From Sulfurospirillum sp. (GTDB lineage Bacteria; Campylobacterota; Campylobacteria; Campylobacterales; Sulfurospirillaceae): 64,000 nucleotides of DNA. Each line of letters begins with the position of its first letter. Within the stretch, counting starts at the first letter, position 1. The stretch is from NCBI GenBank assembly GCA_016744795.1, contig JADGDR010000005.1, positions 1 through 64,000 on the forward strand. Direction: 5' to 3'. A program made the position numbers and the translations under genes. The notes beneath the pieces are model-generated. The model worked only from the letters and a program-made list of their open reading frames with translations. It was not told the DNA's origin and ran no database searches. This document shows, in pieces, positions 1-64,000 of the stretch.

Positions 1-91
1 TGTTGTCAAGGATAATAAAAACTTTCTACAGATTATCGCTGTATTAAGTGCTTACACTCAAAAAGAGTTGGGTTTTATGTGCGAAAGTTGA
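1..91 (+). CDS. Partial CDS, C-terminal 29 residues of an unknown protein
   Basis: An open frame enters from the left edge (codons from base 2) and ends at a TGA at 89-91. The visible tail reads as plausible protein (ends GFMCES), but no family can be assigned from 29 residues. It lies just upstream of a broken gene and an orphan antitoxin, so it may be part of the same accessory patch. The start lies outside the window. Confidence 0.4.
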   Translation, partial: VVKDNKNFLQIIAVLSAYTQKELGFMCES

Positions 92-148
92 GTTAATTAT
101 TCATTTTTAGTCTAACTTTGATACAATAATAAAAAAAAAGGTTTTATT

Positions 149-1073
149 ATGCCAAAAGAGGAAGTAATTTTACCATCACCTGAAGAATTCTTTTTGAGCA
201 AAGGTTTATATGAAAAATTTAGCTTAGGTGATGAAGATGATATTGATGTTTCAAAACAAATATTGGATTTAGAATTTTTTCATGGAGCAATACGAACATA
301 TTGTACTGATTGTAAAACAGAGTCAACATTTAGAACTGATTAAATTAAAAAAGAACAAATTGAAAGTTATACTAAGCCGCATATTTATGAAAGTTTTACT
401 ATGGGGTGTGAACAAAAAAATATAACACCTGAAGAAGTATATGATAAAATTTTTGATAGTGATAATGAGTCATATCCCTTTTTAAATAAAACATTTACAA
501 TAGAATTTTACTGTACACATAATCACAAACATAGAATCTTTTTTAAATAGATTTATTCAAAAAATAGGACAATTTCCATCTATCGCAGATATGCTAAGTG
601 AAGAAGTTAAAATTTATAAAAAAATTCTAGAAAAAGAATTAGGAAAAGATAAATTTCAAGAATTTACAAAAGCAATAGGTTTATATTCTCATGGAGCAGG
701 TATTGGTTCATTTGTTTACTTAAGAAGAATTTTTGAAGTATTTATATATCAAGCAAAAGATGAAGCACTTAGTAATAACGATATTCAAGAAGAAGATTTT
801 ATAAACGCTAGAATGGTTGATAAAATAGATTTACTAAAAGAATATTTGCCTGAAGTAATTGTTGAAAATAAAATACTTTATGGTTTTGTTAGTAAAGGTG
901 TACACGAGTTATCTGAAAAAGAATGTAAAGAATATTTTAGTATTATAAAAGATGGTATAGAATTAATTCTAGATGAGAAAATAGCTAAAAGAAAGGCTCA
1001 AGATAAAAAAGATAATTTTAAGAAAAATTCATCTAAAGCACATCAAGAGATATTAGCTAAAGTAGATAAATAG
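149..1073 (+). pseudogene. Broken conserved hypothetical gene (nonsense codon plus frameshift)
   Basis: Two open segments look like halves of one protein of about 300 residues. The first starts at ATG 149 and meets TAA at 341-343, but the same frame then stays open and protein-like to a TAG at 548-550. The second half reads in the next frame and is usually called from ATG 591. Removing one T from the T6 run at 539-544 joins the frames smoothly into a segment reading IQKIGQFPSIAD, followed by a helical C-terminal domain (GIGSFVYLRRIFE, KGVHELSEKEC). I recall uncharacterised bacterial proteins of about 300 residues with this continuous arrangement; no function is known. Two independent lesions argue for a decayed gene rather than a sequencing slip, though the C-terminal half could still be translated. 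Confidence 0.7.
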
Positions 1074-1116
1074 TTTTTGTAAAATTATAAAAGACTATTA
1101 CAAGTAGGAGTAGATT

Positions 1117-1410
1117 ATGAAAGAAATTAGACCTAGTACACATCCTGGGATTATATTAAAAGAGGAGTTTACGACTCCATTGAGCATTACGCAAGCAAAA
1201 CTTTCAAAAGATTTGAATGTAGGTATTGAAACTATAAGTGAACTTTATAATGAAAAAAGAGGTATCACTCCACTTATGTCTTTGAAACTTTCAGAGTATT
1301 TTGGAACAACACCTCAGTTTTGGTTAAATTTACAAAATGTTTATGACTTGCATAAAACATATAAAAAAGAGAAAGATAATTTAAATATGATTGTTCGCAA
1401 GTTAGCATAA
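1117..1410 (+). CDS. higA: HigA-family addiction-module antitoxin (orphan)
   Basis: A 97-residue helix-turn-helix protein of the HigA/VapI type. The N-terminal RPSTHPGIILKEEF is the family hallmark, followed by an XRE-type HTH (about residues 24-60) and the typical C-terminal segment TTPQFWLNLQN. These antitoxins bind their own operator and neutralise a HigB RNase normally encoded immediately upstream. No HigB-like ORF is present: the gene follows the broken hypothetical gene by 43 bp and is followed by a convergent gene. The start ATG has a good Shine-Dalgarno (TAGGAG) about 9 bp upstream. It is therefore either an orphan antitoxin/regulator or the survivor of a decayed module. Confidence 0.85.
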   Translation: MKEIRPSTHPGIILKEEFTTPLSITQAKLSKDLNVGIETISELYNEKRGITPLMSLKLSEYFGTTPQFWLNLQNVYDLHKTYKKEKDNLNMIVRKLA

Positions 1411-1442
1411 AAAATATTATTAGTATTATTATAAAATAGAGG

Positions 1443-1462
1443 TGGGGATAGTAAAATCCCCA
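1443..1462. terminator. Hairpin between convergent genes
   Basis: A perfect 7-bp stem (TGGGGAT/ATCCCCA) with a 6-base loop lies between the end of the higA-like gene and the end of the minus-strand OB-fold gene. AT-rich sequence flanks it on both sides, so it could terminate from either direction. There is no long U-tract, so its strength is uncertain. Confidence 0.5.
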
Positions 1463-1468
1463 ATTTAA

Positions 1469-1837
1469 TTATTTATCGAAAGTACTGTTTTCTACAAGTA
1501 CTGCATAAAAGTAGCCAGCACCTAAATCAACATTTGCTTTAAGTTTCCCTTTTGCTATGACCATATCGCCTGGTGCTACATTTGATGTGCCCATCTTGGC
1601 AGTAAAAATCACTTTGTTTTTATCTGGTGTTTTAGAGTCATCTTGAACGTGAATCCAATCTTTTCCCATGATACCGCTTGAAATTTTGATTACTTTACCT
1701 CTTACGATTACATCTTTGCCATTGAGTGTTTTGTTTTTTGCATATAACTCTTCGATTTTGTACATTCCATCTGCCCCAATTAATGAAACTGATCCCAAAA
1801 CAAATACCAATAAAGCAACTAAAAACTTGAATTTCAT
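1469..1837 (-). CDS. Exported OB-fold-like protein at the end of the nrf operon
   Basis: A 122-residue protein with a clear signal peptide (hydrophobic residues 5-20, ending near GADG). The mature part has the pattern of a small OB-fold: LNGKDVIVRGKVIKIS, then MGKDWIHVQD, then GDMVIAKGKLK and GAGYFYAVLVE. I recall similar small exported OB-fold proteins near multihaem cytochromes in other anaerobes. A role in cytochrome maturation or haem/metal handling is inferred from the position downstream of nrfI, 66 bp after the preceding small gene. A strong Shine-Dalgarno (GAGGAG) precedes the ATG. Its exact function is unknown. Confidence 0.75.
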   Translation of the reverse strand: MKFKFLVALLVFVLGSVSLIGADGMYKIEELYAKNKTLNGKDVIVRGKVIKISSGIMGKDWIHVQDDSKTPDKNKVIFTAKMGTSNVAPGDMVIAKGKLKANVDLGAGYFYAVLVENSTFDK

Positions 1838-1903
1838 ATAAACTCCTCTAAATTTTTTAGTATTGTAGCAAAAAAAATTTAGAAATAGCCTTGTCTTAAG
1901 TCA

Positions 1904-2206
1904 CTATTTTCTAACTTTGTATTGTAAATTGTCTGCAAACATGATTTCATTAAACTTTCTATTTAATGCTTTAGAGTTAAAGTCTTTTGCTATTAGTTGT
2001 TTTTGAAATCTAATTACATCTCCTTCTTTTACATTTTCATGACTTACTACAACCCAAAAACTTTTCTTGTTTTCTTCTTTTACATGTAAGTATGTGTAAG
2101 CTCCACCATGTCTAACCTCTGTTACTTTACCTTGATAAAAAGGCTTTTGTGCATATAGGTTTATTGTTAAAAAACACAACATAATTAATAGACTAATTTT
2201 TTTCAT
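1904..2206 (-). CDS. nrfJ: Small exported NrfJ-like protein
   Basis: A 100-residue protein with a signal peptide (about residues 1-19, LYAQ cleavage region). The remainder is beta-rich, with GGAYTYLHVKE, FWVVVSHENVKEGD and a C-terminal LNRKFNEIMFAD. The pattern GKVxEVxxGGxYTYxxV with a late LNRxF resembles proteins I recall being annotated as NrfJ-related in Campylobacterota. Its start lies inside the 3' end of nrfI (14-bp overlap), so the two are probably translationally coupled. In Wolinella the operon order is nrfHAIJ, which this position matches. Its biochemical role is not established; the gene symbol rests on context and is tentative. Confidence 0.6.
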   Translation of the reverse strand: MKKISLLIMLCFLTINLYAQKPFYQGKVTEVRHGGAYTYLHVKEENKKSFWVVVSHENVKEGDVIRFQKQLIAKDFNSKALNRKFNEIMFADNLQYKVRK

Positions 2207-4595
2207 TTTTTTCCTTTAAATTTTTTTTTGGATATGCCAAAATTATAAGTATTGACATAATAGAGACCATAACATATACCCAGTTTGGGATAGGCACGGG
2301 GTCTCCTGTAGCATAAGAGTGCATACCTGCAAGGTAGAAGTTGACTCCAAAGTATGTCATTAAAATGGAGCTAAAAGATACTAATGACAGAGCGTTAAAA
2401 AGGTATGGTGAATATATACTTTTTAGTAATCTCAGGTGAGTGACTAAAACGTAGATGATAATAGAAATATAAGCCCAAGTCTCTTTAGGGTCCCAACCCC
2501 AGTACCTTCCCCATGATTCATTTGCCCATATTCCACCTAGAAAGTTTCCAATTACTAGCAGTACAAGACCAAGTATAAGAGCTACTTCGTTTATATCTGT
2601 TAGATTTTTTATGTGAGTATCTATGTGGACTCTTTTTTGGCTTCTTAGAATAAAAAGTATCAATGTTACAAAACCAATCACTGCACCAACTCCTAAAAAT
2701 CCATAACTTGCTGTAATGATAGAAACATGAACACTAAGCCAAAAAGATTGTAGAACTGGTACTAAGTTGGTTATGACGGGGTCAATATTACCTAAATAGG
2801 CACTTAGCATAAACACACCAGCTAAAAGCATAGCACTACTAAGAGCTAGGAGTGATTTTCTAAAAAATAGTAAACCAGCAATTAGAGCTGAATATGCGAT
2901 ATATATCATAGTTTCATAAGTATTGCTAAGAGGGGCGTAACCACTTATATACCAGCGAAGTCCTAAGGCAATAGTGTGACTTATAAAGAGTAAAAATGTT
3001 GTACATGTAGCGGCTAAATGAATTTTAGTATTTACAAGACGGTTGTAAAATATGGAGTTGAGTGAATAAAAAAGAAGTAGTAATCCAAATAAAATATAAG
3101 CAAAAGATAGATTTGAAAATATGCTGATTTTATTGAACCAAATTTCTATTTTTAGTTTTGTTTGTGAGGGGGTGATACCTTGCCCAAATTCATACTGGTA
3201 CATTTTTATATTTTTTAGATATTCAATGCCTTTATTGTAGTTTCTATTGTATGCTGAGTCTAAAAATCTTTTTGTAGCGTTTCTTAAATCATGGTAATCA
3301 AAAGTAGTAAACATGGTTTTAAAATCTACCCATTTTTGTTTTTTATCATTGGCAATGGGAAACAATTTGAGAAACTTGCCTTTGTATACCATAAAAGCTA
3401 TATTGATTCTCTCATCAACTTGAAGTACATCTCTTTCAAAAGTTCCTCTTTGAGAAGGTTTAAGTCGGTTTGCCTCTTCGACAAAACGAGCTATCTTGTA
3501 GTTTCCATTAGGATAAAAAAAGTCAGAAAATTTAAATAGCTTTTGGTCTTTAGAAACTCTTAATAGTTCTTTTAATTTTGGAGTTTTTATTTTTATAATA
3601 GGCACTTTTTTCCATAGCATTGGACGAGAGAACATACCTAATATAACTTGGTTAGCATTCATTCCTTGAAGTTCACTTTTGCCTGTGAGTTTGTTTAGTA
3701 TCTCACGGTTTAAGCTATCAAGTGCTTGCATACGCCCCATACGAGATTGAACTACAAGTGAACCAAACTCTTTACTAATCTCTTTTGAGTTTGTTTTATG
3801 TTCATGAAGATAATTTTGCAAATAAGTGTCATTTGCATGACTTGGAACTTGTGATAAACATATAAAAGCAATTAAAGAGGCTATAGGCATCCTTTTTATT
3901 CTTTTTATAAGAATTCTAAACCGTGATTTTTTATCAAATAGACTAAGAATTAATCCAAAAAATAAAAAAGCATATCCTATGTACGTAGGCGTGCTTCCTG
4001 GGTCTTGGTTGACTGAGAGTATAGTTCCAAGCTCGTCAATGTCGTAAGAAGTTTGAAAAAATTTGTAGCCTTTATATATTAGAGTGTTATTCATAAATAT
4101 ATATTTATCAAATGTTAGATTATTTTTTTTATCAATAACTGTTACATCACTACTAAAAGAGGAGGGCGAGTTACTTCCAGGGTATCTAGTAAGTTTAAAA
4201 TCTATAAGTTTAATAAAAAAGGGAAGTTTTATCTCTTGATTTTGTGCTGTTATAAAGGTGTTAGATTTTTCACCTTCACGGATACTCATAATTCCTTCTA
4301 CACCAAAATACCTAGTAATTCCAGCTCCAAAGAGTATGAGAATAAGTGCAAGATGAAAAACAAATCTAGCCTTTACTTTGTACATTTTTGTTTTGTGCAT
4401 AACCGTCATAAGGTTGATAGTGCTTAAAAATAGAATTAGTTCATACCAAATAGAATCATAGACAAGCTCTCTAGCTCTAGATGTTCCAAAGTCATTTTCT
4501 ATAAATGTTGCACATGCTGCACCAATAAAAAGTACGGTAAGTAGTAGTACCATTGTTCTATACGAACTAAAAAATTTATACATTATATATCCCAT
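2193..4595 (-). CDS. nrfI: NrfI: fused ResB/CcsA-type cytochrome c haem lyase
   Basis: An 800-residue membrane protein joining a ResB (CcsB)-like N-terminal half to a CcsA (ResC)-like C-terminal half: system II cytochrome c biogenesis, which exports haem and attaches it to CxxCH motifs in the periplasm. Evidence is the four ResB-type membrane segments around a large soluble loop, and near residues 690-705 the tryptophan-rich WWD motif (WGRYWGWDPKETW) that presents haem, followed by more membrane helices. In Wolinella the homologous NrfI is needed for the special CxxCK haem site of NrfA, which NrfA here also has. The called start ATG lacks a good ribosome site; the second ATG (4583), four codons in and preceded by GGGA, may be the true start. 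A hairpin separates it from nrfA. Confidence 0.92.
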   Translation of the reverse strand: MGYIMYKFFSSYRTMVLLLTVLFIGAACATFIENDFGTSRARELVYDSIWYELILFLSTINLMTVMHKTKMYKVKARFVFHLALILILFGAGITRYFGVEGIMSIREGEKSNTFITAQNQEIKLPFFIKLIDFKLTRYPGSNSPSSFSSDVTVIDKKNNLTFDKYIFMNNTLIYKGYKFFQTSYDIDELGTILSVNQDPGSTPTYIGYAFLFFGLILSLFDKKSRFRILIKRIKRMPIASLIAFICLSQVPSHANDTYLQNYLHEHKTNSKEISKEFGSLVVQSRMGRMQALDSLNREILNKLTGKSELQGMNANQVILGMFSRPMLWKKVPIIKIKTPKLKELLRVSKDQKLFKFSDFFYPNGNYKIARFVEEANRLKPSQRGTFERDVLQVDERINIAFMVYKGKFLKLFPIANDKKQKWVDFKTMFTTFDYHDLRNATKRFLDSAYNRNYNKGIEYLKNIKMYQYEFGQGITPSQTKLKIEIWFNKISIFSNLSFAYILFGLLLLFYSLNSIFYNRLVNTKIHLAATCTTFLLFISHTIALGLRWYISGYAPLSNTYETMIYIAYSALIAGLLFFRKSLLALSSAMLLAGVFMLSAYLGNIDPVITNLVPVLQSFWLSVHVSIITASYGFLGVGAVIGFVTLILFILRSQKRVHIDTHIKNLTDINEVALILGLVLLVIGNFLGGIWANESWGRYWGWDPKETWAYISIIIYVLVTHLRLLKSIYSPYLFNALSLVSFSSILMTYFGVNFYLAGMHSYATGDPVPIPNWVYVMVSIMSILIILAYPKKNLKEKNEKN

Positions 4596-4641
4596 ATTAA
4601 AACAAAAAGGTCAAATAACATCTTTGTTTTAGTATGAAGAG

Positions 4642-4663
4642 CCAAGGGATTTTACTCCCTTGG
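4642..4663 (-). terminator. Intercistronic hairpin between nrfA and nrfI
   Basis: A perfect 8-bp stem (CCAAGGGA/TCCCTTGG) with a 6-base loop lies just downstream of the nrfA stop. There is no U-tract in the direction of transcription, so it more likely acts as a partial terminator or as an mRNA-stabilising structure that keeps nrfA message more abundant than nrfI. That effect is inferred. Confidence 0.6.
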
Positions 4664-4673
4664 TTTGCTTAGA

Positions 4674-6182
4674 CTACTTCTTGAAGTAAGAAGAAGTTTT
4701 ATCAACGCCTTCGCGTGATTCCATATTTAAGTTGCCTTTTTTGACAGCTTCTTTATACCAAGCTTTTTCTAGTGTTGCTTTGAATTTCAACTTTGCATCT
4801 ACTAGTTTAGCAAGTGGTACGCCTGCTAGTTTCTGAGCATTTTTCTTAGTTGAAAAATCAGGAGCAGAAAAGTTTATTGCATTATATTTTGCAAGAACAC
4901 GTACTAGTTTAAGACGAGCTTGTTGAGCAGTTTCATTTGCAGAAGCAAGTAATCTTAGAGTCTCTTCAGGAGCATGGAAGAAAGAAGCATGACTTGCAAT
5001 TGAGTAATCCCATCTCCATTGAGCATGTCTGATGTCTGTTCTAATAGCTTTAAGTTCATCATCAGTAGCGCCAAGTTCCATTGCTTTTCCAGTTTCAAGG
5101 TGAGCTTTAGCAAGGTTATCCATTGCTATCTCCATCAAGAATTCTTTTCTATCAAATTTTTGCTTAACAATATTTGCAAGCTTTTTTTCACTCTCACGGT
5201 GACAAGGCATACAACTTCTGTCCATAGTCTCAAGTGGACTTTGAACTTGATGGTCACTATATTTTACAGCACCTTCTTGAGTATAAGGCATATGACAATC
5301 TGCACAAGATACACCTTTTTGAGCATGAATACCTGTTGAAGATATTTCAAACCCGGGATGTTGAGCTTTTAAAATTGGAGTTCCAGAGATTTTATTAGTA
5401 AAGTCTTTGAAATTTCTGTCATCGTAGTATTTTTCCATATTTTCAGCACTAAGTCCTTCAGCCCATGGAAGAGTTACAACTTTAGCAACGGCATCTTTAC
5501 CATCTTTTGTTTTATACTCTGTCTTTTTGAAGTAGTATTCAACGTGGCATTGTGCACATACTAAAGATCTTTTTTGTTGATGAGTAGAGTTTTTAAATGT
5601 AGGAAGACCAGCAGCTGCAAGTGCTCTATCTAAATAAGGTCTACGAACTGCAAGCTCTGCTGTTTTGTTATCATGACAATCAGCACAACCAATAGCATTT
5701 ACAACTTCTGAACCATATCTAGCCCATTTTCCTGTAAAATACTCATTTTCTCCATCTCTTTCCATTAAACGAGGAACGTCTGGAGACTTACATGTCCAAC
5801 ATGCTGTTGGCATTGGTCCAGTTTTATCATCGGTTGGAGCTCCTGTACGAAGTGAGTTTACATTGTCTTGAATTGCATAATAGTGACCACGTGGTGCATT
5901 GTAATCTTTTGCAAAACCATATCCAGCCCATAAAATAGCAAGCTGTGGTTTTGCTTCTATCATATCTTTAATTTCATCACTCTCTTTAGTTTTTTTCCAA
6001 GAGCTATATTGACGTGGGTAGTATCTTGACCACGCTTCGTTTTTGTTTTTGTCCGCTTCTGCTACGACAGGAGATTTATTAAGAGCTACACGCTCAGCTT
6101 CTCTCTCGTTTACACTGCTAGCTAATAGAGCCATAGCAGCAATAGCTACTAATGAACCTATAAGTAATAATTTTATTTTCAC
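4674..6182 (-). CDS. nrfA: Cytochrome c nitrite reductase, catalytic subunit NrfA
   Basis: A 502-residue periplasmic pentahaem enzyme that reduces nitrite to ammonium with six electrons. After a signal peptide (residues 1-23) there are five haem sites: the catalytic CWTCK (128-132), then CxxCH at 166-170, 209-213, 293-297 and 324-328. The lysine-type first motif is diagnostic for classical NrfA and requires a dedicated haem lyase, here encoded next door. VEYYF after the third haem carries residues of the calcium/active-site region. Length is normal for the family. It sits 12 bp downstream of nrfH and receives electrons from the quinol pool through it. A Shine-Dalgarno GGAG lies close to the ATG. 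Confidence 0.98.
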   Translation of the reverse strand: MKIKLLLIGSLVAIAAMALLASSVNEREAERVALNKSPVVAEADKNKNEAWSRYYPRQYSSWKKTKESDEIKDMIEAKPQLAILWAGYGFAKDYNAPRGHYYAIQDNVNSLRTGAPTDDKTGPMPTACWTCKSPDVPRLMERDGENEYFTGKWARYGSEVVNAIGCADCHDNKTAELAVRRPYLDRALAAAGLPTFKNSTHQQKRSLVCAQCHVEYYFKKTEYKTKDGKDAVAKVVTLPWAEGLSAENMEKYYDDRNFKDFTNKISGTPILKAQHPGFEISSTGIHAQKGVSCADCHMPYTQEGAVKYSDHQVQSPLETMDRSCMPCHRESEKKLANIVKQKFDRKEFLMEIAMDNLAKAHLETGKAMELGATDDELKAIRTDIRHAQWRWDYSIASHASFFHAPEETLRLLASANETAQQARLKLVRVLAKYNAINFSAPDFSTKKNAQKLAGVPLAKLVDAKLKFKATLEKAWYKEAVKKGNLNMESREGVDKTSSYFKK

Positions 6183-6194
6183 TTTGTTCTCCTT

Positions 6195-6728
6195 TTATTT
6201 AACTTCTTTTACGCCCAAATTGTTTGGTGTTGTAGATAAACCTCTAACTTTCCCGTGTGGCACACTTTTGTGGCATGACCAACATTTTCTTCCTGTCTCT
6301 ACATTTGGATTTTCAAATGAGTGATAGTTATCACTATTTGATACAAGTGTAGATGTAATACTTTTGTGGCAAGAGATACAGTTTTTTTGAACTCTTTTCG
6401 CTCCATCTTCGCTAATGACTATTGTATTGTCATAAGTATTTAGTGTAAAAGCAACGGAGTGGTTCCATCCATCTTTTGCTTTTGCTAGATACTTAGCCAA
6501 AAAACTGTCAGTAGGTAAGTGACACTCAACACAAGTTGCCCTTTGTCCATGTGAACTATGTTGCCATGTTGCATACTGGGTATTCATAACATGACAGTTA
6601 ATACATGCTTTTGGGTCACTTGATAGATACGATAATGCTTTTGATGCGTTTATAACATAGATAAACATACCTATAGCAATTGCAAACACAAATAACGTAC
6701 TATAAACTAGGAATTTACTATTTTTCAC
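6195..6728 (-). CDS. nrfH: Tetrahaem quinol dehydrogenase NrfH
   Basis: A 177-residue membrane-anchored cytochrome c of the NapC/NirT family that oxidises menaquinol and passes electrons to NrfA. One N-terminal membrane helix (about residues 8-27) is followed by four CxxCH motifs at 42-46 (CINCHVM), 66-70 (CVECH), 117-121 (CISCH) and 149-153 (CWSCH). The Met after the first motif fits the unusual haem-1 ligation known for NrfH. It is the first gene of the nrf operon, with an open 182-bp upstream region that probably holds the promoter. Confidence 0.97.
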   Translation of the reverse strand: MKNSKFLVYSTLFVFAIAIGMFIYVINASKALSYLSSDPKACINCHVMNTQYATWQHSSHGQRATCVECHLPTDSFLAKYLAKAKDGWNHSVAFTLNTYDNTIVISEDGAKRVQKNCISCHKSITSTLVSNSDNYHSFENPNVETGRKCWSCHKSVPHGKVRGLSTTPNNLGVKEVK

Positions 6729-6910
6729 ATTCCATCCTTAACTCTTATAATTTAAAACAATTATGAGTATCATTTACATGATTAACTCATAACACTACCA
6801 AAAAAACCTACAATCCTCCTATTTTTAATTTTGAGTGGAATACTACTAAAAATTATTGTACTTAACAATGACATAGGTCAAAAATATTTGATTTGTTTGT
6901 GACTAATATG
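6729..6910 (-). promoter_or_regulatory. Upstream region of nrfH with a TGAC-N4-GTCA palindrome
   Basis: This 182-bp gap precedes nrfH. At 6869-6880 it contains the inverted repeat TGACATAGGTCA (perfect TGAC/GTCA arms, 4-base spacer), a spacing typical of CRP/FNR-superfamily operators. Epsilonproteobacterial nitrite/NO genes are known to be controlled by such regulators (for example NssR in Campylobacter), but the arm sequence differs from the NssR site TTAAC-N4-GTTAA. The site is about 140 bp from the nrfH start. Assignment to a particular regulator is inference. Confidence 0.4.
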
Positions 6911-7270
6911 TTAGTTTTTTATAGAAGTAAATAATTTTTTGATTTTTAGAAGTCCTAATTTCATTCCACTATATTTCATGATTTGTGTGACTTGTTTCCA
7001 TTTTGGTCTTTCATAACAAGGACTTGGGCATTTTCTACAACTTGGTTTTTCTTCATGTTCGCACTCTTGTAGTTTTTGATATGAGTATAAAAAAACTTCT
7101 TTACATGTAGAACAAAGATGGTAATCTAGAGCTACATTTAGAGGTTCACATTTAAATTCTAAATTTAATGTTTCAGGTAATTTTTTTTCATCTATATGTT
7201 TGTCATCACAATATATTTGTGTAAATTTTAGAACAGTTTTTGTATTTTCAATTAGTTTTTCACTTGTCAA
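6911..7270 (-). CDS. ygbA: YgbA-family nitrous-oxide-stimulated-promoter protein
   Basis: A cytoplasmic protein of about 119 residues with the YgbA cysteine pattern: IYCDDKH, then LCSTCKEVFLYS, CEHEEKPSCRKCPSPCYE and a C-terminal QIMKYSGMKLGL. In Escherichia coli ygbA is under NsrR control and is linked to recovery from nitrosative stress, so its place beside nrf is coherent. A longer frame opens at ATG 7297, but I prefer TTG 7270: GGAGG sits 9 bp upstream, and TTG overlaps the TGA of the preceding gene as TTGA, the usual coupling geometry. It is the last gene of a three-gene overlapping operon. The cysteines may bind a metal or Fe-S centre. Confidence 0.88.
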   Translation of the reverse strand: MTSEKLIENTKTVLKFTQIYCDDKHIDEKKLPETLNLEFKCEPLNVALDYHLCSTCKEVFLYSYQKLQECEHEEKPSCRKCPSPCYERPKWKQVTQIMKYSGMKLGLLKIKKLFTSIKN

Positions 7271-7770
7271 TTTCTCAATCCTCCGCGTTGAGACCATTTG
7301 TATTTTTGGTCATCTTTTATCGTAGAATAGTACAATGTACCTGAATTTCTCCAAGGGTCAAGGATAATACCTTTTTTAAAACTACAGCCTTTGCATGTAA
7401 CGACTAAAGCATTGTGTTCTTCCCAGTATTTATTGATGTTTGCACCGCCTATATAGTAATCGAAACTAGTTAGGTTTTGTTTTTTTGCATGTGCTAACAT
7501 GTCGTAGGCAAAGTGCCAACATAGTCCTCTTTTTTTCATTCCTATGTTAACTAAAAAATTATGAAACAAAGGAGGAGATACGAGTTTATATTTTACTGCT
7601 AGTTGTAAGGAGTAAGAAGACATCTCAAAAGAGAGTTTTTTTACATCTTCAGTATGAGTTGATATAGAAGCTAATGTTTGTTCTAAACTCTTTACATGTA
7701 AAGGTACTTTTGGTTCTTTAGCACAACCTAAAAAGAAAAAAAGAAGAAGTATTATGGACAGATATTTCAA
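7267..7770 (-). CDS. Lipoprotein with transglutaminase-like Cys-His-Asp pattern
   Basis: A 167-residue lipoprotein: hydrophobic signal then lipobox FFLGC with Cys16 as the likely lipidation site. The mature domain carries, in order, GLCWHFAYDM (Cys), EEHNALVV (His) and ILDPWRNSG (Asp), the order and spacing of a transglutaminase/papain-like catalytic triad. No family name is certain. It overlaps the upstream diguanylate cyclase gene by 4 bp and the downstream ygbA by 4 bp, so the three are co-expressed. LapG-type periplasmic cysteine proteases of the same fold are controlled by c-di-GMP, which makes the neighbour suggestive, but similarity to LapG itself is not evident. Confidence 0.7.
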   Translation of the reverse strand: MKYLSIILLLFFFLGCAKEPKVPLHVKSLEQTLASISTHTEDVKKLSFEMSSYSLQLAVKYKLVSPPLFHNFLVNIGMKKRGLCWHFAYDMLAHAKKQNLTSFDYYIGGANINKYWEEHNALVVTCKGCSFKKGIILDPWRNSGTLYYSTIKDDQKYKWSQRGGLRN

Positions 7771-10217
7771 CGAACTACAACTTTATTTCTTCCACTGTTT
7801 TTAGCATGATATAGAGCTTCATCAGCGCGTTTAAAAGTATCTTCTTTTTCATCATTTTCATGATACTGAGAAATACCAAAACTACATGTAATGCTTTTAA
7901 CAATAGGAAAATTAAAACATTCAATTTTATTTTTTATTTTTTTTGCAACAAGTTCTGCTTGTTTTATGTCAGTTTCAGGGCAGATAATTAAGAATTCTTC
8001 TCCTCCCCATCTTCCTAAAATATCTAAATTCCTTATGTTGTGTTGTAAAAGTTCTGATAGTTGAATTAAGATATTGTCTCCTATTTGATGTCCATAATCA
8101 TCATTGACATTTTTAAATAAGTCGATATCAATAAGTATAATGGAAAATATATTTTTGTATCTTTGTGCTCTTTGTAGTGCTATATCATAGTTATTGTCTA
8201 GATGCAGTCTATTTGGTATTTGTGTTAGGGTATCTGTTACAGATATCTTTTCTAGTTTCTTTTTATCTGTAATATTTTCTCGAATAGCATTAAACTCTTT
8301 TATAGTTCTATCTTTATTGAAAATAGGTGTAATTTTAGTATATGTCCAATAGTATGAACCATCTTTTTTTCTATTTTTCATTTCACTTTCCCAACAAGCA
8401 CCCTTTAGTATGGTTTCCCACATCTCTTTGTAATAACTATCATTCATATCTTCATATCTAAAAATATTGTGATTTTTCCCGATTAGTTCTTGTTTTGTAT
8501 AGCCTGTTAGTTGACACAAAGCTTCACTTATACTAGTTATATTTCCATCTATATCAGTTGTCGATACAAGGACATTATTTTCGATAATTTTTATATATTT
8601 TTTTATCTTTATGTTGTAGTTATGTATGGTATTATTTCTAAAAAGTAGTAGTATAACTAAAGTAGTTAAGAGAGCAAATATTTGCCAAAATAGTGAATAA
8701 TCAAACCCTTTTTCATATTTTATTCCTATATATTTGCTTAGAATATGTTGCTTGGTTTTTTCTGATAAATTTTTAACTGCCTTATTTAATATACTTAAAA
8801 GTATTTTGTCATCGTTTCTAACGGCTATGCTTAGTTCTAAGTTCTCATCAAATTTACCTGAAATCTTAAGCTCACCTGTAAACTCTTTTTGAAACATATA
8901 TCCTATAGTAGCCAAAGTATCTATGAAACCAAATAGTTGACCATTTGCAACTTTTTTAAGTCCATCAGATATATCTTTTACATTGATAATATTGATATTT
9001 GGATAATTTTTTTTTAAAGTTTCATTAAAGGCATATCCTTTTACTATTCCTATTTTTTCAGTTGATAATTTTTTTAAATTAACTATAAAAGGTACATCTG
9101 GTTTTGTAGCAATAACAACTGGCGTAGTAAAATATGGCGTAGTAAAATTCATAAATTTTTTTCTTTTTTTTGTTTTTGCTACTAGTGAAAGTATATCACA
9201 TTTTCTATTTTTGGCGAACCTTAATGATTGTTTCCACGTCGTGGTTTTTATAAGATTAATAGGAATACCAATGCCTTTTTGGAATATTTTAAAATACTGT
9301 GGTATCATTCCAATGTATTTTCCATCTTGATATTTTTCATAAGGCATCCAGTCTGGATCTATGCACATATTAATCTGTTTTTTTTCTTTTAAATAATTTT
9401 GTTCTATTTTTGTTAGTATTAATTTGTTGTCGTTTGTACTATAAGTTCTAAACCATTTCTCTTTTAATTTTGTTTTTTCAAATTCAGTAATAGTAGATAA
9501 ACCTTTATTTAAAATACTTATCGCCTCTGGCCAATCTTTTCTAATAGCAAATGCTAAGTCTAAACTATGTTTAAGAGGGTATGCAAAATCTAAATACGGA
9601 AGTCCTAGTTTTCCTAAAAGATAAGTTGTAGCACTATTTCCAAAAGTTAAATCTGCTTTACCATGTATAACTTCGTTTAACATTTCTTCTACAGTATTGG
9701 CATATATTATGGTTGAATTTATAAATTGCTTTGCTGTTTTTTCATCCATCATATTACCTTTGTGTATAACGATGGTTTTGTTAAATAAATCTTTATTTGA
9801 TTTTATATTTAGTGGATTTCTTGGTTTAACCATAACCATTTTTTGTAAAGATATATAGATGTTTGAAAAGTTAAACCATTTTTTCCTTTCTTGAAAAATA
9901 GCTAATGTACTAAGACCATCAATTTGATGTTTTTTTGCCATTCTTTGCATTTTTGACCAATTGCCAAGGACTTGAACAAAGTTTGCTCCAGTAGCTTTGT
10001 TTATTTTAGTTAGAATGTCATTATCATAACCTACAATTTCTCCTTTTTTGTTTTTCATAACATATGGTGCCCAACTGTCTCCAGTACCAAGTGTTATTGT
10101 AGGGTGATTTTTAATGAAATCTTTTTCTATTTGTGTTAAAGTAACTTGAGAAGATGCTTGTAGTGTATTTGCAAGAATTGTTATTAATAACATAATTTTA
10201 AAATGATTATTTATCAT
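7767..10217 (-). CDS. Membrane diguanylate cyclase with two periplasmic solute-binding domains and PAS
   Basis: An 816-residue sensor. It has a signal peptide, two tandem SBP_bac_3-type domains (about residues 30-255 and 275-500, each with amino-acid-binding-protein features such as TLGTGDSWAPY and CIDPDWMPYE), a membrane helix (about 515-532), a PAS domain (about 540-650, with YTKQELIGKNHNIFR and a PAC-like tail) and a C-terminal GGDEF domain. The active-site motif is GGEEF and an RxxD inhibitory I-site (RNLD) lies five residues before it, so a product-inhibited diguanylate cyclase is predicted. It is the first gene of the operon with the transglutaminase-like lipoprotein and ygbA. The ligand is unknown; amino acids or similar small solutes are likely. 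Confidence 0.92.
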   Translation of the reverse strand: MINNHFKIMLLITILANTLQASSQVTLTQIEKDFIKNHPTITLGTGDSWAPYVMKNKKGEIVGYDNDILTKINKATGANFVQVLGNWSKMQRMAKKHQIDGLSTLAIFQERKKWFNFSNIYISLQKMVMVKPRNPLNIKSNKDLFNKTIVIHKGNMMDEKTAKQFINSTIIYANTVEEMLNEVIHGKADLTFGNSATTYLLGKLGLPYLDFAYPLKHSLDLAFAIRKDWPEAISILNKGLSTITEFEKTKLKEKWFRTYSTNDNKLILTKIEQNYLKEKKQINMCIDPDWMPYEKYQDGKYIGMIPQYFKIFQKGIGIPINLIKTTTWKQSLRFAKNRKCDILSLVAKTKKRKKFMNFTTPYFTTPVVIATKPDVPFIVNLKKLSTEKIGIVKGYAFNETLKKNYPNINIINVKDISDGLKKVANGQLFGFIDTLATIGYMFQKEFTGELKISGKFDENLELSIAVRNDDKILLSILNKAVKNLSEKTKQHILSKYIGIKYEKGFDYSLFWQIFALLTTLVILLLFRNNTIHNYNIKIKKYIKIIENNVLVSTTDIDGNITSISEALCQLTGYTKQELIGKNHNIFRYEDMNDSYYKEMWETILKGACWESEMKNRKKDGSYYWTYTKITPIFNKDRTIKEFNAIRENITDKKKLEKISVTDTLTQIPNRLHLDNNYDIALQRAQRYKNIFSIILIDIDLFKNVNDDYGHQIGDNILIQLSELLQHNIRNLDILGRWGGEEFLIICPETDIKQAELVAKKIKNKIECFNFPIVKSITCSFGISQYHENDEKEDTFKRADEALYHAKNSGRNKVVVR

Positions 10218-10457
10218 GTTAATCCTTTAAATATAACTATTTTATTTTAACATAATTATTGTAATTATCTACAATAGCTGTATTTTAACATCATATTTGT
10301 CACATAAGTTTACTATAAAAAATCTTATTTATTATTTATTAAATTCTATTATACCATTTGTTTTTGACTCTTTTTTCTTATTTATGTGGTTTTTAAGTTC
10401 TTAGGAGGACTCAATTGGCTATAATCATCTGTTATAAAACAATTGTTTGAGGTTTTT
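10218..10457. promoter_or_regulatory. Divergent intergenic region between the sensor cyclase and the TonB-receptor operon
   Basis: 240 bp of very AT-rich sequence between divergently transcribed operons. For the plus strand a TATAAT at 10420-10425 is a plausible -10 box, though no convincing -35 is seen. CAATTG occurs on both sides of it (10412-10417 and 10439-10444), a possible operator. A Shine-Dalgarno-like AGGAGG at 10403-10408 is not followed by a useful start codon and may be a chance match. Confidence 0.3.
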
Positions 10458-12365
10458 ATGAAACAAGTTGTACTATTTTTTATTTTATTTACAGATATAC
10501 TTTTCTCAGATACATTAGAATCTTTACTCAAAGAGTACGAAATTACTTCTGAGAATTCTTTAAAAACAGTTGATGAAAAGTTGGGAAATGTTTTTATCTA
10601 TTCTCAAAAAGATATTAGATTAATGCAGTACAATACTCTTGACGATATATTAAAAGAGCTTCCTGTAGGTATTCTCAATAAAAATAGATTTGGCTTTTTT
10701 ACTCTTTCTTTAACGGGAAGTAAAACTTCTAGTGGATTTTTTAGATTTTTTATAGATGACCATGAAATAAGTTCTGCTTATACGCAATCTGCATCTCAGT
10801 CTTGGGGTGATTTACCTTTGGATTTTATTGATCATATTGAGATATATTATGGTGAAAGCTCTTTTGCCTTAGGTAATGCAACAGGTATGTATTTTGTAAG
10901 AATATATACTAAATCTGCTGTAAAAGAGAATGGAGGAGAACTCAAATCAGTACTTTTTGCAAATGGTTCAAGTTCTCATAGCATAGTTCATTCACAGAGT
11001 TTTGAAAATGGGTGGTCTTATCTGTTCTTTTTAAATAAAAACAGATTAAAAGATAAAACTGAGTATAACAATGAAATCTTAGAAAACAGCAAAGATAGAA
11101 AATATTTTTACGTTGACGTTAGTAACGAGAATACAAACATAAATATTGGATATACTGATTTAAAAAAAGATGCTTATATGGGTTTGTCTTTTGATGTAAT
11201 ACCAGATAGTAGTCAAATAAAATCAAATGACTTTTTCGTAAATATAACAAAATATTTGTTAGATGATAAATCAATTAAAATAGCTTTTTCAATGGATGTG
11301 GAGAATAGAGAGTATGAAGAGGAAAATGTTCAAGGAATAGGGCTTATACCCGTTCTAGATTTAGCGAATATGGGAACTACAACACCAAAATATTTTAGTG
11401 AAGATTTAAAATTTACTAAAACAAATGCTTATGTAGCAAAAAGTATTAAATATAAAAATAACAATATAATAACAGCATTTAACATAACAAATAAAAAATA
11501 TAAAGTTAAAAATAGAAAAACTATAAATTTTTTGAATCAAACTAACAAGCTAACTGAGTATAACAATTTTAATGAAGAGATGGTATACTCTTTATTGCTA
11601 CAAGATGATTATAAGGTAAATAATAATCTTCTTTTAATTGCAAATGCAAAAGTCGATAAGTATAAAAGAGAGAGTTATATAAAAGATTCTATTGAAAGTT
11701 TGTTTAGATTAGGGGTGATATATACTCCTTATGAAAACTTTGGATTAAAAGTTTTTTATACAGAGACTTATCTTCCTCCTTCATTTTATAATGTAGATTT
11801 TGTTGATAAACGTAGTCCAAATTTAAAATCACAAAAATATAAATATTATTCAATTGAAGGTGTTTATACTACCAATAAATCTAAATTTGGGATTATTTAT
11901 CATAATGTAAAAATAGATGATTTTATGTATCTTACTCCGGTTGGATTTACAAATATTGACCATGCTATTAAAACACAAGGGATTATGTTTAATTATGAGT
12001 ATCAATTTTCTCAAAAAAATAAAATTAATTTAAATTATTTTATTACAAAATTGAATGATATTACGACTAGTCCAACTGGTGGTGGGTACATTAAGTTTGT
12101 GGGAGAGCATAATAAACTTGGATATTTTAGTTCTTTGATTTATAAAAATTTTTATAAATATGATGGAGAGGAAGTCAAAAATAGTTTTGATTTGAGTCTT
12201 GGTGTAACCTATAGTTTTACAAAAGATTTTAGTTGTAGCATTAAAGGTGAAAATTTATTAGATAAATCTACAAAATCACTTTATACAAAGGGATTTTCAA
12301 AAACAGATTTTCCCCTCAATAATAACGACAGAAGGGTGTTGTTTTCTATGAAGTGGGTTTTTTAA
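10458..12365 (+). CDS. TonB-dependent receptor-like outer membrane protein
   Basis: About 635 residues: signal peptide (residues 1-17), a plug domain (about 40-155: TLDDILKELPVGI, then FFIDDHEISSAY and IDHIEIYYGESS, the usual plug landmarks) and a long beta-strand-rich barrel ending in KWVF, with the terminal aromatic residue needed for outer-membrane insertion. A late ENLLDKS is the typical penultimate-strand motif. I place the start at ATG 10458 (GAGG 5 bp upstream, proper signal peptide) rather than the TTG at 10443. The next two genes follow with 1-bp overlaps and encode an exported protein and a GGDEF-EAL protein, which suggests a sensory rather than purely nutritional role. No iron box or siderophore genes are adjacent. 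Confidence 0.9.
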   Translation: MKQVVLFFILFTDILFSDTLESLLKEYEITSENSLKTVDEKLGNVFIYSQKDIRLMQYNTLDDILKELPVGILNKNRFGFFTLSLTGSKTSSGFFRFFIDDHEISSAYTQSASQSWGDLPLDFIDHIEIYYGESSFALGNATGMYFVRIYTKSAVKENGGELKSVLFANGSSSHSIVHSQSFENGWSYLFFLNKNRLKDKTEYNNEILENSKDRKYFYVDVSNENTNINIGYTDLKKDAYMGLSFDVIPDSSQIKSNDFFVNITKYLLDDKSIKIAFSMDVENREYEEENVQGIGLIPVLDLANMGTTTPKYFSEDLKFTKTNAYVAKSIKYKNNNIITAFNITNKKYKVKNRKTINFLNQTNKLTEYNNFNEEMVYSLLLQDDYKVNNNLLLIANAKVDKYKRESYIKDSIESLFRLGVIYTPYENFGLKVFYTETYLPPSFYNVDFVDKRSPNLKSQKYKYYSIEGVYTTNKSKFGIIYHNVKIDDFMYLTPVGFTNIDHAIKTQGIMFNYEYQFSQKNKINLNYFITKLNDITTSPTGGGYIKFVGEHNKLGYFSSLIYKNFYKYDGEEVKNSFDLSLGVTYSFTKDFSCSIKGENLLDKSTKSLYTKGFSKTDFPLNNNDRRVLFSMKWVF

Positions 12366-12820
12366 TGAAGTTTTTTATATGCATATTTACTATTATTACA
12401 TCTTTATTTTCAAGTCAATATACATTTTTGCTAGAAAAATATGATAAAGAGATAGAACTTGAAGCAAAAATTTTGTTTGATATTGCAAAATCTTCAATAA
12501 AAAAAGATATAAAACTCTTTATACCTAAAATTACAAATATAGAAAAAAAAGTATATTCTAAGTACTTTATCTTGGCTAAAGAGTGTAAAACTTCAAATTT
12601 TATATTTATAAATAAGACTATACATAATGATAAATCATGTAACAAGTTAAATAAACTTTTTTTTACAAATAACTATAAAAAACTATTGTCAGATAGTAAA
12701 TATTATGGAGCATTTTTTTGGTGTAAAGGTAGACCAAATATTGTATTTATAAAAAGTAGGCTTGAAAAAAAAAGTATTGAACTACCTAATAACTATAATC
12801 AATATATAGAAAATTTTTGA
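12365..12820 (+). CDS. Small exported protein between a TonB receptor and a c-di-GMP protein
   Basis: About 151 residues with a signal peptide (residues 1-17). The start is the ATG in the TAATG junction with the receptor gene. The mature part has an alpha-rich N-terminal half (EIELEAKILFDIAKSS), two regions with cysteine (AKECKTS, NDKSCNKL) and a conserved-looking end, AFFWCKGRPNIVFI followed by LPNNYNQYI. I do not recognise a named family with certainty. Size, export and placement resemble YfiR-type periplasmic regulators that connect an outer-membrane protein to a diguanylate cyclase, but sequence similarity to YfiR/DUF4154 is not obvious. The stop overlaps the next start as TGATG. Confidence 0.7.
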   Translation: MKFFICIFTIITSLFSSQYTFLLEKYDKEIELEAKILFDIAKSSIKKDIKLFIPKITNIEKKVYSKYFILAKECKTSNFIFINKTIHNDKSCNKLNKLFFTNNYKKLLSDSKYYGAFFWCKGRPNIVFIKSRLEKKSIELPNNYNQYIENF

Positions 12821-14697
12821 TGAAAAATAAATTTTATTTAATGATTTTTGCAGCGGTTATTATTGTTATTTTAACAGTTATGTTTAGTATGATTTTGAAA
12901 CTAGAAAAAGAGACAAAAAACAAAATGTTTGAAATCTCAACATCAGATGTGTTTTCAATAGTCCAAAACAGTGCTAATACAATACAACAGTATTTAAAAA
13001 ATAGTACTAATTACATTGATGATATAAAAAATGACGTTTTACTTCAAAAAAAGATTGATAAGAATTTACAAATTCTAATTACCAAAAACATCAAATATGC
13101 ATATCTTCTATATAAAGATAAAAAAGGAATATTGAGGTTTTTAGCAGATGGCTCAGTAACAGAAGAAAAAGCCTTTTTAAATCAAAAGTTTGATGCAGAT
13201 AGCCCAATATGGTTTGATATTTATGAAAAAAAAGTACCTCTTACTATAGAACACACACTTTTATACAATTTATCTATAAGTCACATAGTGCCAATAATTT
13301 ATAATAAAAAAGTTGAATTGATTTTGGCAGTTGATTTTTCATTAAAAAAAGTTAAAGATACAGATGAAGTTATGAATTTGATAAAAAATGGTATTTTGAT
13401 AACTATCGTATGTATACTTATGTTTATACTTATTTTTTTAGTGCAAATAATAAGATATAAAAATATCAAAAAAACTGCATTTTATGATAAATTAACTAAT
13501 GTTTTAAATAGAAATTACTTGCAAAAAGCAAAAGATTTTTTTAACTTAAATGATTATATATTAGCAGTACTTGATATTGATTATTTTAAAAAAATAAATG
13601 ACACTTACGGACATCATATAGGTGATGAAATTTTAAAACGATTTGCAGATATAATTTTACATACTACTAGAGAAAAAGATGATATTGTAATTAGATATGG
13701 TGGTGAAGAGTTTTTAGTTTTAGCTAAAACTAAAAGAAATGATAACTTAAGTGCATTAAATTTAATAGAGAGGATTTTTTTTAATATACAAAAAAATAAA
13801 TTTCATATTTCTAATGAAGATTTTATTAACATAACAGTTTCTATTGGTGTTAATTTAACGCCACATTATTCAAAAAATTTTTCAGAAGCTTTTAAATTGG
13901 CAGATATTGCCCTGTATAATGCAAAAAATAGTGGTAGAAACAATATAGCAATTTATGATGAAAAAAATAAAGAAAATTCAAACATATCAATAAATGAGCT
14001 TAACTTTGCAATAGAAGATGATAGGGTTATTTGCCATTTTCAAAAGATTGTAGATGCACAAACACAAGAAACTTCATATTATGAAGCTCTTCTTAGGGTC
14101 ATAGATAAGAGGGGTAATTTGATTAAACCTGATAAAATATTGCCAGTAATTATGGGAACATTTATGTTAAGAGATATATCAAGAAAAGTACTAAATATCT
14201 GTTACGAAGAGTTGTTATCAAATCAAGAGATTTATATTAATGTAAATTTAAGTCCAGAAGATTTAATCAATGAACCTATTATTGATATCTTAAAAAATTA
14301 TGCGACAAAAGAGAATATTGCAAATAGACTTGGTATAGAGATAATACAGAGTGAAGAGATTGAAAATTATGAAAATGCAAAAAATAATTTATTTTTATTG
14401 AAAAAACTTGGTTATAAAATATTTTTAGATAATTTTGGTAATGGATATTCAAATTTTCTTTATCCTATTGAAATACAAGCAGATTATTTAAAGATAGATG
14501 GAGAAATAGTTAGAAAAATTATTGATGATAAGGACTCCTTTTTGGTTCTTAAAAGTATTGTCAATTTTGCAAAAGATGCAAATATAAAGGTCATAGCAAG
14601 ATGTGTCGAAAAACAAGAGATTTATGAAAAGGTAAAAACTTTAGATATTGAGTATTTTCAAGGTTATTTTTTCTCAAAACCAGATTTGATTAAGTAA
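12820..14697 (+). CDS. Membrane GGDEF-EAL protein with periplasmic sensor domain and degenerate EAL
   Basis: 625 residues: membrane helix 1 (about 6-26), a periplasmic sensor region (about 30-185), membrane helix 2 (about 190-210), GGDEF (about 220-380) and EAL (about 395-625). The cyclase motif GGEEF is intact but the residues five before it do not form the RxxD I-site. In the EAL domain EAL itself is kept (YEALLR), while the catalytic DDFG has become DNFG and the late AEGVE-type glutamate has become Arg (IARCVE). Loss of two metal/catalytic residues predicts no phosphodiesterase activity. It starts at the ATG in the TGATG junction and is the last gene of the receptor operon. Confidence 0.9.
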   Translation: MKNKFYLMIFAAVIIVILTVMFSMILKLEKETKNKMFEISTSDVFSIVQNSANTIQQYLKNSTNYIDDIKNDVLLQKKIDKNLQILITKNIKYAYLLYKDKKGILRFLADGSVTEEKAFLNQKFDADSPIWFDIYEKKVPLTIEHTLLYNLSISHIVPIIYNKKVELILAVDFSLKKVKDTDEVMNLIKNGILITIVCILMFILIFLVQIIRYKNIKKTAFYDKLTNVLNRNYLQKAKDFFNLNDYILAVLDIDYFKKINDTYGHHIGDEILKRFADIILHTTREKDDIVIRYGGEEFLVLAKTKRNDNLSALNLIERIFFNIQKNKFHISNEDFINITVSIGVNLTPHYSKNFSEAFKLADIALYNAKNSGRNNIAIYDEKNKENSNISINELNFAIEDDRVICHFQKIVDAQTQETSYYEALLRVIDKRGNLIKPDKILPVIMGTFMLRDISRKVLNICYEELLSNQEIYINVNLSPEDLINEPIIDILKNYATKENIANRLGIEIIQSEEIENYENAKNNLFLLKKLGYKIFLDNFGNGYSNFLYPIEIQADYLKIDGEIVRKIIDDKDSFLVLKSIVNFAKDANIKVIARCVEKQEIYEKVKTLDIEYFQGYFFSKPDLIK

Positions 14698-14984
14698 CCA
14701 TAAGCAAAGTATAGTAAAAACAGATAGCTAAAATATAAATAAAAAATTGCTTACAAGTGTGATGGAAATGATATACATGTAAAGACTCTTTAGATACTAT
14801 TATTTTATCTGGATAATAATTTTTATATTACATTAGCAAATCACATAAGTTTAGCTCCTATAATTATTAGGTATTTTACATTTGTATTTACTACTAAGGT
14901 TTTTTAGAACTACCATTAAAATGAAAGGTGGTTCTAGTATTTGTTCTTTCTAATTGTATATATCACATAGGTCGTAGTGGAAAA
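14698..14984. other. Gene-free gap with an inverted repeat and one TACATGTA
   Basis: 287 bp of AT-rich DNA without a convincing ORF. It holds one TACATGTA copy at 14774-14781 and an inverted repeat AGAACTACC/GGTGGTTCT (14906-14914 and 14927-14935, one G-T pair, 12-base loop). The repeat could be a terminator for the converging transcripts, but neither side has a strong U-tract in the right place. Confidence 0.5.
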
Positions 14985-15257
14985 TTATTCACCACCACCA
15001 GTACCGATTCCTGAATCAGGATGTGCATCAAATGTTTTAACATTTTTATTTATTTTTTTAGCTTTCCATAGAGCCTCAATAATTTCATCGATATCTTTGG
15101 CAGGTAACTCTATAATTGATATGTTATTTTCTTTTAACTCGATAGTGATAATAGGGTCACTAAATTCACCATGAGGTTGTTCTATATGCTTTATGGTTAT
15201 GGTGCCACCTCTTGAATTTGAGGAAAGAAGAGTACTAACTTTTGTTTGTTTTGACAT
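14985..15257 (-). CDS. Small hypothetical protein with a glycine-rich tail
   Basis: 90 residues, no signal peptide or membrane helix. The centre is a beta-strand/helix mix (DPIITIELKENNISIIELP, then IDEIIEALWKAKKI) and the C-terminus ends HPDSGIGTGGGE. Reverse-strand ATG 15257 has AAGGAT just upstream. I do not recognise the family. It stands alone, 328 bp from rpmH, and faces away from it. The short size and Gly-rich tail are reminiscent of RiPP precursors or ubiquitin-like tails, but no modification genes are adjacent, so nothing should be concluded. Confidence 0.6.
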   Translation of the reverse strand: MSKQTKVSTLLSSNSRGGTITIKHIEQPHGEFSDPIITIELKENNISIIELPAKDIDEIIEALWKAKKINKNVKTFDAHPDSGIGTGGGE

Positions 15258-15585
15258 AATTTATCCTTTATAATAATTTATCATATAATTTTAGCATAAT
15301 AAATAAGTTCTAATATGAAAAATCATGATTTTTTTTTATTATGTTCTAAAAAGTAACACTATTTAGAAATATATTGTTTTATAGTTTTGACAAAGTTGTA
15401 GAATTGTTAGTATTGGAGATTATGTTTATTAAACAAATTTACCTAAAATAAGTCAAAGTAGTGAAAAGATTGATAATGAAGTCTTAAAAAAGAAGTTTTA
15501 GGTTTACAATAGGAAAACTTATGTATTTTTTAAGTAAAAAAAAGGTAAAATCTACGACTTAAATAAATTTAACAAAGGATGTTTG
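15258..15585. other. Gap upstream of rpmH
   Basis: 328 bp of AT-rich DNA. I see no complete gene and no clustered DnaA-box-like sites. A short open stretch around 15440-15500 (about 20 codons ending at a TAG) may be chance or a remnant. The rpmH promoter must lie in the last 100 bp, but no box pair is convincing. Confidence 0.5.
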
Positions 15586-15720
15586 GTGAAAAGAACATAT
15601 CAACCACATAGTACTCCAAGAAAGCGTACTCATGGTTTTAGAACAAGAATGAAGACTAAGAATGGTCGTAAAGTAATATCTGCACGACGTGCAAAAGGTA
15701 GAAAGAGATTAGGACTATAA
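15586..15720 (+). CDS. rpmH: 50S ribosomal protein L34
   Basis: 44 residues, the standard L34 length, starting [20 protein letters not shown] and ending in the Lys/Arg-rich KGRKRLGL. L34 binds 23S rRNA. The start is GTG 15586, with AAGGA about 6 bp upstream; an adjacent TTG one codon earlier is possible but would break the invariant N-terminus. First gene of the conserved rpmH-rnpA-yidD-yidC-jag-mnmE block. Confidence 0.97.
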
Positions 15721-15734
15721 GCAGTTTTGGAAAA

Positions 15735-16046
15735 TTGACCTTAAATAGTCAGTTTTCCAATGTTTATAAACATGGAAAGAAATGGCATTCGGATGGTGTT
15801 GTTGTCTTTTTTAAAAAAGGTTCAGAAAAGAAGGTTGGTTTTACAGCTAGCAAAAAAGTTGGTAATGCCGTCAAAAGAGCACAAGCGAAACGTAGAATGC
15901 GCGCATTGTTTTTTGAGAATCAAGAGAGCTTGATAGACGGTATTTATGTATTTGTAGCAAAAGATCGAATGAGTCAGATGTCTTATGATGAGTTAAAAAG
16001 AGGTTTTAATTGGTCTCTAAAGAGGCTAGAATGTCTAAAATCATGA
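15735..16046 (+). CDS. rnpA: Ribonuclease P protein component
   Basis: 103 residues. The RnpA signature is present: FSNVYKHGKKW near the N-terminus, VGFTASKKVGNAVKRAQAKRRMR (the RNR-type helix that binds RNase P RNA and pre-tRNA leader) and DGIYVFVAKDR. It cooperates with RnpB RNA to mature tRNA 5' ends. No ATG fits; TTG 15735 is the only sensible start in frame, 14 bp after rpmH. The end overlaps yidD by 16 bp, which is typical of this gene pair. Confidence 0.95.
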   Translation: MTLNSQFSNVYKHGKKWHSDGVVVFFKKGSEKKVGFTASKKVGNAVKRAQAKRRMRALFFENQESLIDGIYVFVAKDRMSQMSYDELKRGFNWSLKRLECLKS

Positions 16047-16369
16047 AATATTTGGCACTTTTTGTCCTAAAACTATATCAAAAAGTTTTTACACTGTTTA
16101 GTTATGGAAGTTGTAGGTATTATCCTACATGTTCTGAGTATGCCAAATGGCAGATTCTACACAATGGTTTTTTAAAAGCTTGTTTTTATAGTTTGTTGAG
16201 AATTTTAAGGTGTAACCAGTTGTTTCCAGGAGGAATTGACTATCCTGTTATAACTAAAAATTTTCAAAACACCATTGTTACTACTCGTACTTCTAATTCT
16301 GCTGATATTAAGTTTTGGTTTATACCAAAACAAAATAAAAGTTTTTATGTTATAAAAGCTTTTAAATAA
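16031..16369 (+). CDS. yidD: Membrane protein insertion efficiency factor YidD
   Basis: 112 residues. The YidD core is clear: an N-terminal amphipathic/hydrophobic helix, GSCRYYPTCSEYA with the two family cysteines, then RILRCNQLFPGGIDYPV. It assists YidC/Sec-dependent insertion at the inner membrane. I use ATG 16031 (AGAGG 5 bp upstream) instead of the longer TTG frame at 16010. The C-terminal 35 residues beyond the core are poorly conserved-looking. It lies between rnpA and yidC, the usual order. Confidence 0.93.
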   Translation: MSKIMKYLALFVLKLYQKVFTLFSYGSCRYYPTCSEYAKWQILHNGFLKACFYSLLRILRCNQLFPGGIDYPVITKNFQNTIVTTRTSNSADIKFWFIPKQNKSFYVIKAFK

Positions 16370-16393
16370 CATTCACTCTCAAAAGGGAACGCC

Positions 16394-17986
16394 GTGATAG
16401 ACAAACTGAGTAATCAGAGTAGAATAATAATAGCAACGGTTTTATCATTTTTATTCTTCGCAACATACAACCACTTTTTCATTCCAAAAAAAGAAATTGC
16501 AACCCAACAAGAAACAAAATTAGAAAAAAGTGTAAAAACTACTGCACCAATATCTTCATCAACTCCAATAGCATCTTCTAAAGTACCAACTACAACAACA
16601 CAAAAAAAAGAAGAGATTATTGCTACAGTTATTGCTGATAAATATGAAATTAAGATAGATAGACTTGGTCGTATAAGTAAGTTCTATCTTAGAGAAAAGA
16701 AGTACAAAGATGAAAATGGTGAGAGAATTCAACTTGTTGATTCTGAACTTGCTCCATATCCTTTAGAAATTCGTTTTGCAGATGAGAGTATCAATAAGCA
16801 GGCTTTTGCTACTTCTTATACTACTAGTTCAAGTAGTATAAAAGTAGGAGCAAAAGGAACGCAAATAACTCTTACTCAATCTTTAAGTGGTTTACAAGTA
16901 CAAAAAATATTAACTTTTTACCCTGAAGGAAATTACAATTTACATGTAAAGCTAGATAGCTCAAAAGAGTATTTTATAACTCCAGGTTTTAGACCAAATG
17001 CAGCTGTTGATAAGTATACATTTCATGGTTCTTTGATAAAAGAGGCTGATGAAACACTAAGAGTTATAAAAGATGGTGATGCAGTTGGAGAAAAAGGTTC
17101 TATTGCAGCCCAATTTGCTGCCTCTTCAGATAGATACTATGCAACTATGCTTTATAATTTTGATACAGGATTAGATGTTGTTATAAGTCCAGTTCATGAA
17201 GAATCACCTCTTCTTTTTGTAAAAGGTAAGAGTGATCTTAAGCTAAGTGGTTATATTGGACCAAAAAATCATAAAGTTCTTACGTCAATAGATCCAAAAC
17301 TTACTGATGTTATTGAGTATGGTTTTTTTACTTTTATTTCACGTCCTCTTTTTAAATTACTTCATTTTTTACACTCAATGACAGGTAACTGGGGTTGGGC
17401 TATTGTTTTTATGACTTTACTTATTAGATTAGTACTATTTCCTTTGACGTACAAAGGCATGATGTCTATGAATAAGCTAAAAGCGCTATCTCCAAAGATC
17501 AAAGAGCTTCAAGCTAAGTATAAAGGTGATAAACAGAAGTTAAATACGCACATGATGGAACTTTACAAAAAGCATGGTGCAAACCCAATGGGTGGTTGTC
17601 TTCCTATACTTTTACAAATTCCTGTTTTCTTTGCAATTTATAGAGTTTTACAAAATGCAATTGAACTAAAGGGAGCTGCTTGGATTTTATGGATTCAAGA
17701 TTTAGCTATTATGGATCCTTATTATATTCTTCCTATTGCTATGGGTATTACTATGTTCTTAAACCAAAGAATTACTCCAACAAACTTTACAGATCCTATG
17801 CAAGAGAAGATTATGAAGTTTTTACCACTGATATTTACATTTTTCTTTGTAACTTTCCCAGCTGGTCTTACTCTTTACTGGTTTACAAATAACCTTTTCT
17901 CAATTGCTCAACAGTACTATGTAAACTCACTTTTTGCAAAAAACAAACCTATTGAGGTTGTAAGTACAAAAAAGGCTAAAAAATGA
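16394..17986 (+). CDS. yidC: Membrane protein insertase YidC
   Basis: 530 residues, the usual Gram-negative length. N-terminal membrane anchor (about residues 10-28), a Ser/Thr/Lys-rich linker, a periplasmic beta-rich domain (about 70-320), then the conserved insertase core of five membrane helices, with GNWGWAIVFMTLLIRLVLFP, NPMGGCLPILLQIPVFFAIY and PAGLTLYWFTNN. The functional arginine in the groove (LLIRLVLFP) is present. The start is GTG 16394 after AAAAGGGA. It overlaps jag by 4 bp (ATGA). Confidence 0.98.
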   Translation: MIDKLSNQSRIIIATVLSFLFFATYNHFFIPKKEIATQQETKLEKSVKTTAPISSSTPIASSKVPTTTTQKKEEIIATVIADKYEIKIDRLGRISKFYLREKKYKDENGERIQLVDSELAPYPLEIRFADESINKQAFATSYTTSSSSIKVGAKGTQITLTQSLSGLQVQKILTFYPEGNYNLHVKLDSSKEYFITPGFRPNAAVDKYTFHGSLIKEADETLRVIKDGDAVGEKGSIAAQFAASSDRYYATMLYNFDTGLDVVISPVHEESPLLFVKGKSDLKLSGYIGPKNHKVLTSIDPKLTDVIEYGFFTFISRPLFKLLHFLHSMTGNWGWAIVFMTLLIRLVLFPLTYKGMMSMNKLKALSPKIKELQAKYKGDKQKLNTHMMELYKKHGANPMGGCLPILLQIPVFFAIYRVLQNAIELKGAAWILWIQDLAIMDPYYILPIAMGITMFLNQRITPTNFTDPMQEKIMKFLPLIFTFFFVTFPAGLTLYWFTNNLFSIAQQYYVNSLFAKNKPIEVVSTKKAKK

Positions 17987-18900
17987 TACGTATAGAAGCT
18001 AATACTTTAGAAGAAGCATATTCAAAAGCTGCGGCAGAACTAACTTGTTCTGTGACGCAGATAACTTTTGATGTAATTCAAAATCCAAGTTCTGGGTTTT
18101 TGGGAATGTTTAAAAAAACTGCTATAGTTGAAGCAAAGCGTATTAATGAATCATCTTCTAAATCTTCACGTGATGAGCGTGAAGATAGACCTAGAAAAAG
18201 TAGAAATAGAAGAAATAGAAATAAGAAATTTGAACAACCAGCAGATGTAGAAAAAAATAAAGAGAGTAAACCTCACTCTAAAAAAAAGGCAGAAACTTCT
18301 AAAAAGCCTACAAAAAAAGTAGAAAATAAAAAAGTAGAAAATAAAAAAGAAATTTCAAAGCCTATAGAAAAAACAACTAAAAAACCTACACAAAGACCAA
18401 CGCCAAGAAGAGAGAATTCTAAGCCAAAAGTAGAAGTAGGTATAGCTGTTATTGAAATAAAAAAAGACATTAATGCTCTTTTTGCTCATAGCTGTTTTGA
18501 ACTTAATGAGATAAAAGTAGAAGTATTTAGTGAAGATACTGTTTTAATTGAGTTTGGTGGTGAAGATGCTGCTCTTCTTATAGGTAAAGAGGGTTATAGA
18601 TATAAATCACTCTCATATTTACTATATAACTGGATAAATATAAAATATAATTTAAATGTTCGTTTAGAAATAGCTGAATTTTTAAAGAACCAAGAAGAGA
18701 TGATAGCTAAGTATCTTGTTGGTGTAATTGAGCGTATCAACAATACTGGACGTGCTCAGACAAAAATTTTAGATGGTGTTTTAGTAAAAATTGCTCTTGA
18801 AGCTTTAAGAACTGAATTTCCTGATAAATATGTTGGTATAAAATCTGGTCGTGAAGGCGGTAGATTTATCGTTATTAACGATTTTAATAGAAAGAAATAA
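17983..18900 (+). CDS. jag: Jag/KhpB-type RNA-binding protein (Jag_N-KH-R3H)
   Basis: 305 residues. Residues 1-50 form a Jag_N domain (NTLEEAYSKAAAEL, GFLGMFKK). Residues 55-155 are a low-complexity Lys/Arg/Glu linker containing a tandem 15-bp DNA repeat (KVENK twice). The C-terminus has a KH domain (LIGKEGYRYKSLSYL) and an R3H domain (EALRTEFPDKYVGIKSGREGGRFIVI). The family binds RNA and pairs with yidC in many bacteria. It overlaps yidC by 4 bp and mnmE by 1 bp (TAATG), so the operon is translationally coupled. Confidence 0.95.
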   Translation: MIRIEANTLEEAYSKAAAELTCSVTQITFDVIQNPSSGFLGMFKKTAIVEAKRINESSSKSSRDEREDRPRKSRNRRNRNKKFEQPADVEKNKESKPHSKKKAETSKKPTKKVENKKVENKKEISKPIEKTTKKPTQRPTPRRENSKPKVEVGIAVIEIKKDINALFAHSCFELNEIKVEVFSEDTVLIEFGGEDAALLIGKEGYRYKSLSYLLYNWINIKYNLNVRLEIAEFLKNQEEMIAKYLVGVIERINNTGRAQTKILDGVLVKIALEALRTEFPDKYVGIKSGREGGRFIVINDFNRKK

Positions 18901-20234
18901 TGGACACAATTGCAGCTATTGCAACAAGTCATGGAATTGGATCAATTGCGGTCATACGTTTAAGTGGTCCAGATTCTCTTGATATTGCTAAAAAACTCTC
19001 AAAAAAAGATAACTTTACTCCAAGACATGCATCATTAAGCTCTCTTTATAATTTAAATGATGAGTTGATAGATGAATCCCTAGTTATATACTTTAAAGCA
19101 CCTCGTTCGTTTACTGCTGAAGATGTCATTGAATTTCAATGCCATGGTGGTATAGTTGTAGCAGACATGATACTCAATGAAGTTTTAAAACATGGTGCTA
19201 GACTGGCTGAACCTGGTGAGTTCTCAAAACGTGCATTTCTTAATGGTCGTATTGATTTAAGCGAAGCAGAAGCTATAGCAAAATTAATAGAAACAAGAAG
19301 CGTTGATGCAGCTAAAATTTTAACTCGTCAAATGAAAGGTGAAGTTAAAGAGTTTGTTGAGAGTGTCCGTGAAAATCTTGTAGAAGTTTTAGCTTTTGTA
19401 GAAGTAAATATTGATTATGCAGAAGAAGATTTGCCGCAAGATTTGATGAATCAGATAAAAAATAAATTAGATGTCTTAAGGATTGAGCTTAAAAAAACTT
19501 ATGAGAGTTCAAAAAGAAGAGAAGGGATTATAGAAGGTTTTAAAGTTTCAATTGTTGGAAAACCAAATGTAGGTAAAAGCTCATTATTAAATTCTCTTTT
19601 AAATTATGATAGAGCTATTATAAGTGATATAGCAGGAACTACAAGAGATACTATAGAAGAAGATATACGTATTGGTTCGCATCTTATCAAAATAGTAGAT
19701 ACTGCTGGAATACGTGAAGCAAATGATACCATTGAACAAATAGGCATAGAACGCTCTAAAAAAGCTATAGATGAGTCAGATATAGTTATAGCTATGTTTG
19801 ATAACTCAAGAGAGTTTGATGAAGAAGACAGACAGATACTTGAAATGTTAAATTCTTATGATGAAAAAGATATTTTACATGTAATAAACAAAAGTGATTT
19901 GAGTACAAAATTAGATTCTAGTGCTTTACATGTAGATGTCATAAAATTAAATTGTTTTGAACATGCTGATAATATTGTTTTAGAGATAGAAAAAATACTT
20001 GATAAGAGTTCACTTGATGATGCTCTTTTACTCACCTCAAAACGTCAGATGGAAGCTGTTAAAACTACCTATGAAAGTATAGAAATGAGTGTTGAACTGC
20101 TTAGTGAAGGAGAGCTAGAACTATTTGCCTTTAACTTAAATGAGGCAATTATGAGCATATCTGCAATCTCTAGAGGTTTTGATAGGGTTGAAATACTTGA
20201 CAAAATGTTTGGAAGTTTTTGTCTAGGTAAGTAG
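18900..20234 (+). CDS. mnmE: tRNA uridine-34 modification GTPase MnmE
   Basis: 444 residues. N-terminal folate-binding domain (GSIAVIRLSG, FQCHGGIVV, EPGEFSKRAFLNGRIDLSEAEA), helical domain, and a Ras-like G domain inserted around residues 215-375: GKPNVGKSS (P-loop), DIAGTTRDT, DTAGIRE, NKSD. The C-terminal CLGK is the catalytic C-x-G-K motif. With MnmG it makes 5-carboxymethylaminomethyl uridine at the tRNA wobble position. It is the last gene of the rpmH block and converges with the next gene. Confidence 0.98.
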   Translation: MDTIAAIATSHGIGSIAVIRLSGPDSLDIAKKLSKKDNFTPRHASLSSLYNLNDELIDESLVIYFKAPRSFTAEDVIEFQCHGGIVVADMILNEVLKHGARLAEPGEFSKRAFLNGRIDLSEAEAIAKLIETRSVDAAKILTRQMKGEVKEFVESVRENLVEVLAFVEVNIDYAEEDLPQDLMNQIKNKLDVLRIELKKTYESSKRREGIIEGFKVSIVGKPNVGKSSLLNSLLNYDRAIISDIAGTTRDTIEEDIRIGSHLIKIVDTAGIREANDTIEQIGIERSKKAIDESDIVIAMFDNSREFDEEDRQILEMLNSYDEKDILHVINKSDLSTKLDSSALHVDVIKLNCFEHADNIVLEIEKILDKSSLDDALLLTSKRQMEAVKTTYESIEMSVELLSEGELELFAFNLNEAIMSISAISRGFDRVEILDKMFGSFCLGK

Positions 20235-20238
20235 AATT

Positions 20239-20718
20239 TTATTCTATCTTTATTAAGTTCTTGTCGTGTAGAGATATTAGTAAAAGTTCATGTTTATTAT
20301 TAACTTTAAATTCTCCAAACTTAACATTTTCGTATAATTTGCCAGTGCCTTCTTGAAAAAAGAATGCATTTGTAGCAAATTTTACTTTTCCAGAACGTAT
20401 TCTATATTGTATTAGTAGTTGATTCTTTTTAAGTTTTTGATTATTATATATTGAAACAAATGAAGCTACTCTTTTATTGTTAAGAGTTACTACAACAAAA
20501 CCATCACTTTTAGTTAGTAGAAAATTTTTAGATATTAATTTAGATATTTCAAAGTTTAATGCCATATAGTCTCCTTGCATTAAAGAACGTGGATCAACAG
20601 GATGTAGTCTTAAAAATACTGATTGACCATTTTTAATGTGATTTTCACGCTGGTAGATGCTGAAATTAGATAATCCTAATGCCACTACTAAGGTAATTAA
20701 AACAATAATTTTACGCAT
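20239..20718 (-). CDS. GDYXXLXY-family protein
   Basis: 159 residues with a signal-anchor (about residues 4-20) and the naming motif as GDYMALNF at about residues 49-56, preceded by RLHPVDPRSLMQ. The family is uncharacterised and usually sits beside DUF4401 and DUF2157 genes, exactly as here. It overlaps the upstream DUF4401 gene by 8 bp. It is probably a periplasmic, membrane-anchored domain. Function unknown. Confidence 0.9.
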   Translation of the reverse strand: MRKIIVLITLVVALGLSNFSIYQRENHIKNGQSVFLRLHPVDPRSLMQGDYMALNFEISKLISKNFLLTKSDGFVVVTLNNKRVASFVSIYNNQKLKKNQLLIQYRIRSGKVKFATNAFFFQEGTGKLYENVKFGEFKVNNKHELLLISLHDKNLIKIE

Positions 20719-21730
20719 ATTCTTCTCTTTTTAGTTTTTTTATGTAAATATGTAGAACTGATGTTAATATTAAAATAACTAAAGCAAAAATAAGCAATAA
20801 TTTTGATTTTGATAAAAAATCAATATTGCTTATATAATAATAAGTCCATAAGTTATTTAACATACCCAATATTCCAAAAGTCATTAAAATTTTATTTTTT
20901 CTAAAAAATGCTAATAAGATAACAATAAATGGCTCTGCTATGCTGATGCCTGTAGGCTGAGTAAAATAGAATAGAAAAGCACCTATTAGTATAAAAATAC
21001 TAATATTAACTTTAAATTTATATTTTACACAAAACACAAATATTGTTAAAAGTCCCATAGTATAGTAAGTAAATATTGAAAGATAATTAGGTATTACAAA
21101 TCCAAAAGTAGATTTAGTTATCATTAGAGTTTTTTCTATTATTATCCCATTGTTGCTTGTAACAAAAAGTATAAAAATCACTAGTGCATAAGCAAAAATT
21201 TGTTTATGATGAGTATATTTTGAATCTTTATACTCATATAGCCAAAACCATGTTAACCGAAGAAATAAAATAGAAGTATATAAAAATACTATATTAAAAT
21301 ATATGCAAAAATAGTAACCACTTGATAAAATAAGAAATGCTGATATGAAACGATGAATTGATGATGAAATTAAAAAAAATAGTATAGAATATACTAACAT
21401 AATTAGAAGACCATTATTATGGTTTTCTAGATTTAATTTTAATAAAAGTGCAGTTACTAAAATAGCGCCACCGGTGAGAGTAAATGTTAAAATAAAATAT
21501 TTTGCAAAATTTGTATTTTCTTTACTGCTAGTAAAATAAGAGAAAGCTATAAATATTATACCAATTAACATCATGGCTGAATTACTATTTAGAATATCCG
21601 TAAAAGAAACATATGTTAATAATAGGAGAAATATAGCAGATAATATCCCTCCTATAGCATAAAAAATATTTATAAACCAATAGCTATCATTTGAATCATT
21701 ATTTGTAATTATCTCTGAAATAGTTTTCAT
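20711..21730 (-). CDS. DUF4401-type polytopic membrane protein
   Basis: 339 residues with about ten hydrophobic helices and a short acidic N-terminus; almost no loops. Context and topology match the DUF4401 family, which is encoded between DUF2157 and GDYXXLXY proteins. No catalytic motif is visible. It overlaps the DUF2157 gene by 4 bp and the GDYXXLXY gene by 8 bp. Assignment to DUF4401 is by context and general appearance rather than a diagnostic motif. Confidence 0.75.
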   Translation of the reverse strand: MKTISEIITNNDSNDSYWFINIFYAIGGILSAIFLLLLTYVSFTDILNSNSAMMLIGIIFIAFSYFTSSKENTNFAKYFILTFTLTGGAILVTALLLKLNLENHNNGLLIMLVYSILFFLISSSIHRFISAFLILSSGYYFCIYFNIVFLYTSILFLRLTWFWLYEYKDSKYTHHKQIFAYALVIFILFVTSNNGIIIEKTLMITKSTFGFVIPNYLSIFTYYTMGLLTIFVFCVKYKFKVNISIFILIGAFLFYFTQPTGISIAEPFIVILLAFFRKNKILMTFGILGMLNNLWTYYYISNIDFLSKSKLLLIFALVILILTSVLHIYIKKLKREEYA

Positions 21731-22605
21731 TCAAATTCCTTTTTTAGTTTTTTTATCCAAGTAGTAGTTGCCATTGTTGAAATCATGGTTACAATTGTCA
21801 TAAAAAAGAACATTAATATACTTTTTGATAGTTTTGCCATAATTATAATTTTGAATGAAAGATTAAATATAAATAAAAATAGAGATAAGCTGTATAATGA
21901 CATTATGTATATATCAAGTTTTTTAATTCGATATATATAGTAGATTATTCCCAAAATAATAGCATATAAGGCAACGTAAGACCATTCATTATTGTATAGA
22001 TTAGTAATAACTAAAAAAGTTAAAGATGAAAAACTAAAAAATGATAAAATTCGTATAATTAGGGTTTTTTTGAAAGAAAGATAAAATTTTGTTAAAAAAC
22101 TCCATGCAATCCATAATAAGGTGTTAAGAGCAAATAGTATTAATAAAGAACTCTCTTTTGTTGCTAAAAGCATAAAAATATTAAGATGAAGTTTTTGATA
22201 GTATAGTATGGAAGATATGTTTAGTAGTAGAATCCAAAGAATCCATAATCCTGAAAAATTTGCAGAAAAAACCCAAGGAGTTATTAATAGCGCCCAAATA
22301 GCAAAAAGTTGCCATGGGTCAGCACCTGTTTGATATGTTTGTCCTATTAGTGCTAAAAGTATCCCTAAGGTAACGCTAGAGGAAGTTAATATAACTTTTT
22401 GTGCTATTTTATATTTATCTGAAAACAGATAAAGTAAAACTGTACTAACCATGATAGCTTCAATGATTAAAAATTTGAAAAATCTACCTAATTCATTCCA
22501 GTTGTAAGCTGTAAAAAAGAGTAGTGCAAGCATTAAAGATATAGATCCTATCCAAATTAAAAGCATTCTTAAAAAAACTAAAAAATCATAACGATTCATA
22601 TTCAT
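21727..22605 (-). CDS. DUF2157-type polytopic membrane protein
   Basis: About 292 residues, about ten membrane helices. The segment LLFFTAYNWNELGRF followed by GQTYQTGADPWQLFAIWA is the DUF2157 hallmark (a WN...LGRF region and a G-x-x-Y/F-x-x-GAD loop). I place the start at ATG 22605, which has AAGGA 6 bp upstream; a longer frame reaches 22641 without a ribosome site. First gene of the three-gene overlapping operon. Function unknown. Confidence 0.85.
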   Translation of the reverse strand: MNMNRYDFLVFLRMLLIWIGSISLMLALLFFTAYNWNELGRFFKFLIIEAIMVSTVLLYLFSDKYKIAQKVILTSSSVTLGILLALIGQTYQTGADPWQLFAIWALLITPWVFSANFSGLWILWILLLNISSILYYQKLHLNIFMLLATKESSLLILFALNTLLWIAWSFLTKFYLSFKKTLIIRILSFFSFSSLTFLVITNLYNNEWSYVALYAIILGIIYYIYRIKKLDIYIMSLYSLSLFLFIFNLSFKIIIMAKLSKSILMFFFMTIVTMISTMATTTWIKKLKKEFE

Positions 22606-22719
22606 GTAGTTTCCTTTATGAAAAAATAAAGTATAGCACACTAATTATTAATATACTTTAATTTTACTTGAAAAGAATAGGGTGTTTTATTGTATTTAGT
22701 GTTACATGTAAATAAGTAT

Positions 22720-24351
22720 TTAAATAACAATTCCTCTTATCATAAAGTAGATTGCTGCTGAAAGAAGTGCTGCTGCTGGGACTGTTATTATCCATGCTGC
22801 TACAATTTTTTTAATGGCATCTCTTTTTACGTATTGTACTTTTTTATGAGTTTTTAACTGTTTTTTAGCCTCTTTAACTGCTGATGATTCTTCTTCTAAA
22901 AGTGAATATAAAGTAGCAATTCGTTGATAATTTTTTTTCTTTTTATTTTCAATTTTTTCAATTTTCTTTAATTCTCTAGCATGTGCTTTTAAAGTATTTT
23001 TCTTTTCTATTAACCTTCTTTTGTCATCCTCAATTTCATCTAAAAAGCTTGTTTTATCAAGATATTCTCTTAGAAATCCAACACCAAAAATACCACCAAT
23101 AGCAATATGAGTTGAACTTACAGGCAGACCTAGTTGAGAAGCTATGATAACTGTAACAGAAGCTGCCATAGCAATAGAAAATGCTCTCATTTGGTCTAGT
23201 TCAGTTATTTCTGAACCTACTGTTTTTATTAGTTTTGGACCATAAAGGGCAAGACCAATAGCAATACCAATAGCTCCAACTGCCATAACCCAAAGAGGAA
23301 TACCTGTTTGTGATGATATGCCCCCTGTCATAACAGCGTCACTTATAGCTGCTAGTGGTCCAATAGCATTTGCAACATCATTGGCACCATGAGCAAAACT
23401 AAGTAGGGCTGCTGAAAAGATAAGAGGAACTGTAAAGAGAATATTTACTCCGTCTCTACTGTTTTCTATGTTATTAGTTCTTTTTTTAATTCTTTTTTTA
23501 ACAACAATATATACGATAATAGCTACTACAAGACCCATGAGGGATGCTGTTAAAAATGTAGGTTCATTAGTATTTGGTAAAAAGGTAAATATATTTACGA
23601 TAGTAGGCCAGAGTGTTTTAAGTCCTTTTAGTGTTAGGTAGGTTATAAAAGCCCAAGACATGAGAGAAACAAAAATAGGAACCCATTTTATAGCTGCTTC
23701 TATTTTATTTTTTTTATAGACAATAGTTCTTTTTATTGCGAATAAAAATATAGCGGCAATAATACCACCTAAAATTGGTGAGATAACCCATGAAAGAGCT
23801 ATTTTTGCCATAGTGCCCCAAGATACTATGCTAAAACCAGCTGCCGCAATTCCAGCGCCCATAACACCACCAACTATAGAGTGTGTTGTAGATACGGGAG
23901 CTTTTACCATAGTAGCAAAGTTAAGCCATAGAGCAGCTGCTAAAAGTGCAGCCATCATAGCCCAGATAAAGGAGTCAGTGTTTCCACCAAAAGCTGCTAT
24001 GTCGATGATTCCTTTTTTAATGGTTTTTACAACATCACCACCAGCAATTAATGCTCCAGCTGCTTCAAAAACAGCAGCTATAACTATAGCACCACCCATT
24101 GTAAGTGCTTTAGATCCAACAGCTGGTCCTACATTATTTGCTACATCATTTGCACCAATATTCATAGCCATATATGCACCAAAAAGTGCTGCAATTGCTA
24201 AGAAAATATTGTTTGGAATACCTTCGGAGTTTATATAGTTATATATCAATACTGCAACCATAAATAAAAGAGCAAATCCTAGTCTTCTAAAGTCTATACT
24301 ACTACCTTTTATTGCCTCACTTTCCATTTTTTTTATAGTAGAAATTTCCAT
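22720..24351 (-). CDS. pit: PiT-family inorganic phosphate transporter (first copy)
   Basis: 543 residues. Both halves of the internally duplicated PiT fold are present, each with its signature: GANDVANNVGPAVG (about residue 66) and GANDVANAIGPLAA (about 321), plus the paired STTHSIVGG and SSTHIAIGG motifs. It imports phosphate with H+ or a metal-phosphate complex. Between helices near the C-terminus is a highly charged, probably coiled-coil cytoplasmic segment (about residues 430-510, Lys/Glu-rich) before the last helix. A second Pit gene lies 85 bp upstream in the same orientation. Confidence 0.94.
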   Translation of the reverse strand: MEISTIKKMESEAIKGSSIDFRRLGFALLFMVAVLIYNYINSEGIPNNIFLAIAALFGAYMAMNIGANDVANNVGPAVGSKALTMGGAIVIAAVFEAAGALIAGGDVVKTIKKGIIDIAAFGGNTDSFIWAMMAALLAAALWLNFATMVKAPVSTTHSIVGGVMGAGIAAAGFSIVSWGTMAKIALSWVISPILGGIIAAIFLFAIKRTIVYKKNKIEAAIKWVPIFVSLMSWAFITYLTLKGLKTLWPTIVNIFTFLPNTNEPTFLTASLMGLVVAIIVYIVVKKRIKKRTNNIENSRDGVNILFTVPLIFSAALLSFAHGANDVANAIGPLAAISDAVMTGGISSQTGIPLWVMAVGAIGIAIGLALYGPKLIKTVGSEITELDQMRAFSIAMAASVTVIIASQLGLPVSSTHIAIGGIFGVGFLREYLDKTSFLDEIEDDKRRLIEKKNTLKAHARELKKIEKIENKKKKNYQRIATLYSLLEEESSAVKEAKKQLKTHKKVQYVKRDAIKKIVAAWIITVPAAALLSAAIYFMIRGIVI

Positions 24352-24436
24352 ATATAATAATCCTTATTTTAATGGAGGGATTATACTATGAAAAACTTAA
24401 AAAAGTTATTATTTTTTTCTTATTAAAAAGAAAATT

Positions 24437-25978
24437 TTATAATCCCATAAAGACTTTTAATATAAAGAAAAATATAGCTGAAGAGATAGCCGCTATTGGT
24501 AGAGTTATTATCCATGCTAGGGCTATTGGCTTCATTAAATCCCAATTTGCATCTTTGTTTAATATTCCTATTCCTATGACCGCACCTATGAGTATATGAG
24601 TTGAAGATACTGGTATACCCATCTTAGTTGCCATTAATATAACTGTGCTTGCTCCAAGTTCCGCTGCAAACCCAGTTATGGGGGAAATTTCAGCCAGTTT
24701 AGTTCCCACAGTTTGAATAACCTCTTTACCTAAAAACCAAAGACCTACAATGAGAGATACACCAAAAGTTGCCATAGCGACAAGTGGTACTGGTGCATGA
24801 GTATTTATAACTCCTGTTTTTAAAACATCAAGTATGGCAGCAAAAGGTCCAATAGCATTTGCTATATCATTTGCTCCATGACTAAAAGCAAATGCAGAAG
24901 CTGTAAAAATTTGTAACCAAGAAAAAATTCTTGTTGTTGATTTATGTACATCATTTTTTGACATTAAATTTACTATAGCAAAACTAATTAAGTATGCAGT
25001 AGTTGCAATTACAAAAATAATCCAAATAGTTTCTATGGTACTAACGTTCATTTCAAGGTGCTTTAAGCCTTTAAAAAGAAGCATACCTGATATAATAGCG
25101 GCTGCAAAACCACCTACTAAAGGAATATTGGTTTTTAAAAATATAAAAGTATCTATACTCTTTTCTACATTTTTAAGTTCTTTAATTTTTTTTTGATAAT
25201 CGCTTGATGTTTGGGTCTCATCATCGTCATCACTAAATGCAAGTTTTGATAACTCTTGTATCTGCTGTTCTTTTGACATGTTTTTTAGAGTTATTTTATA
25301 TGCTTCTTTTAAAGTTTTTCTTCTTCCTTTAGCTCTGCCGAGTTTTGCAATAGCTCTTTTACTTGGTGTTAAAATAGTTTTTTTAATAAAATAATAAATA
25401 ATATAAGATAAAATACCACCTAAGAGAGGTGATACAAGCCAGCTGATTGCAATTTCTCCTATTTTGCTCCAGTTTACCATAGACATTACATTATCGCCTG
25501 TAGTTATAACAAAACCTAAGGATATACTTCCACCAACAATACCACCAACAATAGAGTGGGTAGTTGAGACTGGTAATCCTTTTTTTGAAGCTATAAGTAA
25601 CCATAAACCAGCACTTAAAAGAGAAGACATCATTACTAAAACAAAGAGCATGGGGTCAAAATCAATAGTAGGAATTTTTACTATACTTTTTCTAATAGTA
25701 TTTGTTACTTCTCCACCAGCGAAGATAGCACCACTTAGTTCAAATATAGCAGCAATTACAAGAGCTTGTTTTATAGTTATGGTTTTAGCACCAACACTCG
25801 TACCAAAGGAGTTAGCAACATCATTTCCACCTATATTGAAAGCCATAAATATTCCAAAAGCAGAAGCTATGGAAAATAGTATGAAATGGTGAGAAGGAAT
25901 AAAGTCAAAACCCCAGATGTAAAAACCAATAGTAGTTATGGCAAATACACTAAAAGCGATAATATTGTCTTTATTCAT
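24437..25978 (-). CDS. pit: PiT-family inorganic phosphate transporter (second copy)
   Basis: 513 residues, paralogous to the gene downstream. Signatures: GGNDVANSFGTSVG near residue 51, STTHSIVGG, GANDIANAIGPFAA near 370, SSTHILIGA. A cytoplasmic loop in the middle (about residues 205-275) is basic then acidic (DDDDETQ) and probably coiled-coil. The charged insert is therefore at a different place from the one in the other copy. No PhoU homologue is adjacent. Gene pairs of this kind may differ in affinity or ion coupling; that is inference. Confidence 0.93.
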   Translation of the reverse strand: MNKDNIIAFSVFAITTIGFYIWGFDFIPSHHFILFSIASAFGIFMAFNIGGNDVANSFGTSVGAKTITIKQALVIAAIFELSGAIFAGGEVTNTIRKSIVKIPTIDFDPMLFVLVMMSSLLSAGLWLLIASKKGLPVSTTHSIVGGIVGGSISLGFVITTGDNVMSMVNWSKIGEIAISWLVSPLLGGILSYIIYYFIKKTILTPSKRAIAKLGRAKGRRKTLKEAYKITLKNMSKEQQIQELSKLAFSDDDDETQTSSDYQKKIKELKNVEKSIDTFIFLKTNIPLVGGFAAAIISGMLLFKGLKHLEMNVSTIETIWIIFVIATTAYLISFAIVNLMSKNDVHKSTTRIFSWLQIFTASAFAFSHGANDIANAIGPFAAILDVLKTGVINTHAPVPLVAMATFGVSLIVGLWFLGKEVIQTVGTKLAEISPITGFAAELGASTVILMATKMGIPVSSTHILIGAVIGIGILNKDANWDLMKPIALAWIITLPIAAISSAIFFFILKVFMGL

Positions 25979-26048
25979 AACTATCCTTATATAATATAAT
26001 TGTTGTTTAAATTATCTCATAAGTAAGCTAAGATTTATCTTGTTTTTC

Positions 26049-26073
26049 AAAGGGAGTTTTTTTAAACTCCTTT
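26049..26073 (-). terminator. Hairpin downstream of the HisG C-terminal-like gene
   Basis: A perfect 7-bp stem (GGAGTTT/AAACTCC) with a T4 loop, extended by near-matched AAA/TTT ends. It lies 11 bp after the stop of the minus-strand gene at 26084 and 70 bp before the second Pit gene. A TACATGTA copy abuts its base at 26073-26080. Confidence 0.6.
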
Positions 26074-26083
26074 ACATGTAAAA

Positions 26084-26290
26084 TTAGTCTATAATTTTAT
26101 TTATAGGTAGTTCTGCTATTGCCTTTGCTCCATGAGCTTTAAGTTTTGGAAGTACATCACGAAGTACTTTTTTATCCATAATAGCTAGTATATCTACCCA
26201 ATCTCCTTTTGCTAAGTGTGAAACTATAGGATTTTGAGAAGGAAGAACTGCTAAAATTTTATCAAGTGTATCTTTTGGTGCATTCATCAT
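26084..26290 (-). CDS. Stand-alone HisG C-terminal (ACT-like) domain protein
   Basis: 68 residues from ATG 26290. The sequence matches the regulatory C-terminal domain of long-form ATP phosphoribosyltransferase: MMNAPKDTLDKIL at the start, then NPIVSHLAKGDWVDILAI, LPKLKAHGAKAIAELPINKII at the end. This domain normally follows the catalytic part and binds histidine. The reading frame continues in coding-like form about 95 bp upstream (to about 26384, with an SEKDERSKYFKDSAVQLV segment resembling a linker helix) before a stop, with no standard start codon. It is therefore a separately evolved small protein, a gene using an unusual start, or the tail of a decayed hisG. Confidence 0.65.
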   Translation of the reverse strand: MMNAPKDTLDKILAVLPSQNPIVSHLAKGDWVDILAIMDKKVLRDVLPKLKAHGAKAIAELPINKIID

Positions 26291-26577
26291 AATACATATT
26301 TTTGGTATAGCATTTATAACTAACTGTACTGCTGAATCTTTAAAATACTTACTTCTCTCATCTTTTTCACTCTTTATACTTAATTTTAACTAAGAATAAC
26401 TAAATATTCTTTGTATGAATTAGTGTAATCGGATTATTCCTTTGGGGATTTCTAATTTCAATTTCATTATATGTAACTCCTAAATTTAATTTAAGAGTAT
26501 AACTTTTTTTCATTTAAATACTTATTTAGCACTTTTTTAGTAAAATAAGTCAATTTAATTAAACAGGGTTAATATTC

Positions 26578-28779
26578 ATGGAAAATTTACAAGAAGTTTT
26601 AAAAAAACACAAGATTACAATGGATGAATGGGAAAACATATTAAAAATAATGGGTCGCGAACCCAATATGCTTGAAATAGGTATTTTCTCATCTATGTGG
26701 AGTGAGCACTGCTCATATAAGTCTAGTAAAAAATATTTAAATGGTTTTCCTACGAAGGCTCCATGGGTCATTCAAGGACCTGGTGAAAATGCCGGTGTTA
26801 TAGACATTGGTGATGGTATGGCAGCTGTTTTTAAGATGGAAAGCCATAACCATCCAAGTTTTATAGAGCCTTATCAAGGTGCTGCTACTGGTGTTGGTGG
26901 AATTTTAAGAGATGTATTTACCATGGGAGCAAGACCTGTTGCCAATATGAATGCACTTCGTTTTGGAAATATAACTAATAACGATGATCTATCAAGGCAT
27001 CAAAGATACTTAGTTCGTGGTGTTGTTGCTGGAATTGGTGATTATGGTAATTGTATGGGTGTCCCTACTATTGGTGGTGAGACAAGTTTTGATGAGAGTT
27101 ACAATGGAAACATACTTGTAAATGCTTTTACATTAGGACTTGCTAAAACAGATGAAATTTTTTATGGTTTGGCTGAGGGTATTGGTAATCCTGTAGTTTA
27201 TGTTGGTAGTAAAACAGGTCGTGATGGTCTTGGTGGGGCTGTTATGGCAAGTGATAGTTTTACAGAAGAGAACAAGTCTCTTCGCCCAACAGTTCAAGTT
27301 GGTGATCCTTTTGCAGAGAAACTTCTTCTTGAAGCTTGTATGGAGCTTTTTAAGCATGACTATATAGTTGGTATACAAGATATGGGAGCTGCTGGACTTA
27401 CTTCAAGTTCATTTGAGATGGCTGGACGTAGTGGCAGTGGTATGATTATGCATTTGGATAAAGTTCCTGCTCGTGAAGAAAATATGCAACCATTTGAGTT
27501 TATGTTAAGTGAATCTCAAGAAAGAATGCTTATTTGTGCTAAAAAAGGCTATGAAGATAAAGTTTTAGAAATTTTTAGAAAATGGGACTTGGATGCTGAA
27601 GTTATTGGAGAAGTCACAAGTACTGGAAATATGGAACTTTTTTGGCAAGGAGAGAGAGTAGCTGATATTCCTGTTCTTCCTGTTGGTGAAGAAGCTCCAA
27701 TTTATGATAGACCAGTATCTCGTCCAGATTATCTTGATAAAATTTCATCAACTTGTATTGATGATTTAGGAAAAATAGAAAACCAAGAAGCTTTTAAAAA
27801 ACTTTTTAGCTCAGTAGAAGTTGCTGATAAATCTTGGATTTTTGAGCAGTATGATTCTATGGTTCAAACAAATACAATAAAAGCACCAGGAAGTCTTGAT
27901 GCTAGTGTGATTCGTGTAAAAGAGAATGGAAAAGCACTAGCTATGAGCAGTGATTGTAATCCGCGTTATAACTTCATTGACCCTAAAGGTGGAGCAGCAG
28001 CAGCTGTTATGGAGAGTGGTCGTAATGTTGCTATGAGTGGTGCAAGACCACTTGCTATTACAGATTGCTTAAACTATGGAAACCCAGAAAACCCAGAGAT
28101 TATGTGGCAGTTTGCTGAGGGATGTTATGGTATTAAAGAGGCTTGTTTAAAGTTAAATACACCAGTTGTTAGTGGAAATGTATCACTTTATAATGAAACA
28201 AATGGAGTAGGGGTATATCCAACTCCTGCTATTGCTATGGTTGGTGTAAACGATGATGCTAACAAAGTTCTTCCAAGTTCTTTCCAAGAGATTGGATCTT
28301 CACTTTATCTTATAGGTGATACAAAAAGTGAATTTGGTGGAAGCCTTTATATGAAAGAGTTGTTTGACAAAGTTGAAGGAAAATTACCTGAGATAGATTA
28401 CAACAAAGAGTTAGCATTATGGGAACTAATCATTGAAGCAAATAAGGCAGACGTTATTAGTGCCGCAAAAGATGTTAATGTTGGTGGAATAGCGATAGCC
28501 TTAGCAAAAATGAGTGTAGTGGGTGGCAAAGGTGTTATATGTAATACCCAATTAGATGCTAGTAAAGACATATTTGCTGAGAGTTTTTCACGTGCAATAG
28601 TTGAAGTTAAAAATGAAGTTGTATTTGAGAACATGGCAAAACAGATTGGTATAAATGTTACAAAAATAGGTCAAGTTGAAGAGAATGGCTTTATATGTAA
28701 TGATATATCTGCTGATTTAGAAGCTATGAAAAACAGTTACTTTAATAAGTTTCAAGAAGTAGTAGAACAAGATATTTAA
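26578..28779 (+). CDS. purL: Phosphoribosylformylglycinamidine synthase subunit PurL
   Basis: 733 residues, the small (PurQ/PurS-dependent) type. It converts FGAR to FGAM with ATP and ammonia from PurQ in purine synthesis. Visible landmarks: [15 protein letters not shown] (catalytic His), [25 protein letters not shown] (nucleotide/metal site), [14 protein letters not shown], and the second AIRS-like half with [12 protein letters not shown] and [11 protein letters not shown]. The start ATG 26578 is preceded by AGGG. It stands alone between the HisG-like gene and a convergent signalling gene. Confidence 0.98.
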
Positions 28780-28791
28780 CATATAGTTAAA

Positions 28792-28824
28792 GAGATTAGA
28801 GATGTTAGGTATTTCTCTAATCTC
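28792..28824. terminator. Bidirectional terminator after purL
   Basis: A perfect 11-bp stem (GAGATTAGAGA/TCTCTAATCTC) with an 11-base loop lies between the ends of convergent purL and the diguanylate cyclase gene. Position and stem strength support shared termination, although U-tracts are weak. Confidence 0.7.
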
Positions 28825-28831
28825 ACTATCT

Positions 28832-30343
28832 CTAGCTAGAAACAACTCGGTTTCTTCCTTGTTCTTTTGCAAGATACATCATATCATCTGCTTGTTTTAT
28901 AATACTTTCCATAGTTGAAGTTTTATCTATTTCTACAACACCAAAGCTACAGGTAATATTAACACAAGCTATCTCTTTTGTTGCTATTTTTATTCTTAAT
29001 TTTTCTGCTTTTTCTTCTGCTATTTTTAGTGAAGTATTTTTAAGTAGTATAATGAACTCTTCACCTCCCCATCTAGCAAAAATGTCAGAACTTCTTAATT
29101 CTAGACCCACAGTTTTAGAAAAGCCTACAAGTACTTCATCACCTTTAATATGACCATATTCATCATTTACGTTTTTAAAATGGTCAATATCCATAAAAAT
29201 AAGACTCGATTTTTTTATAGGATATTTTTGGAAAAGAGCAATATCTTCTACAAGCATCTCTTCAAAAATACGTCGGTTGTAGATACCTGTTAATGTACAA
29301 GTTGAAGCTAATATTTCTAACTCTTTATTTGCATCTTCAAGTACTAAGTTGTCATTTTTAGATTTCATCTCTTTTGTTATATCCTTAGATACAAAAAGAT
29401 ACTCTTTAATCTTACTATCAATGTCAAGTATAGCTTTAATTTTTACATCTAACCAATAATTATCACCATTTATTGTCCTATTTTTGATAATTTTTTTTAA
29501 AGTTTTATTTTTTAATGTAAATAGCTCAGATTTGTCTATTTTATTTGCTGCAAATATTGGGTGCTCATGATCTAATATTTTATCTCTATTTAAGCCGATT
29601 TTTTCACAAAAAGCTTCACTACAATAAGTTACAAGACCTCTATTATTTGTTTTTGAGATAATGACATACTTTCCTACAGATTCTAATAATTGGGTTATCT
29701 CTTCAGTTTTAAATTTGACTTTTTCTTCAAGAAATCTGTTTAACATTTTAAGAGATTTTGTATATTTTTGGTTCTCTTTTTGTATAGGTATAAATATATA
29801 TTTTGCTTCAAGTAGAAGTATAATAACTGTGATACCTAGTATTAAAGATGCTATATTAATTAGATTTTTTCTATTTTTTTCTCCGCTTTTTTGAAATAGG
29901 TTTACAGCATTATCTAGATGTGATAAAAGTTGTTTAGAATTATTTAATATATAGTGGTAATTTGTTTCTTCTAATTTTGTAAAAAAGATTGAAGAGTTTG
30001 ATATATAGTTACGGACTAATTTATCAAGATTAGTTTTTCCAAAATAGAGTTCGCGTAATTCTGGAGTTAGTTTTTGTTTAATTAAATAATCGTGGTTCTC
30101 TTTGAATGTTTTTAATAATTCTAAACCATGATTATAGTATTTTACATTCCATTGTGTGTAATAATCAGTAGTTAAGAGAGCAATTTGTAGAGACAACATT
30201 CTTTGTTTTCCACTGATATTTATATTTTTACTATCATAGATGTGAGAATTTATAAGGTATACGAGATTAAAGTAAGAAGATACAGAAAAAATAGCAATTA
30301 AAAGTAGACCAACCCAATACTTCTTAAGAAATGAGTTTAACAC
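28832..30343 (-). CDS. Membrane diguanylate cyclase with PilJ/NarX-type sensor and PAS
   Basis: 503 residues: membrane helix (about 10-28), a periplasmic four-helix sensor of the PilJ/type-IV-pilus MCP N-terminal type (signature NISGKQRMLSLQIALL), a second helix (about 163-180), a PAS domain (about 225-330) and GGDEF (about 340-503). The active site is GGEEF with an RSSD I-site five residues before, so an active, product-inhibited cyclase is predicted. In NarX-like sensors this N-terminal motif takes part in nitrate/nitrite sensing; the ligand here is unknown. It is transcribed toward purL as a single gene. Confidence 0.92.
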   Translation of the reverse strand: MLNSFLKKYWVGLLLIAIFSVSSYFNLVYLINSHIYDSKNINISGKQRMLSLQIALLTTDYYTQWNVKYYNHGLELLKTFKENHDYLIKQKLTPELRELYFGKTNLDKLVRNYISNSSIFFTKLEETNYHYILNNSKQLLSHLDNAVNLFQKSGEKNRKNLINIASLILGITVIILLLEAKYIFIPIQKENQKYTKSLKMLNRFLEEKVKFKTEEITQLLESVGKYVIISKTNNRGLVTYCSEAFCEKIGLNRDKILDHEHPIFAANKIDKSELFTLKNKTLKKIIKNRTINGDNYWLDVKIKAILDIDSKIKEYLFVSKDITKEMKSKNDNLVLEDANKELEILASTCTLTGIYNRRIFEEMLVEDIALFQKYPIKKSSLIFMDIDHFKNVNDEYGHIKGDEVLVGFSKTVGLELRSSDIFARWGGEEFIILLKNTSLKIAEEKAEKLRIKIATKEIACVNITCSFGVVEIDKTSTMESIIKQADDMMYLAKEQGRNRVVSS

Positions 30344-30400
30344 AATTTACACCTCCACCTTTAAGTAACCAATACTATCACAATATTAGTAAAAAATAAC

Positions 30401-31534
30401 CTAAAGACTGTCTATTGCTATTTTAAATCTTTTTAACCCCTCTTTTAGTAACATTTTGGTTGTTCCAAAGTTTAATCTAACAAACTTTTTATCTCCAAAT
30501 CCATCACCTCCACTTAGTCCTACTCCATAAGACAAAAAATATTCATAAGGATTTTTTAGATTTAAAGCACTTACATCTATCCAAGCTAGATAGGTTGCAT
30601 CTTGATTTAAAAGTTTTAGTTTTGGTTCATTTAAAACGAATTCTTGAACTAGATTTAGATTTTCTTTTAGGTAATATCTTAGTTCATATAACCAATCATC
30701 ACATAAAGTATATGCAGTATGTGTTGCACTTATAGCAAGTAGGTTAATTTGACTTGTTAGATTTCCAAGTGTTCTTCTAAAGTTTTTTCGCAAATTAACA
30801 TCAGGTATGACTGCATAAGAACTTTGAAGTCCAGCAATATTAAACGTCTTACTTGGAGCAAGTAGTGTTATGCTTCTTTTAGCTATCTTATCATTTAGTG
30901 AGGCAATTGGTATATGTTTTGCTTCTTTATTTAAAATCAAATCAGCATGAATCTCATCTGAACATATGACTAAATCATATTTTATACATATTTGACTTAA
31001 TTTTTCCAGCTCATCTTTAGTAAAAACAGTTCCTCCTGGGTTATGAGGATTACAGAACATAAAGAGTTTACATGTAGGAGTTATTGCTTTCTCAAATTCA
31101 TCAAAATCTATTGTCCATCTGTTTAGTTTTTCTATTATAGGAACTTGTATAACATTTTGATTTGCATGTTGAGGAGCTTTTATAAAATGAGGATATATAG
31201 GTGTGGTTGTGATTACATCTTGGCATTTTATAGCCTTACATGTAATGTTCATTCCACTCACAACTCCAGGAAGCCATACTATCCATTCGGATTTAATTTG
31301 CCAGTTGTAGTGACGTTGTATAAAATCAACTACAGCTTGATTTGTTTTTTTGTCTACTCCTGTATAGCCAAATACACCATGTTCTACTCTTACATGTAAA
31401 GCATTAATGATTGCTTTTGGAGCTTTGAAATCTGTATCAGCAACCCACATAGGAATTACATCTTGACTTTGATATCGACCCCATTTTTCTCCAGCAACTA
31501 CTGTTCTGTCTACTATTTCATCAAATATACTCAT
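30401..31534 (-). CDS. patB: PatB/MalY-family PLP-dependent C-S lyase/aminotransferase
   Basis: About 377 residues, class I/II aminotransferase fold. N-terminal PMWVADTDFKAP is the MalY/PatB hallmark; FCNPHNPGG, SDEIHADL and SKTFNIAGLQ (Schiff-base Lys) follow. These enzymes cleave cystathionine or cysteine C-S bonds; a regulatory role as for MalY is possible but unsupported. I place the start at ATG 31534: it overlaps the TGA of the upstream antiporter gene as ATGA and has GGAG just upstream, whereas ATG 31540 is two codons longer. The two genes form an operon. Confidence 0.9.
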   Translation of the reverse strand: MSIFDEIVDRTVVAGEKWGRYQSQDVIPMWVADTDFKAPKAIINALHVRVEHGVFGYTGVDKKTNQAVVDFIQRHYNWQIKSEWIVWLPGVVSGMNITCKAIKCQDVITTTPIYPHFIKAPQHANQNVIQVPIIEKLNRWTIDFDEFEKAITPTCKLFMFCNPHNPGGTVFTKDELEKLSQICIKYDLVICSDEIHADLILNKEAKHIPIASLNDKIAKRSITLLAPSKTFNIAGLQSSYAVIPDVNLRKNFRRTLGNLTSQINLLAISATHTAYTLCDDWLYELRYYLKENLNLVQEFVLNEPKLKLLNQDATYLAWIDVSALNLKNPYEYFLSYGVGLSGGDGFGDKKFVRLNFGTTKMLLKEGLKRFKIAIDSL

Positions 31535-33126
31535 ATGCATTTCTCCACTACTGCTTGGCTAGTTTCTATGTTTTCAACTATTATATTTTTTATGTTTAAC
31601 TCTTGTATACTTTTTTTCTCTCTATTACTATGTACTTTAACTATGATTTTATCTGTTAGTATTTCTTTGTCAATAGTTTCACAAATTTGGTGTAACTTTT
31701 TAGGGTTGTCAATAGCAATTATAACTTTTTTTGCATTTTTAAGATAGGTGTTTTTAAGAACCTCTTTTTTAAGAGCATTACCGAAGATAATGGGCTCTTT
31801 TTTATTTAATCCTTTATGGTATGAGTGTATATCATTCTCAACTATGATATAAAGCTCTCCTTTTTCTTTAAATGCTTTTACTATACTTTGACCAAACTCT
31901 CCATATCCTAAAATAACAACATGGTTTTTAATTTTATTAGTTACATATGGTGAAATTTCCATTTGTGAGTCATCTTTTTTTACAAATCTATCGGTGATTT
32001 GTGTAAGATTTTTTAAGATAATTGGAGTCAATATCATAGACATAACTATAGTTACTATCATGATTTGACCATGTGGAGCGCCTATAAGGTCATTTGTACG
32101 AGCTAACTCTAAGATAGCTAGTGAAAACTCTCCAACTTGTATGATGGAAAGTGCAGTTTTAAAACTTGTTTTGTTCTTCTCTCTAAGTCTTACTACAGCA
32201 AATATAATGATAAATTTTAGAACTAAAATAGCTAGTAGAAGTAAGAGTATAATATGAATATATGCAATGATAATGGAAAAGTTTATTTGCATACCAACAG
32301 TTATAAAAAATAGACCTAAAAGCAGATCTCTAAAAGGTATTAAATCAGCTTCAGCTTGATGTTTAAACTTGGTTTCAGATATAAGCATACCAGCAATGAA
32401 AGCTCCAAGTGAGTATGAAAAGCCTAGTTCATGTGCAAGATATGACGAGCCAATTGCTAAAAACAGAATACTACCAACAAAAAGCTCATCAGTGTTAGTC
32501 TTTGTAATAAGCATAAAGAATTTTTCTAAGAAAAATTTACCTAGAATATATAAGATAATTAACAAAACAATAGCGTTTATAATAGTTTGAATTAAAATTT
32601 CAGATACATTACCATTATCACTTGATAAAAATCCTAAAAGAAGTAAGATTGGAATAACAGCAATATCTTGCATGATTAGAATTCCTAAAGCTCTTTGTCC
32701 ATGTCTTTTGTTTATCTCTCCATTTTCATTAAATATCTTCAATACAATGGCAGTTGATGATAAAGCAATTGCTAAAGAAATTACAATAGACATTTTTTGT
32801 TCTATGTTTATTAGATAAAAACTAAACAGATATACTATGACAGCTGTAATCACTATTTGCATAGACCCAGCCACAAAAACTTCGTATTTCATTTTTTTAA
32901 GATGCGATATAGAGAATTCAAGACCAATGGTAAACATTAAAAAGACGACACCAAATTCTGCAATTTCTTTTAATTCATGGTTATGTACTGCTTTGTGGAG
33001 TCCAAAACCATACGCGATAATAGTTCCTGTTGCGATATATCCTATGATTGTAGGTAATCCAAATTTTTTTAGAACAATGTTACATACTAAAGAAATAAGT
33101 AAAGTATAAACTATAATACTAAGCAT
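31531..33126 (-). CDS. CPA2/KefB-type monovalent cation:proton antiporter
   Basis: 531 residues: about 12 membrane helices (1-385) with the CPA2 features GLPTIIGYIATG, FLMFTIGLEFS, LGILIMQDIAVIPILLLL and AFIAGMLISET, then a cytoplasmic TrkA-N Rossmann domain (about 410-525, VVILGYGEFGQSIV). It is predicted to exchange K+ or Na+ for H+ under nucleotide control. The start ATG has GGAG upstream. It overlaps the following PatB-type gene by 4 bp. Whether it is gated by glutathione adducts like KefB/KefC cannot be told. Confidence 0.92.
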   Translation of the reverse strand: MLSIIVYTLLISLVCNIVLKKFGLPTIIGYIATGTIIAYGFGLHKAVHNHELKEIAEFGVVFLMFTIGLEFSISHLKKMKYEVFVAGSMQIVITAVIVYLFSFYLINIEQKMSIVISLAIALSSTAIVLKIFNENGEINKRHGQRALGILIMQDIAVIPILLLLGFLSSDNGNVSEILIQTIINAIVLLIILYILGKFFLEKFFMLITKTNTDELFVGSILFLAIGSSYLAHELGFSYSLGAFIAGMLISETKFKHQAEADLIPFRDLLLGLFFITVGMQINFSIIIAYIHIILLLLLAILVLKFIIIFAVVRLREKNKTSFKTALSIIQVGEFSLAILELARTNDLIGAPHGQIMIVTIVMSMILTPIILKNLTQITDRFVKKDDSQMEISPYVTNKIKNHVVILGYGEFGQSIVKAFKEKGELYIIVENDIHSYHKGLNKKEPIIFGNALKKEVLKNTYLKNAKKVIIAIDNPKKLHQICETIDKEILTDKIIVKVHSNREKKSIQELNIKNIIVENIETSQAVVEKCI

Positions 33127-33189
33127 TTGTTCTCCGTAAGCAAAAGATTTACCTTATTTTAGTAAAATAAACAAAAAAAGGATATTAAA

Positions 33190-33936
33190 TTGAATTGGAT
33201 GGTATTTTTAGTAGTAGGATTTTTATTTTATATGTTAACTAGAGGTTATAAAACAGTAGATTATCAAAATATAAATATAAATAAAAAACAGAATTTAAGA
33301 GGAAATTTAGCAGAGCATGAAGCTGGACTTTTAGTGGCACTTATGGCTAAAGTTGCAAAAGCAGACGGTAAAGTATGTGAGCTTGAAGCTGAGCTTCTTA
33401 GTCTTACTTTTACCGATATTTCAAAAGCTTTTGAAGATAGTGAAAATATAAGAGAGCAGTTAAAAAGAATATATACAAAAGAGATGAAGAGTTTTGACAA
33501 TACCATTGTAATTGCACAAAAATATCTTAGTCTTACAAGTAGTGATTATCGTAAACGTTTGGGTGTTATGGAATATCTTCTAAATTTAGCTTTTATAGAT
33601 AGTGATTTTTCAAAAGCAGAGTTTATGATATGCGAAGATATAGCTAATGCTTTAGAGTTAAAAAGAGCAGATTTTGAGGGAATGATAGCTAGGTTTGAAC
33701 AGTTTTATGCACAAAAAAAACAACAAGCGGGTATGAATCTTAAAAAAGCTTATGAAATTTTAGGCTTAAAAGAGGGCGTAGAATTTTCAATAGTTAAAAA
33801 AGAGTATAGAAAACTTGTTAGGAAATATCACCCCGATATTTTGATGGGGCAGGGCAAAGAGCAGTCTATTATAGACCAAGCAACACAGAAACTTCAAGAG
33901 ATAAATGAAGCTTATGAGCTTATTAAAAAGAGATAA
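33190..33936 (+). CDS. Membrane-anchored TerB-DnaJ (DjlA-like) co-chaperone
   Basis: 248 residues: an N-terminal membrane segment (about 3-16), a TerB-like acidic helical domain (about 35-160; LLVALMAKVAKADGKV, FIDSDFSKAEF) and a C-terminal J domain (about 180-248) with YEILGLKEG and the HPD motif (KYHPDIL) that stimulates DnaK ATPase. This arrangement is that of DjlA-like proteins. The start is TTG 33190 with AAGGAT 6 bp upstream; the in-frame ATG at 33199 has worse spacing. It is divergent from the antiporter gene. Confidence 0.9.
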   Translation: MNWMVFLVVGFLFYMLTRGYKTVDYQNININKKQNLRGNLAEHEAGLLVALMAKVAKADGKVCELEAELLSLTFTDISKAFEDSENIREQLKRIYTKEMKSFDNTIVIAQKYLSLTSSDYRKRLGVMEYLLNLAFIDSDFSKAEFMICEDIANALELKRADFEGMIARFEQFYAQKKQQAGMNLKKAYEILGLKEGVEFSIVKKEYRKLVRKYHPDILMGQGKEQSIIDQATQKLQEINEAYELIKKR

Positions 33937-34049
33937 AAACATATTGATGAGAATTGCATAGATATTTTGAATAAATTATACGGTTTTAAATGATAACTAA
34001 ATAAAAAGATTGTAGAATAAAACAAATAAATATTTATAAAAGGGATAGT

Positions 34050-35582
34050 TTGAGAGCATTAATAAGCGTAAGCGACAAGACAGGCGTAGTAGAGTTTGCT
34101 AGAGAGTTAGAGGCTCTAGGTTATGAAATAGTTTCAACTGGTGGAACTTTTAAACTTTTAAAGAACGAAGGTGTAAAAGCAGTAGAAATTAGTGAAGTAA
34201 CAAAATTTCCAGAAATGTTTGACGGACGTGTAAAAACATTAAACCCTTTTATTCATGGGGGTATTCTTCATAGAAGAGATTTACCTTTACATGTAGCAAC
34301 TGCAAAAGAGCATGGCATAGTTGGCATTGATTTGGTTTGTGTGAATCTTTATCCTTTTAAAGAGACTATTGCTAAGACTGATGACTTTGATGAGATTATA
34401 GAAAATATTGATATTGGTGGTCCTGCAATGGTTCGAAGTGCTGCTAAAAATTTTAATGATGTAATTATAGTTACTGATGTCACTGATTTTGACGCAGTAA
34501 TTGCCGCGCTTAAAAACAATAAAAATAGTGTAGAATTTAGACGAGACCTTATGGTAAAAGCATATGAACATACAGCTGCATATGATAGCATGATTGCAAA
34601 TTATATGAACAAAAGATTCAATGATGGTTTTGGTGCGAAGCAGTTTATAGTTGGTGAAAAAGCATTTGACACAAGATATGGAGAAAATCCTCATCAAAGA
34701 GGGGCTTTGTATGAGTTTGACTATTTCTTTACAAATAACTTTAAAACACTAAAAGGTGAGGCAAGTTTTAATAATATGAATGACATTAATGGAGCAGTTA
34801 AAATAGCTGCTTCTTTTGGAGAAAGTCCAGCTGTATCAATTATTAAACATGCAAATCCTTGTGGTTTTGCAATAGGTGAGGATGTTTTTGATTCTTATGA
34901 AAAAGCATTAAAATGTGATCCTATTTCTGCCTTTGGTGGAGTTGTAGCAATTAATGGTACTCTTGATGTTAAGTTAGCAACTAAGATAAATGAAATTTTT
35001 GTTGAAGTTATTATTGCTGCAAATGTAGATGAAGATGCATTAGCAGTTTTTGCAAAGAAAAAAAGAATTAAAATCTTTACTCAAGAAAGTAAATTTTTGG
35101 TATTAAACAAAGATGAACATGATTTTAAACATGTTGATGGTGGTTTTGTTTATCAAAATAGCGATAAAGTAGAAGATGATGAAGTAAGTAACTCAACTTG
35201 CAAAACTAAAAGAGAAGCAAGTGTATCTGAAATGAGCGATTTAGAGATTGCTGTAAAAGTATCTGCTCTTACAAAATCAAATTGTATTGTATATGTAAAA
35301 GACTCAGCAATGGTAGCTATTGGTATGGGTATGACTAGCCGAGTTGATGCTGCAAAATCAGCTCTTAGAAAAGCAGAAGACATGGGAATAGATTTAGAAG
35401 GTTGTTCTATGGCAAGTGAAGCATTTTTCCCATTTAGAGACTCCATTGATGCCGCAGCCGAGGCAGGAGTAAAATCTATTATTGAGCCTGGTGGAAGTAT
35501 CAGAGACGATGAAGTTATAGATGCTGCAAATGAACATGGTATAGCACTTTACTTTACAGGAACTAGACACTTTTTACATTAA
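34050..35582 (+). CDS. purH: Bifunctional AICAR transformylase/IMP cyclohydrolase PurH
   Basis: 510 residues, normal for PurH, catalysing the last two steps of IMP synthesis. N-terminal MGS-like cyclohydrolase domain ([34 protein letters not shown]) and C-terminal transformylase domain ([42 protein letters not shown]). The start is TTG 34050, preceded by AGGGA; no ATG fits. It is monocistronic as far as can be seen. Confidence 0.98.
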
Positions 35583-35603
35583 ATTTTGATATAAGTCATA
35601 GAG

Positions 35604-35644
35604 TTTTAAGATAGTATATGCGATAATCTTATGCTATCTTAAAA
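35604..35644. terminator. Long inverted repeat between purH and the STAS gene
   Basis: Perfect 11-bp arms TTTTAAGATAG (35604-35614) and CTATCTTAAAA (35634-35644) with a 19-base spacer. It begins 22 bp after the purH stop and ends 21 bp before the STAS start. It may terminate purH or serve as an operator for the chemoreceptor operon; there is no U-tract, so the choice is open. Confidence 0.5.
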
Positions 35645-35664
35645 TTATGACATTGAGGTTTAAA

Positions 35665-35973
35665 ATGAAATTAACAGTTGTATCCAATACTTCTACTACA
35701 CAAATAAATATAGAAGAAAATATAAAAAGTTTAAGTGATAATGATGAAATCAAAGTTGCTATAGAGGATGCCTGGAATAAAAATAGCGATAAAGCAATAG
35801 ATATCAATATTAAAGATTCTTTTATAATTACTTCCTCTGTGATAGGTTTTCTTATCAAATTTATAAAAAAAGACAAAATGCCAATAACATTGTATATAAC
35901 AAATGACGAGTTGTACGAAATGATGGATGATATGAACTTAGTACAGGCACTAAATATTAAAAAGGCTATGTAA
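35665..35973 (+). CDS. STAS-like (anti-anti-sigma fold) small protein
   Basis: About 102 residues. The order of strands and helices ([73 protein letters not shown]) is that of a small STAS domain, with DSFIITSS where the phosphorylatable Ser region lies. ATG 35665 is preferred (GAGG 6 bp upstream) over ATG 35647. It is coupled to the chemoreceptor gene by a TAATG overlap, so it may feed into or out of that receptor. Confidence 0.7.
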
Positions 35974-37565
35974 TGATTAAAAAAAGTATAAATTTAAAGA
36001 TTGCTTTTACTCTTATTCCCGTTTTACTTGTAAGTTTCATAATTTTGCAATTTGTTATAGTTAATGAATTTCAAAAATCTTCTATTAAACAGAGTGAAAG
36101 AAGTCTAAATACATTTAGTCAGTCAGTATTTCAAACGCTTAGAACTGCTATGAACCTTGGTGACCCAGCTATAATAAAAAAATCTCTAGAAGATGCTGCT
36201 GCAATGGATGGTATAACAGAATTAAAAATACATAAGTCGCAATCAGTTATAGATACATTTGGTATGAATGCAAAACCTAGTAATGAAGAACTCATAATAA
36301 ATTTGCTTAAAAATCCTAAGATAAAAACTATCACTTCTGATGATTCTAAAGGACATAGGTTAAGACTTCTTAGACCTTTAATTGCAACTAAAGATTGTTT
36401 GATGTGTCATGCTACAAATAAAGAGAAAGATGTTTTAGGTGTTATGGATATGACTTACTCTTTTGAGAAAATTGATAATAGTATTGAACAAAGTAGTTAT
36501 AAATTTTTTATGATTTTTATGATTTCATTAGTTTTTACAGCTATGATTGTTATGTTAGTACTTAAAAAGGTTGTTGGCGACCCCATTAAAACCCTCAAAG
36601 ATAGAGTCGAAGACCTTGCTCATGGTGAAGGTGATTTAACTTCTAGAGTAGTTGTAACAAGCGAGGATGAGATAGGTGAAGTTGGTGAGTTTATAAATAA
36701 ATTTATAGAGAAGATTCAATCTTTAATAATCTCTTCAAAAAATTTAGGACATGGTGTAAAAACAACAGATGATAGATTAAATTTAAATGTTGGAAATATA
36801 GCACAGAGTGCAGAAGTACAGATTAAAAGTGTAAATGAGACTTTTAACATTATGCAAGATGTAAAATCCAATCTTGATATAACAGAAGAGTTAGCTATTA
36901 ATACTGCTGAAGACAATATGGCTGCGTATGAGATATTAGAAAATATGAGTAATTCTCTTAACAATGTAGTAGAAAAGATTTTAGTATCTAGTCAGAACGA
37001 AGAAGAGATGGCAGGACAGATACATTCTGTAGTTACTCAAACAGAACAGATAAAAGGTGTTCTAGAGATGATAAAAGATATAGCAGATCAAACTAATCTT
37101 TTAGCACTCAATGCTGCTATTGAAGCTGCTCGTGCTGGTGAGCATGGACGTGGTTTTGCTGTTGTTGCTGATGAAGTGAGAAAACTTGCAGAACGTACTC
37201 AAAAATCACTAGCAGAAATAGATGCAACGATTAATGTTATAGTCCAAGGTGTTACTCAGTTAAGTAGTTCTATGGAGATAAATGCAACTGCTATGAAAGA
37301 TGTATCAAGTAGTGCTGAAGGTGTAAGAGATGAGGCTGAAAAGACCAAAGAAAAAACAGCAGAATCAATAGAGATTTCAAAAGAAGCTTCAAAAAAAGTT
37401 GTTGAGATTTCGCATTTGACAAAGAGCATGATGGAACAAATGAACAAAACCATTAGCACATCAAGTGATAATGAAAAGATATCAAAAGAGTTAGCACAAA
37501 TTTCACAAGAGATGACGAATATCGCTCTAGATTTAGATGCTACCCTTTCAACTTTTAAAGTGTAG
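35973..37565 (+). CDS. Methyl-accepting chemotaxis protein with c-type haem sensor domain
   Basis: 530 residues. Membrane helix (about 8-27), periplasmic sensor (about 30-170) containing [19 protein letters not shown], a CxxCH c-haem site typical of DUF3365/Tll0287-like domains; second helix (about 175-196); HAMP (about 200-250); and a signalling domain with the tip motif [20 protein letters not shown]. It probably senses redox state, oxygen or nitrogen oxides and signals to CheA. The gene overlaps the STAS-like gene by 1 bp and its 3' end overlaps the convergent ABC-F gene by 11 bp. It needs the periplasmic cytochrome c maturation that the nrf region provides. Confidence 0.93.
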
Positions 37566-39489
37566 AGATAAGCTCAACTTTCTCTTCTAATTCAAGAAAC
37601 TTTTCTATAAGAGGCTCTAACGAAGCCTCTTTATCCTCCAAGTTCTTACTTAGTTCAGATAATCCTATTTTTTGATAGCATGTTGGGTCTTGTAGGCACT
37701 TTTGAAGTTCTTCTATTTCAAATTCAAGTTTTTCTATTAACAGCGGTAAATCTTCATAATCTTTCTTTTCTTTATAACTAAGTTTTATAGTTCTATTTGT
37801 AGTTACCTTTGGTTTTAGTTTTTCTTCTTTACATGTAAAGGAATCAAGCTCTTTTAACTCTTTTTCAATACTTAAGTAATCACTATAACTTTGATAACTC
37901 TCTTCTATCTTGCCTTGACCTTTGAAAATATATAATTTTTTTGCAATCTTATCTACAAAGTATCTATCATGGCTTACAAAAACAACTGCTCCTTGGAAGC
38001 TTTGTATATATTCTTCAAGTATATTTATAGTCGGTATATCCAAGTCATTTGTTGGTTCATCTAATATTAGACAATCCATATCTTTTGTAAACAATAAAGC
38101 AAGGGCAACTCTGTTTTTTTCTCCACCACTAAGAAATTTTATTTTTTTGTTTAGATATTCTTTGGGAAAGAGAAAGTTTTTAAGATATCCAAATACATGC
38201 ATATTACTCCCACGAACATCAACTCTATCTCCTCCATTTGGACAAAAAATTTCTGTAATATTTTTGTTTTCATCTAGTGAAGTTCTTTGTTGATCAAAAT
38301 AGCCTATCTTAAATTTACCTTTTTTAAAAGAGCCACTATCTACACTTAACTCTTCAAGAAATATTTTTAGTAAAGTTGATTTACCTGCACCATTTTTACC
38401 AACTATTGCAATTCTATCGTTTTGTAGAACTCTTCCTGAAAATGATCTAATTAATTCTTTATTTCCAAGTTTCTTATGTATATCATACATTTCAAAGAGC
38501 ATTTTTTGTCTATTTATTGATTTGTCTTGATTAAAGTTTTTTTGTTCACGTTCTAGTTCAAGTTTCATTTTATGAATTAATGATGGATTTTTTTTTGCAT
38601 TTTCACGCAGTTCAAAGACTCTTTGTTTTCTGCCTTCATTTCTTTTAAGCCGAGCTTTCACTCCACGTCTAAGCCATGCCTCTTCACTTTTGAGATGTTT
38701 TAATAGTGTATCATGAGTTTTTGATAAGCTTAACATAAGAGCTTCTTTTGAACTCAAGTAGTTTTCATATCCACCTTGAAATGTTCTTAATTTACACTCA
38801 TCTATTTCCACAGTTTTAGTGGCAATACGGTCTATAAAATATCTATCGTGAGAGATAAATACAAGAGTAAACTTTTCTTTTAAGAGCATATCTTCAAGAA
38901 ACTCAACCATATAAACATCAAGATGGTTTGTAGGTTCGTCTAGCAGTAAAATATCAGGTTTTTTTAGTATTAAACCAGCTAAGGTTACTCTTCTTTGTTC
39001 TCCACCACTAAGCATGGTTACGGGGCGATTTTCATACTCTTTGAGTTGAAATTGCTGTAAAACTCTTTGGATTTTATCATCAAGATTCCAAGCATTGTGT
39101 ATATCTAAATAGTTTGTTAATTGTTCTTGTTTTTTTAAAAGTTCAATGTTTTCAAAGTCATTTTCTAGTTTTAATAGTAAAGTTTCATACTCTAATTTTG
39201 CATTTTTAAGTTCACTTAACTCTTCTTCTATAGCTTCTTTTACACTTATATTGGCTTCAAATGTAGGTGTCTGGTTTAACATCTCTACTTTGACACTTTT
39301 TTGTATTATGCGTCTGCCATCCTCAAAATCTAGTGTTCCATTTATGATTTTCATTAGTGTTGATTTTCCACCGCCATTTTTACCGATGATACAAATTCTA
39401 TCACCTTTTTCTACGAAAAAGTCAATTTTTTCTAATATTTGTTGTGATTCATATGCTTTGCTTATTTCCAGTATGTCTAAAAGTGCCAA
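37555..39489 (-). CDS. uup: ABC-F ATPase, Uup-like
   Basis: 644 residues with two ABC nucleotide-binding domains and no membrane segments. Walker A motifs GKNGGGKST and GKNGAGKST; signature motifs LSGGEQRR and LSGGEKNR; Walker [14 protein letters not shown] and [12 protein letters not shown]. The charged interdomain linker (about 240-320) and C-terminal coiled coil (about 540-644) fit the Uup branch, associated with ribosome function and DNA-transposon excision in E. coli. Its 3' end overlaps the chemoreceptor gene by 11 bp. Confidence 0.92.
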
Positions 39490-39542
39490 AATATCTCCAT
39501 AATTATGTAAATTAGGTAGAATTTTAACAAAAGTTAGCTAGA

Positions 39543-40832
39543 ATGCAGGTTATGAAAAATCAAAAAAACATAGAAGAGTTAAAAAAAGAGTTAGAATATA
39601 CAAGAGAAAAGCTTATGGAGCAGTTTTATGTTGACTATCTTAGTTCTCTTCCAAACTTATATAAGCTTCGCAGTGATCTTGAACAAAATGATAATTTTAC
39701 ACTTATAGTGCTAAATATTGATAATTTTAAGATTTTAAATGATTTTTATGGTTTTATTGTAGGAGATTTTATTCTTGAATCAGTTGCTTCAAAATTGAAA
39801 TCTTTTTTTCAAGATGTTCCAGTTTATCGTGTTGCAAGTGATGAGTTTGCAATAGTTTTAGATAAAAGTTTGAATTTTTATGATTTAAAAAGTTATCTTG
39901 ATGAGTTATCAAAGCAGCTTTCACATCTTGAATTCCTTTATGCACATACTGAAATATTTGTTGATGCAACATTAGCTAGTTGTTCAAGTACGAATAATGA
40001 AAATATATTTTCTAAAGTTAATATGGCTTTAAAATATGCAAAAGAAGAGGGTTTGAAGTTTTGGATTTATGAAGATTCTATGCAAACAGGTGATGAGTAC
40101 GAAAATAACATAAAATTTGCTATTAAGATAAGAAAAGCATTAAACAATGGAGGTTTAACTCCATATTTTCAACCAATTATAGATAATAATACAGGAAAAA
40201 TTGTAAGATATGAAGCACTTTCTAGACTTGTAGATGAAAAAGGTATAGTTCATTCACCAAATACGTTTATACCAGCTGCAAAAAAGATTAAGGTATATGA
40301 TAGAGTGACAAAAGAGGTTATAGATAAAACTTTTGAAACTTTTGAAGATACTACTTTAGAGTTCAGTATAAATCTATCTTTTGAAGACATTATTAATCCT
40401 GAAATTTATAAATTTATAATAGATAAGTTAAAAATTTCTCAAATTGGTCCTAGGGTTACATTTGAGCTTTTAGAATCTGAAAAAGTAAAAGACTTCAAAA
40501 AAGTTGTTCGCTTTTTTAAAGAGATAAAAAGGTTTGGTGTAAAAGTAGCCATAGATGATTTTGGAAGTGGTTTTTCTAATTTTTCTTATATGACAAAACT
40601 TAGTCCAGATTTTATAAAGATAGATGGAAGCCTTATTCACGACTTAGATACAAATAAAAATGCACAAATTGTGGTTGAAACCATAGTAGATTTTGCTAAA
40701 AAGCTAGGTATTAAAACTGTAGCTGAATACGTTCACTCAAGTACTGTATTATCAGCAGTAACAAATATGGGCATAGATTATTCACAAGGTTTTTACATAG
40801 ATAAACCACAACCTCAGATAAATCTGGTATAA
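39543..40832 (+). CDS. Cytoplasmic c-di-GMP phosphodiesterase (degenerate GGDEF, intact EAL)
   Basis: 429 residues without membrane helices: a short N-terminal coiled coil (about 5-25), a GGDEF domain whose active site is ASDEF (degenerate, so no cyclase activity expected) and an EAL domain (about 190-425) with all key residues: YEALSR, FSINLS, FELLE, IDDFGSG, KIDGS, VAEYV. A c-di-GMP phosphodiesterase is predicted, perhaps regulated by GTP at the dead GGDEF. Start ATG 39543 or 39552; neither has a strong ribosome site. Confidence 0.9.
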   Translation: MQVMKNQKNIEELKKELEYTREKLMEQFYVDYLSSLPNLYKLRSDLEQNDNFTLIVLNIDNFKILNDFYGFIVGDFILESVASKLKSFFQDVPVYRVASDEFAIVLDKSLNFYDLKSYLDELSKQLSHLEFLYAHTEIFVDATLASCSSTNNENIFSKVNMALKYAKEEGLKFWIYEDSMQTGDEYENNIKFAIKIRKALNNGGLTPYFQPIIDNNTGKIVRYEALSRLVDEKGIVHSPNTFIPAAKKIKVYDRVTKEVIDKTFETFEDTTLEFSINLSFEDIINPEIYKFIIDKLKISQIGPRVTFELLESEKVKDFKKVVRFFKEIKRFGVKVAIDDFGSGFSNFSYMTKLSPDFIKIDGSLIHDLDTNKNAQIVVETIVDFAKKLGIKTVAEYVHSSTVLSAVTNMGIDYSQGFYIDKPQPQINLV

Positions 40833-40860
40833 TTCGCATAAAAAAATAGGATAGATTTAT

Positions 40861-42063
40861 ATGTTTGAAATTATGTTAATTGTATACACTTTATATACTA
40901 TTGTAAAAATATATATAAGTGTGATGGAAGCGAAGTTTGTAGCTAGTAAAAAAGACGGAAAAGCGATAATTTTAAGCGAAAAAAACTTTAAAGAAGCTGG
41001 TGAATATAAAATAGAAACAAGTAAAATTTCTATTGTTAGTTCTTTATATGACTTATTGATATTTTTTGCATGGATTGGTTTTGGTTTCAAAACACTAGAT
41101 AGTTTGGTTGGTTTTGATAATAGTATGCTTTATACTGTTGTTTATATAGTTGCTTTTTCTGCTATAAATTTTGTATTAGGGCTTCCTTTTTCCTTGTATC
41201 AGACTTTTAATTTAGACAAAAGATACGGCTTTTCTACTATTGATGTTAAAACATATATTATAGACCAAATTAAAGGTATAGGTATGTTTTTAGTCTTTGG
41301 TTCACTCATGATTTGGTTATTAGCTTTTATTATTGAGAGTTTTGAAAGCTGGTGGATATATGGCTTTAGTGCTATTTTTATTGTTATACTTTTTATCAAT
41401 ATGGTCTACCCAACGCTTATAGCCCCTATTTTTAACAAATTTTCTCCATTAGATGATGAAGAGTTACAAAGTGCCATAGAAAATCTTTTAAGCAAAGCAG
41501 GCTTAAAGAGTAGTGGGGTTTATAAAATTGATGCTAGTAAAAGAGATAAGAGGTTAAACGCATATTTTGGCGGACTAGGGAAGTCTAAGAGAGTAGTACT
41601 CTTTGATACTTTGGTAAAAAAGCTCGAAACAAAAGAGTTATTGGCTGTCTTAGGGCATGAGCTTGGACATTTTAAACATGGTGATATAGTTAAAAATATT
41701 GCAGCAAGTGCTTTAATGCTTTTTATTATGTTTGCTTTTTTTGGCAATATTCCAGCAGAAATATTTGAGGGGATTGGCATGAGCAAAAGTCCTCATATGG
41801 TTCTTATACTGTTTTTACTACTATCTCCAGTTTTATCATTTTTAATGATGCCTATTTTTGGACTTTTGAGTCGTCATAATGAGTATGCAGCAGATGAGTA
41901 CGGAAGCGAGTGTGAAAGTAAAGAAGCACTTGCAAGTGCATTGATGAAACTTGCAGATGAGAACAAAAGTTTTCCACTATCGCATCCTTTGACAGTTGCT
42001 TTTTACCACACTCATCCAGCTCTTACTGAAAGACTTGAAAAGTTAGGTGTTAATGTTAGTTAA
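40861..42063 (+). CDS. M48-family membrane zinc metalloprotease (Ste24/HtpX-like)
   Basis: 400 residues with several membrane helices and the zinc motif HELGH (LAVLGHELGHFKHGD, about residue 262) plus a distal glutamate region (NEYAADEYG). The longer form with SLYQTFNLDKRYGFS and the terminal FYHTHPALTERLEKL matches the Ste24/CAAX-protease-like branch of M48 rather than short HtpX. The likely role is membrane-protein quality control; there is no evidence for CAAX processing in bacteria. Its 3' end overlaps prmC by 11 bp. Confidence 0.92.
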   Translation: MFEIMLIVYTLYTIVKIYISVMEAKFVASKKDGKAIILSEKNFKEAGEYKIETSKISIVSSLYDLLIFFAWIGFGFKTLDSLVGFDNSMLYTVVYIVAFSAINFVLGLPFSLYQTFNLDKRYGFSTIDVKTYIIDQIKGIGMFLVFGSLMIWLLAFIIESFESWWIYGFSAIFIVILFINMVYPTLIAPIFNKFSPLDDEELQSAIENLLSKAGLKSSGVYKIDASKRDKRLNAYFGGLGKSKRVVLFDTLVKKLETKELLAVLGHELGHFKHGDIVKNIAASALMLFIMFAFFGNIPAEIFEGIGMSKSPHMVLILFLLLSPVLSFLMMPIFGLLSRHNEYAADEYGSECESKEALASALMKLADENKSFPLSHPLTVAFYHTHPALTERLEKLGVNVS

Positions 42064-42862
42064 AGATGCTTTAGTTGAAGCCACTAAACGTATAAAAGGC
42101 ATAAGTGCTATACCAAACAAAGAGGCTAGAATTCTTTTAGCCTCATATCTTCATAAAGACCAAATTTGGATTATAACTCATGATAATGAGCCTTTAGAAG
42201 AAGAGGGTTACTTTGAACTTATAAAGAGACGAGTAAATAATGAACCAATAGAATATATTACCAATAGTGCAAGTTTTTATGGTGAAAATTTTTATGTAGA
42301 TAGCAATGCCCTAATTCCAAGACCAGAAACGGAAATACTTATTGACTTGGTAGTTTCTACATGTAAGGGCATAAAAAGACCTCGTATAGTTGAGATTGGA
42401 ACAGGAAGTGGTGTTATCTCTATTATGCTTTCACTCCTAATTCCTGATGCAATTATTACAGCTATAGACATAAGTAAAGAAGCTTTATATGTAGCAAAGA
42501 AAAATGCTGAAAAACATGATGTACATATAGAGTTTATTCATAGTGATTTGTGTGAAAACTTTCATGAAAACAACTTTGATATGTTAGTATCAAATCCTCC
42601 TTATATTGCAAATAAAGAGTCTTTACATGTAGGACTTTCTTATGAGCCAAATCTTGCATTATATGGTGGCAATGTAGGTGATGAGATACTTCGCAAAATT
42701 ATAGATATATATGAAGAGAAGAGTGTTAAATATTTAGCATGTGAGATGGGATATGACCAAAAAGATAAGATATCTAATTACCTAAAGAATTCTGATATAA
42801 AAGTTGATTTTTACAAGGATTTAGCTGGTCTTGATAGAGGTTTTATAATAGGAAGAAGTTAA
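42053..42862 (+). CDS. prmC: Release factor glutamine N5-methyltransferase PrmC
   Basis: About 269 residues. An N-terminal helical domain, then a SAM-dependent methyltransferase fold with IPRPETEILIDL, VEIGTGSGVISIML (SAM loop), AIDISKEAL and the catalytic NPPY (SNPPYIAN). It methylates the Gln of the GGQ motif in RF1/RF2. I prefer ATG 42053 (AGG 6 bp upstream) over the GTG at 42047. It overlaps the protease gene and converges on ftsZ, separated by a terminator. Confidence 0.96.
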   Translation: MLVKDALVEATKRIKGISAIPNKEARILLASYLHKDQIWIITHDNEPLEEEGYFELIKRRVNNEPIEYITNSASFYGENFYVDSNALIPRPETEILIDLVVSTCKGIKRPRIVEIGTGSGVISIMLSLLIPDAIITAIDISKEALYVAKKNAEKHDVHIEFIHSDLCENFHENNFDMLVSNPPYIANKESLHVGLSYEPNLALYGGNVGDEILRKIIDIYEEKSVKYLACEMGYDQKDKISNYLKNSDIKVDFYKDLAGLDRGFIIGRS

Positions 42863-42874
42863 ACTTCTTCCTAT
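42848..42874. terminator. Bidirectional terminator between prmC and ftsZ
   Basis: A perfect 11-bp stem (ATAGGAAGAAG/CTTCTTCCTAT) with a 5-base loop includes the prmC stop codon. It lies 20 bp from the ftsZ stop on the other strand, so it can serve both genes. Confidence 0.75.
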
Positions 42875-42894
42875 TGAGAGATTGTAAAGTAGTT

Positions 42895-44025
42895 TTAGTC
42901 CATTTGGTGACGGATATATGTTGGGATATCAAGATAATCTTCTTGTCCCTCATAACCACCACTTACTTTTTTAAGACGAGTTATGCGTTCTTTTTTAACA
43001 GCCTCTTGAGACTCATTTAAAAGTTTTAACTCTTTTGTTTTTTCTATTTTATTTTCAAAACCAGTTGCAACAATAGTAACTTTTACACTATCATCAGCCA
43101 TGGTATCATCTGTTGTAGTACCAAAGATTACATCAGCATCTTCATCTGCACTGTCATAAACAACAGCCATTGCTTCACTTATCTCAGAGAGTGGACAAGT
43201 TGATGGGATATGGAAGTGAATAAGAACTCCTAAAGCACCATTTATAGACATATTATCTAGTAGTGGTGATTCTATTGCACTTTTTACAGCTTCACTAGCA
43301 GCTCCTTCGCCACTACTCTCTCCAACACCCATAAGTGCCATACCTCTATGACTCATTACTGTCTTAACATCAGCAAAGTCAACGTTTATATCACTTTGAC
43401 CTGAGGATAGTACAACTTGACTCATACCACTAACAGCACGACTAAGTACATCATCTACTATTTTAAAACTATCTTTTATTCCTAAACCACGATCAACAAT
43501 AGAAAGAAGTTTATCATTTGGAATAACCACTATAGAGTCACTCTCTTTTTTAAGCTCATTTAGACCTGCTTCTGCAAGTTTCATTCTTTTGCGACCCTCA
43601 AACATAAAAGGTTTTGTTACAACTGAAACAGTTAAGGCACCTATTTCTTTTGCAGCCTGAGCAATAACAGGAGCAGCACCAGTTCCAGTTCCACCACCAA
43701 GTCCACTTGCTACATAGACTATATCAGCACCTTCAAGTGAACTTTTTATCTCTTCATAACTTTCTAGTGCAGACTCTTTACCAACTTCAGGTTGCATTCC
43801 TGCACCAAGACCTTTAGTCTTTTTTTCTCCGAGCTGCAGTTTTGTAGAGGCTTTTGAATGGTCTAATGCTTGAGCGTCAGTGTTAGCGACTATTAAGTCT
43901 ATACCACTTACGCCTTGCGTTATCATATGGTTAACCATATTTCCACCACCACCACCTACACCGATGACTTTTATTTTTGCCCCATAAATATTTTTTGCCT
44001 CTTCTATAGTAAAACCACTCATCAT
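42895..44025 (-). CDS. ftsZ: Cell division GTPase FtsZ
   Basis: 376 residues. The tubulin signature GGGTGTG is at about residues 109-115, with IKVIGVGGGGGNMVNHM at the N-terminus and the T7-loop region NVDFADVKTVM. The C-terminal peptide DIPTYIRHQMD is the site that binds FtsA and other partners. It polymerises into the Z ring at mid-cell. It is downstream of ftsA with an 87-bp gap. The start may be the first or second Met. Confidence 0.99.
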   Translation of the reverse strand: MMSGFTIEEAKNIYGAKIKVIGVGGGGGNMVNHMITQGVSGIDLIVANTDAQALDHSKASTKLQLGEKKTKGLGAGMQPEVGKESALESYEEIKSSLEGADIVYVASGLGGGTGTGAAPVIAQAAKEIGALTVSVVTKPFMFEGRKRMKLAEAGLNELKKESDSIVVIPNDKLLSIVDRGLGIKDSFKIVDDVLSRAVSGMSQVVLSSGQSDINVDFADVKTVMSHRGMALMGVGESSGEGAASEAVKSAIESPLLDNMSINGALGVLIHFHIPSTCPLSEISEAMAVVYDSADEDADVIFGTTTDDTMADDSVKVTIVATGFENKIEKTKELKLLNESQEAVKKERITRLKKVSGGYEGQEDYLDIPTYIRHQMD

Positions 44026-44112
44026 CTCTCCTGGCTATTTTAATTTCTTTTTTATATTGAACAAGTTCAATATAAATTTATTTCTCTAAAGCTTTACCTA
44101 TTGGTCATAACT

Positions 44113-45480
44113 TTAAAACAGTTGTGTCATACGATTCCAAACTCTATTTAAAAAACCGTTTTCATTTTTATTTTCTTTTATTTCTGCTATGTTTGCTAGT
44201 TTATCTCTAGCACTTTTTATTCCACTGTTGTCATTTGAAAGTGTGTCAGTATCTTCACCATTTAATACATTTTGAACATTTTTACTTGGTGATATTGCTT
44301 CATCTTTATATCTTAATTTTTTATTTGAGTCAATTTCATATGGTGTAAAGTACCCGGCACCATAAAGAACAAGTCCAATGGCAGTTGAGTATCCTGGGTC
44401 TCTTAGTGTTTCAAAAAGTCCATCCATCTCTTTTGGTTTTGCAACTCTTATAGGCATATTGTCAAATATAGCAGATGCTAACTCTCTAATACCCTCTAGT
44501 TTTGTCATGCCACCAGTAAGAACTACTCCAGCTCCAAGTTGGTCTTTATATCCACTATCTTCAAGTGATTTAGCTAGTATCATTAAAGTCTCTTCTACAC
44601 GAACGTAAATAACGTTTGATACAATATCTAGAGATACTTCATGAGTTGAGCCATCATCTCCTATAACAGGCAGTTCTATAAGGTCACTAGAATTTCCATG
44701 AAGTGAACCATAATTTATCTTGATATTCTCAGCAGCTCCTAGAGGAGTGTGAAGTGCAGTTGAAAGGTCATTTGTTATATTTAGTGAACCAACACCCAAA
44801 AAGTCGTTAAATCGGACTGCACTATTTGTATGAACAACAAGGTTACATGTAGCTCCACCAACGTCTATAACTCCAACTCCAAGTTCTTTTTCATCTTCAT
44901 TCAACACAGCTATACTTGAGGCATAACCACCTAGTACTATGTTGTCTATTTCAACACCAGCTGATTTAACAGCTTTTTCAAGATTACTTAATGATGATTT
45001 TTGTGCTGTAATGATGTGTGTTTGGACTTCTAATCTTGCACCATTCATTCCTAGTGGATCATCTATAAATTCTTGATCATCCACTTTGAAGTTATATGGT
45101 AGTATATGAAGTTTTTCGTATTCATTTGGTATATTTGCATTGTGATCTGCCATTTGCATAGCTCGGTTTATTTCTCGTATGCCAATGTCACGATTAGGGA
45201 TATTTACAACACCACTACTATTTACACTTTTTGTGTATGCTCCAGAGATAGAAACAACAACTTTTTCATATTGTGTACCTGCTACTCTTTTTGCATCATT
45301 TAAAGCATTTTTAATAGATTTTGAAGCTAATTCAATGTTTGTAATGATTCCCTTTTTAAGCCCTTGTGACTTTGCGATACCAGCACCAAGAATTTTTATA
45401 TCATCATCATCATTTTTTTCAGCGATGATGGCACAAATCTTACTTGAACCAATGTCGATACCTAAAATCTTAGTACTCAA
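44113..45480 (-). CDS. ftsA: Cell division protein FtsA
   Basis: 455 residues, actin-like ATPase that tethers FtsZ to the membrane. GIDIGSSKICAIIAE (phosphate 1), GVGVIDVGGATCNLVV (phosphate 2) and GVVLTGGMTKLEGIREL (adenosine motif) are visible. The C-terminal FLNRVWNRMTQLF is the amphipathic membrane-targeting helix. It abuts the PpiD-like gene (1 bp apart) and precedes ftsZ. Confidence 0.98.
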   Translation of the reverse strand: MSTKILGIDIGSSKICAIIAEKNDDDDIKILGAGIAKSQGLKKGIITNIELASKSIKNALNDAKRVAGTQYEKVVVSISGAYTKSVNSSGVVNIPNRDIGIREINRAMQMADHNANIPNEYEKLHILPYNFKVDDQEFIDDPLGMNGARLEVQTHIITAQKSSLSNLEKAVKSAGVEIDNIVLGGYASSIAVLNEDEKELGVGVIDVGGATCNLVVHTNSAVRFNDFLGVGSLNITNDLSTALHTPLGAAENIKINYGSLHGNSSDLIELPVIGDDGSTHEVSLDIVSNVIYVRVEETLMILAKSLEDSGYKDQLGAGVVLTGGMTKLEGIRELASAIFDNMPIRVAKPKEMDGLFETLRDPGYSTAIGLVLYGAGYFTPYEIDSNKKLRYKDEAISPSKNVQNVLNGEDTDTLSNDNSGIKSARDKLANIAEIKENKNENGFLNRVWNRMTQLF

Positions 45481-46941
45481 TTAGTTTCCTTTATAGTATT
45501 GTTCTATGTCGTATCTTTTCTTTAGATTAACTATTAAGTTTTGACTAATCTCTGCTTGTTTCATCTGAGATATATTGTCATTTACTAGAGAAGTATACTT
45601 TTTTACTTTATTGTTATTAAGCAAGTTTTGTTCCAATATTTGGTATAGAATCGCCTTGTTACCGATAACTTTGAAGTTTCTTGCTTTATTGTTATCAAAA
45701 ACAAAGTTTATAAACTCTAAACTTTCTGCTTCACTAAGGCCGTTTATCTTTTTTGCATTATCTCTACTAACAAAGCCTATATCAGCTCCCTTAAATATGC
45801 CTAGTCTAGCTTGAGCTTTCTTTTTTAAAGCACTATTCTTCTTTTCAATTTGCAATTGAGCCAAAATTTCAGGTTTCGCATCTACGTAAGGTTTTGGCAC
45901 AGGATTGTTTATACTTTTTAGTTGTACAACTATATATCCTTCTTTTGTTTTAATAGGTTTAAGAACTTCTCCAATTTTTACGTTTTTTAGTTTAGCAATA
46001 GGAAAAGATGTATCACTAATTTTTACGTTTTTAGTTCCTGTAGCATTCATTTGAGATTTTTTGAATAGTAGATATGTTTCTAAGGCTTCTCTTTTTGAAA
46101 GTTTAAGACGATAATCTCTTTCAACGTCAACTCTTGCTTTATCTAAACTTAAAATTTTGCCTTTATTAGACTTATAATCATGTCTTCTATCTTGATAAAA
46201 AGTTTTTAATTTCTTTTCATCTATATCTTTAGTGGAAAGTCCTATAGCGATAGTATTTAAATCATAACTTTTTTGCGTTAGGTATTTAGTTTTATGTTCA
46301 TCCCAATATTTTTTAATTTCATTTTCTTTTACAACTGATTCATCTTTATCAAGATAAATTACGTCAATAGATAGTCTATCTTTCATAAACATTGAAGAAA
46401 CAAATATCTCTTTTTCAGCTGGAGTTGGTTTTAATTTTAAGATGCTTTGTACTTTTGAAAGTAAGATTTGTTTTTTTAGTCCTTTTTCATAATCTTTTGC
46501 TTTGAGTTTTGATTGTTTTATAACTCTGTAATAAGTCTCTTTATCAAAAACACCATTTTTTTGAAAAGCGGAATCTTTTGATAATGCATTTTTGACTTCT
46601 GCATCAGTTGCACGTAAGCCAATCTCATCTGCATAAGCTAAAATAAGAGTTTCATTGATTACATTTTGTATAACCATCTTCTCTAAACCCATTTTGTCAG
46701 CTTTTTCTTGAGTAAGCCCTCCACCTAACATGTTATTATAAAAATTATAGTAGTTAGCATATGCTAATTGATACTCTTGAACTGTTATTTTTCGCTCACC
46801 TACTTTTGCTATTGCTGAAGCACGATCGGAATTAAAATCATAAGCTCCCCAACCAACAAAACCCGCACCAACAAACGCTATTACGCTTATCCATATTGTT
46901 ACAACTAAGTATTTTTTGTGACGTTGCATCCAAGTGATCAT
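45481..46941 (-). CDS. ppiD: PpiD/SurA-like membrane-anchored periplasmic chaperone
   Basis: 486 residues with one N-terminal membrane helix (about 12-32) preceded by basic residues, then a SurA_N-type helical chaperone region (VGERKITVQEYQLAYANYY, YADEIGLRATDAEVK) and a later rotamase-like segment (about 340-375, KIGEVLKPIKTKEGYIVVQL). The parvulin domain looks reduced, so chaperone activity may dominate. It assists folding of exported proteins at the outer face of the inner membrane. First gene of the ppiD-ftsA-ftsZ operon. Confidence 0.88.
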   Translation of the reverse strand: MITWMQRHKKYLVVTIWISVIAFVGAGFVGWGAYDFNSDRASAIAKVGERKITVQEYQLAYANYYNFYNNMLGGGLTQEKADKMGLEKMVIQNVINETLILAYADEIGLRATDAEVKNALSKDSAFQKNGVFDKETYYRVIKQSKLKAKDYEKGLKKQILLSKVQSILKLKPTPAEKEIFVSSMFMKDRLSIDVIYLDKDESVVKENEIKKYWDEHKTKYLTQKSYDLNTIAIGLSTKDIDEKKLKTFYQDRRHDYKSNKGKILSLDKARVDVERDYRLKLSKREALETYLLFKKSQMNATGTKNVKISDTSFPIAKLKNVKIGEVLKPIKTKEGYIVVQLKSINNPVPKPYVDAKPEILAQLQIEKKNSALKKKAQARLGIFKGADIGFVSRDNAKKINGLSEAESLEFINFVFDNNKARNFKVIGNKAILYQILEQNLLNNNKVKKYTSLVNDNISQMKQAEISQNLIVNLKKRYDIEQYYKGN

Positions 46942-47328
46942 CTACATCCCTTTTGAGCTAAGAAAAGCCCCATTTATTTTTGCTATAATTCTATCTATAT
47001 TGTTATTAAACGACCATAAAGTCGGAGATTTGGAGATGAAAATTAGTAAAAAAGTGTAAATTTAGCAAAAAAAGATTTATAACATAACTAGCACCCGTGT
47101 ACATAGATGAAAAATTATGAAAAACTAAGAAAGCAAGTAGATGATTTTGCATAAGTAATGCTAACATGTTGTACTCACAAATTCATAACCAGAACTTTTA
47201 ATGAAGCTAACATAACTTTAGAGTTTAGAACACTGAGCAAAGCTCTAATCAGTAGTTGTTTTCCACTCCTTTGCCTACTAACAACTAACACTAAATATCT
47301 TTGAAAAAGATGTTCAATTTAATAAAGT
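46942..47328. other. Gap upstream of ppiD with possible gene remnants
   Basis: 387 bp between the ppiD start and the end of an unknown minus-strand gene. It should contain the ppiD-ftsA-ftsZ promoter (not identified). On the plus strand, ATG 47035 after a good GGAG starts only a 7-codon ORF. From ATG 47107 a frame runs to 47304 with a single internal TAA at 47152-47154. These look like degraded coding sequence, but no family is recognisable. Confidence 0.4.
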
Positions 47329-48405
47329 TTAATCCATAGAACGTAAAAGTTTTTCTGTTGTTTTTATTTCATCAATAGTGATTTTATGTTCTTTTGTAAC
47401 CATACGTAATATATGAAAGACTTCCGTTACAGAAATACCATAAGAGTCTTTTTTTACTATGGTTGCTTTTTGATTTTTTATCACTACATTCAGCAGTTTT
47501 TTTCTGCTGTATTGCATAAAGTACGTTAGTAGTAGTCTATCTGTATGTTCTTTTTCTATAGATACAATAACCTTTTCTGTAACATCAGGTATATTTGGAT
47601 AGATACTTTCAAAGTCTTTTTTGTCCATATATCCTAAATAAACTTTCGTAAAAAGGTCCATATATCTGGTACAGATTGTTGTTTTTAAAAATTTCATATT
47701 TAAGATATTATCTGGTTTAGAACGTAGCTTATGTAACATCCATGTTAATGAGTTGTAGTACCTAAAAGGAAAGATTTCTAGTTTGTCATCACTAACTAGG
47801 TTTGGTGCACTCTGTTTTACAAATGGTTTTCTACCTTTTTTTGAATTAGATTTTAGTGTGTTATATATGTTTTCAGCGCTAAAAGGTTTTGTTAGCCATA
47901 CTGTACAGTAGTCTGGTAGTTTTTTACTGCCAACTGTTCCTTTAATAAGGATTATAAGAGCTTTTATTTCATGATTTGGAAATAGAGTTTCAAGTAGTGC
48001 TTTTTTCTTTCTTAAACGTCTTTTTAGATTTTTAACAGATTTAATCAAAGTCATCTCTACAAAAGTGACTTCTTTATCATTGAAAAAAAGAGCATCAAAC
48101 TCACCTATCTCTATGGCTCGAGTTTTATAAATGATTTGACCATTTTTATCTACATGTAAAGAATTTGATAAAGATTTTTTTTTCTGAGCATGAGGGCCTT
48201 TTAGTATAAAATTGCCTAATTGTGGGTTTTGTTTTGCATAAATAAGAAGTTTTTCATATAAGAAGTTTTCATATACAGCACCTTCAAAAGAGCGGTATGC
48301 ACTTAAAAATTCTGGAGATTCTTTATCTACTCCTTTGTTTTCTATTTTTATAAGATGTTTTATGCTGTATTTGTAGTAGAACAAGTTATCAGATATGTCT
48401 CTCAT
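47329..48405 (-). CDS. Conserved-looking hypothetical, possibly PD-(D/E)XK nuclease-fold
   Basis: 358 residues, basic, no signal peptide or membrane helix. The centre reads EIGEFDALFFNDKEVTFVEMTLIKS followed by a Lys/Arg-rich helix (NLKRRLRKKKALLETL) and a strand (IKALIILIKG). The GEFDAL...VTFVEMT pair resembles the Asp and Glu strands of PD-(D/E)XK enzymes, with Thr where Lys would be expected, so activity is uncertain. No family can be named. It is monocistronic, divergent from the small DUF3817 gene. Confidence 0.65.
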   Translation of the reverse strand: MRDISDNLFYYKYSIKHLIKIENKGVDKESPEFLSAYRSFEGAVYENFLYEKLLIYAKQNPQLGNFILKGPHAQKKKSLSNSLHVDKNGQIIYKTRAIEIGEFDALFFNDKEVTFVEMTLIKSVKNLKRRLRKKKALLETLFPNHEIKALIILIKGTVGSKKLPDYCTVWLTKPFSAENIYNTLKSNSKKGRKPFVKQSAPNLVSDDKLEIFPFRYYNSLTWMLHKLRSKPDNILNMKFLKTTICTRYMDLFTKVYLGYMDKKDFESIYPNIPDVTEKVIVSIEKEHTDRLLLTYFMQYSRKKLLNVVIKNQKATIVKKDSYGISVTEVFHILRMVTKEHKITIDEIKTTEKLLRSMD

Positions 48406-48568
48406 ATCTATGTTTACGATACTTTTTGGTGCTTTTAAAATTATATTTCCTTTTTACTTCATTTTCATAGTATAGCTAAGGTAACTTAGATATGGTTTAT
48501 CTTTTAAATTGTTGTTGTTTTGTTTATTTTTCTAGTGTATAATTTTTAAAATTATTTGGAGATTTGAT

Positions 48569-48886
48569 TTGTTTAGTTCATCCATAAAAAAATTTAGAAT
48601 TGTTAGTTTTGTTGAGGGTATCTCTTTTCTTACCTTACTATTTGTAGCTATGCCTATAAAATATATTGGAGGCAATCCCATACCAGTAAAAATAGCAGGT
48701 ATGACTCATGGTCTTCTTTTTTGTTTGTTTATATATTTTTTATATATGGCAGCGAGTGAACATAAGTGGAGTAAAAAGTTTTCACTTTTTGCATTTGTAA
48801 CTTCGCTAGTTCCTTTTGGAATGTTATTTTTAGATAAACATTTAAAGAAAAAAGAGTTAGCTCCTTCCTCGTCCAAACTCGTGTGA
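48569..48886 (+). CDS. DUF3817-family small membrane protein
   Basis: 105 residues, three membrane helices. The DUF3817 pattern is visible: RIVSFVEGISFLTLLFVAMPIKY, then GMTHGLLFCLFIYFL and a final PFGMLFLDKHLKKKE. Function unknown. The start is TTG 48569, with TTGGAG 8 bp upstream and no alternative ATG. Its last 30 bp overlap the 3' end of the convergent aldolase-like gene. Confidence 0.88.
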   Translation: MFSSSIKKFRIVSFVEGISFLTLLFVAMPIKYIGGNPIPVKIAGMTHGLLFCLFIYFLYMAASEHKWSKKFSLFAFVTSLVPFGMLFLDKHLKKKELAPSSSKLV

Positions 48887-49441
48887 ATAGTAGAGTAATT
48901 TACAAGAGTTTTCTAAAAGGGCTATTGTTTTTGCAAGTTGGAGTATGTCTCTATCGTAGGCATAGATGCCGTAGCCTTTTATAATCATTATACTGGTTTT
49001 TTTCTCTTTCATATAACGATAAATTTCTATGTCAGCTCTTTCATACCAATCTTCAAACTGTTTTGGGTCATATATCTCGATAGAACCAAATTTCATAGAA
49101 CCAAAGTAGTCTTTAGGTACGATATAATCGTGAACTAAAGAGTAAGCAGTCAAAAATGGTGGCATAGCATAACAAATATACTTTGCTTCGTTAATATTTT
49201 GATAAATATGCAAGTGTATATCAGCATCAAGGCTTGCTTCTTTCCATCTGTAATCTTTTTTTGAATAAAGTTCAAGAAAATCATCGTCTTTTACATCGTC
49301 AAAAATAGTATCTTTTTTATTTATAAAAAATTTGTTTTGCTCTATCCTAGCAGAGAGTGAACCATGAAAAATGCCTATAAAGTCTTTTCTAAACATAGAT
49401 AACGATACGTGTTTTAAGTCCTCTAATAGATATTTTTGCAC
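48857..49441 (-). CDS. Class II aldolase/adducin-like protein
   Basis: 194 residues. FHGSLSARI, the FINKKDTIFDDV segment and DADIHLHIYQNINEAKYICYAMPPFLTAYS match the class II aldolase/adducin head domain; the HLH pair corresponds to zinc-binding histidines. The usual third HG motif near the C-terminus is replaced by IKGYGIYAYD, so metal binding may be altered. The substrate is unknown. Its 3' end overlaps DUF3817 by 30 bp, and it is divergent from rsmH. Confidence 0.8.
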   Translation of the reverse strand: MQKYLLEDLKHVSLSMFRKDFIGIFHGSLSARIEQNKFFINKKDTIFDDVKDDDFLELYSKKDYRWKEASLDADIHLHIYQNINEAKYICYAMPPFLTAYSLVHDYIVPKDYFGSMKFGSIEIYDPKQFEDWYERADIEIYRYMKEKKTSIMIIKGYGIYAYDRDILQLAKTIALLENSCKLLYYSHEFGRGRS

Positions 49442-49500
49442 TGATTAACCTTTATTTATTACTTAGTTTGGTATTATATCAGAAAAAAGAGTATAGCTAA

Positions 49501-50403
49501 ATGAACATACCACACATACCAGTACTTTTAAACGAAGTAAAAGAGATTTTTGTAGATTTAAATGATGGATATATTGTTGATTGTACTGTTGGTTATGGTG
49601 GACATAGTGAAGCTTTGTTAGAACAAAATCCAAACATAAATCTTATATGCTGTGATCAAGATGCTGAGGCAATTAAGTTTAGTAAAAAACGACTTAAAAG
49701 ATTTGAGGATAGAGTGATATTTGAGTATGCTAAGTTTTCAACCGTAATAAAAAAGTATAGAGACGTTCCCATACGAGGTATTTTAGCAGATATTGGGGTT
49801 TCTTCCTTGCAATTAGATAAGAGTAGTCGTGGTTTTGGATTTGATAGCGAAACTCTTGACATGCGTATGAATTCTGAGAGTTCAAAGAGTGCTAAAAATG
49901 TAGTCAATGAGTATTCTTTAAGTGAACTTGAAGAGATTTTACGTGAATACGGTGAAATGAGAGATTTTAAAAGAGTAGCAAAAACCATCATTGATAACCG
50001 TCCTTTTGAGAGTTCTCGTGATTTGGCAGCTGTATTGAAAAAACTTGGTGGAAAACCTAAGATACACCCAGCAACTCTGCCTTTTCAAGCGATACGCATA
50101 GAGGTAAACAATGAATTAGGAGAATTAGATGAACTCTTGGAGTCTATTTACAACTCACAGCTAAAAAATGCTTTAGTAGCAATTATCTCTTTTCATTCAC
50201 TTGAAGATAGAATAGTAAAAAAGACATATAAACTTTGGACAAAAAGTTGTATTTGTCCTGCTGGTGTGATGAGATGTGAGTGTGGTAATAACCATTCACT
50301 TGGTTCGATAATAACTAAAAAACCGATAATCCCTACAAAAGAGGAAGAGAAGATAAATCCAAGAAGCAGAAGTTCTAAGATGAGAGTATTTAAATTAAAA
50401 TGA
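49501..50403 (+). CDS. rsmH: 16S rRNA (cytosine-1402 N4)-methyltransferase RsmH
   Basis: 300 residues. HIPVLLNEV at the N-terminus, DCTVGYGGHSEALL (SAM loop), LADIGVSSLQLD, FQAIRIEVNNELGELD and FHSLEDRIVK are all diagnostic. It modifies C1402 in the ribosomal P site. A cysteine cluster (CICPAGVMRCECGN) near the end is unusual-looking but common in epsilonproteobacterial copies as far as I recall. Its stop overlaps the next start as ATGA. Confidence 0.98.
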   Translation: MNIPHIPVLLNEVKEIFVDLNDGYIVDCTVGYGGHSEALLEQNPNINLICCDQDAEAIKFSKKRLKRFEDRVIFEYAKFSTVIKKYRDVPIRGILADIGVSSLQLDKSSRGFGFDSETLDMRMNSESSKSAKNVVNEYSLSELEEILREYGEMRDFKRVAKTIIDNRPFESSRDLAAVLKKLGGKPKIHPATLPFQAIRIEVNNELGELDELLESIYNSQLKNALVAIISFHSLEDRIVKKTYKLWTKSCICPAGVMRCECGNNHSLGSIITKKPIIPTKEEEKINPRSRSSKMRVFKLK

Positions 50404-50684
50404 AAAATGATAAGCAAGAATTATTAGAAGTATATGATGAAGAGAAAAACTTAGATTTTAAGTTTTTATTGCTCATTTATCTATCTTTGGCAGTTGCTTT
50501 TTCTGTAGTTTTACCGAAAATCTACATAAAAAATCAAATTTACTATATAAGTAGAGATATACATAAATTGTACTCTGATAACTCAATTTTGGAAGAAGAA
50601 AACATTTATTTAAAACAAAAACTTGAATCAATAAGATTTAAAAATCAAGTTCTAGATTCAGTTTTTATTGAATTGGAAAAATAA
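50400..50684 (+). CDS. FtsL-like single-pass coiled-coil protein
   Basis: 94 residues: an acidic cytoplasmic N-terminus, one membrane helix (about 21-40) and a periplasmic coiled coil (about 50-94, with a heptad-like pattern around LEEENIYLKQKLESI). Size, topology and position immediately after rsmH are those of FtsL, the divisome subunit that pairs with FtsB/FtsQ. FtsL sequence is poorly conserved, so the call rests on context. It overlaps rsmH by 4 bp and the RND gene by 1 bp. Confidence 0.75.
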   Translation: MKNDKQELLEVYDEEKNLDFKFLLLIYLSLAVAFSVVLPKIYIKNQIYYISRDIHKLYSDNSILEEENIYLKQKLESIRFKNQVLDSVFIELEK

Positions 50685-53600
50685 TGATAAGAAGTTTTAT
50701 AAAATTTGCAGTTGATAAGAGTGTTTTGAATCATATATTTTTACTATTTCTTATAGTTTTGGCAGTTTTTTCATACCAAAAAATACCAAAAGAGATTTTT
50801 CCTCCATCAAACTTAGATGCTATATCTATAACAGGTGGATATAGTGGAACAAGTCCTGATGTTCTAGATAAAATTGCAGTAAAAACCATTGAAGATGACA
50901 TAGCAAATTTAAATAATATAGATAGAATTGAGAGTGCGATAAGAAATGGTTTTTTTAGTATCGTAGTTTATCTAAAAAGTGGAGCAAATAGAGGTGAACT
51001 TCTAGATGATATTAAAGATGTTATATCTTCTAAACAAAAAGATTTACCAAGTGATATGAATGAGCCAATTGCTAAGATAATGGATACAAATTATCCTTTG
51101 ATTTCTATTGCAATTTCAAGTGAAAATAACTCAAAAGAGAAGATGTTAGAAGTTGCCGATGTTCTAAAGTCTAAACTTTCAAAAATAGAAGATTTAAGTG
51201 ACATAAGTATACGTGGTGATGTTGATAAAGAGTTAGTTTTTAAAATCGATGATAAAAAACTTACTGCATATGGACTCGATATTGGTGAGTTTGCTAAAGC
51301 TATATCTTCATTAAGTGAAGTTTTTCCCGTTGGTGTGATTAAACAAAAAGGTAATCATCTCTTTATCAGTACTTATGGTGGCGAAAAAAAAATAGAAAAG
51401 CTTAATAATACTATCTTACATGTAAGCGGTAAAAAAGTATATCTTGGTGAAGTTGCATCAGCTAAGTTTGCATTTTCAGATGAAGAAGAACTTTCTCATT
51501 TTAATGGTAAACCAAATATCTCAATAAGTATAAATAAAGCAAAAACAGGTAATGCTATAGCTCTTGTAAAAAACATAAAAGAGATACTAAAAACTTATGA
51601 AACCAAGTATAGTGATTTTACATTTGAGACATATTCAGACTCTTCTGTATGGATTAGAAATCGTCTAAATACAGTGACTTCAAATATTATTTTTGGTCTT
51701 ATTTTGGTTGGTTTATCTGTTTGGATTTTTATTAGTGGTCGTATTGCTTTTGTAGTATCTTTGGGAATTCCTGTTAGCTTTATGATGGGGCTCATTGCTG
51801 CTGAACTTATGGGATATAGCCTTAATATGCTTTCACTTTTAGGAGCGCTTATCGCTCTTGGTATGCTTGTTGATGAAGCTATTGTTGTGGCTGAAAATAT
51901 ATATAGGCATCTAGAAAATGGTGATACTCCTAGAGATGCCGCCATAAATGGAGCAACTGAGATGTTTCCTGCTGTTTTAACGGCAACAGCTACAACTATA
52001 TTCGCTTTTTTACCCTTGTTAATCATGAGTGGAGAGATGGGTGTTTTTATGCGACTATTGCCCATAATGATATCTATACTTCTTATTAGTTCTTTATTTG
52101 AAGCATTTTATTTTTTACCACTTCATGCAAAAGACTTTTTAAAAGTAAAAAGTAAAAAGAAAAGAAATGAAACTCTTTGGACCTTTTTAAATGCTGTATA
52201 CTCAAAAGTATTAGACTTTTTGTTAAAGTATCGAAAAACTGCTTTAAGTATATTTTTGGTTTTAGTGGTTTCTTTGATAGTAGTTTTAGGTAAAAATAGT
52301 AAGTTTCAGCTTTTCCCAGATTTTGACACAACACAGATATATATAAGTGGAAAAGTCAATATAAACAATGACTTAAAAGATACTCAAAAGATAGTGACTA
52401 AGATAGAAAAGATACTTCAATCTAAATTATCTAAGAATGAAGTTTCGTCTATAGCCTCTATTTCAGGTTTTATGCTTGATGCTAAATATAAGCCACATAT
52501 AGCAGAGAACAATTTTCATATTTTTATAGACTTGTATGCTAGAGTTCCTGAAAATCTTTTTAATAAATACATAAACCCTTATCTCTCTCCTGAGTATGAT
52601 GACAGTCGGATGTTAAGAGAAAGAAGTGCAAATGAGATTTTGGAAGATATCAAAAAAGAGACACTTGAACTATCTAAAGATGGTGAGTTTGAAGAGTTTA
52701 AAGCTATTGTTCCTGGTGCTGGTATAGTTGCTAGTGATGTTGAAATTTCTTTGAGTGGCGATGATATTTTAATTAAAAAAGCTATAAGTGAACTCACTAA
52801 AAAAATTACAAACACAAAAGGTGTTTATAACGTTGACAATGATTTAAAACCTGGGAAAAAAGAGCTAAAATTAAGGGTAAATAACTATGGTCAAGTTTTA
52901 GGATTTACGGAAAAAAGTATTTCTTCACTTTTAAGACCATATTTTTTTAAAGCAGAAGTTTCAAAGATGTTTTATAACGGTAAGCTTATAAAGATACGTT
53001 CACAAGAAAAAATGAAAGATACTTATGAAGCTATATCTTCATTTTATTTGACAGTTCCTGGACAAAAAACTCAAGTACGTCTTAGTGACGTAGTAGATTT
53101 TGAATTTAAAGATGGATACTCTGATATATATAAAGATGCAGGAGAAAGAGTTAGTTCTGTTTTTGCATCTTTGAAAAAAAATGAAGTTACTTCAAGTGAA
53201 CTTCTTTTAACTCTAAAGCCACTTCTAAAAAAGTTTAAGAAACAAGGTATATTGGTTATTGTAAAAGGTGAAGAACAAGAGAACAAAAAAATTCAAAAAG
53301 AGATGGGAGAAGCGGCTCTTATAGCTATTTTTCTTATTTTTATAGCTCTCGTATGGATGTTTGATTCAGTGTTGCTCTCAGTTACTCTTTTGACTACTAT
53401 ACCTCTATCTTTATTAGGTGTTTTAGGTGGTCATATGTTTATGGGTATAAACCTAACTATGCCAGGGCTTTTAGGTGTAGTAGGGCTTAGTGGAGTTGTT
53501 GTAAATGATGGAATTATAATGATGGATTTTATAAAAAAAGCAAAAACTATAAAAGAGATAATTAAGTTTGCCACCATGAGATTAAGACCAATTCTTTTAA

Positions 53601-53797
53601 CTTCAATAACAACCATACTTGGACTCTCAACTCTAATATTCTTTGCTTCAGGACAAGCAGTTATACTCCAACCAATGGCAATTTCACTTGGTTTTGGCTT
53701 GGCTTTTGCTACGGTATTAAACTTGTTTTACTTGCCTGTGCTATTTACTATAATACAAGGAAGAAAACTTAAAGACAGTACTGAAAACCAAGCTTAA
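50684..53797 (+). CDS. RND-family (AcrB-like) efflux transporter
   Basis: 1037 residues, full length. Twelve membrane helices in two sets, two large periplasmic loops, and RND landmarks: FPPSNLDAISITGGYSG after helix 1, LLGALIALGMLVDEAIVVAENI in helix 4 (Asp pair for proton relay) and GVVGLSGVVVNDGIIMMDFI in helix 10. No membrane-fusion protein or outer-membrane channel gene is adjacent, so partners must lie elsewhere. It is coupled to the FtsL-like gene by a 1-bp overlap and ends in a strong terminator. The substrate is unknown. Confidence 0.93.
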   Translation: MIRSFIKFAVDKSVLNHIFLLFLIVLAVFSYQKIPKEIFPPSNLDAISITGGYSGTSPDVLDKIAVKTIEDDIANLNNIDRIESAIRNGFFSIVVYLKSGANRGELLDDIKDVISSKQKDLPSDMNEPIAKIMDTNYPLISIAISSENNSKEKMLEVADVLKSKLSKIEDLSDISIRGDVDKELVFKIDDKKLTAYGLDIGEFAKAISSLSEVFPVGVIKQKGNHLFISTYGGEKKIEKLNNTILHVSGKKVYLGEVASAKFAFSDEEELSHFNGKPNISISINKAKTGNAIALVKNIKEILKTYETKYSDFTFETYSDSSVWIRNRLNTVTSNIIFGLILVGLSVWIFISGRIAFVVSLGIPVSFMMGLIAAELMGYSLNMLSLLGALIALGMLVDEAIVVAENIYRHLENGDTPRDAAINGATEMFPAVLTATATTIFAFLPLLIMSGEMGVFMRLLPIMISILLISSLFEAFYFLPLHAKDFLKVKSKKKRNETLWTFLNAVYSKVLDFLLKYRKTALSIFLVLVVSLIVVLGKNSKFQLFPDFDTTQIYISGKVNINNDLKDTQKIVTKIEKILQSKLSKNEVSSIASISGFMLDAKYKPHIAENNFHIFIDLYARVPENLFNKYINPYLSPEYDDSRMLRERSANEILEDIKKETLELSKDGEFEEFKAIVPGAGIVASDVEISLSGDDILIKKAISELTKKITNTKGVYNVDNDLKPGKKELKLRVNNYGQVLGFTEKSISSLLRPYFFKAEVSKMFYNGKLIKIRSQEKMKDTYEAISSFYLTVPGQKTQVRLSDVVDFEFKDGYSDIYKDAGERVSSVFASLKKNEVTSSELLLTLKPLLKKFKKQGILVIVKGEEQENKKIQKEMGEAALIAIFLIFIALVWMFDSVLLSVTLLTTIPLSLLGVLGGHMFMGINLTMPGLLGVVGLSGVVVNDGIIMMDFIKKAKTIKEIIKFATMRLRPILLTSITTILGLSTLIFFASGQAVILQPMAISLGFGLAFATVLNLFYLPVLFTIIQGRKLKDSTENQA

Positions 53798-53816
53798 TAG
53801 AGCTTGGTTTTTCTTT
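53784..53816 (+). terminator. Rho-independent terminator of the rsmH-RND operon
   Basis: An 11-bp stem (AAAACCAAGCT/AGCTTGGTTTT) with a 6-base loop containing the RND stop codon, followed by TTCTTT. The clearest intrinsic terminator in the window. A TACATGTA copy starts at its last base (53816). Confidence 0.85.
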
Positions 53817-53859
53817 ACATGTATACTTGTTATGATAACTTTTTAAATAGAAGGAAAAA

Positions 53860-54033
53860 ATGTTTGGAATAGAATTTTTTGTTGCACTTTTTGTTACAGC
53901 GATTATTGTTTATTTTATTAGAAAAAAGTTTGCTCCAAATAAAAAAATAGAAGAAGCACAATTAAGACAAAAAGATACAAAAAGAAATATGAAAATAGAG
54001 CGTAGAAAACAACAAAACAAAGAAGTGAAGTAA
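53860..54033 (+). CDS. Small single-pass membrane protein
   Basis: 57 residues from ATG 53860, with AAGGA about 5 bp upstream. One hydrophobic helix (about 4-20), then a strongly charged tail rich in Lys, Arg, Glu and Gln, likely cytoplasmic and helical. It is placed after the RND terminator, with its own ribosome site. No family is recognisable. Good start signals and clear topology argue it is real. Confidence 0.65.
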   Translation: MFGIEFFVALFVTAIIVYFIRKKFAPNKKIEEAQLRQKDTKRNMKIERRKQQNKEVK

Positions 54034-54121
54034 AAAAACAAAATAGAGCTTATGCCATATTTTCAGTATTGTAATAAAAATTATATAAAAGCTTAATTAA
54101 GTGCCATTTTAGCCCATTTTA

Positions 54122-54624
54122 TTATAATAACTCATAAAAAATAATTGTAACTAAATCTGGGCAAGGAGCACTAAAAGTAACTCGTAATCCGTCTGTTGTT
54201 TCAATAATACTGTTCATTTTCAAAGGACCATCACCATAAAAATTAAAAATATGTTTATCAATTGGTACAATGAAATTAATTTTAAAATTTAGCGTACCAT
54301 TATCACAAAGTGAAGAAATTTTACTACTATCAATAATATTCGAAGTATTTGGATTGAATTTTATAAAACCAGCATATATATGCGATGGATTATCTTTTGA
54401 AACCAAGGCATTTTCTTTAACCAAAGCTTCATCTTCAAAGTGTTCTAGTTTTTTAATTAATAAATCATTGGTTTTTTTCTGATCTTTTTCAGCCCAAATT
54501 CCAGAAACAGCACTAAACACACCACCAATAATTGGTGTTGAAGAAAGAACATTCAACAAAAATCTATAAGTTGTTTATCCGGGTTCTTAACTAATTTTGC
54601 TTTTATCTTGTTAATGATTCTCAT
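54122..54624 (-). pseudogene. Hypothetical gene interrupted by a one-base frameshift
   Basis: A strong ribosome site (AGGAGG) precedes ATG 54624, but that frame reaches a stop after 23 codons. A second frame, the one normally called (start about 54559, 145 residues), takes over. Adding one base to the A5/T5 run at 54558-54562 fuses them into one protein of about 167 residues, reading through DKQLIDF into LLNVLSSTPIIGGVFSA. The first part is basic and helical; the middle has a hydrophobic Gly-rich helix and the rest is beta-rich. The family is unknown. The cause may be decay, a sequencing error in a homopolymer, or slippage-based on/off switching. Confidence 0.65.
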
Positions 54625-54689
54625 TTATATTCCTCCTTGTAGCCTAACTATTTACCTAAATTCAAATCATAATTACAACAAATATTTAA

Positions 54690-55271
54690 TTACTTATTTA
54701 GAGTATTAATTAGCATTTTTTCTTCTTCTAATGAAAGATAACGCCACTTAGAACTTTCTATGTTGAGTTTAAAACTGCCAAGGCTAATTCGTTTTAATTC
54801 TAAGACTTTTAATGGTGTCCCAAATTTTGGGTCACTTAAAGCTCCAAAAAGCCGACGAATATGTCTATTTTTCCCCTCGTTAATTTCTATTTTTAGTTTT
54901 GTTTTAGCTCCACCAATACCTATTTTTTTAACCTTAAGAGCTTTAAGCAGACCATATTTACTTGGCACACCTTTTAATGCCATTGCAATATGCTCGTCCG
55001 TCACGTGACCCCTGACCCAAATCTCGTATATTTTAATGCAATTCCCAGGCTTTGTTAAAAAGTTATTAATTTGACCATTGGTTGTGAATAACAAAAGCCC
55101 TTTAGATTCTAAATCTAGGCGTCCAATGGGCATCCACCCATCATGAAAAGCCCAATCAGGTAAAAGATCATAAACTGTTTTTCGACCAAGATCATCTGAG
55201 CGTGTGACAATATAGCCCTTGGGTTTATTAAGTACTAGTAGTTTTTTTGAACCATTTGTTGTTTTATCCAT
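54690..55271 (-). CDS. RluE/RsuA-family pseudouridine synthase
   Basis: 193 residues, lacking the N-terminal S4 domain, as in RluE-type enzymes. Motifs: LVLNKPKGYIVTRSD, then GRLDLESKGLLLFT with the catalytic Asp, YEIWVRGHV, and EGKNRHIRRLFGAL. It isomerises a uridine in rRNA, probably 23S. AAGGA precedes the ATG. Codon use looks a little less AT-biased than its neighbours, and it lies next to a broken gene, so acquisition by transfer is possible. Which uridine it modifies cannot be told. Confidence 0.9.
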   Translation of the reverse strand: MDKTTNGSKKLLVLNKPKGYIVTRSDDLGRKTVYDLLPDWAFHDGWMPIGRLDLESKGLLLFTTNGQINNFLTKPGNCIKIYEIWVRGHVTDEHIAMALKGVPSKYGLLKALKVKKIGIGGAKTKLKIEINEGKNRHIRRLFGALSDPKFGTPLKVLELKRISLGSFKLNIESSKWRYLSLEEEKMLINTLNK

Positions 55272-55361
55272 TGGAATTCCTTAGCTATTTTACAAGCATT
55301 TAGTATAGCCAAATATTATTATCTTTTATATGTATTTATTGTATTTTTTTGCATAATTTGC

Positions 55362-55390
55362 TTGACAAAAGGACTCTTTTGCAATACAAT
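55362..55390 (+). promoter_or_regulatory. Sigma-70-type promoter upstream of rmuC
   Basis: TTGACA (55362-55367), a 17-base spacer and TACAAT (55385-55390): an almost perfect consensus, 45 bp before the rmuC start. This is unusual, since epsilonproteobacterial promoters seldom have a recognisable -35 box. Confidence 0.75.
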
Positions 55391-55435
55391 CTTTGTGACT
55401 TTTGAGACAGAAGTACAAGAGAAGGATATAGAAAA

Positions 55436-56614
55436 GTGATAATAAATAACGTTGTTTTATTGGGTATTATAGTTGGTTTGGTTCTTACATGTACACTCGT
55501 GGTTATTTGGCAGATAAAGTCCTTGTTTGCTACTCAAAAAGAGTTTTTGTATGAAAAAATAGGTCAGATAGATAGGCGTGTTTTAGAAAACTCACAAAGC
55601 ACTACATTTCAGATAGAAAAAAATGCAGAGCTTTTTATTAAAATAAGTAATTCACAACAACTCATGAGAAATGAGATGCAAAAAAGTTTGTATGAAATGA
55701 GCAGAGAGATAAAAGCTCAAAGTAGTAAAGATATGGAAAAACTCTCAATAAAAGTTGAGGAAAATCTACAAAATATTAATGAAAAGGTAGAAAAAAGATT
55801 AGAAAAAGGCTTTGAAAATATAGATAAAACATTTAAAGATATCATAGTTGGTATTGCTAGAATAGGGGAGGCTCAAAAGAAGATTGAAACTCTTAGTGGA
55901 GATGTAAATTCACTTCAAAATGTACTTACTGACAAAAAATCTCGTGGTATTTTTGGCGAAGTTCAACTCAACTCTATATTAAAGTCTATTTTCGGTGAAA
56001 AAAAAGATATGTACGATTTGCAATATAAGTTTGCAAGTGGAGTCATTGTTGATGCAGTTGTAAAAGCACCAGAACCTTTAGGTCTTATATGCATAGATTC
56101 TAAGTTTCCTATGGAAAATTATACTCGCATGATAGAAGATGATAAATTCAAAAACGATTTTAGGCAAAATATCAAAAAGCATGTAAATGATATAGCTTTA
56201 AAGTATATTATAAAAGGAACTACAGCCGATATGGCAATACTCTTTTTACCAGCTGAAGCAATTTTTGCAGAGATTAATGCTTATCATGAAGAGTTGATTG
56301 AGTATGCAAGAAAAAGAGGGGTTTGGATAGCTTCTCCAACTACTATCATGGCTCTTTTAACAACTATAACTGCCATAGTAAGAGACATAAAAACCCAAGA
56401 ACAAGCGAAGAAAATTCAAGAAGAACTTCTGAAACTCTCAAGCAATTTTAAGCTCTATAAAAAAAGATGGGATAGTCTCTCGAAACACATTGATACAGTA
56501 AGCAAAGACGTAAAAGAGATTACAACTTCTACTAACAAAATTTCAAGTGAATTTGAACGCATTGAAAAAGTTGAGTTTGAAGATAATCCAAAACTAGTCA
56601 CTAAAGTCGAATAG
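55436..56614 (+). CDS. rmuC: DNA recombination protein RmuC
   Basis: 392 residues: an N-terminal membrane helix (about 5-24), a long coiled coil (about 35-165) and a nuclease-like RmuC domain (about 170-335) with SRGIFGEVQLNSIL, GVIVDAVVKAP, CIDSKFPMENY and LPAEAIFAEI. The DAV...IDSKFP pair is the PD-(D/E)XK-like core. The family limits recombination between inverted repeats in E. coli. The start is GTG 55436 with AAGGA upstream. The last 21 bp overlap the convergent hydrolase gene. Confidence 0.95.
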   Translation: MIINNVVLLGIIVGLVLTCTLVVIWQIKSLFATQKEFLYEKIGQIDRRVLENSQSTTFQIEKNAELFIKISNSQQLMRNEMQKSLYEMSREIKAQSSKDMEKLSIKVEENLQNINEKVEKRLEKGFENIDKTFKDIIVGIARIGEAQKKIETLSGDVNSLQNVLTDKKSRGIFGEVQLNSILKSIFGEKKDMYDLQYKFASGVIVDAVVKAPEPLGLICIDSKFPMENYTRMIEDDKFKNDFRQNIKKHVNDIALKYIIKGTTADMAILFLPAEAIFAEINAYHEELIEYARKRGVWIASPTTIMALLTTITAIVRDIKTQEQAKKIQEELLKLSSNFKLYKKRWDSLSKHIDTVSKDVKEITTSTNKISSEFERIEKVEFEDNPKLVTKVE

Positions 56615-58546
56615 TTCAGGTCTGTATTCAAAATGCATGGTATCGTAGTGGTACCATCGTCCACCCCAAATGAAACCATGTTTTTCAAAAATATCTACTA
56701 TCTCTTTTGGAATTTTATTTTTAAATATCAAATCTTTATTCCATTTCCAATAATTTGAGTTTTTTACATTGATGTCTATGCTTATGCCAAAACTATGAGC
56801 ACTTAATCTTTTAGTGTCAGCTATGTATCTGTAGTTAAAAGTTCCTGCTATATTTTGCAGATATTTGTTATATTTTTTAGGTAATTGTTTTAGCTCTACA
56901 ATAACTTTTAAGAGCTGTTGTGAAGCATTTTGACGTTTATTAAAGTAAATTAAACTGCCATCAGTCCACTTTACTTTGACTAAGTTTTCTTTTATCTCTT
57001 TTTTATCTTTTCCATATAGTTTTTTTAATAATTTTTCATTTCTAAATCTACCAGCATCAAAGTTTACCTTAGGTGAGGTTATATTTTTAAAAGCTGGGTA
57101 TTTTAATGAAAGAGTATCTTTAATGCTTGGATTATCTAGCATGTTTTTAAAGCTTTTGTTAGTATAGTCATTATATTTTAGTGTAGTGTTATCATCAAAG
57201 TATACAAGATTGTTTTGTACTTTGATTATGCTTGGATATGCTTTTGTAAGAGTGTTATAAACAAAGGCCGGTACATCTGGTTTGACTATTAAACCTTTTG
57301 CTTTGGAAATAAGAAGTGCCCCTTTTTTTACATTTTTTTGGTTTGCTCCAAGATACAAATCTGAAATGATAGCTTTACCTATTAAGGCTCTTCCATTTTT
57401 TCCATCTTGATAAGTTCTTACTCCCCAGACGTTGTGCATAACCATTGCTTTTCCTTCATATTCTCCAGCATAAAGCATAATGTGACCATGAAGATATATT
57501 AGACTTAAAAATGCAATACCTTTTTGTAGTATCATTTTCTCTTTTTCCTTATTGTTTAATCCCTCAAAGGAGATATACTCTCCACTCTTTTTCTGTCCAT
57601 AAGAGTTTCTAGGAAGCCAAATTCCAAATGGAGTAAAAAAATCTTTTGTAAATGCAGAACAGTCTCTGTTTTCCAAGTATCCACCCCAGCCATACTTCTC
57701 GCCAAGAAGTTCTTTACTTACATGTAAAACATTTTTTTCATTGTACATTAATGGCATTAGACTCGCTGTTTGTTTTGGAATTCTTACAAGTATTTTTTGA
57801 GCAAATCTAGTGTACACATAGGAGTAAAAAAAACTACTATCTTCTTTAACATATGGAAAAATTGAACCTAGCTTTACATTTAAAAGGTATTGTTGATTGT
57901 TTGTGTAGATTGGGAGATTGTCTTTTGTGATGACTATTTTTTTACTATTTTTAAACTCTGAACGCTGTTTTGCATCAAGTTGTGCTAAATACTTTACTTC
58001 TATCCATCCACTTGAAAATGGATTTTGAACAAATGCCCAAGACCCATCACTAGTATAATGCGATATAAGAACAGGAGTATTTACATGTATACGTGAATTT
58101 TGTAGATAATCAAAAGGAAATCCTTCCCCTGCTAATGATGGATTTTTATAAAAAGGTTTATTTGTTGGTAGATTTCTTATTTGCGCATTTGTTGTTGTAA
58201 TGGCGTAGTGTAATTTTGAATTATATTTTGAAAAATTAGTAGTTTCAATAATTCTTTTTGTCACTTTAGTATTCCACAGTTGAGTGTTTTCAGCATAATA
58301 TGTATTGGTTCTTTTAAAAACCAAGTTTGCCCATAAAGCTTTTTCTTTTTTTAGCTTAACTTTTTCAATACTCCATGGCATAAAATAGCGTGATAAAAAG
58401 TTTTTACTCTTTACATGTAAAGGTTTTATTGAGTTAACATAGAGTATTGTATTTTGCTCATAGGTTAGCAATTTAGGTGCTTTTGAGCTACAACCAAAGA
58501 GAAAAAAGAGTATTAGTAGACTTGTTAGTGTATGTAAGGTTTTCAT
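56594..58546 (-). CDS. Lipoprotein fusing SH3-NlpC/P60 endopeptidase and M15 carboxypeptidase
   Basis: 650 residues. Lipobox FFLFGC (Cys19). Residues about 110-270 contain SH3-like repeats (NTPVLISHYTSDGSWAFVQ); about 275-400 the NlpC/P60 domain with YGWGGYLENRDCSAF (Cys), LHGHIMLYAG (His) and MVMHNVWG; and about 540-650 an M15/VanY-type zinc peptidase with LSAHSFGISIDIN and TMHFEYRPEL (His/Asp/His ligands). The N-terminal part cleaves peptide cross-links and the C-terminal part trims peptides; the two are usually separate genes. It is predicted to remodel peptidoglycan in the periplasm. Confidence 0.9.
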   Translation of the reverse strand: MKTLHTLTSLLILFFLFGCSSKAPKLLTYEQNTILYVNSIKPLHVKSKNFLSRYFMPWSIEKVKLKKEKALWANLVFKRTNTYYAENTQLWNTKVTKRIIETTNFSKYNSKLHYAITTTNAQIRNLPTNKPFYKNPSLAGEGFPFDYLQNSRIHVNTPVLISHYTSDGSWAFVQNPFSSGWIEVKYLAQLDAKQRSEFKNSKKIVITKDNLPIYTNNQQYLLNVKLGSIFPYVKEDSSFFYSYVYTRFAQKILVRIPKQTASLMPLMYNEKNVLHVSKELLGEKYGWGGYLENRDCSAFTKDFFTPFGIWLPRNSYGQKKSGEYISFEGLNNKEKEKMILQKGIAFLSLIYLHGHIMLYAGEYEGKAMVMHNVWGVRTYQDGKNGRALIGKAIISDLYLGANQKNVKKGALLISKAKGLIVKPDVPAFVYNTLTKAYPSIIKVQNNLVYFDDNTTLKYNDYTNKSFKNMLDNPSIKDTLSLKYPAFKNITSPKVNFDAGRFRNEKLLKKLYGKDKKEIKENLVKVKWTDGSLIYFNKRQNASQQLLKVIVELKQLPKKYNKYLQNIAGTFNYRYIADTKRLSAHSFGISIDINVKNSNYWKWNKDLIFKNKIPKEIVDIFEKHGFIWGGRWYHYDTMHFEYRPELFDFSD

Positions 58547-58612
58547 ATATGAATCATAGCAGAAAATTTTAAATTTTAGTTTTAAATAGGAACAAAATTT
58601 GCTTTATATAAA

Positions 58613-60151
58613 ATGCTGTTGTTACATTTTAAAATTGAGGTTGATTTAAGACTAATGAGTATGTATTTAATAGACTATAAACTTTTATATAAGTTTCAAA
58701 AAGAATCTTTTATAGATATATATAGCGAAGATAATTTTACAAAAAAAATTAAAAAAATATGTAAGTTGCTGGAACTATATATTCCTCTAAGTGAGTTTAA
58801 ATTTATGCACAATAAATTGGACTTTAACGAAGATATTCTAACAAACCCATATAATAGTGCTCTAGTAAATTATTCAAATAATTTAATTAGTATGATATTG
58901 AAAGATAAAGAAAAAGTAGATAAACTTGATTTTATATCCTTTCATGACACACTTACTGGTTTGAAAAATAAAGATTCTTTAAATAAAGTATTAAATACAA
59001 ATTCCCAAGAGTATTGTCTCCTTCTTTTAGCTGTAGACAATTTTAGTTATGTTAATACAGAATATAATTGTGATTTTGGTGATAAAATTTTAATTGAGAT
59101 TAGTACTATGCTTCAAAGCATCTGTAAAGATAGACCTCTTTATAGGATAAATACAGTTGAATTTGCAATTTTGTGTAAAGATAGCATTAATATAACTAAG
59201 TTTATTAAAAAAATTCAAAAACATTTTTATAAGCACAATATAGTAGTTGATAATCTTATTTTTCATCTCTCTTTTACTTATGGTGGTGCTATAGGAAGAG
59301 ATATGTTATATAAAAAAGCTTCTATTGCTTTAAAAGAAGCAAAAGTATTAGGTCATAATAGATATAAGGTATATGAAGAAGCTAAAAGTATTGAAAAAAA
59401 TCATCAAATAACAGATTTTGTTTATTGGAACCATATACTTCATGATGCCCTAAAAAACTCCACTTTAGTACCATTTTTCCAAGGTGTTTATAATGAAAAA
59501 TTATCTAAAATTAGTACCTATGAGGTACTCGCAAGAATAAAGCATAAAGGTGGATATTATCTTCCTAAAGAGTTTTTAAAAGTAGCGAAACTTTCTGGAC
59601 TGTTACCAAAAATAACAAGAGTTATGATAGATAAAAGTTTTTCATCTATGACAGAGTACTGTTTTTGTTTTTCAATTAATATTACAGAAGAAGATTTGGA
59701 TGAGAATTTTTTACTGAAATATTTAGAAAAAAAATCAAAACTATATAAAATAAGAAAAGAGAGAGTTACCTTAGAAATATTAGAGAACATAAGTGCATGC
59801 TCTGGGAAAAATCATTTAAGACAACTAGCGGAACTTAAAAAAGCTGGTTATAAAATAGCTATTGATGATTTTGGTACGCAGTATTCTAATTTTGAGAGAT
59901 TACTTGATTTGGATATTGATTATTTGAAGTTTGATGCAAAATATATCAAAAATATAGACACAGATAAAAAAAGTGAAGATATAGTTAAGGCAATAGCAAT
60001 GTTTGCTAAGAAAAACAATATAGCTTGTATTGCAGAGTTCGTTCACAATAAAGAAGTAGCTAAAAAAGTTAAATCGCTAGGTATTGAATATTCTCAAGGT
60101 TATTACTATAGTAAACCAAATATAAAAATAGTTGCTAAAATTTTATGTTAA
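58613..60151 (+). CDS. Cytoplasmic GGDEF-EAL protein with dead GGDEF
   Basis: 512 residues (perhaps 498 if the ATG at 58655 is used; neither start has a clear ribosome site). No membrane helix. An N-terminal helical region (about 20-110), a GGDEF-like domain whose active site is NTVEF (inactive) and an EAL domain (about 275-505) with YEVLARI, FSINIT, LEILE, IDDFGTQ, LKFDAKYI and IAEFV. All catalytic acidic residues are present, although EAL reads EVL and the DFGTG loop has Gln for Gly. A phosphodiesterase is predicted. It is a paralogue of the protein encoded at 39543-40832 in general design. Confidence 0.88.
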   Translation: MLLLHFKIEVDLRLMSMYLIDYKLLYKFQKESFIDIYSEDNFTKKIKKICKLLELYIPLSEFKFMHNKLDFNEDILTNPYNSALVNYSNNLISMILKDKEKVDKLDFISFHDTLTGLKNKDSLNKVLNTNSQEYCLLLLAVDNFSYVNTEYNCDFGDKILIEISTMLQSICKDRPLYRINTVEFAILCKDSINITKFIKKIQKHFYKHNIVVDNLIFHLSFTYGGAIGRDMLYKKASIALKEAKVLGHNRYKVYEEAKSIEKNHQITDFVYWNHILHDALKNSTLVPFFQGVYNEKLSKISTYEVLARIKHKGGYYLPKEFLKVAKLSGLLPKITRVMIDKSFSSMTEYCFCFSINITEEDLDENFLLKYLEKKSKLYKIRKERVTLEILENISACSGKNHLRQLAELKKAGYKIAIDDFGTQYSNFERLLDLDIDYLKFDAKYIKNIDTDKKSEDIVKAIAMFAKKNNIACIAEFVHNKEVAKKVKSLGIEYSQGYYYSKPNIKIVAKILC

Positions 60152-60182
60152 AATAGGAGCATATATTTAAATAGGAATCTTT

Positions 60183-61499
60183 TTGGAATTATTAGACAAA
60201 GTTAAAAAATTATTAGAAGAGAAAAATATACTACTTACTGGTGGTGGTGGAGTTGGCAAAAGTTACTTGACCGTAGAGCTAATAAGCTCACTCAGAGGTG
60301 AAACAAAACAAGTAGTAGTCTTAGGTAGTACTGGTGTGAGTGCAGTTAATGTAAATGGTCATACAATACATAGCTTTTTTTGTTTTGGTATTTCAAGTAA
60401 TCTTGAAGAGATGAAAAAAAATGACAAGTACACAAAAAATAGAGTTAAAGAGTTAAATAAGATACTTTATACAGCTGATTTAATCGTAATTGATGAGATT
60501 AGCATGGTTAGTAGTGATTTGATGGATATGATACTTTATAGGCTTAAAAGTGGTAGTTTTGATGGACGATTACTTTTTGTTGGTGATTTTTTTCAACTTC
60601 CTCCGGTGAAGTCAAGATCTGCTTCTAATTCTTTATTTGGAAATCAAGAATTTGCCTTTGAGAGTTCTGCTTGGGAATATTTTGATCCTTATGTGGTCGA
60701 GTTGACTCGTACAAAAAGAACTCAAGACGAGGAGTTCTTTCATATATTAAACCGTATTAGAAGAGGGGAACTTGACAATGAAGTTGGTCACTATCTTGAA
60801 GGTCTTAGAGAACATTTACATGTAAGGGATGAAAATCCAACTATACTTTATGGTAGAAACAAAGAAGCAGATATTGTAAATTTACAAAGGCTTGAAGAGT
60901 TAAAGAGTGAACCAGTTTTATTAAAAGCAAAAGAGAAAGTGCATTTTCAATCTTTACATGTAAAGCGTATAGAAACTTGGAAAAAGAATCTTCCTGTTCC
61001 AAGTGAACTTACATTAAAAGTTGGGGCTAGTGTACTTTTTTGTACAAATAAATGGGGCTTATATTATAATGGTGAAAGAGGAGAGGTCATTAAACTCGAT
61101 GAAGAAGAAGTTGTAGTTGAAAAGGCCAATGGGAAAGTAGTGAAAGCAAAAAGAGCAGAGTACACTTTGAGTGAGAGTATAACTCTTAATGATAAGATAG
61201 AAGAGAAGCCTTTAGTAACATTAGAACAGTTTCCCCTTAAACTTGCTTATGCTATAACCATTCATAAGTCACAAGGAATGAGTATTGATTCTCTTGTTTG
61301 TAACATAGATAACATATTTGAAAAGAGCCAGTTTTACGTGGCTATAAGCCGAGCAAAGAATCCAAAACAGTTACTTTTAGATTATAGTTATAATAATTTT
61401 CCAAATCATTTGAGAAAGTGTATACAGGTTTCACCAAAGGTGAGAGAATTTTATGATACAACAAAAGTAGATAGGATTGAAGAAGATACTCTTTTTTGA
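60183..61499 (+). CDS. Pif1/RecD2-like superfamily 1 helicase
   Basis: 438 residues. Walker A LLTGGGGVGKSYL, motif II VIDEISMVS, motif III VGDFFQLPPV and a C-terminal YAITIHKSQGMSIDSL plus FYVAISRAKNPKQL are those of Pif1-like 5'-3' helicases. It is probably involved in DNA repair or in removing structured DNA. The start is TTG 60183 with AGGA 6 bp upstream. It contains two TACATGTA copies 130 bp apart and a third lies just after its stop. Confidence 0.92.
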   Translation: MELLDKVKKLLEEKNILLTGGGGVGKSYLTVELISSLRGETKQVVVLGSTGVSAVNVNGHTIHSFFCFGISSNLEEMKKNDKYTKNRVKELNKILYTADLIVIDEISMVSSDLMDMILYRLKSGSFDGRLLFVGDFFQLPPVKSRSASNSLFGNQEFAFESSAWEYFDPYVVELTRTKRTQDEEFFHILNRIRRGELDNEVGHYLEGLREHLHVRDENPTILYGRNKEADIVNLQRLEELKSEPVLLKAKEKVHFQSLHVKRIETWKKNLPVPSELTLKVGASVLFCTNKWGLYYNGERGEVIKLDEEEVVVEKANGKVVKAKRAEYTLSESITLNDKIEEKPLVTLEQFPLKLAYAITIHKSQGMSIDSLVCNIDNIFEKSQFYVAISRAKNPKQLLLDYSYNNFPNHLRKCIQVSPKVREFYDTTKVDRIEEDTLF

Positions 61500-61534
61500 C
61501 GATATACATGTAAACTATATGTTAGGGGAAAGTC

Positions 61535-62041
61535 ATGAATATTAATAATTCGTTTGCACCAATTAAATACGAAGACGTAACAAAAATTGTTGAAAAAAAG
61601 ATTGAGGATTCTACAGGTTTAAGTGCTGAAGATATTTCAAATATGTATTTGATGGAATATCAAATGCAAATGATGAGTCAATCAAAAATTGAGACAAATA
61701 AACAAGCAGATATGCTTAGTTTAGCAGATATTGGCTATCAGGGAAAGCCAATAGGTGAATTAACTCAAACTCAAGCAAAAGAGCTTGTAAGCGAAGATGG
61801 TTTCTTTGGGGTTACTCAAACGAGTGAACGCATAGGAAACTTTGTGCTTATGGGTGCTGGAGATGATGTAGATAAGTTAAAAGCTGGACGTGAAGGTATT
61901 TTAAGAGGTTTTAAAGAAGCTGAAGATATGTGGGGTGGAAAACTTCCTGATATAAGCTATGAAACCATAAATAAAGCAGTTGAGAAGATAGATGCAAGAC
62001 TTAGTGAACTTGGGGCTAACATACTTGATGCGAATGCATAA
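61535..62041 (+). CDS. Hypothetical cytoplasmic protein
   Basis: 168 residues, acidic, no signal peptide or membrane segment. N-terminal helix rich in Met (LMEYQMQMMSQ); conserved-looking C-terminal part LKAGREGILRGFKEAEDMWG followed by LPDISYETINKAVEKIDARL. I recall this C-terminal block in proteins annotated 'hydrogenase-4 component G', but that name has no evident basis here: no hydrogenase genes are nearby. Good ribosome site (TTAGGGG) before the ATG. It is followed 20 bp later by a FliL-like gene. Confidence 0.7.
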   Translation: MNINNSFAPIKYEDVTKIVEKKIEDSTGLSAEDISNMYLMEYQMQMMSQSKIETNKQADMLSLADIGYQGKPIGELTQTQAKELVSEDGFFGVTQTSERIGNFVLMGAGDDVDKLKAGREGILRGFKEAEDMWGGKLPDISYETINKAVEKIDARLSELGANILDANA

Positions 62042-62061
62042 TTTTAGATAAAAAGGTATAA

Positions 62062-62457
62062 ATGAAAAAGATATTATTAATATTGTTGTTGGGTGTTTTG
62101 TTTGTTCAAGCTGATGAGACTTTACATGTAAATGAATTTGAAGTGAGCCTTTTTAGTAAACTTTCAAAAAAACCTGTTCAAGTTGAGACTTCTCTTGTTT
62201 TTGAAGGACGTGACGTGGACGTTTATGATTTTAAAATTATAGATGCACTAAATGTTGTTATGGGGAGTTTTTATGCTGAAAATTTACTGACTTCAAAAGG
62301 CAAAGAGGGTTTAAAAGACTCTATTATTAAGTATACTAGTGATAAATATGGCATAGATATAGATCATATTTATATACAAAAACTAAATATCAAGAAAGAA
62401 GCATCTACTTATGAGCTCATTGAAGCCATGAAAAAAGAAGGCTGTTGTAGTAAATAG
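62062..62457 (+). CDS. FliL-like exported protein
   Basis: 131 residues with a signal peptide (residues 1-17, ending VQAD). The mature domain has the FliL order of elements: VQVETSLVFEG, FKIIDALNVVMGSFYAENLLTSKG, then DSIIKYTSDKYGIDIDHIYIQKLNI. FliL stabilises flagellar stator units; this copy is secreted rather than membrane-anchored and is not in a flagellar cluster, so the call is tentative. It ends in CC near the C-terminus (KEGCCSK). It probably shares an operon with the preceding gene. Confidence 0.6.
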   Translation: MKKILLILLLGVLFVQADETLHVNEFEVSLFSKLSKKPVQVETSLVFEGRDVDVYDFKIIDALNVVMGSFYAENLLTSKGKEGLKDSIIKYTSDKYGIDIDHIYIQKLNIKKEASTYELIEAMKKEGCCSK

Positions 62458-62470
62458 AAGCAATATAGTC

Positions 62471-62986
62471 CTATTGAGTGATGATATCAAAGTCATTTGG
62501 AATTACTGCTTTAAACAAAGAATCATCTAAAAATGTATTTATTGTTTGATTAAAAAGCTCTATTGTTACTTTATTTTCTAATTTGTCATTATATGAGATG
62601 CGTTGAATTTTTCCATTTTTTACATGTATAATATATTTTGTATCATCATAGGTGGTTTTATAAGTATTATTATCTACATTTTTTGCACTTTTTAAAATTT
62701 CGGTTATATTTGGTGTGTTTTGTAGATTTGTGATTATAGCTTGTTCCAATTCTGGTTCAACTATAATTACTTGATTTTGAGAAAAATATATCTTTTTATG
62801 TATAGGATTTTTATATACCCAAAGAGCTTTTGCTTTTGAAGTTGCATAAAAATTTCCTTTATAAATTATTTTTGAATTTTCTTCATTTGTTATAGTCTGT
62901 TTAAACTCACTACTCATGGTGTTAAAATCAAATATTCCTGCCATTAAAATACTACATGTAAGTAAAAAAGTGCTAAAAAGTTTCAT
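62471..62986 (-). CDS. lolA: Outer-membrane lipoprotein carrier LolA
   Basis: 171 residues with a signal peptide (about 1-18). LolA features: FDFNTMSSEFKQTITN, KGNFYATSKAKALWVYKNPIHKKIYF, and a beta-rich remainder. It shuttles lipoproteins across the periplasm. I place the start at ATG 62986 (AGGATGG upstream) instead of 63025, giving a proper signal peptide. Divergent from secA, the arrangement seen in other Campylobacterota. Confidence 0.9.
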   Translation of the reverse strand: MKLFSTFLLTCSILMAGIFDFNTMSSEFKQTITNEENSKIIYKGNFYATSKAKALWVYKNPIHKKIYFSQNQVIIVEPELEQAIITNLQNTPNITEILKSAKNVDNNTYKTTYDDTKYIIHVKNGKIQRISYNDKLENKVTIELFNQTINTFLDDSLFKAVIPNDFDIITQ

Positions 62987-63086
62987 AATCCATCCTAAAA
63001 TATTTTTATACTGTAGTTTTATCAAAAAAATAGTAAAAGTATGGTAAAATTAATGTTTTCAAATAGAATGACAAAGGTAAATATAC

Positions 63087-64000
63087 ATGTTAGGCATAGT
63101 AAATAAGATTTTTGGAACACAAAACGACAGAATAGTTAAAAAATATAGGGGTCGTGTAAAGCAGATCAATGTCCTTGAATCAACTTATGAGAAAATGAGT
63201 GACGATGAGTTAAAGTCTACGTTTAATGACTTCAAAAAAGAGATTCAAAATAAGACAAAAACTTTAGAAATTATACAAAATGATGTATTTGCCATAATCA
63301 GAGAAGTTGGTAAAAGAACAACCGGCATGAGAATTTTTGATGTTCAAATGATAGGTGGTATGGTTTTACATCAAGGTGATATTGCTGAGATGAAAACCGG
63401 AGAGGGTAAAACCCTAGTTGCAACCCTACCTGTTATATTAAATGCTATGAGTGGGGATGGTGTACATGTAGTTACTGTTAATGACTACCTTGCTCGCCGT
63501 GATGCTACTGATATGTCTGCAATATATAATTTTTTAGGACTTAGTGTTGGAATTATAACTGCTGATACAGAAGAGGAAAGAAAAGCTCAATATGATTGTG
63601 ACATAACTTATGGAACAAATAATGAGTATGGTTTTGATTATCTTCGTGATAACATGCGTTACTCTTCAAGTGAAAAAATGCAAAGAAGTCATAATTTTGT
63701 TATTGTCGATGAAGTTGACTCGATTTTGATTGATGAATCAAGAACTCCTCTTATTATTTCAGGACCAACGGACAGAGAACTTGATGGTTATAAAATAGCT
63801 GATACGGTTGCACAAAAATTTAAAAAAGACGTAGATTTTAAACTTGATGAAAAAAACAGAACAGTATCTTTGACAGAAGAGGGAAATGTAAGAGCAGAAG
63901 AGCTTTTTGAAGTAGATAATTTATATAGCATGGAAAATGCAATTCTTTCACATCATCTTGATCAAGCCTTAAAAGCTAGATATCTTTTTGAAATTGATGT
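63087..64000 (+). CDS. secA: Preprotein translocase ATPase SecA (N-terminal part)
   Basis: Partial: 304 codons before the right edge. Landmarks: [25 protein letters not shown] (Walker A), [29 protein letters not shown] and [22 protein letters not shown] (DEAD-like box and preprotein cross-linking region start). It drives protein export through SecYEG. The ATG at 63087 gives the standard [11 protein letters not shown]-terminus. A TACATGTA lies inside the Walker region at 63463-63470. Confidence 0.98.

Follow-up and report, generated by a model that had tools for sequence, protein, structure and literature searches.

A conserved gene triad of TonB-type receptor, YfiR-like periplasmic protein and signaling output in Sulfurospirillum and its relatives as a candidate TonB-independent relay across the envelope

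In the YfiBNR system of P. aeruginosa (HmsCDE in Yersinia), one operon encodes an outer-membrane sensor, a periplasmic YfiR-fold protein and an inner-membrane cyclase carrying a periplasmic sensor domain. The input of this system is the OmpA-like lipoprotein YfiB, YfiR itself belongs to DUF4154, and the cyclase carries CHASE8 and HAMP domains. TonB-dependent transducers of the FecA-FecR-FecI type also have a TonB-type receptor (TBDR) that reports its state across the envelope, but these depend on TonB, carry an N-terminal signaling domain and have an anti-sigma factor as their target. A third point of comparison is WalK with YycH/YycI, where partner proteins control a single-Cache extracytoplasmic domain, although WalK is a Gram-positive kinase with membrane-anchored partners and no outer membrane. 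To our knowledge, inward signaling by a plugged outer-membrane receptor without an N-terminal signaling domain is known for few systems. Within a window of 64,000 nucleotides from Sulfurospirillum sp. (the whole stretch analyzed here), we find a three-gene locus laid out like YfiBNR but built from other parts: the input is a TBDR-fold receptor, the link is a small exported protein (SP) outside DUF4154 by sequence, and the output joins a predicted Cache-like sensor to a GGDEF-EAL tail and is swapped among relatives. Unlike the FecA type, the triad receptor has neither a signaling domain nor a TonB box, and the periplasmic link of the triad is soluble. We consider it likely that the triad is a YfiBNR-like envelope relay with a TonB-independent receptor as its input; a search of open-licence papers found no description of such a triad relay.

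Table 1. Coordinates of the triad, its domains and motifs, and nearby genes in the window
Feature	Position	Strand	Remarks
TonB-type receptor (TBDR) gene	10458..12365	+	635 aa with signal peptide; Pfam plug E 2e-6, barrel E 1.5e-10
Receptor pre-plug segment DTLESLLKEYEITSENSLKTVDEKLG (mature protein)	10509..10586	+	no TonB box; LxxLL..Y...S.LS..T..E
Receptor plug domain	10581..10877	+	Pfam; weakest among the 11 plug domains of the genome
TBDR/SP junction	12363..12367		TAATG, 1-bp overlap (sequence)
SP (small exported protein) gene	12365..12820	+	151 aa, YfiR-like predicted fold
SP probable signal peptide	12365..12418	+	residues 1-18, no lipobox (sequence); N-terminal helix in model
SP cysteines C74 and C92	12584..12640	+	probable disulfide; kept or lost together
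SP signature GxF[FY]WxK[GS]RPN	12707..12739	+	residues 115-125; beta hairpin ahead of C-terminal helices
SP/output junction	12818..12822		TGATG, 1-bp overlap (sequence)
GGDEF-EAL output gene	12820..14697	+	625 aa; Pfam GGDEF E 3e-35, EAL E 4e-52
Periplasmic sensor domain	12901..13374	+	single-Cache/PAS-like; in the family, confined to triad outputs
GGDEF domain	13477..13944	+	Pfam, motif; intact GGEEF at 13699-13713 (residues 294-298)
EAL domain	13993..14682	+	degenerate; metal-site changes D538N, E594R; also E510Q
Probable lipoprotein gene	7267..7770	-	167 aa; no Pfam family
SBP-PAS-GGDEF gene	7767..10217	-	two SBP_bac_3 domains, PAS, GGDEF
Small ORF	14985..15257	-	90 aa; C-terminal end GIGTGGGE

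The three genes (Table 1) are joined by 1-bp overlaps, as the preliminary description of this DNA had it. The fixed stoichiometry that it drew from these overlaps is not supported; judged from the sequence, they suggest translational coupling. The flanks of the triad hold nitrite-reductase-type cytochromes and a YgbA protein, with yidC/jag/mnmE-type housekeeping genes on the downstream side (these and other names of flanking genes were taken from translations). No transport genes were found among these flanking genes in the ORF list and Pfam matches of the window, in agreement with the initial observation that none accompany the receptor, and no sigma or anti-sigma genes were seen among the direct neighbors. 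A defence-system library gave nothing but weak Cas10 matches, caused by the GGDEF fold. On the opposite strand, the SBP-PAS-GGDEF gene is transcribed divergently from the triad, with a 240-bp intergenic region in common; its product is a second c-di-GMP protein, with a periplasmic binding domain, and the gene is adjoined by that of the probable lipoprotein. The 90-aa ORF beyond the other end of the triad had no match in Pfam or NCBIfam.

The triad is conserved as a unit in more than 100 related genomes, including some apparently without the TonB motor. SP homologs are present in 30 of the 44 genomes of the window's family. Across the Campylobacterota sample, a profile finds them in 86 of 397 genomes, spread over 24 of 68 genera; a scan of species genomes found SP in some Aquificota as well, and a search of plasmids gave no match. 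Across the 158 distinct SPs collected from Campylobacterota and some Aquificota, a TBDR homologous to that of the window lies directly upstream in 150 loci, and the following gene in those 150 encodes a GGDEF motif (126), EAL only (4) or a histidine kinase (9), being a membrane signaling protein in almost all loci. The combination of receptor, small exported protein and GGDEF-EAL protein first noticed in a single sequence is thus a real and conserved neighborhood, outside of which SP is hardly ever found. Several of the kinase triads include a fourth gene, whose product is a PAS- and EAL-containing response regulator, and EAL presence has switched repeatedly along a quick SP tree that was used for counts only. 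The closest named relative by SP is Sulfurospirillum arcachonense DSM 9755 (66%). Because genomic surroundings vary between genera, the triad travels as a single unit. Operon partners need not touch, and the three genes might be co-regulated neighbors with no signal path, i.e. an uptake receptor whose operon happens to hold a regulator; we give this reading very little credence, given an order kept over 158 distinct loci with varied surroundings and swapped outputs, the strict co-occurrence of SP and sensor, and analogous TBDR-YfiR operons in Pseudomonadota.

The periplasmic sensor domain of the output was matched in 140 of 142 triad outputs, including 8 of the 9 kinases, and constitutes one family across GGDEF, GGDEF-EAL and histidine-kinase outputs. 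All 39 further sensor matches in the fetched loci adjoin SP. Of the 44 genomes in the window's family, the same 30 hold both SP and sensor and the other 14 hold neither, with 40 loci of each at matching places, plus one weak partial sensor match. Since the sensor is common to all three kinds of output, SP and sensor form the module for which outputs are swapped, and their strict pairing despite these swaps points to a contact between the two proteins. Correlated pairwise distances (r 0.86-0.91) are also seen among SP, TBDR and sensor, a correlation that co-inheritance explains too. The AF2 model of the sensor (pLDDT 90.4) supports a Cache-like fold, its nearest Foldseek match being the extracellular domain of WalK (E about 1e-6), and neither CHASE8 nor HAMP was found in the window output.

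SP had no match in Pfam, NCBIfam and PDB sequence searches, and DUF4154 (PF13689) was matched neither by SP nor by 29 homologs at E<1, nor anywhere in the window genome. The preliminary description of the exported protein as unrecognized therefore holds for Pfam families but not for the predicted fold, which is YfiR-like. When the protein was modeled by AF2 (pLDDT 86.9), nine YfiR chains were within the top fifteen Foldseek matches in the PDB (entries 4yn9, 4zhu, 4xjy, 4yn7, 5eb1 and 4zhy; probability 0.90-1.00, TM 0.47-0.55, i.e. about 0.5, E 0.01-0.07). Other leading matches were 3LKV and 3LFT, and these same two entries were non-YfiR neighbors in a Dali search with YfiR (PMC4655355), so we count them toward the likeness of the SP fold to YfiR. 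While the models support a YfiR-like fold, membership of the YfiR family by sequence is not established. A profile comparison of SP with DUF4154 at probability 90.7 came from profiles that included signal peptides; with mature parts only the probability was 14.5 and 1 of 40 shuffles scored higher, and since this score is not above the shuffled controls we make no claim to homology by sequence. Within the SP family, the signature is nearly invariant (G, K and R 100%, W 98%, P 96%), and the cysteine pair is complete in 115 members, missing in 33 and reduced to one cysteine in 7.

True DUF4154 proteins occupy the equivalent slot in other TBDR operons and, together with the YfiR matches of the SP model and the single sensor domain that the outputs have in common, they support the parallel with YfiB-YfiR-YfiN drawn at the outset. 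TBDR operons with true DUF4154 and cyclases or kinases were observed in Campylobacterota and Pseudomonadota (loci L198-L206 and L325-L329). In the same phylum as the window, DUF4154 is flanked by a TBDR on one side and, on the other, by a GGDEF protein in L198 (CHASE8-HAMP-GGDEF by Pfam), L202 and L203 and by a GGDEF-EAL protein in L204, while in other loci the TBDR beside DUF4154 is longer and is accompanied by a kinase or a GGDEF protein. On plasmids of Pseudomonadota, TBDR and DUF4154 are followed by a CHASE8 kinase in Sphingobium (L326, L329), by a kinase in Indioceanicola (L325) and by a GGDEF-EAL protein in Pseudoalteromonas (L327). Such operons of Sulfurospirillum relatives, Sphingobium and Pseudoalteromonas keep the slot order of the triad and, where a TonB box would be, an LxxLL-type pre-plug segment, but they differ in their TBDR subfamilies, in having true DUF4154 and in their sensor (CHASE8 or another). 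The recurrence of DUF4154 between TBDRs and outputs marks a YfiR-protein link as a recurrent design, and open-licence papers searched for YfiR or DUF4154 together with TonB did not describe these operons. They may even belong with the triad to one general class in Campylobacterota, Aquificota and Pseudomonadota, in which TBDR-fold receptors act without TonB through a pre-plug segment on YfiR-fold proteins and swappable outputs (cyclases, phosphodiesterases, histidine kinases); we put this forward only tentatively, as slightly more doubtful than probable.

The window receptor is the sole member of its TBDR subfamily in the genome and carries both a plug and a beta-barrel above the Pfam cut-offs, with no Pfam match to the STN signaling domain. 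Where a TonB box would be, triad receptors have the segment LxxLL..Y...S.LS..TK.E, conserved at L (92-96%), S (90%), T (97%), E (90%) and G (98%), which is a candidate docking site for SP. By motifs that were selected after inspection of sequences, a TonB box was absent from the window receptor and was present in 0 of 137 triad TBDRs in a first test and in 1 of 135 in a second, this one probably by chance. A TonB-box-like motif is found in nearly all other TBDRs of the window genome and in most of those of related genomes, and among control TBDRs from 20 relatives LxxLL, a motif selected in the same manner, was confined to receptors of SP or DUF4154 loci with one exception, a match deeper within a plug.

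A TonB_C match was found in all but 9 of 80 triad genomes (G007, G011, G025, G040, G047, G071, G082, G083 and G146), three of the nine being single-contig. Each of these has one strong ExbD-type match, located in a tol cluster in all five genomes read out (G011, G040, G047, G071, G083) and equating to TolR wherever examined. The window genome has five strong ExbD-type matches, fitting four TonBs plus Tol. The nine genomes have either one TonB_2 match, adjoining TolR, or none; as candidates for TonB, the TonB_2 matches of five genomes were rejected, since they adjoin the single ExbD-type gene, and the two read out (G040 and G011) are TolA beside TolR. Plug matches are limited to triad receptors in G040, G071, G082 and G083, G047 and G007 have triads with no plug match above threshold, and G011 still holds an ordinary TBDR with a TonB box. 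In genomes of family f5 (L402-L404), TolA in a clear tolQRAB-pal cluster was missed by both Pfam TonB_C and TonB_2, so a divergent TonB could likewise be missed in the genomes without TonB_C. As the triad is kept together in so many related genomes, even in some seemingly without TonB, it looks like an undescribed signal route across the envelope.

YfiR-like folds resemble a single lobe of ABC binding proteins (PMC4655355), and the SP model also matches the binding proteins 3lkv and 5z6v. SP could accordingly be seen as half of a type I binding-protein fold in a route of uptake-coupled sensing modeled on NspS-MbaA or LuxP-LuxQ, wherein the receptor imports a ligand, SP captures it and loaded SP activates the Cache sensor. 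The plug and barrel of the receptor and four TonB_C proteins in genome G000 would suit this route. We nevertheless hold it to be unlikely on the basis of the following: 1) triad receptors are without a TonB box; 2) no TonB system was detected in some triad-bearing genomes; 3) transport genes are absent beside triads; and 4) the invariant residues of SP are on a hairpin close to the C-terminal helices.

For the YfiBNR-like relay that we prefer, we infer contacts, signal direction and sign, and the kind of signal as follows. The TBDR-fold receptor would sense an outside ligand or the state of the envelope, and its pre-plug segment, in the TonB box's stead, would engage periplasmic SP instead of TonB. 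Following the YfiB-YfiR-YfiN pattern, SP may then hand this state, through binding or release, to the single-Cache sensor of the output. The sensor would in turn set how much c-di-GMP is made by the GGDEF domain, which is intact in the window protein; the EAL domain there is degenerate. Receptor occupancy could in this manner control c-di-GMP. If the relay works as proposed, it provides an extra outside-in route to c-di-GMP or phosphorelays, explains TBDR-like genes in TonB-less genomes, and offers roles for many proteins labeled 'TonB-dependent receptor', 'hypothetical' or 'YfiR family'.

The residues changed in the EAL domain of the window output are at positions conserved in nearly all relatives, most of which have intact EAL sites, and with GGEEF intact the window protein is probably a producer of c-di-GMP that lacks phosphodiesterase activity. 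LapD, whose degenerate EAL domain reads cytoplasmic c-di-GMP, works inside-out and is a precedent for the converse arrangement, in which the degenerate EAL of the window protein would read c-di-GMP and SP would gate or regulate the receptor. Such inside-out control seems quite improbable to us; the GGDEF domain is intact, EAL sites are intact in most relatives, and related triads with histidine kinases or EAL-less GGDEF proteins fit outside-in input. The YfiBNR-like relay is more likely than any of its three rivals (co-regulation alone, uptake-coupled sensing, inside-out control). In four triads of family f4 (L183, L184, L190 and L193) the output has lost the GGDEF motif and kept an intact EAL, and here the same input seems to be wired to c-di-GMP breakdown. 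In four other loci, L035 (G016), L036 (G023), L069 and L328, the receptor gene is interrupted by an insertion sequence or a frame break and the SP/YfiR gene is kept, which might reflect sequence errors or repeated loss of the receptor.
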